44,302 nucleotides of DNA from Cyanobium sp. C1_MAG_00004 (lineage in GTDB: Bacteria > Cyanobacteriota > Cyanobacteriia > PCC-6307 > Cyanobiaceae): NCBI GenBank assembly GCA_027486935.1, contig JAIXOF010000145.1, forward strand, positions 1 through 44,302, given 5' to 3'. The number at the start of each line of letters is the position of its first letter. Position 1 is the stretch's first letter. The position numbers and the translations under genes are program-made. The notes under the pieces were generated by a model. It saw only the letters and a list, made by a program, of their open reading frames with translations, ran no database searches and was not told the DNA's origin. Below, in pieces: positions 1-44,302 of the stretch.

Positions 1-818
1 CTGGCGGCCGACTGGAACAGAAACCGCCGCGGCCGCCCCCAACGCTCGGCAGCTGCTGGAGCCATCAACTCCAACACCGCGGCTCCCAGGGCCGACAGGT
101 GCTGCGGCCGCTCGGCATCTACCACCACCCAGGCCCCCGGGGCCAGACCCGCCAGACGGGCGACCAGGGCCTGCGGGTCCCCCTCCAGCTCGGCCAGGCC
201 CAGGCGCTGGACGCTGGCCGGGCTGATCGGGTGGAACGGGCTGATCGGATTGACCGACTCATCCTGCCCGTCGCGGCCAAGCGCAGCCGTCTTGGCGGCG
301 ATGTACTCCGCCAGATCGCTGGTGTCGTAACCGAACAGGCGATCGCGGGCGAAGTCGCTGGTGTGCACCGGCTGGCCGTGCAGCCGGTGTTCGCCGCCCA
401 CGGTCGTGCGCCCCCCCGGCAAAAAGGCCGGCACCAGAAAACGGCCGTCCACACCTGAGGCCCCCCAGCCCAGGGGGGCAGCCAGCTGCTGCTCGATCAC
501 CTGCAGCTCCAGCGGAAAGTGACCCCGCAGGGTCGAATCCCCGCGGCTGACCAGCACCAGGGGCTGCAGGCGGGCCGCCAGATCCGGGTCCTGGGCCGTG
601 ATCTGGGCCATCGCCGCCGCCAGGTTGTCGCAGATCGAGGCCACCCGCTCGCGGGCCTGATCGGGCGCCAGGGCCCGGGTGTTGGCCAGCACGAACAGCA
701 GCGGCGACGGGTGCGCCAGGCCCCGGCGCAGGCTGGCGGCATCGGTGGCCAGCAGCAACGGACAGCTGTGCACCGTCTGGGAGCCGGTGGGATCGTCGTC
801 GAAGACCACAACCTTCAT
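1..818 (-). CDS. Four-carbon acid sugar kinase family protein (DUF1537/OtnK-like), N-terminal part
   Basis: Reading inward from an ATG at 818 the frame stays open to the window edge, giving 272 codons with the C-terminal part cut off; the family is usually a little over 400 residues. Seen: an N-terminal DDDPTG motif (residues 7-12) and RGDSTLRGH (92-100), both hallmarks of the substrate-binding half of DUF1537 kinases. Characterised members phosphorylate four-carbon sugar acids such as threonate or erythronate with ATP; the C-terminal nucleotide-binding half lies outside the window. The gene is divergent from glcE with only 14 bp between start codons. The exact substrate in cyanobacteria is unknown to me. 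Family assignment is solid; substrate is not. Confidence 0.85.
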   Translation of the reverse strand, partial: MKVVVFDDDPTGSQTVHSCPLLLATDAASLRRGLAHPSPLLFVLANTRALAPDQARERVASICDNLAAAMAQITAQDPDLAARLQPLVLVSRGDSTLRGHFPLELQVIEQQLAAPLGWGASGVDGRFLVPAFLPGGRTTVGGEHRLHGQPVHTSDFARDRLFGYDTSDLAEYIAAKTAALGRDGQDESVNPISPFHPISPASVQRLGLAELEGDPQALVARLAGLAPGAWVVVDAERPQHLSALGAAVLELMAPAAAERWGRPRRFLFQSAA

Positions 819-832
819 GGGACCATCGTGCC

Positions 833-2074
833 GTGACGGTTCACACCCCCCAGACCCAGAGCGAGCTGCAGCAGCAGGTGTGCCAGCTGCATGCCGAGGC
901 AACCCCGTGGCTGCCGGCGGGCCTGGGCAGCCGGCTGGACTGGGGGCCGGCGGTGGCGGCGGGCAGCGTGGTGCTCAGCAGCCGGGGCCTGGCGGGCATC
1001 CGCGACCACAGCGCCAACGACTTCACCGTGACGGTGGCCGCCGGCACACCACTAGTGGTGCTGCAGGAGGCCCTGGCACACCACCGGCAGTGGTTGAGCG
1101 TCGATCTGCCCTGGGGATCGGCCGAGACCAGCATCGGCGGGCTGATCGCCCGCGGGCTCAGCGGGGGGTACCGGCAGCGGCACATGGGCCTGCGCGACCA
1201 GCTGCTGGGCATCCAGCTGCTGCGCAGCGACGGGGTGCTGGCCCGGGCCGGCGGGCGGGTGGTCAAGAACGTGGCGGGCTACGACCTGATGCGGCTGCTG
1301 ACCGGCAGCTGGGGTTCCCTGGCCCTGATCACCGAAGTGACGCTGCGCACCCAGCCGATACCGCCGCAACGGCGCACCCTGGTGATCCAGGGCCCCCTGG
1401 CGGTCTTAGAGCCATTGGGCCGCTGGCTGCTGAATTCGAGCCTGAGCCCCGAACGCATCGACCTGTGGAGTGCCCCCCTGGCGCAGGCCGCCGGCCTCAA
1501 TGACCAGCCGCTGCTGTTGCTGGGGCTAGCCAGCATCGACGCCACCACCCTGGACGAGCAACTCGCCTGCATCGCCGCCAAGGCCCGGGAGCTGGAGCTT
1601 GGGCCTGGCCCGGGGCCTGAACTGGAGCTCAGCACCCCCGACCCGGAAGCGGCGGCGGCCCTGCTGGCCTGCGGCCGGGGCGCCGTCCCTGGGGGGGACG
1701 CTGATCCCGCGGGCGGCGCCGACTGGCTGCTGCGGCTGGCGGTGCCCCCCAGCCAGCTGTGGACCCTGCTCGCATCAAGCGAGCTGCAAGGCCTGCCGCT
1801 GACCATGGCGAGCGGCAGCGGCATTGGTGATGGCTGGGCCTGCGCCGCCGCCCTGCCCCGCTACCGGGTCGAGGCCCTGCGCCGCCGCTGCCAACAACTG
1901 GGCGGCTATCTGACGGTGCTGCGCCAGCCAGAGCCGGCCGCCGGCAACGCACCCCTGCCCGCCTGGCTCGATGCCCCCTCGAGACCGCTGATCGAAGCTC
2001 TCAAGCGGCAGTTTGATCCGAAGCAGCAACTGGCCCGGGGCCGCCTGCCTGGGGTGGCTGCTCCACTGGGCTGA
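833..2074 (+). CDS. glcE: Glycolate oxidase/dehydrogenase FAD-binding subunit GlcE
   Basis: A 413-residue FAD_binding_4 (PCMH-type) flavoprotein. The segment from about residue 100 to 165 carries the typical GGLIARGLSGG loop and the KNVAGYDLMRL / GSWGSLALITEVT motifs of GlcE. The complex oxidises glycolate to glyoxylate in photorespiration; GlcD and GlcF partners are not in this window. The start is GTG at 833: no in-frame ATG lies upstream, and the divergent kinase begins at 818. The last 74 bp overlap the antisense 3' end of the alpha/beta hydrolase. A lone FAD subunit of another GlcD-like oxidase is possible, but the short length and motif spacing favour GlcE. Confidence 0.85.
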   Translation: MTVHTPQTQSELQQQVCQLHAEATPWLPAGLGSRLDWGPAVAAGSVVLSSRGLAGIRDHSANDFTVTVAAGTPLVVLQEALAHHRQWLSVDLPWGSAETSIGGLIARGLSGGYRQRHMGLRDQLLGIQLLRSDGVLARAGGRVVKNVAGYDLMRLLTGSWGSLALITEVTLRTQPIPPQRRTLVIQGPLAVLEPLGRWLLNSSLSPERIDLWSAPLAQAAGLNDQPLLLLGLASIDATTLDEQLACIAAKARELELGPGPGPELELSTPDPEAAAALLACGRGAVPGGDADPAGGADWLLRLAVPPSQLWTLLASSELQGLPLTMASGSGIGDGWACAAALPRYRVEALRRRCQQLGGYLTVLRQPEPAAGNAPLPAWLDAPSRPLIEALKRQFDPKQQLARGRLPGVAAPLG

Positions 2075-2987
2075 GCGGCTCGACTGCATTGAGCTGCTCC
2101 AGGTTGAGCTGCTCCAGCCAGTCCAGCAGGGCGCGGTTGACCTGATCGGGCACTTCGTCGTGGGGGCAGTGGCCCGCCTCGAGCACCACCTCGCTGGTGC
2201 GGGCCGGGGCGTGGTGTTGAAAGGCGGCACGGCGGCCGGCGGCGTTGATCCAGGGGTCGCGGATGCCCCACAACAGCAGCAGCGGGCAGCCCAGCTGCGC
2301 AAACAGCTCATCGAGGGGCTGGCCGCGGGGGATGTCGAACACGGTGCGGAACACCCCAAACGCCCCTGGGTCGCGCGACGGCCGCAAAATCGATTGCACC
2401 AGCTCGTCATCGACGTTGGTGCGGTCGATGTACACCTGGTTGAGGGTGCGGCGCACCGTCGCCGGCCGGCGCAGGTTCTCGAACAGCAGCCGCTGCAGCA
2501 CCGGGCTTTTGAGCAGGGCGCCACCGATGGTCTGGCGGGCGATGGCACCCCAGCCCTTGGGCGGGGCCTGCTCGTCCGAAAACGGCCCGGCGGCGTTGAC
2601 CAGCACCACCCCGGCGGCCTGCTCGCCCAGGGCCACGCCCGCGGCCAGCGAAGCAAAACCCCCCAGCGAATTGCCCACCAGCACCGTGGGGCGGCCGATG
2701 CGCTCGCGCACATAGGCCGCCAGCTGGTCGCGCCACAGGGCGCCGCCGTACTCGAGGCCAACGGGCTTGGCGCTGCGGCCGAAGCCCAGCAGGTCGATCG
2801 CGTGCACCTCGTGGGTGCGAGCCAGCACCGGCAGGTTGTGGCGCCAGTGGTCGGTCGAAGCCCCGAAGCCATGGACCAGCAGCACCGCCGGACCGGTGGG
2901 CTGCTCGGGGGCCGCCTGCACCGCATGGACGGGGTGGCCCAGGTGGGTCCAGGGGGCCTGGCTGCAGGTCGCGGTGGTCAAGGGCAC
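2001..2987 (-). CDS. Alpha/beta hydrolase
   Basis: 328 residues with a complete alpha/beta-hydrolase catalytic set: oxyanion region VLLVHGFGAS (about 36-44), nucleophile elbow VGNSLGG with Ser107, an acid in the LLLWGIRDPW segment, and His in the GHCPHDE motif near the C-terminus. There is no signal peptide, so it is probably cytosolic. Similar proteins are common in cyanobacteria and plastids, where relatives include pheophytinase-like and haloalkane-dehalogenase-like enzymes; the substrate cannot be told from sequence. The start is GTG at 2987, seven bases after the antiporter stop, so the two genes are probably co-transcribed. The 3' end runs antisense into glcE. Confidence 0.85.
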   Translation of the reverse strand: MPLTTATCSQAPWTHLGHPVHAVQAAPEQPTGPAVLLVHGFGASTDHWRHNLPVLARTHEVHAIDLLGFGRSAKPVGLEYGGALWRDQLAAYVRERIGRPTVLVGNSLGGFASLAAGVALGEQAAGVVLVNAAGPFSDEQAPPKGWGAIARQTIGGALLKSPVLQRLLFENLRRPATVRRTLNQVYIDRTNVDDELVQSILRPSRDPGAFGVFRTVFDIPRGQPLDELFAQLGCPLLLLWGIRDPWINAAGRRAAFQHHAPARTSEVVLEAGHCPHDEVPDQVNRALLDWLEQLNLEQLNAVEPLSPVEQPPQAGGPGPVAASDQTAA

Positions 2988-2994
2988 AGAGCGA

Positions 2995-4350
2995 TCAGGT
3001 GGGGGTTTCGGCGAGGGGGTCGAGCTCCGGTTCGGCGGTCTGACCCGCCAGCACCACCCGCAGCAGGATCGGGGCCAGGAAGGTGGTGCCGATCACCATC
3101 AGCAGGATCGCCGCCTCAAGCGGCGGGGTCAGGATCGACGCCTGGGTGCCGAGCCCCAGGAAGATCAGACCCACCTCACCCCTGGGCATCATGCCCAGAC
3201 CGACCACCAGACGGTTGGTCTTGACCTTGCTGACGTAGCTCCAGCCGGCTGCGATCTTGCCGGCGATCGCCACCGTCAGCAGGAAGGCCGCCACGATCAG
3301 GCCCTCGCGGTTGGCCGGATCGAACGGGTTGAGCACCGACAGATCCATGCTGGTGCCGATCAGCACAAAAAAGACCGTGGCGAACAGGGCCACCAGGGGC
3401 TTGACCGTGTCCTGAATCTCGTGGCTGCGGCGCGATCCGCTCAGGATCAGGCCAGCGGCAAAGGCCCCCAAGGCCGCCTCCAGGCCGATCGCCTGGGCGG
3501 CAAAACAGCAGCCGGTCAGCACCACAAAGGAGGCGACGACCACATCGCCGGGGGCCTTGAGCTGGTCGATGAACCAGTCAAAGGCCGGCGCCGCGGTGCG
3601 GCTCAGGAACAGGGCCGCCGCGACGAACACACCGGCGGCGGTCACCAGCTTGAGGATCGGGGCCAGGGCAAAACCCTCGCCACCGGCCAGGGCGACCACC
3701 ACCGCCAAAATCACGATGCCGAGGATGTCATCGAGCACGGCGGCACCGATCACGGTCTGGCCTTCGCGGGTCTTGAGGAACTTGAGCTCCCCGAACACGC
3801 TGGCGGTGATGCCGATGCTGGTGGCGGTCATGGCCGCGCCGGCGAAGATCGCCGGGATCAGCGGCACATGGAACAGGTAATACAGGCCGGCGGTGCCCAT
3901 CGCAAAGGGCAACACCACCCCGGTGACCGCCACCGTGGTGGCCTGCAGGCCCACCGCCACCAGCTCATCGAGCTCGCTCTCCAGACCCGTCAGGAACAGC
4001 AGCGCATACAACCCCAGCCGGGCCACCGCCTGCAGGTTGGGGAAGGTCTCGTTGTAGATCTCGCCCACCTGGTCGGGGGTGAGACCCGACAGCCCGCCCA
4101 CGACCTGCTCGAGCACCATGCTGATCTGGGCATGGGTCTCGGGCGGCAGGATCAGGTGCAGGCCCGAGGCACCGATCAGCACCCCGGCCACCAGTTCGCC
4201 CAGGATCGTGGGCAGCTGCAGCCGCACCATCAGCTCGGCCAGGGCGCGGGCCGCCAGAAAGATGACGAGGTATTGACCGACCGCGATCAGGGTCTCGGCC
4301 ACCTCCCCCTGGTGGTTGCCAATCTCGAGCAGTAGAGGGTCCAGGAGCAT
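2995..4350 (-). CDS. CPA2-family cation:proton antiporter (NhaS3-like)
   Basis: 451 residues, almost entirely hydrophobic segments, consistent with about 12-13 transmembrane helices. The paired acidic residues in AAVLDDILGIV and the TATSIGITASVFGEL segment are typical of CPA2 (KefB/NapA-type) exchangers that swap Na+ or K+ for H+. The size and N-terminus resemble Synechocystis NhaS3, which is known to act in the thylakoid membrane; membrane location here is inferred. No C-terminal TrkA-N domain is present. It is the first gene of a two-gene minus-strand unit with the hydrolase and is divergent from phosphoketolase across 161 bp. Confidence 0.88.
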   Translation of the reverse strand: MLLDPLLLEIGNHQGEVAETLIAVGQYLVIFLAARALAELMVRLQLPTILGELVAGVLIGASGLHLILPPETHAQISMVLEQVVGGLSGLTPDQVGEIYNETFPNLQAVARLGLYALLFLTGLESELDELVAVGLQATTVAVTGVVLPFAMGTAGLYYLFHVPLIPAIFAGAAMTATSIGITASVFGELKFLKTREGQTVIGAAVLDDILGIVILAVVVALAGGEGFALAPILKLVTAAGVFVAAALFLSRTAAPAFDWFIDQLKAPGDVVVASFVVLTGCCFAAQAIGLEAALGAFAAGLILSGSRRSHEIQDTVKPLVALFATVFFVLIGTSMDLSVLNPFDPANREGLIVAAFLLTVAIAGKIAAGWSYVSKVKTNRLVVGLGMMPRGEVGLIFLGLGTQASILTPPLEAAILLMVIGTTFLAPILLRVVLAGQTAEPELDPLAETPT

Positions 4351-4401
4351 TAACGCCGCTCTCAGTTGGGGGTGGCGTGACGTTAGGACCGGCCATCAGG
4401 C

Positions 4402-4418
4402 CTGCACTGCTCGTGCAG
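4402..4418. promoter_or_regulatory. Short perfect hairpin in the antiporter/phosphoketolase divergent promoter region
   Basis: Inverted repeat CTGCAC-5 nt-GTGCAG in the 161-bp region between two divergent starts (4350 and 4512). Its position makes it a possible operator, but no known regulator site is recognised. The xfp start is preceded by GGTCCGGAGCC, a weak purine-rich ribosome-binding site. Confidence 0.3.
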
Positions 4419-4511
4419 AGCCGGTGCTCGGACCCTGATCTTTAACGTCCAGCGGGCTTCGGCGACGGAAACCATCGCTACGGTCCGGCAAAGCCACGAG
4501 GGTCCGGAGCC

Positions 4512-6929
4512 ATGCAGACCACCGTCGAGCCCGTCGCCGAGGTGACGCTGCAGGGCCTCGACGCCTGGTGGCGGGCGGCCAACTATCTGGCCGTCGGCAT
4601 GATCTACCTGCAGGACAACCCCCTGCTGCGCGAGCCGCTGCGGCCCGAGCACATCAAAAACCGCCTGCTGGGCCACTGGGGATCCAGTCCGGGGCAGGCC
4701 TTCATCTGGGCCCATGCCAACCGCCTGATCCGCGAGCGGGACCTGGACATGATCTATCTGTCCGGTCCGGGCCATGGCGCCCCGGGGGTTCTTGGTCCCA
4801 CCTACCTGGACGGCAGCTACAGCGAGATCTACCCCGACAAGAGCCGCGACGCGGCTGGCCTGGGTCGCTTCTTCAAGCAGTTCTCGTTTCCGGGCCACAT
4901 CGGCAGCCACTGCACCCCCGAGACCCCCGGCTCGATCCACGAGGGGGGCGAACTGGGCTACGTGCTGTCGCACGCCTGCGGCGCGGTGTTCGACAACCCC
5001 GAGCTGATCGCCCTGGCCTGCGTCGGCGACGGCGAAGCCGAGACCGGACCCCTGGCCACCAGCTGGCACATCAACAAGTTCCTGAACCCGATCAGCGACG
5101 GCGCGGTGCTGCCGGTGCTGCACCTCAACGGCTACAAGATCGCCAACCCGACCCTGCTGGCCCGCATTCCCAGAGAGGAACTGGCCAGCCTGCTGCGGGG
5201 CTACGGCTGGGATCCCCTGTTTGTCGAGGGGCACGAGCCGATGGCCATGCACCAGGCCATGGCCGCCGCCATGGACAGCGCCATGGGCCGCATCAGCGCC
5301 ATTCGCGCCGAGGCCCGCCGCAGCGGCGAAGCCCAGCGGCCCTGTTGGCCGATGATCGTGCTGCGCTCGCCCAAGGGCTGGACGGGGCCCGCCGCATTGG
5401 GCGACAAGAAGCTCGAAGGCTTCTGGCGCGCCCACCAGGTGCCCCTGCCCAACCCCAGGCACGACACCGCCCAGCTGCAGCAGCTGGAGGCCTGGCTCAA
5501 GAGCTACCGGCCCTGGGAGCTGTTCGACGACAACGGCAGCCTGCGGCCCGAGCTGCAGGCCCTTTCACCGTTGGGCCAGCGCCGCATGGGGTCGAACCCC
5601 CATGCCAACGGCGGCCTGCTGCGGCGCAAGCTGCACCTGCCCCAGGGCAGCGCCTATGCCGTGGCGGTCAGCGCCCCCGGCCAGATCGAACACGAGAACA
5701 CGGCAGTGCTGGGCGAGCTGCTGCGCGATGCGATCGGGCTCAACCCCGACAACCTGCGGGTGTTCGGACCGGACGAGACCGCCTCCAACCGCCTGCAGGC
5801 GATCTACGAGCGCAGCAAAAAGGTCTGGATGGAGGACCTGCTGCCCGAGGACGCCGGCATCAACGGGCAGGGGGGCAGCGAACTGTCGCGCAGCGGCCGG
5901 GTGGTCGAGATGCTCAGCGAGCACACCCTGGTCGGAATGATGGAGGGTTACCTCCTCACCGGCCGTTACGGCTTCTTCCACACCTACGAGGCGTTTGCCC
6001 ATGTGATCGCCTCGATGTTCAACCAGCACGCCAAGTGGCTGGAGAGCTGCCTCAACCACGCCCCCTGGCGGGCGCCGATCGCCCCCTGGAACTGCCTGAT
6101 CAGCTCCACGGTGTGGCGCCAGGACCACAACGGCTTCACCCACCAGGATCCGGGCTTCATCGACCTGGCCGGCAACAAGAGCGGTCAGGTGGTGCGGGTC
6201 TACCTACCGGCCGATGCCAACTGCCTGCTGGCGGTCGCCGAGCAGGCGCTGGTCGAGACCAACGTCTGCAACATCATCGTCAGCGACAAGCAGCAGCATC
6301 TGCAGTACCTGACCCTCGACCAGGCCCGGGCCCATGTGGCCAAGGGGATCGGGTTGTGGAGCTGGGCCAGCAACGATCACCACAGCGGCACCCCCGACGA
6401 ACCCGATGTGGTGATGGCCTGCGCCGGCGACATTCCCACCAAGGAGACCCTGGCGGCGGTGGCGATCCTGCGGCGCGAGATTCCCAGCTTGCGCATCCGC
6501 GTGCTGAACGTGGTCAAGCTGTTCGCCCTGACCCAGCCCAGCGAACATCCCCACGGCCTCAGCGATCGGGATTTCGACACATTGTTCACAACCGAACGCC
6601 CGGTGATCTTCAACTTTCATGGTTACCCGTGGCTGATCCATCGGCTCACCTACCGCCGCACCAACCACGCCAACTTCCATGTGCGCGGCTACAAGGAGAA
6701 AGGCAACATCAACACGCCGCTGGAGCTGGCGATGAACAACCAGATCGACCGCTTCAACCTGGTGATCGATGTGATCGACCGCGTTCCGGGCTTAGGGTCG
6801 CGCGCCGCCCACATCAAGGAACGGATGAAGGAGGCGATCCTGGCGAATCGCGCCCATGCCCATGAGCACGGCATGGATGCCCCCGACATCACCCAGTGGA
6901 CCTGGGATCCGGAGCTGACCTCCAGCTGA
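4512..6929 (+). CDS. xfp: Xylulose-5-phosphate/fructose-6-phosphate phosphoketolase
   Basis: 805 residues, the normal length. It cleaves xylulose-5-P or fructose-6-P with phosphate to acetyl-phosphate plus glyceraldehyde-3-P or erythrose-4-P, using thiamine diphosphate. Seen: the GPGHGAP motif (residues 85-91), the ThDP-binding block with CVGDGEAETGP, the FGPDETASNRL motif mid-protein and a GMMEGYLLTGRYGFFHTYE block. The start follows GGAGCC by one base. Glycogen phosphorylase follows after 64 bp on the same strand, suggesting one transcript. In cyanobacteria phosphoketolase feeds acetyl units from storage carbon or the Calvin cycle. Identification is secure; substrate preference between X5P and F6P is not readable. 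Confidence 0.96.
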   Translation: MQTTVEPVAEVTLQGLDAWWRAANYLAVGMIYLQDNPLLREPLRPEHIKNRLLGHWGSSPGQAFIWAHANRLIRERDLDMIYLSGPGHGAPGVLGPTYLDGSYSEIYPDKSRDAAGLGRFFKQFSFPGHIGSHCTPETPGSIHEGGELGYVLSHACGAVFDNPELIALACVGDGEAETGPLATSWHINKFLNPISDGAVLPVLHLNGYKIANPTLLARIPREELASLLRGYGWDPLFVEGHEPMAMHQAMAAAMDSAMGRISAIRAEARRSGEAQRPCWPMIVLRSPKGWTGPAALGDKKLEGFWRAHQVPLPNPRHDTAQLQQLEAWLKSYRPWELFDDNGSLRPELQALSPLGQRRMGSNPHANGGLLRRKLHLPQGSAYAVAVSAPGQIEHENTAVLGELLRDAIGLNPDNLRVFGPDETASNRLQAIYERSKKVWMEDLLPEDAGINGQGGSELSRSGRVVEMLSEHTLVGMMEGYLLTGRYGFFHTYEAFAHVIASMFNQHAKWLESCLNHAPWRAPIAPWNCLISSTVWRQDHNGFTHQDPGFIDLAGNKSGQVVRVYLPADANCLLAVAEQALVETNVCNIIVSDKQQHLQYLTLDQARAHVAKGIGLWSWASNDHHSGTPDEPDVVMACAGDIPTKETLAAVAILRREIPSLRIRVLNVVKLFALTQPSEHPHGLSDRDFDTLFTTERPVIFNFHGYPWLIHRLTYRRTNHANFHVRGYKEKGNINTPLELAMNNQIDRFNLVIDVIDRVPGLGSRAAHIKERMKEAILANRAHAHEHGMDAPDITQWTWDPELTSS

Positions 6930-6993
6930 CCCTCCACCCAGGCTGACCGCCCCAGCCAGACCGCATCAGATCAATCCCTTTGCCTGACCGTCG

Positions 6994-9546
6994 ATGAGCG
7001 AGACCTCCCCGCTGAACCTGCACCTGCCGACACCGGCCTGCTACGCCGACGCCCAGCGCAGCGGCCTGCAGGCCCAGGACGTGTTCGAGGGCATGACCGA
7101 GCACCTCTTCTACACGCTCGGCAAGCTGGCTCCCACCGCCAGCCGCCATGACCTGTACGTGGCCCTGAGCTTTGCGGTGCGCGACCGGCTGATGACCCGC
7201 TACCTGGCGGGCATCGAGGCCATCCGCGCCACCCCGGCGCGGGTGGTGTCGTACCTGTCGGCCGAATTTCTGATCGGCCCCCAGCTCGGCAACAACCTGC
7301 TGATGCTGGGCATCCAGGACGAAGCCGCCGAAGCGCTGCGCCGATTCGGCGTCAACGACATCAGCGAGATCCTCGATGTCGAAGAGGAGCCCGGTCTGGG
7401 CAACGGCGGCCTGGGACGTCTGGCGGCCTGTTTTCTCGAATCGCTCTCCAGCCTGGAGGTGCCGGCGACGGGTTACGGCATCCGCTACGAGTTCGGCATC
7501 TTTGACCAGCTGATCCGCGACGGCTGGCAGGTCGAGATCACCGACAAATGGCTCAAGGCGGGCTGGCCCTGGGAGATTCCCCACCCCGATCAGGCCTGCT
7601 TTGTCGGCTTCGGTGGCCACACCGAGACCTTCAGGGATGAGCACGGCAAGCTGCGGTCCCGCTGGATCCCGGCCGAGCACGCGATCGGCATTCCCCACGA
7701 TGTGCCGGTGCTGGGGTATCGGGTCAACACCTGCAACCGCCTGCGTCTGTGGCGGGCCGATGCCACCGAGAGCTTCGATTTCTACGCCTTCAACATCGGC
7801 GATTACTACGGCGCCGTTGAAGAGAAGGTCGGCAGCGAAACCCTCTCCAAGGTGCTCTACCCCAATGACGGCACCGACGAGGGCCGCCGCCTGCGGCTCA
7901 AGCAGCAGCACTTTTTTGTCAGCTGCTCGCTGCAGGACATGATCCGCAGCCTCGACGACCGGGGCATCCCGGTGCGCGAGTTTCCGGACCACTGGGCGGT
8001 GCAGCTGAACGACACCCACCCGGCGATCGCCGTGGCCGAGCTGATGCGGCTGCTGCTCGACGACAAGCTGCTCGACTGGGAGGAGGCCTGGGCGATCACC
8101 ACCGCCTCGGTGGCCTACACCAACCACACCCTGCTGCCCGAGGCCCTCGAGAAATGGGGTCTGGACCTGTTCGGCTCGCTGCTGCCCAGGCACCTCGAGC
8201 TGATCTACGAGATCAACCGCCGCTTTCTGCAGCAGGTGCGGCTCAAGTACCCCGGCAACGACCAGATCCTGCGGCGGGTGTCGATCATTGATGAGGACGG
8301 CGCCAAGGCCGTGCGCATGGCCCACCTGGCCACGGTGGCCTCCCACCACGTCAACGGGGTGGCGGCGCTGCACAGCGACCTGGTGCAATCCGAGCTGTTC
8401 CCCGATTTCGCCGCCCTGTGGCCGTCCAAGTTCATCAACGTCACCAACGGCGTCACGCCCCGGCGCTGGCTGGCCCTGGCCAACCCCCAGCTGCGGGCCC
8501 TGCTCAACGAAACGATCGGCGACGGCTGGGTCAAGGACCTCGACCAGCTGCGGCGCCTCGAGGCCCATGCCGACGATGACGGGTTCCTGGCGCGCTGGGA
8601 GCAGTGCAAGCGGGACGTCAAGTGCCACCTGACCAGCTACATCCACCGCCACACCGGGGTGCTGGTGGACCCGGCCTCGCTGTTTGACGTGCAGGTCAAG
8701 CGCATCCACGAATACAAGCGCCAGCACCTCAACGCCCTGCAGGTGATCGCCCGCTACTTGCGCATCAAGAACGGCCTGGATCAGGGCATGGCGCCCCGCA
8801 CGGTGATCTTCGGCGGCAAGGCGGCGCCGGGGTATGCGATGGCCAAGCTGATCATCCGCTTCATCAATGGCATCGCCGACACGATCAACAGCGATCCGGA
8901 CATGGACGGCAAGCTGCGGGTGATCTTCCTGCCTGACTACAACGTCAAGCTGGGCGAACGGGTGTACCCGGCATCCGACCTGAGCGAGCAGATCTCGACC
9001 GCCGGCAAGGAAGCCTCGGGCACCGGCAACATGAAGTTCGCCATGAACGGGGCGCTGACGATCGGCACCCTCGACGGGGCCAATGTCGAGATCCGCGAGC
9101 AGGTGGGCGCCGAACACTTCTTCCTGTTCGGCCACACCGCCGATGGCATCGTCGATCTGCACCGCCAGGGCTACCGTCCCTGGGAGCTGATCGCCGACAT
9201 GCCCGAGCTGGCCGAGGTGCTGCGCCTGATCGAGCAGGGCCACTTCAGCAACGGCGACGGCGACCTGTTCAGGCCCCTGCTGGAGAACCTGACCGGCCGG
9301 GATCCGTTCTTTGTGCTCGCCGATTTCGACGACTACATGCGGGTCCAGGACGAGGTCGACCAGGTCTGGGCCGACCGCCGGCGCTGGAACCGCACCTCAC
9401 TGATCAACAGCGCCCGCACCGGCTACTTCTCGTCCGATCGTTCGATCCGCGAGTACGTGTCGCAGATCTGGAAGGCTGAACCCTTCCCGGTGACGATCAC
9501 CTGCGATCTGGCGGCAGGTCCGGAGTCTGGTGCAGCAGGCGGTTGA
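6994..9546 (+). CDS. glgP: Glycogen phosphorylase
   Basis: 850 residues, the standard length for GT35 enzymes. It releases glucose-1-phosphate from glycogen. The pyridoxal-phosphate signature EASGTGNMKF is present with the cofactor lysine at residue 681, together with the VQLNDTHPAIAV and NGVTPRRWL blocks of the catalytic core. It lies directly downstream of phosphoketolase, and the likely joint role is dark or stress mobilisation of glycogen. The final 50 bp overlap the 3' end of an antisense gene (9497-10033), so the GlgP tail after the conserved IREYVSQIW is short and probably not catalytic. Confidence 0.97.
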   Translation: MSETSPLNLHLPTPACYADAQRSGLQAQDVFEGMTEHLFYTLGKLAPTASRHDLYVALSFAVRDRLMTRYLAGIEAIRATPARVVSYLSAEFLIGPQLGNNLLMLGIQDEAAEALRRFGVNDISEILDVEEEPGLGNGGLGRLAACFLESLSSLEVPATGYGIRYEFGIFDQLIRDGWQVEITDKWLKAGWPWEIPHPDQACFVGFGGHTETFRDEHGKLRSRWIPAEHAIGIPHDVPVLGYRVNTCNRLRLWRADATESFDFYAFNIGDYYGAVEEKVGSETLSKVLYPNDGTDEGRRLRLKQQHFFVSCSLQDMIRSLDDRGIPVREFPDHWAVQLNDTHPAIAVAELMRLLLDDKLLDWEEAWAITTASVAYTNHTLLPEALEKWGLDLFGSLLPRHLELIYEINRRFLQQVRLKYPGNDQILRRVSIIDEDGAKAVRMAHLATVASHHVNGVAALHSDLVQSELFPDFAALWPSKFINVTNGVTPRRWLALANPQLRALLNETIGDGWVKDLDQLRRLEAHADDDGFLARWEQCKRDVKCHLTSYIHRHTGVLVDPASLFDVQVKRIHEYKRQHLNALQVIARYLRIKNGLDQGMAPRTVIFGGKAAPGYAMAKLIIRFINGIADTINSDPDMDGKLRVIFLPDYNVKLGERVYPASDLSEQISTAGKEASGTGNMKFAMNGALTIGTLDGANVEIREQVGAEHFFLFGHTADGIVDLHRQGYRPWELIADMPELAEVLRLIEQGHFSNGDGDLFRPLLENLTGRDPFFVLADFDDYMRVQDEVDQVWADRRRWNRTSLINSARTGYFSSDRSIREYVSQIWKAEPFPVTITCDLAAGPESGAAGG

Positions 9547-10033
9547 GCCGCAGCCGATCGGCGTTGAGCGGGTCGGGGGCCAGTTCCCCGGCCAGCTCCC
9601 TGAACACCTGCTCGACCTCGTCGGGCACACGCACGTCAAAGACGCGCTCCATCAAGGCCTCGATCGAAAACAGGTGGGCGTTGATGTTCTCAAGGTCGGC
9701 CATGGCCTGCTGCAGGGCCTCGGCTTCGGCTGAGGCCGAACCTGCGCCTGGGCCTTGGGCGGCATCGCCGCTGGCAGGACCTGCAGCGGCCCCCGCAGGA
9801 GACGGGCCAGCAGCGGCCGGACCTGATCCGGCAGGGGTCGATCCGGATGGGCCGTCATCGCCGTGGCGGCGCTGCAGCTCCTCGAGGGCGCGGCCGGCCA
9901 TTGTGCGAAACGATTGCAGGGCAGCCCAGCTGAGCTCCTGCTGCTGACGCAGGGTGGGATTTTCGCGAATCAATCGGTCGTGTTCCCGATAGAAGCGCTG
10001 GCAGTCAGGGCATTGGCAGGGCTCTTCGGGCAC
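9497..10033 (-). CDS. Conserved cyanobacterial hypothetical protein with N-terminal Cys cluster
   Basis: 178 residues, no recognised domain. The N-terminus has a CQCPDCQRFYREH segment (three Cys within six residues plus His) that could bind a metal. The middle (about residues 55-100) is an Ala/Pro/Gly-rich low-complexity linker. The C-terminal third (LENINAHLFSIEALMERVFDV onward, split here by description only) looks helical and conserved. The start is GTG at 10033, preceded by AAGGGAG at good spacing. It follows the 10108-10428 gene on the same strand after 74 bp. The 3' end overlaps glgP antisense by 50 bp. No function can be assigned. Confidence 0.65.
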   Translation of the reverse strand: MPEEPCQCPDCQRFYREHDRLIRENPTLRQQQELSWAALQSFRTMAGRALEELQRRHGDDGPSGSTPAGSGPAAAGPSPAGAAAGPASGDAAQGPGAGSASAEAEALQQAMADLENINAHLFSIEALMERVFDVRVPDEVEQVFRELAGELAPDPLNADRLRLNRLLHQTPDLPPDRR

Positions 10034-10107
10034 CGCGCTCCCTTGCTGAATCAGTGATCATCATGACACCGCGTGGTGTTTGCGGTGGCAGATCGGCCCA
10101 GGCGCAC

Positions 10108-10428
10108 TCAGGCTGCCTGGACGTCCTCGTCGAGATCGCCACCGTGATCCGCACTGGCGGCAGGCAGGGGGATCTCAATCGTGGTCACGACGTTGATGAC
10201 GTCGCGCAGGCGCATGGCATCGGCAAACCAGCCCATGGCCTGTTCCACATCGCCGCGGCGTTCGGCGTCGCTGGCCTGCTCCTCGTGGGCTTCGGCCAAC
10301 AGGGCCAGCCAGCAGAGGCAACGGGCCTGCACCACCGACAGATCAAGCTCATCGGGCTGGCTGTCGGCGATGCGCTCACTTTCCTGCTGCACCAACAGGC
10401 GCAGGCGCAGGTCATGCAGCTGGGTCAT
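10108..10428 (-). CDS. Conserved hypothetical protein, helical
   Basis: 106 residues from the ATG at 10428; a longer frame from a TTG at 10446 exists but is less likely. The sequence is predicted helical, with an acidic C-terminus (DHGGDLDEDVQAA) and a pair of Cys in ARCLCWLALL. I do not recognise a named family, though the mix of charged and hydrophobic helices argues for a real small cytosolic protein. It sits between a CNNM/CorC gene upstream (10515-11843, same strand, 86 bp) and the Cys-cluster hypothetical downstream; co-transcription is possible. Function unknown. Confidence 0.6.
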   Translation of the reverse strand: MTQLHDLRLRLLVQQESERIADSQPDELDLSVVQARCLCWLALLAEAHEEQASDAERRGDVEQAMGWFADAMRLRDVINVVTTIEIPLPAASADHGGDLDEDVQAA

Positions 10429-10514
10429 CGCAGTTCGGCGACTCAATCCACGCTAGCCGCGGTGCCCCGCCAGGGAAAGCCACTAGATGTAGTGGTCGCT
10501 ACGGGATGGGCGAC

Positions 10515-11843
10515 TCAGGCGCCGGCTTCGGCCGACTCGTCGGTGGCCTTGGGCCGGCTGATCGGCGCAACCAGCAGCTTGTCGACCCGCTTGCCATCCA
10601 TGTCCAGCACCTCGAAGCGGTAGCCCTGCCACTCGAAATGGTCGGCCTCGCGGGGGATGCGCTCGAGCACGTGCATCACGAACCCGGCCAGGGTGTGATA
10701 ACGGCCCTCCTGATCGATGCCGAAGATGTCCTGGTCGATCAGCTCGGCAAAGGCGTCGAGATCGAGACCCCCATCCACCAGCAGCGATCCGTCCTCGCGG
10801 GTCACCACCAGGGGCCCGTCCTCGTCATCGACCGAGGGCAGATCGCCGACGATGCCCTCCATCAGGTCGTTGAGGGTGACCAGACCCTCGACCCCGCCGA
10901 ACTCGTCGGTGACCAGGGCGATGTGAATGCCGCTGCGCTTGAAGTGCTCGAGCACCGACAGGGCCCGGGTGCTCTCGGCCACGAACAGCGGTGGCTGCAG
11001 CAGCTCTTCGAGGTTGATCGACTGGCCGGTGATCTTGGCCGACAGCAAGTTGCGGACCCGCACCACCCCGAGGCAGTCATCCAGGCTGCCCCGGCCCACC
11101 GGAAAGCGGGAGTGGGTGCTCTCGAGTATCTCCTGCAGGCTCGTCTCCAGCGACTCCTCAAGATCGAGCCAGCAGATGTCGGTGCGGGGCGTCATCAGGG
11201 TCTTGATGGTGCGATCCCCCAGGCGCAGCACCCGCTGCACCATGTCGTGCTCGACCTCTTCGAACACGCCCGAATCAGCACCCTGGCGGATCATCGCCTT
11301 GATCTCGTCCTCGGTGATGTCCGGTTCGCTGCTGTTGGAGACCCCCAGCAGCTTCAACAGGGCTTCGGTCGAATGGCTGAGCAGATGGACGACGGGGCCG
11401 CTGGCCCGCGACAGCCAGCGCATGCTGGGGGCCATGGCGCAGGCCAGACGCTCAGGACTGGCCAGGGCCAGACGCTTGGGCACCAGCTCGCCGATGACCA
11501 CCGAGAGATAGGTGATCACGGCCACCACCAGGGCAAAGCTCAGCCCTTCGCTGTAAGGGGCCAGGCCAGGCAGGCGTTCCAGCAGCGAATCGAGCCGGCG
11601 GGCCACGGTCGCACCGCCGACCGCACCGCTGAGGATGCCGATCAGGGTGATGCCGATCTGCACCGTGGACAGAAACTGATTCGGCGACTCGGCCAGCCTC
11701 AGCGCCACCCGGGCTGAGCGGTCTCCCTTCTGGGAGAGTTGTTCCAGGCGATGACGGCGTGCCGAAATGATCGCGATTTCAGCGCCCGAGAACAGACCGT
11801 TGGCCACGATCAACAGCAGGATGATCAGGATGTCCTGCGCCAA
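10515..11843 (-). CDS. CNNM/CorC (HlyC) family membrane protein with CBS pair
   Basis: 442 residues in the classic order: an N-terminal DUF21 transmembrane domain (about 1-190, with ILIILLLIVANGLFSGAEIA at the start), two CBS domains (about 205-330, including LMTPRTDICWLDLEES and GVVRVRNLLS), and a C-terminal CorC_HlyC domain (about 345-430). The family includes Mg2+/Co2+ efflux or tolerance proteins; the hemolysin label in databases is historical. Start choice is unusual: TTG at 11843 is the only start codon in frame, with no ATG or GTG upstream. Located in the plasma membrane by inference. Transported ion not determined. Confidence 0.88.
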   Translation of the reverse strand: MAQDILIILLLIVANGLFSGAEIAIISARRHRLEQLSQKGDRSARVALRLAESPNQFLSTVQIGITLIGILSGAVGGATVARRLDSLLERLPGLAPYSEGLSFALVVAVITYLSVVIGELVPKRLALASPERLACAMAPSMRWLSRASGPVVHLLSHSTEALLKLLGVSNSSEPDITEDEIKAMIRQGADSGVFEEVEHDMVQRVLRLGDRTIKTLMTPRTDICWLDLEESLETSLQEILESTHSRFPVGRGSLDDCLGVVRVRNLLSAKITGQSINLEELLQPPLFVAESTRALSVLEHFKRSGIHIALVTDEFGGVEGLVTLNDLMEGIVGDLPSVDDEDGPLVVTREDGSLLVDGGLDLDAFAELIDQDIFGIDQEGRYHTLAGFVMHVLERIPREADHFEWQGYRFEVLDMDGKRVDKLLVAPISRPKATDESAEAGA

Positions 11844-11910
11844 GAAGGGGATCGGCCCGTAAGAGTCCCCCCAAAATAAGACTGTTTGCCAACCAGGGCT
11901 CCCGCCGCGG

Positions 11911-12195
11911 TCAGGCAGCCTCGGGTGCCCAGCCGTTCTGGCGCACCATGTCGTCGGTCCAGCCCTGACAGCGGCTGGTCAGATGCTCGCCGTGGGTGAT
12001 CAAACCCTGATGCAGATGGCAGGTGAGCAACGGGATGCCGCTGGCCCCGGCGTGATGGCGGAACCAGTGACAGGTCATGCAGACCTTGGGGCTGCGGGTC
12101 CGCAGCAGCACCGCCTGATCCAGGTAGGGCCAAGCATCGACCGCGGGGCCAGGGGCGCCGCCCTGAACCAGGACGTCAGACAAAAAACCAGCCAT
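11911..12195 (-). CDS. Small Cys/His-rich conserved protein, predicted LexA-controlled
   Basis: 94 residues from ATG 12195; the open frame extends upstream to 12321 but the promoter-like sequence and LexA box lie there, so the shorter start is chosen. Four cysteines (C39, C42, C59, C76) are arranged CxxC-x16-C-x16-C with many histidines (43, 47, 48, 60, 62, 68, 71), suggesting a zinc or iron-sulfur site. I remember similar sequences (CMTCHWF, LTCHLHQGLI, GEHLTSRCQGW) as conserved, unnamed proteins in picocyanobacteria. The gene ends 67 bp before the CNNM/CorC start on the same strand. Function is unknown; the LexA box hints at a role in the DNA-damage response. Confidence 0.65.
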   Translation of the reverse strand: MAGFLSDVLVQGGAPGPAVDAWPYLDQAVLLRTRSPKVCMTCHWFRHHAGASGIPLLTCHLHQGLITHGEHLTSRCQGWTDDMVRQNGWAPEAA

Positions 12196-12210
12196 GAACC
12201 GATCAAGTGC

Positions 12211-12247
12211 GTACACCTGTACTAGCACTGATCGGCCCTTTTGTCGG
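12211..12247 (-). promoter_or_regulatory. Predicted promoter overlapped by a LexA (SOS) box
   Basis: On the minus strand AGTACAGGTGTAC (12211-12223) followed by G fits the cyanobacterial LexA consensus RGTACNNNDGTWCB in every position. It overlaps a candidate -10 TAGTAC (12219-12224), which lies 17 bp from a candidate -35 CCGACA (12242-12247). The box is 15 bp upstream of the small Cys-rich gene start (12195). I found no second GTAC-N4-GTWC match when scanning the window. The box match is direct; the promoter hexamers are weak; repression by LexA is inferred. Confidence 0.6.
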
Positions 12248-12827
12248 GCGCTTTCGGCCGATCTGCAGCAGATGCGGCGTCGAGGGGTCCAGCCGGCCCC
12301 CTGCGCAGTGATGACATGCAATCAGTGCCCAGAGAACCATGGCCATCTCTGGCATGGACCAATGGCCTCCTCCCCTAGCAAGCCCCGTTTGCGCCCGCAG
12401 TGACCAGGCGTCGTCACGACCCCCTTCAGCCCGGCTTCAGGCCCGCTTCAGGCCTGTGCAGCCCCGCTTCAGACCTGAGTTGATCGCGAAGCGCGTCCTT
12501 CTACATCGCCATTTCAATCGGATCTGCTTCGCCATCAGTGTCAGCGGATTTCGGCCCTGCCGCTCACCCCAGACCCAGACCCAGGCCCTGGCGTGTGGCT
12601 CTTGGCCGGAAACCTGCCTTGGGGCGCGTGATCAGCCTGCCCCTCCTGTTCTTCTAGCTGCTGTTCCTGCTGGTGGTTGGGGCTCGGGGGGTTCGGATCC
12701 GGATCCGTGGACCCTTGATCACCAAGACGACCCTGCAGCACCCATCACAGGGCAGCTCTCCATCGCGACCCTGATTGGAATGATTCTCGGGCGCGTCCAC
12801 AAACGGCTTATTTGGGGACAAGGGTGA
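12248..12827. other. Gene-poor intergenic stretch with short direct repeats
   Basis: About 580 bp without a convincing gene. A cluster of four short direct repeats ending in CTTCAG lies at 12424-12473, three of them sharing GCTTCAG. A doubled GGATCC occurs near 12697-12708, and a CAGACCC pair near 12572-12585. An open frame on the plus strand (12339-12827) has no recognisable protein character. Nothing else interpretable was seen. Confidence 0.5.
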
Positions 12828-13253
12828 TCAGGAACCCCGCAAAGAAGCAAGATATCTGCCGTTGAATCCCCTTGACCAATAGATGGCAATGGGAAGCAGA
12901 ATCGCTTCATGGATGATCATTGAGCGCACAAAGTCAGCAATCGCGGCGTCACTGGTTCCGAAAAGGGTCAGCACACTCAGCAAACCCCTCGCCCCCGCGG
13001 CCCAGAGCAACACACGAAGCCATGTCAAGGCCCGCAATGACTTCTGCTTCACAACGCCAAACATGGCAGCAATGGTGGCAACGGCAATCACCAGTCCAAC
13101 AGCGGTGGACAGAAGGTGCAGGCCATAGCCCCGCCCCAGCAACGCCGCCAGCCCCGATCCCAGCACGGCCAACGAGAAGGCCTGATGCACGTAGACAACT
13201 CTCGTCAGGAGATTAAATCCACGGGGCTTTGCCTGATTGGCGCCGCTGCTCAT
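12828..13253 (-). CDS. Orphan small integral membrane protein
   Basis: 141 residues from the ATG at 13253 (a TTG two codons earlier is less likely). Four hydrophobic stretches are visible, at roughly residues 20-42, 44-66, 75-97 and 110-128, so it is probably a four-helix membrane protein. No family recognised. Base composition is clearly different from its neighbours: 60-base blocks counted by hand inside and beside it (12841-12900, 12901-12960, 13021-13080) run about 45-53% G+C, whereas the surrounding genome is well above 60%. That, plus its position in the gene-poor pocket next to tRNA-Arg, suggests recent acquisition. Function unknown. Confidence 0.6.
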   Translation of the reverse strand: MSSGANQAKPRGFNLLTRVVYVHQAFSLAVLGSGLAALLGRGYGLHLLSTAVGLVIAVATIAAMFGVVKQKSLRALTWLRVLLWAAGARGLLSVLTLFGTSDAAIADFVRSMIIHEAILLPIAIYWSRGFNGRYLASLRGS

Positions 13254-13493
13254 GACCAAAACTATTTAATGCCAAATATTAACAACAGCCCGCTGACATT
13301 GGCCCCAGTGCCAACCACGGATACGGGGCTCTCGATCCGGCCAGGCTCCCCACGGCCGCGCCGGCCCCGCCCATCTGCTCGTCAGGGTCGGACTCGAGCT
13401 TGAGGGCGCTGGCCCATTGACAGAACTCCCCGCAAAACCCGGTGAGCATGTCGCTGGCGGTCAAGCCTCATCTTTGCAGTCTGCCACTGATCC

Positions 13494-13705
13494 CTACGCA
13501 GGGGGTACTTCGTTGAGCTTCAACAGGGCGTTGTGCACCAGATCGCGAGGAAAGTGCTTTTGCCTTGAAGTTGGCCCAACGGCCCCAGATCTTCCTCGTA
13601 GGGCCTCAGCGAGACCGGCTTATCTGCGATCGGTTTCGTAGTCGGGGGCAGCCCTTTTCGTGCTGGCACCGTTGCGCGAGTGAACTGCGTGTCCTCGCTG
13701 GGCAT
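13494..13705 (-). pseudogene. Broken ribbon-helix-helix-like small protein gene (frameshifted remnant)
   Basis: Reading from ATG 13705, one frame gives KPVSLRPYEEDL, the next gives WGRWANFKAK, and the third gives HFPRDLVHNALLKLNEVPPA before TAG at 13494. Joined across two single-base shifts these make one sensible polypeptide with the beta-strand/helix/helix pattern of CopG/RHH DNA-binding or antitoxin proteins. In the original frame the protein instead ends early in ...TFLAIWCTTPC. The simplest reading is a decayed gene with two indels. Sequencing error is an alternative explanation. The RHH assignment rests on pattern recognition only. Confidence 0.4.
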
Positions 13706-13825
13706 GTCGGTCAGTGGCAACTGACGCCGCTGGCGGGGCTGCGCCATGAATGGCCTTGCCTGAAGCCAATTACCGTCTTGCCCAGGTCAACGCGGGGAAC
13801 CAGCGACCACGCCTGGGGATTTGGG

Positions 13826-13843
13826 GTGACCAAACGTGGTCAC
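13826..13843. other. Perfect hairpin downstream of tRNA-Arg
   Basis: GTGACCA-AACG-TGGTCAC, a 7-bp perfect stem with a 4-nt loop, about 29 bp beyond the tRNA 3' end. It has no U-run on the minus strand, so it is not a canonical terminator; it could be a weak terminator or an operator. Confidence 0.4.
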
Positions 13844-13871
13844 TAACCCTGAAACCCCTTGCGGCAACTGA

Positions 13872-13945
<74 letters not shown>

Positions 13946-13972
13946 CGGGCAGCGCAGCGGCTGCTCGCCCCA

Positions 13973-14001
13973 TTATGTGGCGCAGGGGACTTGCCTAAAG
14001 T
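13973..14001 (+). promoter_or_regulatory. Candidate rnpB promoter
   Basis: A -10-like TAAAGT (13996-14001) with a weak -35-like TTATGT (13973-13978) at 17 bp spacing would place transcription start near 14008, which is exactly where the RNase P P1 helix begins (14009). The hexamers are weak; the positional fit is the main support. Confidence 0.35.
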
Positions 14002-14007
14002 CATGCC

Positions 14008-14433
14008 TGAAAGCAGGCGAGGTGATCGCGACCGGGTAACGCCCAGGCCTTCGGGCCGGTGGAACGGACCGGTTGAGGAAAGTCCGGGCTCCCCAATGGC
14101 CAGGCTTGCTGGGTAACGCCCAGTGCGGGTGACCGTGAGGAGAGTGCCACAGAAACACACCGCCGATGGCCGGGCCGGGGGCAACCCCGCCCGCGCACAG
14201 GTAAGGGTGCAAGGGTGCGGTAAGAGCGCACCAGCAGCATCGAGAGGTGCTGGCTCGGTAAACCCCGGCCGGGAGCAAGGCCCAGGGACAAGGGTTGGCC
14301 ATGACACCCGTCCCGCCAACAGCGCGCCGCTCGAGGCCGCCGGTAACGGCGGTCCCAGACAGATGATCGCCCCCCCAGTCCGGCTGCCGCCGGAGTCTGG
14401 GAGAACAGAACCCGGCTTACGTCCTGCTTTCAC
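14008..14433 (+). ncRNA. rnpB: RNase P RNA (bacterial type A)
   Basis: Catalytic RNA that cleaves tRNA 5' leaders. Seen: helix P1 formed by GAAAGCAGG (14009-14017) and CCTGCTTTC (14423-14431); the universally conserved GAGGAAAGTCCGGGC (14075-14089); the downstream AGACAGATGATC from 14357; and ACAGAACCCGGCTTA (14405-14419), the conserved region just before P1 closes. Total length of about 425 nt fits cyanobacteria. The 3' end is approximate by a few bases. The rnc start codon comes 7 nt after P1. Confidence 0.95.
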
Positions 14434-14437
14434 CCCC

Positions 14438-15202
14438 ATGACGTCCCTGCCGCAGCACCAGCTGAGCCCACAGCGCCGGCAGCAACTGCTGGCCTTTCTC
14501 GACAGCCTGGGGCTGGACGCGCGGGCTGCCGATGGCCCCGGCCCCGAAGGTCTGGGGCCGATTGACGAGGCCCTCAGCCACAGCTCGGCGGGGCTGGCGT
14601 TCAACCACGAACGGCTGGAATTTCTGGGTGATGCGGTGCTGCGGCTGGCGGCGTCCGAGTTTCTGCGCCGCGAACAACCCCAGCTGCCGGTCGGGCGGCA
14701 TGCGGCGCTGCGGGCCCAGCTGGTCAGCGACCGCTGGTTGGCCGACGTCGCGGACCGCTGCGGGCTGGCGCAGGTGTGGCGGCTCGGGGCCATGGCCACA
14801 GGCGACGCCGCCGGGCGGGCGACGGTGCTGGCCGAAACGGCCGAAGCCCTGATCGGTGCCCTGTATCTGGCCTGGGGCGGACCCGACGGCGGCCTGGCGC
14901 CGGTGCACCGCTGGCTCACCCCCCATTGGCGCACCAGCCTGGCCCTGTACCTGGCCGACCCCGACCGGGACAACTGGAAGTCGGCCCTGCAGGAATGGAG
15001 CCAGGGTCTGGGGCTAGGGCTGCCCAGCTACGACTGCCGCGAAATCAGCCAGGTGCACGCCGACCCCAGGCGCTTTCACTGCCGCGTCAGCAGCGGCGGC
15101 CGCAGTGGCGAGGGCTGGGGGCGCTCACGCCGCGATGCTGAGCAGCAGGCCGCACGCGCCCTGCTGGCGACAATCCGCGCTGGCAACGGTTCGCCGCCGT
15201 GA
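14438..15202 (+). CDS. rnc: Ribonuclease III
   Basis: 254 residues. It cleaves double-stranded RNA in rRNA and mRNA processing. The RNase III signature HERLEFLGDAVL is at about residues 58-69, followed by the catalytic helix region with ETAEALIGALYLA (D/E residues of the metal site), and a C-terminal dsRNA-binding domain (about 178-250, starting DNWKSALQEWSQ). ATG 14438 is chosen because the family N-terminus begins here; the open frame upstream is rnpB. There is no Shine-Dalgarno sequence: the start follows the pyrimidine-rich 3' strand of rnpB P1. It is convergent with ndhS, 26 bp apart. Confidence 0.93.
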   Translation: MTSLPQHQLSPQRRQQLLAFLDSLGLDARAADGPGPEGLGPIDEALSHSSAGLAFNHERLEFLGDAVLRLAASEFLRREQPQLPVGRHAALRAQLVSDRWLADVADRCGLAQVWRLGAMATGDAAGRATVLAETAEALIGALYLAWGGPDGGLAPVHRWLTPHWRTSLALYLADPDRDNWKSALQEWSQGLGLGLPSYDCREISQVHADPRRFHCRVSSGGRSGEGWGRSRRDAEQQAARALLATIRAGNGSPP

Positions 15203-15228
15203 ATCGGCCGCTGCTGGTTACCCCAGGG

Positions 15229-15426
15229 TCAGACCTGCTCGAGCCGCTTGAGGGGCATGGTGATCAGCTTGTCCCAGTTACCACCTTCGAACAGCACGGC
15301 GGCCCTGGCGCCGCTGATGCGCTGCACGAAGCCCTTGTAGCCGTTGTAGATCGAGGTGCCGTCACGGACCACGACGGTCGAGCCCGGCAGGATCGGCAGA
15401 TCGGCCATGGACGTGCGCTGCTGCAT
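15229..15426 (-). CDS. ndhS: NAD(P)H-quinone oxidoreductase subunit S (NdhS)
   Basis: 65-66 residues from ATG 15426 (MQQRTSMADLP); ATG 15408 is an equally possible start. The core PGSTVVVRDGTSIYNGYKG and AAVLFEGGNWDKLITMPL match the SH3-like fold of NdhS (CRR31 in plants), which forms part of the ferredoxin-binding site of photosynthetic NDH-1 in the thylakoid membrane. It therefore supports cyclic electron flow and respiration. It is divergent from rimM (23 bp between starts) and convergent with rnc. Confidence 0.85.
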   Translation of the reverse strand: MQQRTSMADLPILPGSTVVVRDGTSIYNGYKGFVQRISGARAAVLFEGGNWDKLITMPLKRLEQV

Positions 15427-15449
15427 TGTTGATCTGATTATCGAGGGCC

Positions 15450-16016
15450 ATGGCCGCAGCTGACGAACGTCCCGCCGACGCATTCATGGTGGTGGGCAGG
15501 GTGGTGGCCCCGCAGGGTCTGCAGGGGGAGCTGCGGGTGCTGCCGCTGAGCGACTTTCCCGAGCGGTTCACCCGCCCCGGGCCCCGCTGGCTGCAACGCA
15601 GCGGCGGACCGGTGCAGCCGGTGCAGCTGACCAGCGGCCGCCAGCTGCCGGGCAAGGAGCTGTTTGTGGTGCGCTTCGAGGGCGTCAATGACCGCAACGG
15701 CTCCGAGGCGCTGGTGGGTCATGAACTGCTGGTGGCGGCCGATGATCGCCCGAAGCTGGCGCCGGGTGAATTTCACCTGCTCGACCTGGTGGGCCTCGAG
15801 GTGCGGCTGCTGGCCGACGGCAGCCCGATCGGCCGGGTCAGCGACCTGCTGCATGCCGGCAACGACCTGCTCGAGGTGGAACTGACCCCGGGGGCAGGGG
15901 ACGCGGCGAACAGCCGCCGGATCCTGATCCCCTTTGTCGAGGCGATCGTGCCGGCCGTGCAGCTGCAGGAAGGCTGGATCGGCATCACCCCCCCGCCGGG
16001 CCTGCTCGAGCTGTGA
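15450..16016 (+). CDS. rimM: Ribosome maturation factor RimM
   Basis: 188 residues. It acts in 30S subunit maturation, binding ribosomal protein S19 near the 3' domain of 16S rRNA. The N-terminal RimM domain begins with [17 protein letters not shown] (about 14-30), and a PRC-barrel-like C-terminal domain follows, including [11 protein letters not shown] and the ending [16 protein letters not shown] 15450 is the first start after the divergent ndhS leader. manC follows after 34 bp on the same strand and may be co-transcribed. No anomalies. Confidence 0.93.
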
Positions 16017-16050
16017 GGGTGGCTTTGAATAGGTGCACTGCAGCCACCCG

Positions 16051-17499
16051 ATGAGCCCCCGTCCCCTGGTCCCGGTGATCCTGTGCGGCGGCACGGGCAC
16101 CCGGCTGTGGCCCCTGTCCCGCGCCACCTACCCCAAGCAGTACTGGGCTCTTGCCGGCGATGGCGACGAGACCCTGCTGCAACAGACCCAGCAGCGGCTG
16201 CAGGGCCTGGATGGCCTGGGGGCACCGCTGCTGATCTGCAACGAGGAGCACCGCTTCATCGTGGCCGAGCAGATGCGCCAGATCGGTGTGGAGCCGGCCG
16301 GGATCCTGCTGGAACCGATGGGCCGCAACACCGCGCCGGCCGTGGCGATCGCGGCCCTGCAGGCCACGGCCCATGGCGAGGACCCGCTGCTGCTGGTGCT
16401 GGCCGCCGACCACGTGATCGCCGATGCCGCCCGGTTCCGCGCCACCGTGGACGCCGGCATGGCCGCCGCCGAGGCCGATCAACTCGTGACCTTCGGCATC
16501 GTGCCGACCGCCCCGGAGACCGGTTACGGCTACATCGAGGCGGCCGAGCCGCTGGCGAGTGCACCGGTGCCGATCGCCCGCTTCGTTGAGAAGCCCGACC
16601 GGCCCACCGCTGAGCGCTTTCTTACCAGCGGCCGCTTCACCTGGAACAGCGGCATGTTCCTGTTCAAGGCCAGCGCCATCCTGGCCGAACTGGACCGCCA
16701 TGCGCCCGAGGTGCTGCGGGCCTGCCGGCTGGCCCTGGAACACGACAGCGCCGATCTGGCCTTTTTGCGGCTCGAGCGCGAGGCTTTTGCCGGCTGCCCC
16801 AACGTCGCCATCGACGTGGCGGTGATGGAGAAGACCGACCGCGGTGCCGTGCTGCCGCTCGAAGCCGGCTGGAGCGATGTGGGCAGCTGGAGCGCCCTGT
16901 GGGACACGGCCGAGCGCGACGGCGACGGCAACGTGCTGCGGGGTCGGGTGATCAGCCAGGACAGCCGCAACTGCTACCTGCGCAGCGAGCACCGGCTGGT
17001 GGTGGGACTGGGGGTCGACGATCTGGTGGTGGTCGAAACCGATGACGTGGTGTTGGTTGCCCATCGCGACCGCGCCCAGGAAGTCAAGGCGATCGTCGGC
17101 CAGCTCGAATCGGCCGGAGCCTCCGAAAGCAAGGCCCATCGCCGCATCTACCGGCCCTGGGGTCACTACGACGGCGTCACCGAGGGTGAGCGCTGGCAGG
17201 TCAAGAAGATCAGCGTCAACCCCGGCGCCTCCCTGTCGCTGCAGATGCACCATCACCGCGCCGAGCACTGGATCGTGGTGCGCGGCACCGCCATGGTCGA
17301 AAAGGACGGACGCCAGGAGCTGGTCGGCGAAAACCAGAGCACCTACATCCCCCTGGGCTGCCGCCACCGCCTCTCGAACCCCGGCCAGATCCCGGTCGAG
17401 CTGATCGAAGTGCAGAGCGGCCCCTACCTGGGCGAAGACGACATCGTGCGGTTTGAGGACCGCTATGGACGGAGTGATGCCACCCCTGTGGGGGTCTGA
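16051..17499 (+). CDS. manC: Mannose-1-phosphate guanylyltransferase / mannose-6-phosphate isomerase
   Basis: 482 residues from ATG 16051 (GTG 16033 is possible but adds six atypical residues). A bifunctional enzyme making GDP-mannose for surface polysaccharides. The N-terminal nucleotidyltransferase shows LCGGTGTRLWPLSR, then FVEKPDRPT and NSGMFLF; the C-terminal cupin (type II phosphomannose isomerase, from about residue 365) shows YRPWGHYDGV, the metal-binding HHHRAEHW and PLGCRHRL. The stop codon is embedded in the left arm of a long palindrome (17496-17566). It is convergent with glmS. Confidence 0.93.
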   Translation: MSPRPLVPVILCGGTGTRLWPLSRATYPKQYWALAGDGDETLLQQTQQRLQGLDGLGAPLLICNEEHRFIVAEQMRQIGVEPAGILLEPMGRNTAPAVAIAALQATAHGEDPLLLVLAADHVIADAARFRATVDAGMAAAEADQLVTFGIVPTAPETGYGYIEAAEPLASAPVPIARFVEKPDRPTAERFLTSGRFTWNSGMFLFKASAILAELDRHAPEVLRACRLALEHDSADLAFLRLEREAFAGCPNVAIDVAVMEKTDRGAVLPLEAGWSDVGSWSALWDTAERDGDGNVLRGRVISQDSRNCYLRSEHRLVVGLGVDDLVVVETDDVVLVAHRDRAQEVKAIVGQLESAGASESKAHRRIYRPWGHYDGVTEGERWQVKKISVNPGASLSLQMHHHRAEHWIVVRGTAMVEKDGRQELVGENQSTYIPLGCRHRLSNPGQIPVELIEVQSGPYLGEDDIVRFEDRYGRSDATPVGV

Positions 17500-17566
17500 C
17501 CGGGGCACTGCTTCGCTGACCATGCCAGCTGGGCTGGCAATGTCAGCTTCGCAGTGCCCCGGTCAG
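17496..17566. repeat. Long three-tier palindrome at the manC stop codon
   Basis: Outer arms CTGACCGGGGCACTGC (17496-17511) and its perfect complement (17551-17566); middle arms GCTGAC (17515-17520)/GTCAGC (17542-17547); inner arms TGCCAGC (17523-17529)/GCTGGCA (17533-17539) around a 3-nt loop. This gives 29 paired bases with only symmetric 3x3 and 2x2 interruptions. It contains the manC TGA. There is no U-run after it, so it is not a standard intrinsic terminator. Confidence 0.85.
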
Positions 17567-17570
17567 GCTG

Positions 17571-17716
17571 GGGGTGGGCTCTGGGAGTTGGAGGGCTCGG
17601 GCTTCGGGAGGTAGTGAGCGCGGCCACTTGGAGGTGAAGCCTCAGGCTTCCGGAGTGCGCTGCGGGCGTAGACCCTCTTTGACGAGCGCCCTGAGCCGGT
17701 GCCACCGACCCACCCC
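17571..17716. repeat. Long imperfect nested palindrome in manC-glmS interval
   Basis: Nested arms: GGGGTGGG (17571-17578)/CCCACCCC (17709-17716); GGCTCGGGC (17594-17602)/GCCCTGAGCC (17688-17697, one bulge); AGCG..CACT (17617-17628)/AGTGCGCT (17654-17661); GAAGCC/GGCTTC (17636-17650) around a TCA loop. It is weaker than the two flanking palindromes but can fold as one long hairpin. It could be a structured RNA; no known RNA family recognised. Confidence 0.55.
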
Positions 17717-17719
17717 GGC

Positions 17720-17790
17720 TGAGGCCTGGGGACCTGAAGGCGATGTTGCCAGCGCAGCTGGCGCAATCGCCGCAAGGCCCCCAGGCCTCA
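17720..17790. repeat. Long three-tier palindrome just beyond glmS
   Basis: Outer arms TGAGGCCTGGGG (17720-17731)/complement (17779-17790); middle GGCGAT (17739-17744)/ATCGCC (17766-17771); inner GCCAGC (17748-17753)/GCTGGC (17757-17762) around GCA. It sits 4 bp beyond the glmS stop and has the same size (71 bp) and almost the same inner arm as the palindrome at 17496-17566. No U-run. Confidence 0.8.
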
Positions 17791-17794
17791 ACCC

Positions 17795-19696
<1,902 letters not shown>

Positions 19697-19712
19697 AGGC
19701 CTGCAGACCAAC

Positions 19713-19737
19713 AAAAAAGCCCGGCTGGGCCGGGCTT
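19713..19737 (-). terminator. Intrinsic terminator of psaC, inside the glmS leader
   Basis: On the minus strand an 8-bp perfect stem AAGCCCGG/CCGGGCTT (arms 19730-19737 and 19717-19724, 5-nt loop) is followed by TTTT, a textbook intrinsic terminator for psaC transcripts. The U-run ends about 16 nt before the glmS ATG (19696). Confidence 0.85.
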
Positions 19738-19784
19738 GAGCTTATGGGAGAACGGCTCGAAAGCCCATTGGCGCGCGAGCGCGG

Positions 19785-20066
<282 letters not shown>

Positions 20067-20201
20067 TCAGACGGCGTGACGCCAAACGTACTGAAGGTGA
20101 TCTGAACTGACGGCGACCCCGGCGAAGCCCGTCACCCTTGTTCATACGGAAGAGTCCTGTTTCAGGCCGCCCCGTAGGATGCGACCTCCCTCACAGCGGC
20201 C

Positions 20202-20444
20202 ATGTCCCAGGAAGCGATCTTCGAGAAAGTGCGCTCGATCGTTGCCGAGCAGCTCAGCGTCGATGCCGGTGATGTCAAGCCCGAATCCAACTTCCAGAAC
20301 GATCTGGGTGCTGACTCGCTCGACACCGTCGAACTGGTGATGGCCCTGGAAGAGGCCTTCGACATCGAGATCCCCGACGAAGCCGCCGAAGGCATCACCA
20401 CCGTGGGCGATGCCGTCAAGTACATCCTGGAAAAGCAGGCCTGA
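20202..20444 (+). CDS. acpP: Acyl carrier protein
   Basis: 80 residues, strongly acidic. It carries growing acyl chains in fatty-acid synthesis through 4'-phosphopantetheine on Ser39 in the [11 protein letters not shown] motif. fabF follows after 7 bp on the same strand, the usual acpP-fabF pair, so these are co-transcribed. A TAGGAT hexamer about 25 bp upstream of the start (20177-20182) could be a -10, but no good -35 is seen. Identification is certain. Confidence 0.98.
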
Positions 20445-20451
20445 AGCGTCC

Positions 20452-21702
20452 ATGGTGGAGGGTCTCCGCCGCGTCGTCATCACTGGCCTGGGCGCGGTTA
20501 CACCGATTGGCAACGACGTTTCCCAGTACTGGGAAGGTCTTAGGTCCGGCCGCAATGGGGTGGCTGGGATCACCCTGTTTGATGCCTCGCGACACGCCTG
20601 CCGCTTCGCCGCTGAAGTGAAGGGGTTCGACCCCAGCGGCTGGCTGGAACCGAAGGAAAGCAAACGCTGGGACCGGTTCTGCCAGTTCGGGGTCGTCGCC
20701 GCCAAGCAGGCGGTGGCTCACGCGGGTCTGACGATCGATGCCAGCAATCAGCACCGGGTTGGCGTGGCCATCGGCTCGGGCGTTGGCGGATTGCTGATGA
20801 TGGAGACCCAGGCCCAGGTGCTGCATGAACGGGGACCCGACCGGGTCAGTCCTTTCTGCGTGCCGATGATGATTCCCAACATGGCCACGGGTCTGGCGGC
20901 CATCGCAGTGGGAGCCAAGGGTCCCAGCACCGCCGTCGCCACCGCCTGCGCCGCTGGCTCCAACGCGATCGGCGATGCCTTCCGGCTGATCCAGCTCGGA
21001 TTGGCCGACGCCATGGTCTGCGGCGGTGCCGAATCGGCGATCACCCCCCTGGGGGTAGCCGGATTTGCCAGTGCCAAGGCGTTGTCGTTCCGCAATGACG
21101 ATCCCGCCACCGCCAGCCGCCCGTTCGATGCCGAACGCAACGGCTTTGTGATCGGTGAGGGCGCCGGCGTGCTGGTGCTCGAGAGCCTGGAGCATGCCCA
21201 GGCCCGTGGCGCCACCGTGCTGGCCGAGATCATCGGCTACGGCATGACCTGCGACGCCCACCACATCACCGCCCCGTCACCAGGTGGCGTCGGTGGCGCC
21301 GAGGCGATCCGCCTCGCCCTCGCCGACGGTCGGTTGACACCCGAGGACGTTGATTACATCAACGCCCACGGCACCAGCACTCCTGCCAACGACAGCAACG
21401 AGACCTCGGCGATCAAAAGCGCCCTGGGCGAACGGGCTCATCAGATCCCGGTCAGCTCGACCAAGTCGATGACCGGACATCTGCTGGGGGGCAGCGGCGG
21501 CATCGAAGCCGTCGCCGCCGTTCTGGCGATCCAGCACCAGCTGGTGCCCCCGACGATCAATTACCAGAACCCCGATCCGGCATGTGATCTGGACGTCGTG
21601 CCCAATCAGGCCCGGGAGGCGAAGGTGGATGTGGTGCTCTCCAACTCCTTCGGTTTCGGTGGCCACAACGTTTGTCTGGCCTTTCGCCGCCTGAGCGGCT
21701 GA
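20452..21702 (+). CDS. fabF: Beta-ketoacyl-ACP synthase II
   Basis: 416 residues from ATG 20452; the frame upstream is acpP sequence. It condenses malonyl-ACP with acyl-ACP in fatty-acid elongation. The Cys-His-His catalytic triad is present: Cys166 in the [11 protein letters not shown] motif, His in [13 protein letters not shown], and His in [13 protein letters not shown]. The C-terminal [10 protein letters not shown] glycine-rich motif is intact. It is the second gene of acpP-fabF; transketolase follows after 65 bp. Confidence 0.97.
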
Positions 21703-21715
21703 GGGTCGGGCCAGG

Positions 21716-21767
21716 CCCTCCTCCCTCACCACCTTTTCCCTTCTCCCGTCCTCGCCCCTTCCACCCC
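21716..21767 (+). promoter_or_regulatory. Polypyrimidine leader immediately before transketolase
   Basis: 52 bases with only five purines run right up to the transketolase ATG, and there is no Shine-Dalgarno-like sequence. It may act in S1-dependent or leader-controlled translation, or only reflect relaxed composition; function is inferred. Confidence 0.4.
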
Positions 21768-23774
21768 ATGGTCGTCGCCCCCTCCACCTCGGTCGAGAGC
21801 CTCTGCATCAACAGCATTCGCTTCTTGGCGATCGACGCGATCAACAAGTCGAACTCGGGTCACCCCGGCCTGCCGATGGGCTGTGCACCGATGTCCTTCG
21901 CCCTCTGGGACAAGGTCCTCAAGCACAACCCCAAGAACCCCAAGTGGTTCAACCGCGACCGCTTTGTGCTGTCGGCCGGCCATGGCTGCATGCTGCTGTA
22001 CGCCCTGCTGCACCTGAGCGGCTACGACTCGGTCAGCCTGGAGGACATCAAGCAGTTCAGGCAGTGGGGCAGCCGCACCCCCGGCCACCCCGAGACCTTT
22101 GAGACCGCCGGTGTCGAAGTCACCACCGGCCCCCTGGGTCAGGGCATCTCGAGCGCCGTGGGCCTGGCCATCGCCGAAGCCCATCTCGCCGCCAAGTTCA
22201 ACAAGCCCGGCCTGAACCTGGTCGACCACTACACCTATGTGCTCATGGGTGATGGCTGCAACCAGGAAGGTGTGGCCTCGGAGGCCGCCTCCCTGGCCGG
22301 TCACCTGGGCCTGGGCAAGCTGATCGCCCTGTACGACGACAACCACATCACGATCGACGGAAACACCAACGTTTCCTTCACCGAGGACGTCCTCAAGCGT
22401 TATGAGGCCTACGGCTGGCATGTGCAGCATGTGGCCGACGGCAACACAGACGTGGCCGGCATTCAACGCGCCATCGAGGCCGCCAAGGCCGTCACCGACA
22501 AGCCCAGCCTGATCAAGGTGACCACCACCATCGGCTACGGCTCGCCCAACAAGGCCAACACCGCCGGCGTGCACGGCGCTGCCCTGGGTGCCGAGGAGGC
22601 CGAGCTGACCCGCAAGGCCCTCGACTGGAGCTACGGCCCGTTCGAGGTGCCCCAGGAGTCGTACGACCACTGGCGCCAGGCGATCAACCGCGGTGGCGCT
22701 GCCGAGGCCGAGTGGAACACCCTGCTGGCCAACTACCGCAGCCAGTACCCCGCCGAAGCGGCCCAATTCGAGCGCCAGCTGCGCGGCGAACTGCCCCAGG
22801 GCTGGGACGCCAACCTGCCCAGCTACAGCGCCGACGACAAGGGCCTGGCTACCCGCCAGCACAGCTACAACTGCCTGAATGCCATCGGCCCCAGCCTGCC
22901 CGAACTGATCGGCGGTTCTGCTGACCTGACCCACTCCAACCTCACCGACATCAAGGGTGAGGGCGGCTTCCAGAAGGGCGCCGAGGCCAACCGCTACCTG
23001 CACTTTGGTGTGCGCGAGCACGCCATGGCCGCGATCCTCAACGGCCTCGCGTACCACGGCAGCGGCCTGGTGCCCTATGGCGGCACCTTTGCCGTGTTCG
23101 CCGGCTACATGGTGGGCGGCATGCGCCTCTCGGCCCTGAGCGAGCTGGGTGTGATCTACGTGCTCACCCACGACTCCATCGGTCTGGGTGAAGACGGCCC
23201 CACCCACCAGCCGATCGAAACCCTGGCCAGCCTGCGCTCGATCCCCAACCTGCTGGTGATGCGCCCTGGCGATGGCAACGAGACCAGCGGCGCCTATCAG
23301 GTGGCTGTGAGCAACCGCCACCGCCCCACCGCCCTGATCCTGAGCCGTCAGGCCATGGCCAACCAGGCCAACTCGACCGCCGCCGCCGTGGCCAAGGGTG
23401 GTTACATCCTCGAGGACAGCAACGGGGCTCCCGACCTGATCCTGATCGGTACCGGCACCGAGCTCGAGCTGTGCACCAAGGCCGCCGCCCAGCTGCGCGC
23501 TGACGGCAAGAACGTGCGCGTCGTCTCGATGCCCTGCGTCGAGCTGTTCGAAGAGCAGGACGCCGCTTACCGCGACAGCGTGCTGCCCGCCGCCTGCCGC
23601 AAGCGCCTGGTGGTCGAGGCCTCCAGCAGCTTCGGCTGGCACAAGTACACCGGCTTCGATGGCGACAGCGTCTCGATCGACCGCTTCGGTGCCTCGGCCC
23701 CCGGCCCGGTCTGCCTCGAGCAGTTCGGCTTCACCGTCGACAACGTCGTCGCCAAGGCCAAGGCCCTGGGCTGA
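21768..23774 (+). CDS. tktA: Transketolase
   Basis: 668 residues, normal length. A thiamine-diphosphate enzyme of the Calvin cycle and oxidative pentose-phosphate pathway. Seen: the N-terminal [13 protein letters not shown], the ThDP/metal block [14 protein letters not shown], and the second-half motif [20 protein letters not shown] 21768 matches the family N-terminus; the frame upstream is the fabF tail and a pyrimidine tract. A strong terminator follows at 23830. Codon use is notably uniform (C-ending), as expected for a highly expressed gene. Confidence 0.97.
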
Positions 23775-23829
23775 TCGGCCTGTTCACGGCCTCAACGCCG
23801 CCGAACGGGGGGCCAGCAACCACTTCATC

Positions 23830-23856
23830 AGCCCCGCCTGCATGGCGGGGCTTTTT
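23830..23856 (+). terminator. Intrinsic terminator of transketolase
   Basis: AGCCCCGCC (23830-23838), 5-nt loop, GGCGGGGCT (23844-23852), then TTTT. A perfect 9-bp GC-rich stem with a U-run on the plus strand. Confidence 0.9.
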
Positions 23857-23899
23857 GCTGTTGGAGCGTCCGATCTTGAACTGTTGTCGTTAGGCCGCT

Positions 23900-23958
23900 G
23901 GCAGCTGGGCAGCTGGGCAGTTGGCAGTTGGGCAGTTGGGCAGTGGCAGCTGGCAGTC
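23900..23958. repeat. GGCAG-core tandem repeat
   Basis: Eight tandem copies of GGCAG followed by one to three bases (typically GGCAGCTG or GGCAGTTG, unit 6-8 bp) lie between the transketolase and thiC terminators. The slightly varying unit length points to slippage-prone sequence. No coding frame is supported. Confidence 0.8.
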
Positions 23959-23980
23959 GATTAAAGATCTGCTGGGCAGC

Positions 23981-24017
23981 AAAAAACCCTTATTGGGCGG
24001 GGGGGCCAATAAGGGTT
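23981..24017 (-). terminator. Intrinsic terminator of thiC
   Basis: On the minus strand AACCCTTATTGG (24006-24017 arm) pairs perfectly with CCAATAAGGGTT (23985-23996 arm) around a G/C loop and is followed by a run of T. It is 12 bp long and much more AT-rich than local DNA. Confidence 0.9.
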
Positions 24018-24098
24018 CAGAACGGTGTCTAGACAGTGTCGATACAGGCCTCTGCAGGTGTGGTCACCCTCCTGCTCGAGGCCTCGCCTTGCCGCGCC

Positions 24099-25640
<1,542 letters not shown>

Positions 25641-25674
25641 GTGACAAAGGAAACCTAGCAAGCGCGAAAGGTGC

Positions 25675-26286
25675 TCAGCTCTGCAGACCGTTGAGCGCCG
25701 CCGCCACGACCCGGTGGTCGCTGTCGGACTGCAGGGGCACCAGGGCAGCGCGGGCGTCGGCCGATCCCTCGGCCGCCAGCCGGCCCAGGATCTCGGCGCC
25801 GCCAACCCGCACCGTGCCGTCGCCATCGGCGATGGCCAGGCGGGCCAGTTCCAGCAGCCAGCCTGCCGGCACGTCGATCAATTCGGCCACGGCCGACAGG
25901 ATGCTGCAACGGACCAACCAGTGGTCATTGGCGGCAAAGGCCTCGAGCAGCAGCGGCTGGGCCCGCTCGAGGCTGTGGCTGACAAGGGCATTGGCCGCCT
26001 CGGCGCGCACGTTGGGGTCGTCGTCATGCAACAGGGCCGCCACCAGCGCCTGCCAGCCCTGCTCGCTCTGCTTGTAGCCCAGGCCGGCGCAACTGAGCGA
26101 GCGAATCATGAAGATCTCCTGCTCCAGCCCCAACAGCAGCAGCGGAATGGCCTGCTCGGGGGACACCTCCCGCAGGCCGGCGAGGGCGGGCATGGCCCGG
26201 GCCGGATCGCCCGAGGCGATCGCCTCACGCAGGCTCTCGAGCTGCTGGGGGTCAAGCTGTTGAGGATCAAGGGGTTGTTCAGGCAT
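25675..26286 (-). CDS. HEAT-repeat protein
   Basis: 203 residues from ATG 26286. Repeated helical pairs are visible, for example IPLLLLGLEQEIFMIRSLSC, VRAEAANALVSHSLERA, and VRVGGAEILGRLAAEGSADA, each with the spacing of HEAT/PBS-lyase-like repeats (roughly residues 45-200). Such proteins are adaptors; in cyanobacteria relatives include phycobilin lyase subunits and assembly factors, but the role here is not shown. The start overlaps the upstream small gene stop in ATGCCTGA (8 bp), so translation is probably coupled. The stop is 34 bp before the thiC riboswitch. Confidence 0.8.
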   Translation of the reverse strand: MPEQPLDPQQLDPQQLESLREAIASGDPARAMPALAGLREVSPEQAIPLLLLGLEQEIFMIRSLSCAGLGYKQSEQGWQALVAALLHDDDPNVRAEAANALVSHSLERAQPLLLEAFAANDHWLVRCSILSAVAELIDVPAGWLLELARLAIADGDGTVRVGGAEILGRLAAEGSADARAALVPLQSDSDHRVVAAALNGLQS

Positions 26287-26494
26287 CGGTCTGGCGCAGG
26301 GCGGCAAGCAGGTGGCGGCGCTGGCGCGCTCGTCCAATGGCGCTGCTGAGCAGCAGGCCAGCCCCGATCAACAGCGGCGGCAGGGCCTGCAGACGATCGG
26401 AACCGCTGCGCAGCAGCAGGGCCAGCAGCGACAGCAGCACCAGCAGGGGGGCAGCCAGGGCCAGCCAGGCGTGCAGGCGCGCGCGTTCCTTCAT
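26279..26494 (-). CDS. Small membrane protein (DUF3188-like)
   Basis: 71 residues with two hydrophobic helices (about 9-27 and 37-54), a basic N-terminus and a basic tail (RARQRRHLLAALR). From memory it resembles the short cyanobacterial DUF3188 family; that assignment is tentative. It is tightly packed: the ATG overlaps the upstream amidohydrolase stop (ATGA) and its own stop overlaps the HEAT gene start. Function unknown. Confidence 0.65.
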   Translation of the reverse strand: MKERARLHAWLALAAPLLVLLSLLALLLRSGSDRLQALPPLLIGAGLLLSSAIGRARQRRHLLAALRQTDA

Positions 26495-27714
26495 GACCCC
26501 ACTGTGGCAAGCGGCCGCCAGCGCAGCAGGGCCTGGGTCAGCACGGCGATGCCCACCGGCAGGCAGCCCTCGTCGGCGGCAAAGGTGTTGCTGTGCAGCG
26601 GGCTGCAGCCCTCGGGGCCGGCCACCCCCAGGCGAAACATCGTGCCGCGGGTGCCCGCCAGCAACTCGGCAAAGTCCTCGGCCCCCAGCGAGGGCTGTTC
26701 GAGCCAGAGCACCCGCTCGCGCCCCAGCAGGTCCCCAGCGGCGGTGGCCACGAGCTCGGTGAGAGCCGGGTCGTTGTGAACCGGCGGCGAGATCACCCGG
26801 TAACGGACCCGCGCCTCACCGCCATGGCCCCGGCACAGGGCCTGCACCGTGTCCTCGATCCAGCCTGGGAGCTGGGCATGCACATCGAGGTCGAGGCAGC
26901 GCACCGTGCCCAGCAGGCGCACGTGGTCGGCGATCACGTTGAACGCCTTGCCCCCCTCGATGCGGCCAAAGCTCACCACCACCGGATGCAGGGCATCGAG
27001 GCGACGGCTGATCGCCTCCTGCAGGCCGCTCACCACCCGCGCTGCGATCCAGATCGCATCGGTGCTCTGGTGGGGACGGGCGCCATGGCCGCCCTCACCC
27101 AGCACCTCAACCTCGAGCTCGCCGGCGGCGGCGGTGAGGCTGCCGCTGCGCACACCGATGCTGCCCACCGGCAGGCTCGGGAACACATGCACCCCGAACA
27201 GGGCCTGAACGCCGTCGGTGGCGCCGTCGGCCTTCATCCAGGCGGCCCCCTCGGCCGTTTCCTCGGCCGGTTGGAACAACAGGCGCACCCGGGCGGTCAG
27301 CCGCTCGGGGGCCTGGGCCGCCAGCACCCCCAGCAACCGCGCCACCCCCAGGCCGACGGTGGTGTGGATGTCGTGGCCGCAGGCATGCATCAGCCCCTGG
27401 TGACACGAGGCATAGGGCAGGCCGGTGCGCTCTTCGACGGGCAGGGCGTCCATGTCGACCCGCAGGGCCACGATCGGCGCGGGGTTGCCATCGGCCGACT
27501 GCTGCGGTCCCAGTTCGGCGAGAACGCCGGTGCGGCCCACCCCCTCGCGCACCTGCCAGCCCCAGCGGCGCAGCTCACCGGCCACCAGGGCCGCGGTCTG
27601 CTGCTCCTGACCGCTCAGCTCGGGGTGGCGATGCAGATGGCGCCTGAGCTCGACCAGCTCGGGCAGAGCGGCGGCAAGCTCTTGATCAAGCGGACTGGGC
27701 AGGGGCAGAACCAT
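26491..27714 (-). CDS. M20-family amidohydrolase (IAA-amino acid/N-acyl-amino acid hydrolase-like)
   Basis: 407 residues from ATG 27714, whose A is shared with the upstream TPR stop (TGATG). Metal-binding motifs of the M20D group are visible: RRHLHRHPELSGQE near residue 25, HACGHDIHT (about 113-121), and FQPAEETAEGA. The family hydrolyses N-acyl amino acids or hippurate-like amides with two metal ions in the cytosol. The natural substrate in cyanobacteria is unknown. It is the middle gene of the ruvB operon. A full-length, intact enzyme. Confidence 0.9.
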   Translation of the reverse strand: MVLPLPSPLDQELAAALPELVELRRHLHRHPELSGQEQQTAALVAGELRRWGWQVREGVGRTGVLAELGPQQSADGNPAPIVALRVDMDALPVEERTGLPYASCHQGLMHACGHDIHTTVGLGVARLLGVLAAQAPERLTARVRLLFQPAEETAEGAAWMKADGATDGVQALFGVHVFPSLPVGSIGVRSGSLTAAAGELEVEVLGEGGHGARPHQSTDAIWIAARVVSGLQEAISRRLDALHPVVVSFGRIEGGKAFNVIADHVRLLGTVRCLDLDVHAQLPGWIEDTVQALCRGHGGEARVRYRVISPPVHNDPALTELVATAAGDLLGRERVLWLEQPSLGAEDFAELLAGTRGTMFRLGVAGPEGCSPLHSNTFAADEGCLPVGIAVLTQALLRWRPLATVGS

Positions 27715-28469
27715 CAGCCGGCCAGAGCAAGAAACTGCTGTAGAGCCTCGACCGGCACCGGAGGCCAGCGCCGGACAGACAGCAACCATTCTTCCTGGCG
27801 GTAGCGCGGATCCAGGCCCGACGCGGCCGCCCAGTGGCTCTCGGCCTCGCCGCGGCTGCCCTGGCGCCACAGCAGGGCGGTCAGCGCCGCCCGGGCATCG
27901 GCGAACAGCGGATGGCGGCGGATCAGGGCGCGCAGCTCCCGTTCGGCGACCTCCAGATCCCCCAGTTCAAAGGCGCTCAGGGCAGCGCTGGAGCGGGCCA
28001 TGGCAAAGCCGGGCCGGGCATCGGCCGCCGCGACAAAGCTGGTGCGGGCCGCCGTCCAGTCGCCGCGTGAACCGAGCACATTGCCGAGGTTGTACAGGGC
28101 CGAGGCGCGGGGCTCACCGGCCTCACTGTGGCGCTCCAGGATCCAGCGGTAGTCGGCGGCGGCCGCATCCCAGCGCTGCAGAGCTTCCTCGGCGGTGCCC
28201 CGGTTCAGGTGGGGATCGGGACTGTCGGGGTCAAGGGCGATCGCCCGGTCCTGGTCAGCGATCGCCGCAATTGGGTCCCCCAGGGCCAGCTGCACGTTGC
28301 CGCGGTTGCTCCAGGCGGCGGCGTCATCGGGCGCCAGCTCGAGCACCTGATCCCACAGGGGCAGGGCCCGGCCAAAGTCGCCCTGGCGGCTGGCGCCCAG
28401 GGCGCTGTCAAACAGCTGGGGCAGGCTCAGCTGCACCGCCAGAACCAGGGCCAGCCAGGTGGCGATCAC
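27714..28469 (-). CDS. TPR-repeat protein with N-terminal signal/anchor
   Basis: 251 residues. The first 20 residues ([19 protein letters not shown] region) form a signal peptide or membrane anchor. TPR units follow, for example [34 protein letters not shown] and [16 protein letters not shown], spaced about 34 residues apart from residue 25 to 210. Related TPR proteins occur widely in cyanobacteria; some work in photosystem assembly, but nothing here shows that. The start is GTG in a GTGA overlap with the ruvB stop, so translation is coupled to ruvB. Confidence 0.85.
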
Positions 28470-29557
28470 GCCGCAGCCTCCCAGGCCAGGTGCCGCCGGG
28501 CCGCTTCGGTGGCCACGCGGCCCCGCGGCGTGCGCTGCAGAAAGCCCAGTTGCAGCAGGTAGGGCTCGACCACGGTCTCGAGCGTGGCCGGGTCCTCACC
28601 CAGGGCCGCTGCCAGGGTGTCCAGGCCCACCGGGCCGCCGCCATGCCCCTCGAGCAAGAGGGTCAGCAACCGCCGGTCGCTGGCGTCGAGGCCGCGGTCA
28701 TCGACGCGGTGCAGGCTCAGGGCCTCGGCGACGAGCCCTGCACCGATGGCGCCATGGCCGCCCACGGCGGCCACATCGCGCACCCGCCGCAGCAGCCGGT
28801 TGGCAATCCGCGGCGTGCCCCGGCAGCGGCGGGCCACTTCGAGGGCGGCCGCGGGCTCGAGCACGAGCCCCAGCAGGCCGGCGGCCCGTTCGACGATCGC
28901 CTGCAGATCCTCGAGCCCGTAGAACTCGAGCCGCTGGATCAGGCCGAAACGGTCCCGCAACGGGGAACTCAGGGAGCCGGCACGGGTGGTGGCCCCCACC
29001 AGGGTGAACGGTGCCAACGGCAGGGTGCGGGTGCGGGCCGTGGTGCCCTTGCCGACGGTCAGGTCGAGGCGAAAGTCCTCCATCGCCGGATAGAGGATCT
29101 CCTCGGCCACCCGGTTGAGGCGGTGGATCTCGTCGATGAACAGCAGCTCACGGGGCTGCAGGTTCACCAGCAGGCCGACGATGTCGCGGGGGCGCTCGAG
29201 GGCCGGTGCGCTGGTGATGCGGCAGCGCACGCCCAGCTCTTCGGCCAGCACCAGGGCCATGGTGGTCTTGCCCAGGCCGGGTGGGCCATAGAGCAACACA
29301 TGGTCGAGCGCCTCGCCGCGGCTTTGGGTGGCCGTGACGGCAATGCCAAGCACCTGCTTGAGCTCGCTCTGGCCGATGTAATCGGCCAGCCGGCGCGGGC
29401 GCAGGCTGTCTTCGCGCAGGGGCAGATCGGTCTCATCACCGGGCTGGCTGGCCGGATCGATCAGTCGAGTTGCGTCAACCGCCTCAGGACGCGGACGTGC
29501 CCCCCGTGTGGATCCCGGCCCCGGTGCCGACCCAGCCGCAGAAGAGACGATCGCCAT
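28466..29557 (-). CDS. ruvB: Holliday junction branch-migration helicase RuvB
   Basis: 363 residues from ATG 29557; the longer frame upstream crosses the smpB leader. AAA+ motor that drives Holliday junction branch migration with RuvA. Seen: [13 protein letters not shown], Walker [11 protein letters not shown], Walker [12 protein letters not shown], sensor [18 protein letters not shown], and the C-terminal winged helix with [12 protein letters not shown]. It is the first gene of a five-gene overlapping operon and divergent from smpB (67 bp between starts). Confidence 0.96.
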
Positions 29558-29624
29558 GGCCCGAGGGTACCGGCCCCTGCCTAGGGTCGGTGGATTGAGC
29601 GTGTCGCAGCGGAGCGTTGGAACC

Positions 29625-30125
29625 ATGGCCAAAGGCGGAGCCAAAAAAGCTGCCGCCCGGGCCCGGCGCAACGAGGCGAACCGGCTGCTGGCGGACAACC
29701 GGTTCGCCCGCCATCAATACGAGATCCTCGAAACCCTCGAGACCGGCGTCGAGCTGCTGGGAACCGAGGTCAAATCGATCCGCGCCGGCCAGGTCAACCT
29801 GCGCGACGGCTTCTGCCTGATCAGGGGCGGCGAGCTGCAGCTGCACAACGTGCACATCTCACCCCACACCCACGCGAGCAAATACTTCAACCACGACCCC
29901 CTGCGGGTGCGCAAATTGCTGGCCCACCGGCGCGAGATCGACAAGCTGCGCGGTGGCCTCGACCAGAAGGGCCTGACCCTTGTGCCGCTCAACATGCACC
30001 TCAAGGGCAGCTGGATCAAGCTGACCATCGGCCTGGGCAAGGGCCGCAAGCTGCACGACAAACGGGTCGAAGAGCGGCGCAAGCAGGACGCCAAAGAGAC
30101 CCGGGCCGCCATCGCCCGGCTCTAG
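29625..30125 (+). CDS. smpB: SsrA-binding protein SmpB
   Basis: 166 residues from ATG 29625. It binds tmRNA and delivers it to stalled ribosomes (trans-translation). Seen: [38 protein letters not shown], and the C-terminal [20 protein letters not shown] tail that acts in the decoding centre. The open frame further upstream covers the divergent ruvB N-terminus and is not coding. The last 4 bp overlap the antisense stop of the kinase-like gene. tmRNA itself is not in this window. Confidence 0.95.
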
Positions 30126-32116
30126 GGCTGGGGAGCGGGCGGTTCGGTCGGGCTCGGCGGCGCAGCTGGGCTGATCGGGGCCACTGGCGGCTCGGTGGGA
30201 GCCAGGGGCTGGGGCCGGGGCTGAACCGACGGGGGGGCAGCGCGAAGGGACAGGGTGATCAGCGCCGGCGCCACCCCTTCGTTGCTGACCAGCAGCTGCA
30301 CCGGTGACCGTTGCTGCGCCCCCAGGCTGACCACCCGCAGGGGGCCCCGGCCCTCCAGCGGTGTGCCATCGGCCGCAAACACGCTCATCTGCATCAGCGG
30401 CGAGCCGTTGACCCCGAGCACCAGGCGATGGCCCGGCGGCAGGCGGATCGGGAACAGCCTGGCGCCACCGGCGTCGACCTGGGCCGACAGCACCCGGGTC
30501 ACCAGAGGCTGGGCATCGATCGGCTCGATCTGGATGGTCGCAAGGGTCTGTTCGGCGGCAGCGAACCAAAGCTGACGAAAGGGTTCCGGTGGCAGCTCGG
30601 CACTGTCGCGACCGGGCAACAGGCTGCGGGCGCTGCCGGAGACCAGCTGCCGCAGCACCGCCGGGCTCAGGCCCTGGCCGACCAGGGAGCGCTGGCGCTG
30701 CTCCCAGTCCCCCATCGAAAAGGACCCCAGCCGGCGTCGAATCTCGAGGGGCAGCTGTTCAACCTTGGCCAGCCAGTCCTCGGCCAGTTCGTTCCAGACC
30801 TTGCGTAGGGGCGCATCGGCGGCCGCATCACTGGGCAGACGGCCGCCGCGCTCGGGGAACTGGGCCAGCAGGCTGGCGTCCACCAGCCGCAGGAACCAGG
30901 CCCGGTCGACCTGCATCGCCCGCAGGCGGTTGAGCAGCTGCTGGCGCTGATCCACCTCGGCCGCGGGCAAGCTGCCCGACAGCTGCATGGCGCTGTCGGG
31001 AGTCGGGGCGGCCATGCGGCCGCGGTTGAGCCACCACCAGCCCAGACCGGTGCCGACGACGGCCGACAGCACCAGGGCGATCACCACCGGCCAGACCCCT
31101 CCCTCGACCACCTCTTCGCGGTCCTCGGCGCGGCTGCGGGGGGCGGCGGGCCGGCCAAGCTCGGGCAGCTGCGGCCCGGGCGCGGGCTCAGGCTCGGGTT
31201 CGGATTCGGACGCCTGGTCTGACCCAGGCTCAACCTCTGATTGGGGCTGGGGTTCAGGTGGAGTGGGCGCGGCCGGCGGCACCAGCACCACCGTGCGGTC
31301 AGCCCGCGGCACCGGACCGGTGCTCTCGGGCATGGGCAACGCCTGAAAGGCCGCCAGGGCCTGCGCGGCCCCCGCAAAGCGCTCGCGGGGCTCAGGGCTG
31401 AGCAATCGGGCCAGCAGGGCCTGCAGCTCTGGCTCACTGGCCAGCGCAACGGGCCAGCGCCAGGCCAGGGTCACCGGGTCCAGCAGGGCCGCCGGTTCCA
31501 GACCACTGACCAGCACCAGGGCCACAACCCCCAGGGCGTGCAGATCCATCCACGGCTGGGGCACCCCGCTGCGGGCCAGCTCGGGCGGGGCATAGCCGGC
31601 CGTGGCGGTGGGCAGGCCCCACACCAGGCCGAAATCGAGCAGCACCGGCATGCCGTCGCTGTCCCGGCGCAGCAGGTTGGCCGGGCTCAGGTCGCCATGG
31701 ACCAGCTCCTGGCTGTGGAGCACCGCCAGCACGGGCAACAGCTGGCGCAGCAGCAACACCAGCTCGCCGGCACCGAACACCAGCTGCCGGTCGAGCCGGG
31801 CCTGGCGCAACTGGTCATAGGTGCGGCCGACCTGCCACTCGCGCACCAGCCAGAGGTCGGCCCCGTCGGCAATCACCCCACCGAGCCTGGGCACCTGGGG
31901 ATGGAGCACCCCCTGCAGCTGGGACCAGAGCCGGCGGACCCGCTCGGGGTCGTGGCCGGGACCGATCCGGCGCAGGGCCACCGGCGCCTCGGCGGCGAGC
32001 AGGTCGCTGGCCCGCCAGAGCTGACCCAGCTCGCCGTCGCTAAGGCACTGCTCAAGGCGGTAGCGCTCGCCGATCAGGGTGCCGGGATCGGGCATCGCCG
32101 CAGGTGCAGGGCTCAC
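30122..32116 (-). CDS. Membrane-anchored serine/threonine protein kinase-like protein (possibly pseudokinase)
   Basis: 664 residues. N-terminal protein-kinase domain (about 15-265), a Pro/Glu-rich linker (265-340), one transmembrane helix (about 341-363) and a roughly 300-residue C-terminal region probably outside the membrane, ending in a Pro-rich tail. Kinase motifs: degenerate glycine loop near 25-36; VALR in place of VAIK, so the ATP lysine is Arg49; HGD (140-142) in place of HRD; Asn147; DFG (161-163); APPE (176-179). Catalytic Asp and DFG remain, so weak activity is possible. GTG start in GTGA overlap with cysK; ATG 32095 is an alternative. Confidence 0.8.
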
Positions 32117-33132
32117 TGGGCCGATCCCACAGGCTGGGCCGGCTCGGGCTGACTCAGGCCTTTGCCCGCCAGCCAGGCCGCGTCATACAGGCGCGAGCGG
32201 TAGCGATCACCGCTGTCGCACAGCACGGTCACGATCGTGTGCCCCGGCCCCATGCGCCTGGCGGTCTCGACGGCCGCCGCCACGTTGATCCCCACCGAAC
32301 CGCCCAAGAACAACCCCTCCTGCCACAGCAGCTGATAAATCGTCTCGAGCGCCAGCTGATCGTCAATGCGGACGGCGTCATCGATGGGCGCTCCCTCAAG
32401 ATTGGCGGTCACCCGGCTGTTGCCGATGCCCTCGGTCACCGAGCTGCCCTCACTGGCCAGGGTGCCGCTGGTGGCCCAGCTGTGCAGGGCACTGCCATAG
32501 GGATCGGCCAGCACGCAGCGCACCTTCGGGTTCTGCTGCTTCAAATAAAGGGCCACGCCGGCGTAGGTGCCGCCGGTGCCCGTGGCCGCCACCCAGGCAT
32601 CCACCTGACCCCCGGTCTGCTGCCAGATCTCGGGTCCGGTGCTGTTGAAGTGGGCGCGGCGGTTGGCCAGGTTGTCGAACTGGTTGGCCCAGACCGCCCC
32701 AGGGGTCTCCTCGGCGATGCGCCCCGAGAGCCGCACGTAATTGTTGGGATCCCGGTAGGGGACCGCCGGCACCGTGCGCACCTCGGCGCCGAGGCTGCGC
32801 AGCAGGCCGATCTTTTCGGCCGACTGGGTGTCGGGAATCACGATCAGGGCCTTGTAGCCGCGGGCGTTGCACAGGTGGGTCAGGCCGATGCCGGTGTTGC
32901 CGGCGGTGCCTTCGACCACCGTGCCGCCCGGTTGCAGCTCACCCGAGGCCTCAGCCTCCTGCAGGATGCCGAGGGCAGCGCGATCCTTGACCGAGCCGCC
33001 AGGGTTCATGAACTCGGCTTTGCCCAGAATCGTGCAACCGGTCAACCGGCTCAGGGCATGGAGGCGGATCAGGGGGGTGTTGCCGACGGCCCCCACAAAT
33101 CCTTCGGTGATGCCGGGGTGGACGGCGCCCAT
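32113..33132 (-). CDS. cysK: Cysteine synthase family protein (O-acetylserine sulfhydrylase)
   Basis: 339 residues from ATG 33132; a GTG at 33165 would add 11 residues. A PLP enzyme making cysteine from O-acetylserine and sulfide. The PLP lysine is Lys49 in GGSVKDRAAL; the substrate loop is EGTAGNTGIGL rather than the common ETSGNTGIGLA, which marks a separate cysteine synthase subgroup. VAATGTGGTYAGV and DSGDRYRSRLY are also present. The stop overlaps the kinase-like gene start. It is divergent from egtB by 70 bp, which fits a sulfur-supply role for ergothioneine; that link is inferred. Confidence 0.88.
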   Translation of the reverse strand: MGAVHPGITEGFVGAVGNTPLIRLHALSRLTGCTILGKAEFMNPGGSVKDRAALGILQEAEASGELQPGGTVVEGTAGNTGIGLTHLCNARGYKALIVIPDTQSAEKIGLLRSLGAEVRTVPAVPYRDPNNYVRLSGRIAEETPGAVWANQFDNLANRRAHFNSTGPEIWQQTGGQVDAWVAATGTGGTYAGVALYLKQQNPKVRCVLADPYGSALHSWATSGTLASEGSSVTEGIGNSRVTANLEGAPIDDAVRIDDQLALETIYQLLWQEGLFLGGSVGINVAAAVETARRMGPGHTIVTVLCDSGDRYRSRLYDAAWLAGKGLSQPEPAQPVGSAQ

Positions 33133-33188
33133 GGCCAAGGGTGTGCGTGGGCGGATGGTAGGCACACCTGGGGCCTGACCCTAGGTTC

Positions 33189-33194
33189 GGAGGA
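33189..33194 (+). promoter_or_regulatory. Strong ribosome-binding site deciding the egtB start
   Basis: GGAGGA lies 8 nt before GTG 33203 and 14 nt before ATG 33209. The spacing favours the GTG as the egtB start. It is one of the few clear Shine-Dalgarno sequences in the window. Confidence 0.6.
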
Positions 33195-33202
33195 CTGAAT
33201 CG

Positions 33203-34411
33203 GTGGAGATGGCCCTCGCCCAACGGCTGAGCCGGGTGCGGCAGCACAGTCTGGAGCTGGTGTCCCCGCTGGAGCCTGAGGACCTGTGCCTGCAGGGCAT
33301 GGCCGACGCCAGCCCGCCCAAATGGCACCTGGGCCACACCACCTGGTTCTTCGAGACCTTCGTGCTGGTGCCGGCCCAGAACGCCGGTCTGATCTCGGGT
33401 TATCAGCCGGCCCCCCACAGCTGGGGGTACCTGTTCAACAGCTATTACGACGCGGTGGGCGAACGGATCGCCCGCGGCGACCGCGGCCTGCTCAGCCGGC
33501 CGCCGATCGCGTCGGTGCTGGCCTGGCGCCAGCGGGTGGATGGGTCCCTGCAGCAGCTGCTCGAGGGCGGCCAAGCCGACGCCCCATGGCTGAGCCTGCT
33601 TGAACTGGGGCTGCAGCACGAACAGCAGCACCAGGAGCTGCTGCTGATGGACCTGCTGGATGGGTTCAGCCGCAATCCGCTCGAACCCGTCTACGGCGAT
33701 GGGCCCGAGCAACGCTTTGCCGGTGCCTGGCAGCAGCAGCACCCCGGCGGCGAACCCCAGTGGCTGGACCACGGCGGGGGCCTGGTCGAGATCGGCCACC
33801 CCCCAGGCGATCACGGCTTTCACTTTGACAACGAGGCCCCCCGGCACCGGGTCTGGCTGGAGCCCTTTGCCCTGGCCGACCGGCTGGTGAGCAACGGCGA
33901 CTTTGCCGCCTTCATCGCAGACGGAGGGTACCAGAGGCCCGAGCTGTGGATGAGCGAAGGCTGGGCCGTGGTCAGCCAGCGGGGCTGGCAGGCCCCCCGT
34001 TACTGGCGCGATGACGACGCCTACACCCTGGCCGGCCGCCGCCGGCGGGACCCGGCCGCCCCGGTGCGGCACCTGAGCTGGTTCGAGGCCGATGCCTACG
34101 CCCGCTGGGCCGGTTGCCGCCTGCCCAGCGAGGCCGAATGGGAACTGCTGGCACCGGCGCTGCCGCAGGCCTTTGGGGTGCTGTGGCAATGGACCGCCAG
34201 CCCCTACCGGCCCTACCCGGGGTTTGCGCCCGCCCCTGGTGCCGTCGGCGAGTACAACGGCAAATTCATGAGCTCGCAGATGGTGCTGCGCGGCAGTTGC
34301 CATCTGACGCCCCCAGGCCACGATCGGCTGACCTACCGCAATTTCTTTGGCCCTGCGGACCGCTGGATGGCCAGCGGCCTGCGGCTGGCCAGGGACGCCG
34401 GCAGACCATGA
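33203..34411 (+). CDS. egtB: Ergothioneine biosynthesis protein EgtB (sulfoxide synthase)
   Basis: 402 residues. A non-heme iron enzyme joining a sulfur donor (gamma-glutamylcysteine or cysteine) to hercynine. The N-terminal DinB_2 domain holds the iron site: His45 in the WHLGHTTWFFE motif and the HX3HXE motif H139-EQQ-H143-Q-E145. The C-terminal FGE-sulfatase domain (about 190-400) includes PVRHLSWFEADAYARW and CRLPSEAEWE. Start GTG 33203 is favoured by GGAGGA. The stop overlaps the egtD start (ATGA). No egtC amidase is seen nearby, so cysteine could be the direct donor; that is inference. Confidence 0.95.
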   Translation: MEMALAQRLSRVRQHSLELVSPLEPEDLCLQGMADASPPKWHLGHTTWFFETFVLVPAQNAGLISGYQPAPHSWGYLFNSYYDAVGERIARGDRGLLSRPPIASVLAWRQRVDGSLQQLLEGGQADAPWLSLLELGLQHEQQHQELLLMDLLDGFSRNPLEPVYGDGPEQRFAGAWQQQHPGGEPQWLDHGGGLVEIGHPPGDHGFHFDNEAPRHRVWLEPFALADRLVSNGDFAAFIADGGYQRPELWMSEGWAVVSQRGWQAPRYWRDDDAYTLAGRRRRDPAAPVRHLSWFEADAYARWAGCRLPSEAEWELLAPALPQAFGVLWQWTASPYRPYPGFAPAPGAVGEYNGKFMSSQMVLRGSCHLTPPGHDRLTYRNFFGPADRWMASGLRLARDAGRP

Positions 34412-35400
34412 GCGCCCGCGTTCTGGATCTGCATCCGGCCCCGGCCGACCTGGTGGCTGTGGTGCTCGAGGGGTTGCAGCGCCGGCCGCGGCAGCTGCCG
34501 GCCTGGCTGCTGTACGACGCCGAGGGCTCGCGCCTGTTCGAGCTGATCTGCGAGCAACCCGAATACAGCCTGACCCGCACCGAGACGGCCCTGCTGGAGC
34601 AGCAGGCCGGCGCCATGGCCGCGGCGGTGGGCGCCCGGCCGGGGGTGGTGGTCGAGTTCGGGGCCGGCAATGCCCGCAAGGTGGGACCGTTGCTCGAGGC
34701 GCTCCAGCCCGGCGCCTATGCCGCCCTGGACATCAGCGCCGAGGCCTTGCGCCAGGCCTGCACGGTGCTGCAACAGGAACACCCCCAGGTGGCGGTGCTG
34801 GGGGTCTGCTGCGACTACAGCAATCTGCCGGCCCTGCCCGCCGACCCGCTGCTGCTGCAAGAGCCCAGGCTGGGCTTTTACCCCGGCAGTTCGTTGGGCA
34901 ACTTCACCCCCGACGAGGCCACGGCCCTGCTGGCCCAGATGGCCCGGCTGCTGGGGCCCGGATCCCGGCTGCTGATCGGCATCGACCAACCCAAGCCGGT
35001 GGCGCGGCTGGAGGCCGCCTACAACGACGCCGCGGGGGTCTCGGCAGCGTTTGCCCGCAACCTGCTGGTGCGGCTCAACCATGACCTGCAGGGCGATTTT
35101 GATCCCGGCGCCTTTCGCTACGAAGCCCACTGGCAACGCGAGCACAGCCGCATCGCCATGGCCCTGGTCAGCCAGTGCGAGCAGCAGGTCAACCTGGCCG
35201 GCCACGGGTGGCACTTTGCCGCCGGCGAAGCGCTGATCACCGAATACAGCGTCAAGTACAGCCCGTCAGCCTTTGCCGCCCTGGCCGCTGCCGCCGGCTG
35301 GCGGCTCGAGCGCAGCTGGAGCGATCCGGAGGGCGACCTGAGCCTGCACCTGCTGACCCAGGCAGACTCAGATCCAGCCCCGCCAACGCACCAGCCATGA
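34408..35400 (+). CDS. egtD: L-histidine N-alpha-methyltransferase EgtD
   Basis: 330 residues from ATG 34408, in a 4-bp overlap with egtB. It trimethylates histidine to hercynine with SAM. Seen: YDAEGSRLFELICEQPEYSL, typical of EgtD and its histidine-binding region; the SAM motif VVEFGAGNARKVGPLL; and GFYPGSSLGNFTPDEA. A longer open frame starting at 34114 runs through egtB and is not used. It is followed by two small genes with 4-bp and 1-bp overlaps, all in one operon. Confidence 0.96.
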   Translation: MSARVLDLHPAPADLVAVVLEGLQRRPRQLPAWLLYDAEGSRLFELICEQPEYSLTRTETALLEQQAGAMAAAVGARPGVVVEFGAGNARKVGPLLEALQPGAYAALDISAEALRQACTVLQQEHPQVAVLGVCCDYSNLPALPADPLLLQEPRLGFYPGSSLGNFTPDEATALLAQMARLLGPGSRLLIGIDQPKPVARLEAAYNDAAGVSAAFARNLLVRLNHDLQGDFDPGAFRYEAHWQREHSRIAMALVSQCEQQVNLAGHGWHFAAGEALITEYSVKYSPSAFAALAAAAGWRLERSWSDPEGDLSLHLLTQADSDPAPPTHQP

Positions 35401-35627
35401 GCCGCGACGAGCAACGCGCCGCCATGCGGCAGACCCGTGAAGATCTGATCGCCGAACTGGAGGAGCTCTACCGCCGCGCCTTCGACCGCATCAGCGAGCG
35501 GGATCTGGGCGAAGGGGCCATCGCCCGCCTGACCCAGCTGCTGCTGCGCTCGCGCGAGGCGGCGATCACACCCCTGACCGAGGAGATCGAAGCCCCCCTG
35601 ATCACCCGGGCCCCCGAGACACCCTGA
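35397..35627 (+). CDS. Hercynine-associated small protein (uncharacterised)
   Basis: 76 residues, helical and rich in Arg/Glu (for example REDLIAELEELYRRAFDRIS). The ATG overlaps the egtD stop as ATGA and its own stop overlaps the next ATG (TGATG). From memory, databases carry a cyanobacterial 'hercynine metabolism small protein' of this size found next to egtB/egtD; naming is by neighbourhood, with no biochemistry known to me. It could be an accessory or regulatory subunit of EgtB or EgtD. Confidence 0.75.
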   Translation: MSRDEQRAAMRQTREDLIAELEELYRRAFDRISERDLGEGAIARLTQLLLRSREAAITPLTEEIEAPLITRAPETP

Positions 35628-36103
35628 TGGCCAGCTGGTTCGACGATCTCGAAGCCCGGCTCAACCAGCAGCTCGACGCCTTTTTGCAGGCCAACCCGGC
35701 CCAGCAGACGCGGCTTGAGCAGCAGGAGGCCCGGGAGCGCCAGCTGCAGCTGGGACGGACCCGCCAGCAACTGCAGCTGCAGGCCGAGCAGCAACGCCAG
35801 GGCCTGCTGGCGCTGGCCGCCGACATCCGGCAGTGGCAGCAGCGCAGCACCAAGGCCCGCGAGGCCGGGGCCACGGCGCTGGCCGAGCGGGCTGAAGCCC
35901 ATCTGGCCACGCTGATGCTGCAGGGCCGCCAGCGCTGGCAGCAACTGACCGAACTGGGGGCGCGCTTTGCCGGGGTCGACGCCGAACTCGAGCAGCTGCG
36001 CACCACCGCCGCCCGGCCCCCAGGCAGCGGCCTGGACGCCGACTGGGCCGCCTTTGAAGCCGAGCAGGAGCTGCAGCAGCTCAAGCGCAGGCAGCAGCGT
36101 TGA
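35627..36103 (+). CDS. Hercynine-associated coiled-coil protein (uncharacterised)
   Basis: 158 residues, very Gln/Leu/Arg-rich, with a long coiled coil from about residue 20 to 110 (heptads such as LEQQEARERQLQLGRTRQQL) and another short one at the C-terminus. It begins MASWFDDLEARLNQQLDAFL, resembling from memory the cyanobacterial 'hercynine metabolism protein' family located next to egtD; in layout it also recalls PspA-like helical proteins. Translationally coupled to the preceding gene by a 1-bp overlap. Function unknown; an assembly or scaffolding role is only a guess. Confidence 0.75.
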   Translation: MASWFDDLEARLNQQLDAFLQANPAQQTRLEQQEARERQLQLGRTRQQLQLQAEQQRQGLLALAADIRQWQQRSTKAREAGATALAERAEAHLATLMLQGRQRWQQLTELGARFAGVDAELEQLRTTAARPPGSGLDADWAAFEAEQELQQLKRRQQR

Positions 36104-36105
36104 GC

Positions 36106-36903
36106 ATGGGTTTCATCCTCTCGAAACTGCTGCCCCTGGGCCTGTACCCCCTGGGTCTGGCGCTGCTGCTGCAACTGGCGGCCCTGGTGGCCCGCCGCCG
36201 CCGCTGGAGCCCCTGGCTGTCGGCCGCGGCCATCGCCGTGCTGTGGATCCCGTCAACGCCCCTGGTCAGCCGCCAGCTGGTCTGGGGGCTCGAGGAACGC
36301 AGCGCCGCCCTGACCCCCCGGCCGATCCCCCGGGCCGACGCGATCGTGGTGCTGGGCGGTGGCCTGCGGCCGGCCCTGCCGCCCCGCCGATCGGTGGAGG
36401 TCAATGAGGCGGGTGACCGCCTGCTCACCGGCCTTGACCTGCTGCGCCAGGGCAAGGCGCCGCTGCTGGTGCTCACCGGTGGCAAGGTGCGGCTGACCGC
36501 CGCCGACCCGGCGGCCAGCGAAGCCCGCTCGGCCGCAACCCTGGCCGCCCAGCTGGGGCTCAGGCCAGCGCAGATGCTGCTGCTGGAGCAGCCGCGCAAC
36601 ACGGCCGAGGAAGCCCGTGCGGTGCAGCAGCTGGCAGGGCAGCGCCGCTGGCGCTCGGTGCTGCTGGTCACCAGTGCCACCCACCTGCCGCGGGCCCTGG
36701 CCACCTTCAGGCGGCTGGCGGAGGTGACGGTGATTCCAGTGGCGTGTGACTTTCAGCTGCCAGACCAGAGCCAACGGGGCCAGCTCACGGCCGCCAGCCT
36801 GATCGAGGACCTGCTGCCCGATGCCGAAGACCTGCACAACAGCACCGTGGCCCTCAAGGAGCACCTGGGACTGCTGATCTACCGGCTGCGGGGCTGGAGC
36901 TGA
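36106..36903 (+). CDS. DUF218/YdcF-SanA-like membrane protein
   Basis: 265 residues from ATG 36106, two bases after the preceding stop; a TTG at 36100 would overlap it. Two N-terminal membrane helices (about 8-27 and 35-54), then a DUF218 domain with DAIVVLGGGLRP, LLVLTGGK, PRNTAEEARAVQQL and VTSATHLPRAL. DUF218 proteins bind adenosyl compounds or act in envelope barrier functions in other bacteria; the role is unclear here. It is the last gene of the egt operon, with its end 1 bp from the convergent small gene. Confidence 0.88.
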   Translation: MGFILSKLLPLGLYPLGLALLLQLAALVARRRRWSPWLSAAAIAVLWIPSTPLVSRQLVWGLEERSAALTPRPIPRADAIVVLGGGLRPALPPRRSVEVNEAGDRLLTGLDLLRQGKAPLLVLTGGKVRLTAADPAASEARSAATLAAQLGLRPAQMLLLEQPRNTAEEARAVQQLAGQRRWRSVLLVTSATHLPRALATFRRLAEVTVIPVACDFQLPDQSQRGQLTAASLIEDLLPDAEDLHNSTVALKEHLGLLIYRLRGWS

Positions 36904-36904
36904 C

Positions 36905-37168
36905 TCAGCCCTTGGGGGCCGGAGGCACCAGGCTGACGCCTTCGGGCGGCGGGGTGGGATCGGGATCGGCGATCAGCATGTGCTGCAGCACGATCTCGGG
37001 GCGCTCGCTGTCGCGCCAGCGAATGCGGTAGGCGGGCATCTTGGTGCCCCGGCTGGTGGTCTGCTCCACCGGCTCCATCACCCAGCCACGGCGCGAACGG
37101 CCCTGGGGGTTGCGCTTCACCACCGCATCAGCGTGTTTGAAGCGAAATCCAACGCGCTCGCCACTCAT
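36905..37168 (-). CDS. Conserved small hypothetical protein
   Basis: 87 residues from ATG 37168. A basic, beta-rich sequence: KHADAVVKRNPQGRSRRGWV, then YRIRWRDSERPEIVLQHMLI, and a proline-rich tail. It resembles short SH3-like or KOW-like cyanobacterial proteins, but I do not recognise a named family. Convergent with the DUF218 gene (1 bp apart) and upstream of nothing obvious on its own strand. Function unknown. Confidence 0.65.
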   Translation of the reverse strand: MSGERVGFRFKHADAVVKRNPQGRSRRGWVMEPVEQTTSRGTKMPAYRIRWRDSERPEIVLQHMLIADPDPTPPPEGVSLVPPAPKG

Positions 37169-37216
37169 GAAACCGAGAACCCCAGAGGGGGGGCATAGCC
37201 TGATGGAACGATTATC

Positions 37217-37252
37217 TCACTGCGCCGGTTCTGGTCACTGAGCCGGTTCTGG
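37217..37252 (-). repeat. 18-bp tandem duplication at the lysS stop codon
   Basis: Two adjacent 18-bp units (37217-37234 and 37235-37252) differ at one base; on the minus strand each reads CCAGAACCGGC(T/G)CAGTGA. The last six lysS codons including TGA are therefore duplicated immediately downstream in frame. It looks like a recent replication-slippage event. Confidence 0.9.
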
Positions 37253-38767
37253 CCTGGAACCCGATTCGGGCCGCAGCAGTGGGAAGGCGATCACATCGCG
37301 GATCGAGGCGCTGTCGGTCAGCAGCATCACCAACCGATCGATGCCGATCCCCAGACCGCCGGTGGGGGGCATGCCCACCTCGAGCGCATGGATGAAATCC
37401 TCATCCACGCTCTGGGCCTCGTCGTCACCGGCGGCCTTGCGGGCCTGCTGGGCCTCGAGGCGCTGGCGCTGGTCCAGCGGGTCGATCAGCTCGCTGAAGG
37501 CATTGGCCGTCTCGCGGCCGGCGATGAACAGCTCGAAGCGCTCCACCAGGCCGGGCTTGCTGCGGTGGGCCCGGGCCAGGGGCGAGTTCTCGACCGGGTA
37601 ATCGAGCACAAAGGTGGGTTGGATCAAATCGGCCTCCACCGTCTGCTCGAAGGCTTCGACCAGCAGCCGACCGACCGAATCGGCCAGATCGGGCACCGCG
37701 AGCCCCTTGGCCTGCATCGCCGCCGCAGCGTCCTCGCGGTTGCTGAAGGTGGTGAAATCCAGGCCGGTGGCCTGCTGCACCAGCTCGTGCATGGTCGCCC
37801 GCCGCCACGGGGGCGTCAGGTCAATCTCGGTTCCCTGGTAGCTGATGCGGGTGGCCCCACAGACCTGCTGGCAGACAGCGGCGATCAGTTGCTCGGTCAG
37901 CTCGAGCATGCCGATGTAATCGGTGTAGGCCTGGTAGATCTCGATCGATGTGAACTCGGGGTTGTGGCGGGTGCTGATGCCCTCGTTGCGGAAGATGCGG
38001 CCCAGCTCATAGACCCGCTCAAAGCCGCCCACCACCAGACGCTTGAGGTGCAGCTCGGTGGCAATGCGCAGGGTCAGGGGCAGATCAAGGGCGTTGTGAT
38101 GGGTCTCGAACGGCCGAGCATCGGCACCCCCCGGCACGCTCTGCAGCACCGGCGTCTCGATCTCCAGAAAACCCCGCTGATCGAGCCAGCGGCGCATGGC
38201 GCTGACCGCCAGGGCCCGGCGCCTGAAGGTCTCCCGGGTGTGGGGCGAAACGATCAGATCGAGGTAGCGCTGCCGGTAGCGCTTTTCGACGTCGGCGAGG
38301 CCATGCCATTTGTCGGGCAGGGGCTGCAGGCTCTTGCAGAGCATCTGCCAGCTGGTCACCTTGACCGACAGTTCGCCGCGATCGGTGCGGCGCAGGCTGC
38401 CTGCAACCCCGATCAGGTCGCCGGCATCCACCAGTGTGGTGATCTGGGCGAAGCCACTGGGACTCGCGTCTGGGCTTGCCGGGTATGCATGGGCCCCATC
38501 GAGCGTCGCCTTCTCCAGATACAGCTGGATCGGACCGCTCTCATCCACCAGGGTGAAGAAGGCCAGCTTGCCCATCACCCGCCGGGTCATCACCCGACCG
38601 GCCACGGCCACTGGGATGTCCCGTTCCGCACCGTTGGCCAGATCGGCGTGGGCCTGCTGCAACGCTGCGGTGCTGTGGCTGGGTGCAAAACCCAAGCCAT
38701 AGGGCCCCTGGCCGATGGCCTGCAGGGCGGCGGCCTTCTCCAGGCGGGTCTCGCGCAGATCCGACAA
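37235..38767 (-). CDS. lysS: Lysyl-tRNA synthetase, class II
   Basis: 510 residues. It charges tRNA-Lys. N-terminal OB-fold anticodon-binding domain (about 50-150, [20 protein letters not shown]), then the class II core with motif 2 [18 protein letters not shown] and motif 3 [14 protein letters not shown]. The start is TTG at 38767 (then [14 protein letters not shown], the family N-terminus); no ATG or GTG is in frame, so an unusual start is likely. Downstream of rpaB on the same strand by 59 bp. The stop codon region is tandemly duplicated. Confidence 0.95.
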
Positions 38768-38826
38768 GGGTTCAAAGGCGTCTTGGCTGCGCCCATCCTG
38801 CAGGAGCGCCGATCCGGCTGAACGCC

Positions 38827-39627
38827 TCAGCCGGCTGCGGCGATCGGGGCCTCACGCATGCGCTGGGAGGCATAGCCGGTGCCGCGCACGGTCAGGATCA
38901 GCTCCGGGTTGCGGGGATCCGGCTCGAGCTTGCCCCGCAGCCGGGCCACATAGACGTCGACAACGCGCAGGTCAGCAGCGCGGCGCGGCGGATAGCCCCA
39001 GAGCTGCTCAAGAATCTCGGCCCGGGGCACCACCCGACCGGGCTCCTTGAACAACAGTTCCAGCAGGCTGAACTCGGTGTAGGTGAGCGCAATGCGCTCG
39101 CCATCGCGGGTCACCTGGCGGCGGTTGGTGTCGACCACCAGACCACCGACCCGCAGCACGCCGCTGCCGGTGGGCAGATCACGGGGTTCGCTGCCGGCCG
39201 AACCGCGTCCCACACGCCGCAGGATCGTGGCGATGCGCGCCTCGAGCTCCTTGGGGGAAAAGGGCTTAGGCAGGTAATCATCGGCGCCGAGATCCAGACC
39301 CGAGACCCGTTCGGCGATCGCATCGAGGGCCGAGAGAAAGATGATCGGCACACAGGATTCAGCCCGCAGGCGGCGGCAGACCGCAAAGCCATCGAGCTTG
39401 GGGAGCATCACATCGAGCACCACAAGGTCGGGCTGTTCCTGATGGAACAGGGCCAGGGCCTCTTCGCCGTCCTCGGCGCAGATGACCCGATAGCCGGCCA
39501 GCTGCAGGCGCATCACCAGCACGCGCCGCACGGCCGCCTCGTCGTCGACCACCAGCAGGGTGGCCCGATGTTCAGTCGACTGGGACCCGTCTGCCTGTTC
39601 GCCGCCGAGATCGCGCTGTGGAGTCAT
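38827..39627 (-). CDS. rpaB: OmpR-family response regulator RpaB
   Basis: 266 residues from ATG 39627 (ATG 39648 would add seven). Receiver domain (about 24-140) with DD at 28-29, phosphoacceptor Asp72 in [12 protein letters not shown], and the CheY lysine in [10 protein letters not shown]-terminal winged helix (about 165-260) with [16 protein letters not shown] and VRGTGYASQ. It matches RpaB, which with histidine kinase NblS represses high-light and photosystem genes by binding HLR1 sites. lysS follows on the same strand. The upstream 129 bp shows no clear HLR1 site. Confidence 0.9.
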
Positions 39628-39777
39628 GACCTCAGAAGGCACGGGCATCCAGCTTCATGAAGAATCGCAACCCTACCCTCGGAGACGCCTTCCGGTCATC
39701 CCCAAAACGCCCCTGGGGGCAGGGATCTGCCGATTTTTAAGGTTTTCTACAGGAAGAGGTCGCGGGTCTGCTGCAGA

Positions 39778-41109
39778 TCAGGGCCAGCGGGCCTGGGCAT
39801 AACGGTTCCACTGCACTTCGGCCTCGGCCAGGGCCCGATCACTGCTGAGTTCACCCAGCATGGCGCGCTGCAGCTGGGTGTACAGGATGGCCTGAAGCCG
39901 CTTGATCCCTGGGGTCGCCGGCACCAGCACCGCAGCCCGCTCAAGCGTCTCGGCCGACAGCAACCGGGCCCGCTGCACCAGCTGATCAGCGGGCTGCCTC
40001 GGTCGCTCGACCGCCAGGCCGGCCTGCAACCGGTCCAGGGCAACCGCGGCCGAAGGCAGCACCCGGGCCTGCTCGGCAAAGGCCAGCTGGTTGGCCGGGT
40101 TGGTGAGCTCCAGGCCAAAGCTGACCGCCGCAGCGGCCATGGTGCTCTGCCGCGGCACCACCAGGTTCATCACCGCCACGTTGGCCTGGCCGGTAACGCC
40201 GGTGATGGGCCCAAAGGGAGCGGTCACCGCCGCAATCCCCGGGGCATTGGTCTGGAGGTTGCGCAGAAAATCGGGGCCGGTCGCCACCTGGGCCAGATCA
40301 CCGCTCTGGTAGAGCTCGATGGCCCGGCGGTAGCCCTGGCTGACCACCTCCCGCGGCAGCAGGCCGCGGCGGTACAGCTCACTCCAGAAGGCGAAGGCCT
40401 GGCGGCCGGCCTCCGAATGGAACGCGGCGCGGCGCTCGCCATCCAGCAGTTGCACGCCCTGCTGCACCAGGGTTTCGAGCAGCTCGGCCGAATCGTCGGG
40501 CACCACCGTCATGAACAGGGCGTAGCGACCGGTGTGGCGGCGAATCGCCTCGGCGTAGGCGGGCAGCTGGTCCCAGCGGGTCGGTGGAGCAGCCACCCCG
40601 GCCCGCTGCAGCAGCGCCCGGTTGGCCATGGTGATGCGCGCCGTCAGATACCAGGGCAGGGCGAACTGCTGGCCGTCCTGCAGCCCGGCGTCCCAGATCC
40701 GGGGCAGGTAGGTGGCAGCAGCACCCGCCGGCAGCAGCGGCGCCAGATCCAGCAGTCCCTGCTTGCTGGCCAGGTTGGCGGCAAACGGCGGATTGAGGTT
40801 GACCAGATCGGGGGCCGTGCGGGCGAACACGGCCGCCAGCAGCTTGCGCTCGACCGAGGCCCAGGGCACATCGGTCCAACGCACCGTGATCCCAGGGTTG
40901 GCGCGCTCCCAGCGGCTGATGACCGCCTGCATGTAGCCGTTGAAGCGCGGCGCCAGGTCCAGGGTCCAGACATTGAGGATGCGGGTGCCAGCCGGGGCGG
41001 ACTCACCACCTGGGCCGCGTTGGCGGCAGCTGGCCAGGCCCCCCGCCAACAGCGCCGAACCGGCCGAGGCCACCAGGCCTGTGAGCAACCGCCGCCTGCC
41101 GAAGCCCAT
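39778..41109 (-). CDS. ABC transporter sugar-type substrate-binding lipoprotein
   Basis: 443 residues from ATG 41109, which shares its A with the mreD stop (TGATG). The N-terminus GRRRLLTGLVASAGSALLAG then LASC gives a twin-arginine-like signal with a lipobox, so it is probably an outer-face lipoprotein of the plasma membrane. The rest is a family 1 extracellular solute-binding fold (about 35-440): WTDVPWASVERKLLAAVFA, LVNLNPPFAANLA, and a PATPGIKRLQAIL tail. No permease or ATPase genes are near. Placement in the mre operon is, from memory, conserved in picocyanobacteria; ligand unknown. Confidence 0.85.
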   Translation of the reverse strand: MGFGRRRLLTGLVASAGSALLAGGLASCRQRGPGGESAPAGTRILNVWTLDLAPRFNGYMQAVISRWERANPGITVRWTDVPWASVERKLLAAVFARTAPDLVNLNPPFAANLASKQGLLDLAPLLPAGAAATYLPRIWDAGLQDGQQFALPWYLTARITMANRALLQRAGVAAPPTRWDQLPAYAEAIRRHTGRYALFMTVVPDDSAELLETLVQQGVQLLDGERRAAFHSEAGRQAFAFWSELYRRGLLPREVVSQGYRRAIELYQSGDLAQVATGPDFLRNLQTNAPGIAAVTAPFGPITGVTGQANVAVMNLVVPRQSTMAAAAVSFGLELTNPANQLAFAEQARVLPSAAVALDRLQAGLAVERPRQPADQLVQRARLLSAETLERAAVLVPATPGIKRLQAILYTQLQRAMLGELSSDRALAEAEVQWNRYAQARWP

Positions 41110-41606
41110 CAGCGCACCCCCGGCAGCTGCTGGCGCCAGAGCAGCAGCCACAACGAACAGACCGGCGGCGCCAGCAAAGCGGTGATCAGAGTCTGGGCCC
41201 AGAGGGTCTGAAAGGCCGACGCCGGCCAGGTGCCCGCCACCAGCATCTGCAACAGCAGCGACCCGCCCAGCACCAGGCAGCCTGTCAGAGACAGCAGGGC
41301 CAGCGAGGCGCTGCGCTCCAACACCACGTCCCGTCGCCCCAGCCGGCCCCACCACCACCCGAGCAGGGCCAGGGCCGGCAGCTGGCTGACCGGACCCGGA
41401 TGCAGGCCATCGAGCAACAGCCCCAGACCAGCACCCACCAGGGCGCCGGAGATCGGTCCATCGACCAGGGCCCAGGGCAGCAACCACAGCACTGACCAGG
41501 CCGGCGCCACCGCATCAAGCTGCAGCCAACGGGGAGACCCCATGGCCAGGGCAGGCACGATCAGGCCTGTCGCCAGACACCAGCTGCGGCGCCAGAGGTC
41601 AGCCAT
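41109..41606 (-). CDS. mreD: Rod-shape-determining protein MreD
   Basis: 165 residues from ATG 41606, which overlaps the mreC stop by 8 bp. About five to six hydrophobic helices and no large soluble domain. Identification rests on size, topology and position between mreC and the binding protein; MreD sequences diverge strongly. It links cytoplasmic MreB and periplasmic MreC with the peptidoglycan elongation machinery. Confidence 0.85.
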   Translation of the reverse strand: MADLWRRSWCLATGLIVPALAMGSPRWLQLDAVAPAWSVLWLLPWALVDGPISGALVGAGLGLLLDGLHPGPVSQLPALALLGWWWGRLGRRDVVLERSASLALLSLTGCLVLGGSLLLQMLVAGTWPASAFQTLWAQTLITALLAPPVCSLWLLLWRQQLPGVR

Positions 41607-42357
41607 CGGATCGCCCCTGGATCGGCAACACCTGCACCCAGTCGATCGCTGCCAACGGTGCACTGAGTTGCACCACCGCCTCAGGCGCCGGAATCACGCT
41701 GGCATCCAGATGCTGGATAACCCCAACCGTGAGGTTGGGGGGCAGCAGGGTGCTGGCCGGTGACGTCGTCACCAGATCACCGGGCCTGACGCGGGCATCC
41801 CGATCCAGAAAACGCAGCACCGGTCGGGGCGTGCCCAGGCCCACCAGCAGGCCGTGCTCGCCGGTACGGGCAACCCAGACCCCGACCCGGCTGCCGGGAT
41901 CGGTCAACAGCTGCGCCGTGGCCGTGGTGGGCGTGGTCGCCGCGATGCGACCCACCAGGCCGCCGGGAGCCACCACCGCGTCACCGACCTGAAGACCCTG
42001 CCAGGCGCCCTGACCGAGCATCAGCTGCTGCCACCAACCCTGGGCCGGCCGGGCGATCACCGGTGCCGAGCGGGCCGCGCCGGGCTGCTGCTGCAAGGCC
42101 AGCAGGCGGCGAAGGCGCTGGTTATCAGCCTCGAGCTGGCCCAGCCGCGTCTGCTGGTCCAGGCGCTGGGCCGAACGCAACCACTCGGACTGGGCTGAAC
42201 CCGGCCAGAACGGCCGTGTGACCAGGGCGTACAGGTCACTGAAGCCGGCCCCCTTGCTAAGCCGGATGGCAACCAGCAGCAGGGCCAGCACCAGCCAGGG
42301 CCAGCCCGTCAGCAACAGCCGCAGGGATGGGAATCGCGCGCCGCGGCCGGCCTGCAT
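41599..42357 (-). CDS. mreC: Rod-shape-determining protein MreC
   Basis: 252 residues from ATG 42357 (the longer frame runs back into mreB). One N-terminal membrane helix (about 13-30), a coiled coil (about 58-85, LDQQTRLGQLEADNQRLRRL), then the beta-rich MreC domain with APGGLVGRIAA, DPGSRVGVW and VRPGDLVTTSPASTLLPPNL. MreC is the periplasmic scaffold for cell-wall synthesis. It begins 5 bp after mreB and overlaps mreD. Confidence 0.92.
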   Translation of the reverse strand: MQAGRGARFPSLRLLLTGWPWLVLALLLVAIRLSKGAGFSDLYALVTRPFWPGSAQSEWLRSAQRLDQQTRLGQLEADNQRLRRLLALQQQPGAARSAPVIARPAQGWWQQLMLGQGAWQGLQVGDAVVAPGGLVGRIAATTPTTATAQLLTDPGSRVGVWVARTGEHGLLVGLGTPRPVLRFLDRDARVRPGDLVTTSPASTLLPPNLTVGVIQHLDASVIPAPEAVVQLSAPLAAIDWVQVLPIQGRSDG

Positions 42358-42362
42358 CGGGC

Positions 42363-43409
42363 TCAGGCGGCCGGGCGGATGAAGTCGGGAGTATCCAGCA
42401 CCCGTGCCAGGCGGTTGTAGTCCTCGAGCACCTGTCCGCAGCCGTTGACCACGCACAGCAGGGGATCCTCAGCCACGTGCACCAGGATTCCGGTCTCGTG
42501 GCTGATCAGGTCAGTGATCCCCTTCACCAGGGCGCCGCCACCGGCCAGCATGATGCCGCGATCGACGATGTCAGCCGCCAGTTCGGGCGGGGTGCGCTCG
42601 AGCGTGCGCTTGACCGCTTCAACGATCACGTTGAGGGGCTCGGCCATCGCTTCGCGAATGTCGCCGGCGCGAATGTTGATCGTCCGCGGCAGACCCGAAA
42701 GCAGGTGCAGACCGCGCACGTCCATCGAGGTCTCGTCATGGCTGTCCGACGGGAATGCGGAGCCGATGCGGATCTTGATCTCTTCGGCGGTGCGCTCACC
42801 CACCACCAGGTTGTGCACCTTCTTCAAGTAGGTGCTGATCGCGTCGCTGAGCTCATCGCCCGCCACCCGCACCGACTCGCTGAGCACGGTGCCGCCCAGG
42901 CTGAGGACCGCCACCTCGGTGGTGCCGCCGCCGATGTCGACGATCATGGTGCCCACGGGCTCGGTGACCGGCAGGCCGGCACCGATGGCGGCCGCCACGG
43001 GTTCATCAATCAAATGCACCTCGCGGGCGCCGGCCAGACCGGCCTCGCGCACAGCACGACGCTCAACACCGGTGACGCCGCTGGGAATGCCCACCACCAG
43101 GCGACGGGCCACCAGCCCGCGGCCGTCATTGCCCTTCTGGATGAAGGTCTTGATCATCTGCTCGGCGGCATCAAAGTCAGCGATGACGCCATCCCGCAGG
43201 GGCCTGACCGCCCGGATGTTGCCGGGGGTGCGGCCCAGCATCATCTTGGCCTCATTGCCCACCGCCAGGGGCAGGTTGCGCTCAATATCCAGTGCCACCA
43301 CAGAGGGCTCCTGGAGCACGATGCCCTTACCGGACACGTACATCAGGGTGTTGGCCGTTCCCAGGTCGATGCCGATGTCGCGGGAGAACTGGAAGCGACG
43401 GAAAAACAC
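42363..43409 (-). CDS. mreB: Actin-like cell-shape protein MreB
   Basis: 348 residues, start GTG 43409. An actin-fold ATPase that guides lateral cell-wall synthesis. The phosphate-1 motif DIGIDLGTANTLMYV, the ATP-binding VDIGGGTTEVAVLS and the LAGGGALVKG adenosine motif are all present. First gene of mreB-mreC-mreD-binding protein; divergent from ssb over 147 bp. The gene is intact even though many picocyanobacteria are near-spherical. Confidence 0.97.
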   Translation of the reverse strand: MFFRRFQFSRDIGIDLGTANTLMYVSGKGIVLQEPSVVALDIERNLPLAVGNEAKMMLGRTPGNIRAVRPLRDGVIADFDAAEQMIKTFIQKGNDGRGLVARRLVVGIPSGVTGVERRAVREAGLAGAREVHLIDEPVAAAIGAGLPVTEPVGTMIVDIGGGTTEVAVLSLGGTVLSESVRVAGDELSDAISTYLKKVHNLVVGERTAEEIKIRIGSAFPSDSHDETSMDVRGLHLLSGLPRTINIRAGDIREAMAEPLNVIVEAVKRTLERTPPELAADIVDRGIMLAGGGALVKGITDLISHETGILVHVAEDPLLCVVNGCGQVLEDYNRLARVLDTPDFIRPAA

Positions 43410-43556
43410 GAAAACCGGGTGGCTGCAGGGGATGAATCATAGAGGGGTGTTACAAGCCGCCCAGGTGGTGGCACTGAACCGATGTGGCCCTCACCGGTCT
43501 CGCCGACCGGGAAGGTGCCGCATCATGAGATCCATCACGTCAACAGGAGAAACGCC

Positions 43557-43949
43557 ATGGGCGTCAACTCGATCACCCTTGTGGGCCGGGCCGGCCGCGA
43601 CCCCGAAGTCCGCTACTTCGAATCCGGCAGCGTCGTCGCCAACCTGACCCTGGCCGTCAACCGCCGCGCCGGCGGCGACGAACCCGATTGGTTCAACCTC
43701 GAAATCTGGGGCAAGCAGGCCCAGGTGGCCGCCGATTACGTCCGCAAAGGCAGCATGCTGGGCATCATCGGCAGCTTCAAGCTCGACCGCTGGACCGACC
43801 GCAGCAGCGGCGAAGAGCGCAGCAAGCCCGTGGTCCGCGTCGACCGCCTCGAACTGCTGGGCTCAAAGCGCGACAGCGAAGCCGCCGGCGGCATGGGCGG
43901 TGGCGGCTTCGGTGGGGGTGAACCCTCTGAAGAGGAAGTGCCGTTTTGA
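43557..43949 (+). CDS. ssb: Single-stranded DNA-binding protein
   Basis: 130 residues from ATG 43557, preceded by AGGAGA at good spacing. The OB-fold (1-105) begins MGVNSITLVGRAGRDPEVRY and includes DWFNLEIWGKQAQVAADYV; a glycine-rich linker leads to the acidic SSB tail ending EEEVPF, which recruits repair proteins. Divergent from mreB. It is followed by a long hairpin 5 bp after the stop. Confidence 0.96.
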   Translation: MGVNSITLVGRAGRDPEVRYFESGSVVANLTLAVNRRAGGDEPDWFNLEIWGKQAQVAADYVRKGSMLGIIGSFKLDRWTDRSSGEERSKPVVRVDRLELLGSKRDSEAAGGMGGGGFGGGEPSEEEVPF

Positions 43950-43953
43950 GCAG

Positions 43954-44026
43954 CTGCTGACGGACTGGGGTCGCCCGCGGCGCCGCTGGCGCGGCACGTT
44001 GCGGGCTCTCCCCAGTCCGTCAGCAG
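43954..44026. repeat. Long nested palindrome just beyond ssb
   Basis: Outer arms CTGCTGACGGACTGGGG (43954-43970) and its perfect complement (44010-44026), 17 bp; then GCCCGC (43973-43978)/GCGGGC (44001-44006); then GCGCC-GCT-GGCGC. Layout (long outer arm, two shorter inner arms, 73 bp) resembles the palindromes beyond manC and glmS. No U-run follows. It may serve as the ssb transcript end. Confidence 0.85.
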
Positions 44027-44164
44027 GCGCGCGGGGGCTGGGCGCGGGGCGAGGCCGGGGGGCTGAACGGGTTAGCGACAGGCGCTCATCAACGCTTGGC
44101 GCCAGAAGCCAACTGCAGCAACGGCTCTTGCATCCACGCCACGCCTCTCGGAACCCGCCAACGA

Positions 44165-44203
44165 AAAAGCCTGAGCCGTCCATCCCTGGACGCTCAGGCT
44201 TTT
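44165..44203. terminator. Bidirectional intrinsic terminator
   Basis: AAAAGCCTGAG plus CGTCCA pair with TGGACG plus CTCAGGCTTTT (one bulged C), a 17-bp stem with A-run before and T-run after, so it can stop transcription in both directions. Confidence 0.85.
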
Positions 44204-44261
44204 GTGTTGAACCTGGTGCTCCCGCCACCCTGCGGCGCTGAACCTGAGCCGGGGAAGCTGA

Positions 44262-44295
44262 GCCCGCTGTTGCCGCTGAAAGCGGCAGTGCGGGC
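44262..44295. repeat. Nested hairpin at the right edge
   Basis: GCCCGC (44262-44267)/GCGGGC (44290-44295) enclosing GCCGCT (44272-44277)/AGCGGC (44281-44286) with a GAA loop. The outer arm is the same hexamer as the middle arm of the ssb palindrome. The element may continue outside the window. Confidence 0.6.
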
Positions 44296-44302
44296 GAAGC
44301 TC

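Follow-up and report, generated by a model that had tools for sequence, protein, structure and literature searches.

The interval in which manC (forward strand) and glmS (reverse strand) converge raises the question of what two long hairpins without U-runs do at the 3' ends of the facing genes. The window analyzed here, the whole stretch of 44,302 nucleotides, is contig C20 of a 2.98 Mb genome assembled into 239 contigs (68% GC), and the named matches of its GlmS protein (an uncultured Synechococcaceae MAG at 84%, Prochlorococcus at 62-74%) place its nearest relatives among the picocyanobacteria. The window also holds a bacterial class A RNase P RNA (14010-14434) and a TPP riboswitch (25543-25649), both of which are ordinary. 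The initial annotation had folded the manC-glmS interval into three consecutive hairpins and offered three readings: a mosaic of extragenic palindromes, U-less 3'-end structures in an organism lacking Rho, or an expressed structured RNA. The latter two fit best and are partly supported. With about even confidence, the interval is read here as containing two members of a lineage-specific family of U-less elements at mRNA 3' ends, which would act as exonuclease barriers and/or non-canonical terminators.

The two outer structures proved to be hairpins when they were folded against shuffled sequence (Table 1). Hairpin 1 has a minimum free energy of -58.8 kcal/mol and a perfect outer arm of 16 bp, hairpin 3 reaches -55.7 kcal/mol on the glmS sense strand, and no shuffled sequence was as stable as either of them (z -10.75 and -8.44, respectively), in agreement with the initial proposal. 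As a control, the 80 nt downstream of 117 stop codons of the same genome, each with 60 nt or more of non-coding sequence behind it, folded to -30.0 on average (sd 9.0), and the two strongest folds had -66.5 and -64.2. The absence of a U-run at both hairpins was confirmed from the sequence, and their similarity extends beyond the previously recognized equal length and common GCCAGC/GCTGGC arm to the entire layout of 16 bp, a 3x3 loop, 6 bp, a 2-3x2-3 loop, 6-7 bp and a 3-nt terminal loop. The manC stop codon (17497-17499) is located inside the outer arm of hairpin 1. The middle hairpin, in contrast, was rejected: its stability is within chance and hardly better than that of shuffled sequence on either strand, and it is not conserved in genome G010 or on contig C157. 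Its ends (GGGGTGGG/CCCACCCC) are the G-tracts lying behind the two real hairpins, each in the sense orientation of its hairpin, and since the two tails of a facing pair form a GGGG...CCCC spacer, the predicted middle hairpin is explained as an artefact.

Table 1. Features of the manC-glmS interval and of the ssb-ahcY end of the contig (window positions; z relative to shuffled sequence; E for covariance model R3)
Feature	Position	Strand	Evidence and remarks
manC, mannose-1-phosphate guanylyltransferase / mannose-6-phosphate isomerase	16033-17499	+	ORF; Pfam NTP_transferase and MannoseP_isomer; upstream of hairpin 1
Hairpin 1 (manC sense), 71 nt	17496-17566	+	z -10.75; E 1e-11; manC stop in outer arm
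G-rich tract after hairpin 1	17570-17595	+	Sequence; four runs of at least 3 G, quadruplex-type motif
Middle hairpin of the initial annotation	17571-17716		z -1.83 (+), -0.97 (-); spacer ending in two facing G-tracts
G-rich tract after hairpin 3 (glmS sense), GCCGGGGTGGGTCGG	17706-17719	-	Sequence
Hairpin 3 (glmS sense), 71 nt	17720-17790	-	z -8.44; E 9.5e-13; begins 4 nt past glmS stop
glmS, glutamine-fructose-6-phosphate aminotransferase	17795-19714	-	ORF; Pfam SIS, GATase; upstream of hairpin 3
ssb, single-strand binding protein	43482-43949	+	Pfam SSB
Long U-less hairpin 4 nt past ssb stop	43954-44026	+	z -9.04; structural scan score 25
Incomplete ahcY-side family hairpin at contig end	44243-44302	-	84% of columns identical to the ahcY-side hairpin of G005

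The element downstream of ssb had also been named initially. This is a real hairpin with a perfect outer arm of 17 bp and belongs to the same class as the family hairpins, though its core is unlike theirs and it is absent among the matches of the family covariance models. A family copy at the right edge of the window had been overlooked; its counterpart on the ahcY side in G005 was itself found by model R3. Between the ssb and ahcY-side hairpins lies a canonical bidirectional terminator (44159-44209; GAAAAAGCCTGAGC / GCTCAGGCTTTT), so ordinary terminators coexist with U-less hairpins. Contig C20 ends inside a family hairpin and contigs C13 and C74 end within about 120 nt of one, which suggests that these hairpins break short-read assemblies and hide copies.

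Nucleotide BLAST of the own genome returned only matches of each hairpin to its own reverse complement and short chance matches, and structure models were therefore needed to detect further copies. Covariance models, proposed initially as a check, did recover them: a five-sequence model identified an inverted pair on contig C157 and copies on C74 and C13, and at least six copies of the 71-nt hairpin family are present in this genome. A ten-sequence model applied to 300 genomes of the picocyanobacterial family matched in 48 genomes of nine genera, and a 35-sequence model applied to 39 genomes found at least 1-6 copies per genome, all counts being lower bounds because, out of several thousand candidates per genome, scoring covered 16-150 (128-150 for the six matches in the own genome and the 1-6 in others). 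In total, the hairpin family comprises at least about 85 copies in nearly 50 genomes, spread over nine genera of one picocyanobacterial family, and among the candidates scored in 291 sampled genomes of the class only two matches, both weak, fell outside it. Matches beyond the family (G449, G483, and G026 with model R1) were dropped as weak or as different perfect palindromes. The genome G026, from another cyanobacterial family, has weak model matches at L173, L177, L179, L181 and L182; the two that were read completely are palindromes of 67 nt with almost perfect arms and almost the same sequence (TCCGA[GA]AATTAGAGTAGAGTGCCCGC...), and they may represent a MITE-like repeat dispersed in that genome. 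Another unrelated structure, in G010:C1 (L120 901-958), is a palindrome whose 27-bp arms pair perfectly around a loop of 4 nt (GCGGCTCCATAAAGAATGTTCATGAAG...). A layout scan of about 575 kb scored family members at 26-33 and the ssb hairpin at 25, the partly decayed manC copy of G005 reaching 21, the score of the best unrelated hairpins. This indicates that the element is rare, and a general abundance of long hairpins was rejected. In the manC-glmS interval, Rfam 15 gave no match at the gathering threshold, and those below it were chance hairpin matches, mostly to microRNA models. No exact core match that would indicate a phage link was found in viral contigs, the glmS region of the nearest named relative, MAG Loclat_bin-12067, was without a match, and a description of the hairpin family was not found in the open-access literature.

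The arms of the hairpins covary among relatives, as had been anticipated for a genuine structure. In an alignment of 35 sequences generated with MAFFT, and thus not fitted to the model, standard pairs occupy 92.9% of 968 cells and two-sided changes are found in 24 of the 28 pairs, among them every one of the 16 outer and 6 middle pairs, with four invariant pairs in the inner stem. The covariation score of 0.694 compares with 0.167 for shuffled and 0.07-0.16 for slid alignments. The conserved core consists of a TNC/TTC loop, 6 bp, an NNN/AAY loop and a GCNNGC stem, surrounded by an outer stem that changes fast yet stays base-paired, and loop letters are kept on one strand (T at columns 17 and 53, AA at 44-45). 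The 5' arm of the ndhF copies is part of the coding sequence (..GSLG stop); a synonymous difference there, CTT/CTG, is compensated in the 3' arm of both G065 and G124 and leaves a mismatch in G143. On the sense strand of the gene, G.T mispairs exceed A.C mispairs (35 vs 17, p 0.018; 29 vs 15 in unique contexts, p 0.049), which is the pattern that selection acting on the transcript should produce.

The copies recur at the same few genes, identified by NCBIfam or Pfam as manC, glmS, ndhF, atpG, serS, ahcY, gmd and a ferritin-domain protein, the last of which is read as a putative Dps. Here, ndhF is followed by ndhD, dps by pyrG and serS by rseP, while ahcY is convergent with ssb; an ABC-type ATPase host and a glmS neighbour in some genomes (gtA) were assigned from sequence appearance only. 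Among 79 hairpins near a recognized gene, 57 have the end of the stop codon at -12 to +15 nt from the hairpin start, and in 54 of these 57 the model strand is the sense strand of the gene, evidence that is softened by seeds having been oriented by gene sense and by orthologous sites not being independent. Each gene has a nearly constant register across genera (+11 at ndhF, +4/+5 at manC, -6 at glmS in the majority of genomes, and 0 to -2 for most dps copies), and three dps copies are reversed in strand. A U-tract, defined as at least four T in the 8 nt directly after the hairpin, is absent from the dps, glmS, manC and ndhF copies and present in 4 of 11 atpG copies and at ahcY. Instead, the positions 10-20 nt past the hairpin contain 54% G vs 19% C, and the mean number of G-run nucleotides per 60 nt is 15.1 at dps, 11.4 at manC and 11.1 at glmS vs 4.1-4.5 at control stops (gene-family means against control, p = 3e-4). 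At least ten G-run nucleotides follow 54% of hairpins vs 8-11% of controls, and quadruplex-type motifs were detected in 11 of the 70 tails but never on the strand opposite, compared with 1 among 117 and 0 among 64 control stops. The G-rich tail is missing at the ndhF and ahcY copies. A search for Rho in ten carrier genomes gave no match over the curated cut-off, the weak matches probably being other RecA-fold ATPases.

Facing pairs of hairpins occur at convergent manC/glmS genes in seven genomes (G000, G010, G163, G212, G222, G240, G300) and next to glmS in G249. They are also found at the tandem junctions ndhF-ndhD (own genome), serS-rseP (G067) and dps-pyrG (G124, G170), so that pairs merely reflecting gene convergence were rejected. 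The second copies at tandem junctions, upstream of ndhD, pyrG and rseP, are antisense to transcription, and some inverted second copies retain a G-tail on their own strand. Presence at a given locus varies: between manC and glmS, the congener G004 lacks a hairpin, its stops being 7 bp apart, G005 carries the manC hairpin together with an apparent half of the glmS hairpin, and in G003 a hairpin of this kind is absent. The region downstream of atpG contains a short hairpin and a T-run in relatives lacking the core (G014, G009, G007), and in G004 the core lies within a stem ending in six Ts, from which we infer that core-bearing hairpin and canonical terminator substitute for each other at this gene. 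In G014, a second glmS-like copy (G014:C1:1396136-1398038) consists of two overlapping pieces with in-frame stops, likely a pseudogene or an assembly frameshift, and an intact glmS is encoded elsewhere.

In the 3'-end reading, the folded RNA would mark the end of the mRNA: the hairpin would block 3'-5' exonucleases, the G-tract would slow the polymerase, and both together may aid RNA release, thereby doing the job of a U-tract terminator, or of Rho plus trimming, elsewhere. Within a facing pair, each hairpin would serve its own gene and limit read-through into the convergent one. Support comes from the copies at the same genes in nine genera, the covariation, the stop register, the sense-strand orientation, the G.T excess and the G-tails, as well as from the ordinary terminators of atpG relatives without the core, the absent Rho match and the small share of transcription units with canonical terminators in S. 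elongatus (22%; PMC13289151). Against it stand the antisense second copies, the three reversed dps copies, the tail-less ndhF and ahcY copies and the close relatives without any manC/glmS hairpin, as does the observation that U-less 3' ends in S. elongatus are mostly without strong structure (PMC13289151). The inverted second copies, unexplained by a pure 3'-end model, are the main reason for our moderate confidence. Rather doubtful is the more specific proposal that hairpin and downstream G-tract form a U-independent, Rho-independent terminator, in which the stem would fold behind the polymerase and the G-rich RNA or non-template strand would stall it. Quadruplex-assisted termination involving a G-rich non-template strand is known from mitochondrial CSB II. 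The G-rich non-template strand at the proposed stop resembles it by analogy only, the quadruplex here being a motif, and CSB II has no evolutionary relation to the family and no 71-nt hairpin. A strong GC-rich hairpin just after the gene (z -10.75, -8.44), with a T-run on some atpG copies, could likewise belong to an ordinary intrinsic terminator that is merely long; the family, however, mostly has no U-tract, which places it outside that class, starts at or inside the stop codon, carries a G-rich tail and conserves core loops and a layout that such a terminator does not need, making this explanation very improbable.

Other accounts move the function away from the transcript end, or remove it, and three of them are considered comparably unlikely. 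A translation-coupled brake, in which a stem over or after the stop codon would hinder terminating ribosomes and lower output, would fit the 57 of 79 cases in which the stop codon falls inside the stem or lies no more than about 15 nt from it, and ribosome stalling is reported for E. coli REPs located up to 15 nt from a stop (PMC12306157); it leaves the G-rich tails and inverted spacer copies unexplained, and atpG copies lie 16-70 nt past the stop. The near-perfect arms and the facing pairs at convergent and tandem junctions alike would suit a paired palindrome acting at the DNA level in a BIME-like manner, as cruciforms or protein sites that isolate genes or absorb supercoiling, but many copies are single, and action as RNA is favoured by the strand preference relative to the gene and by the surplus of G.T mispairs in the transcript orientation. 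Template switching could keep hairpin arms perfect, and a functionless palindromic remnant, neutral or mobile, that was spread or kept by such arm-to-arm correction would agree with the variable presence among congeners. Such a remnant would not be expected to remain at low copy at the same few genes in the same register across genera; moreover, its unpaired loops are retained rather than corrected, and no Y1 transposase is found in the own genome or in most carriers tested. An attC-like recombination site was dropped because the elements reside on the chromosome at sites fixed between genera and pair over almost their whole length, without visible R/L boxes when set against the general attC layout.

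By kind, the family is a stop-proximal extragenic hairpin. REP and BIME elements are intergenic hairpins near gene 3' ends, often between convergent genes, that have been proposed as mRNA stabilizers (PMC3733652, PMC12306157). The family resembles them in its position near gene 3' ends (57 of 79 stop-proximal, with hairpins within the 15 nt used as a REP-type proximity threshold; PMC12306157), its frequent occurrence at convergent genes and its sometimes facing dimers. It differs in its length (71 nt vs 20-40 bp), its site-specific outer stem and its at least 1-6 copies per genome vs tens to thousands. In a loose search, a tag-like GTAG/CGTC word was found at 12 of 85 hairpins and is not a conserved feature, and PF01797 (RAYT / Y1 transposase) is absent from the own genome and from seven of nine other carriers tested. 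Tag, copy number and transposase thus exclude the family from the REPs, and the suggested mosaic of extragenic palindromes holds only loosely. In E. coli, ends generated by Rho are trimmed back to a hairpin, leaving U-less structured 3' ends that are stabilized after upstream decay (PMC13289151). A U-less hairpin at a defined 3' end is also the outcome proposed here, in a setting that differs by having no Rho and by the conservation, from genus to genus, of both the sequence core and the set of sites.

Cyanobacteria lack Rho, and the way in which their transcripts end is not settled; in S. elongatus, a 2026 study assigned canonical terminators to just 22% of the transcription units and left the origin of the other ends open (PMC13289151). 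A conserved, covarying and strand-oriented element at housekeeping genes, together with close relatives that lack the hairpin at the same junction, makes models of termination, mRNA protection and translation directly testable. If true, the reading as a U- and Rho-independent terminator would supply an example of the still undescribed signals by which cyanobacteria have been proposed to terminate transcription, and a functional hairpin could serve as a terminator or stabilizer part for GC-rich cyanobacteria.
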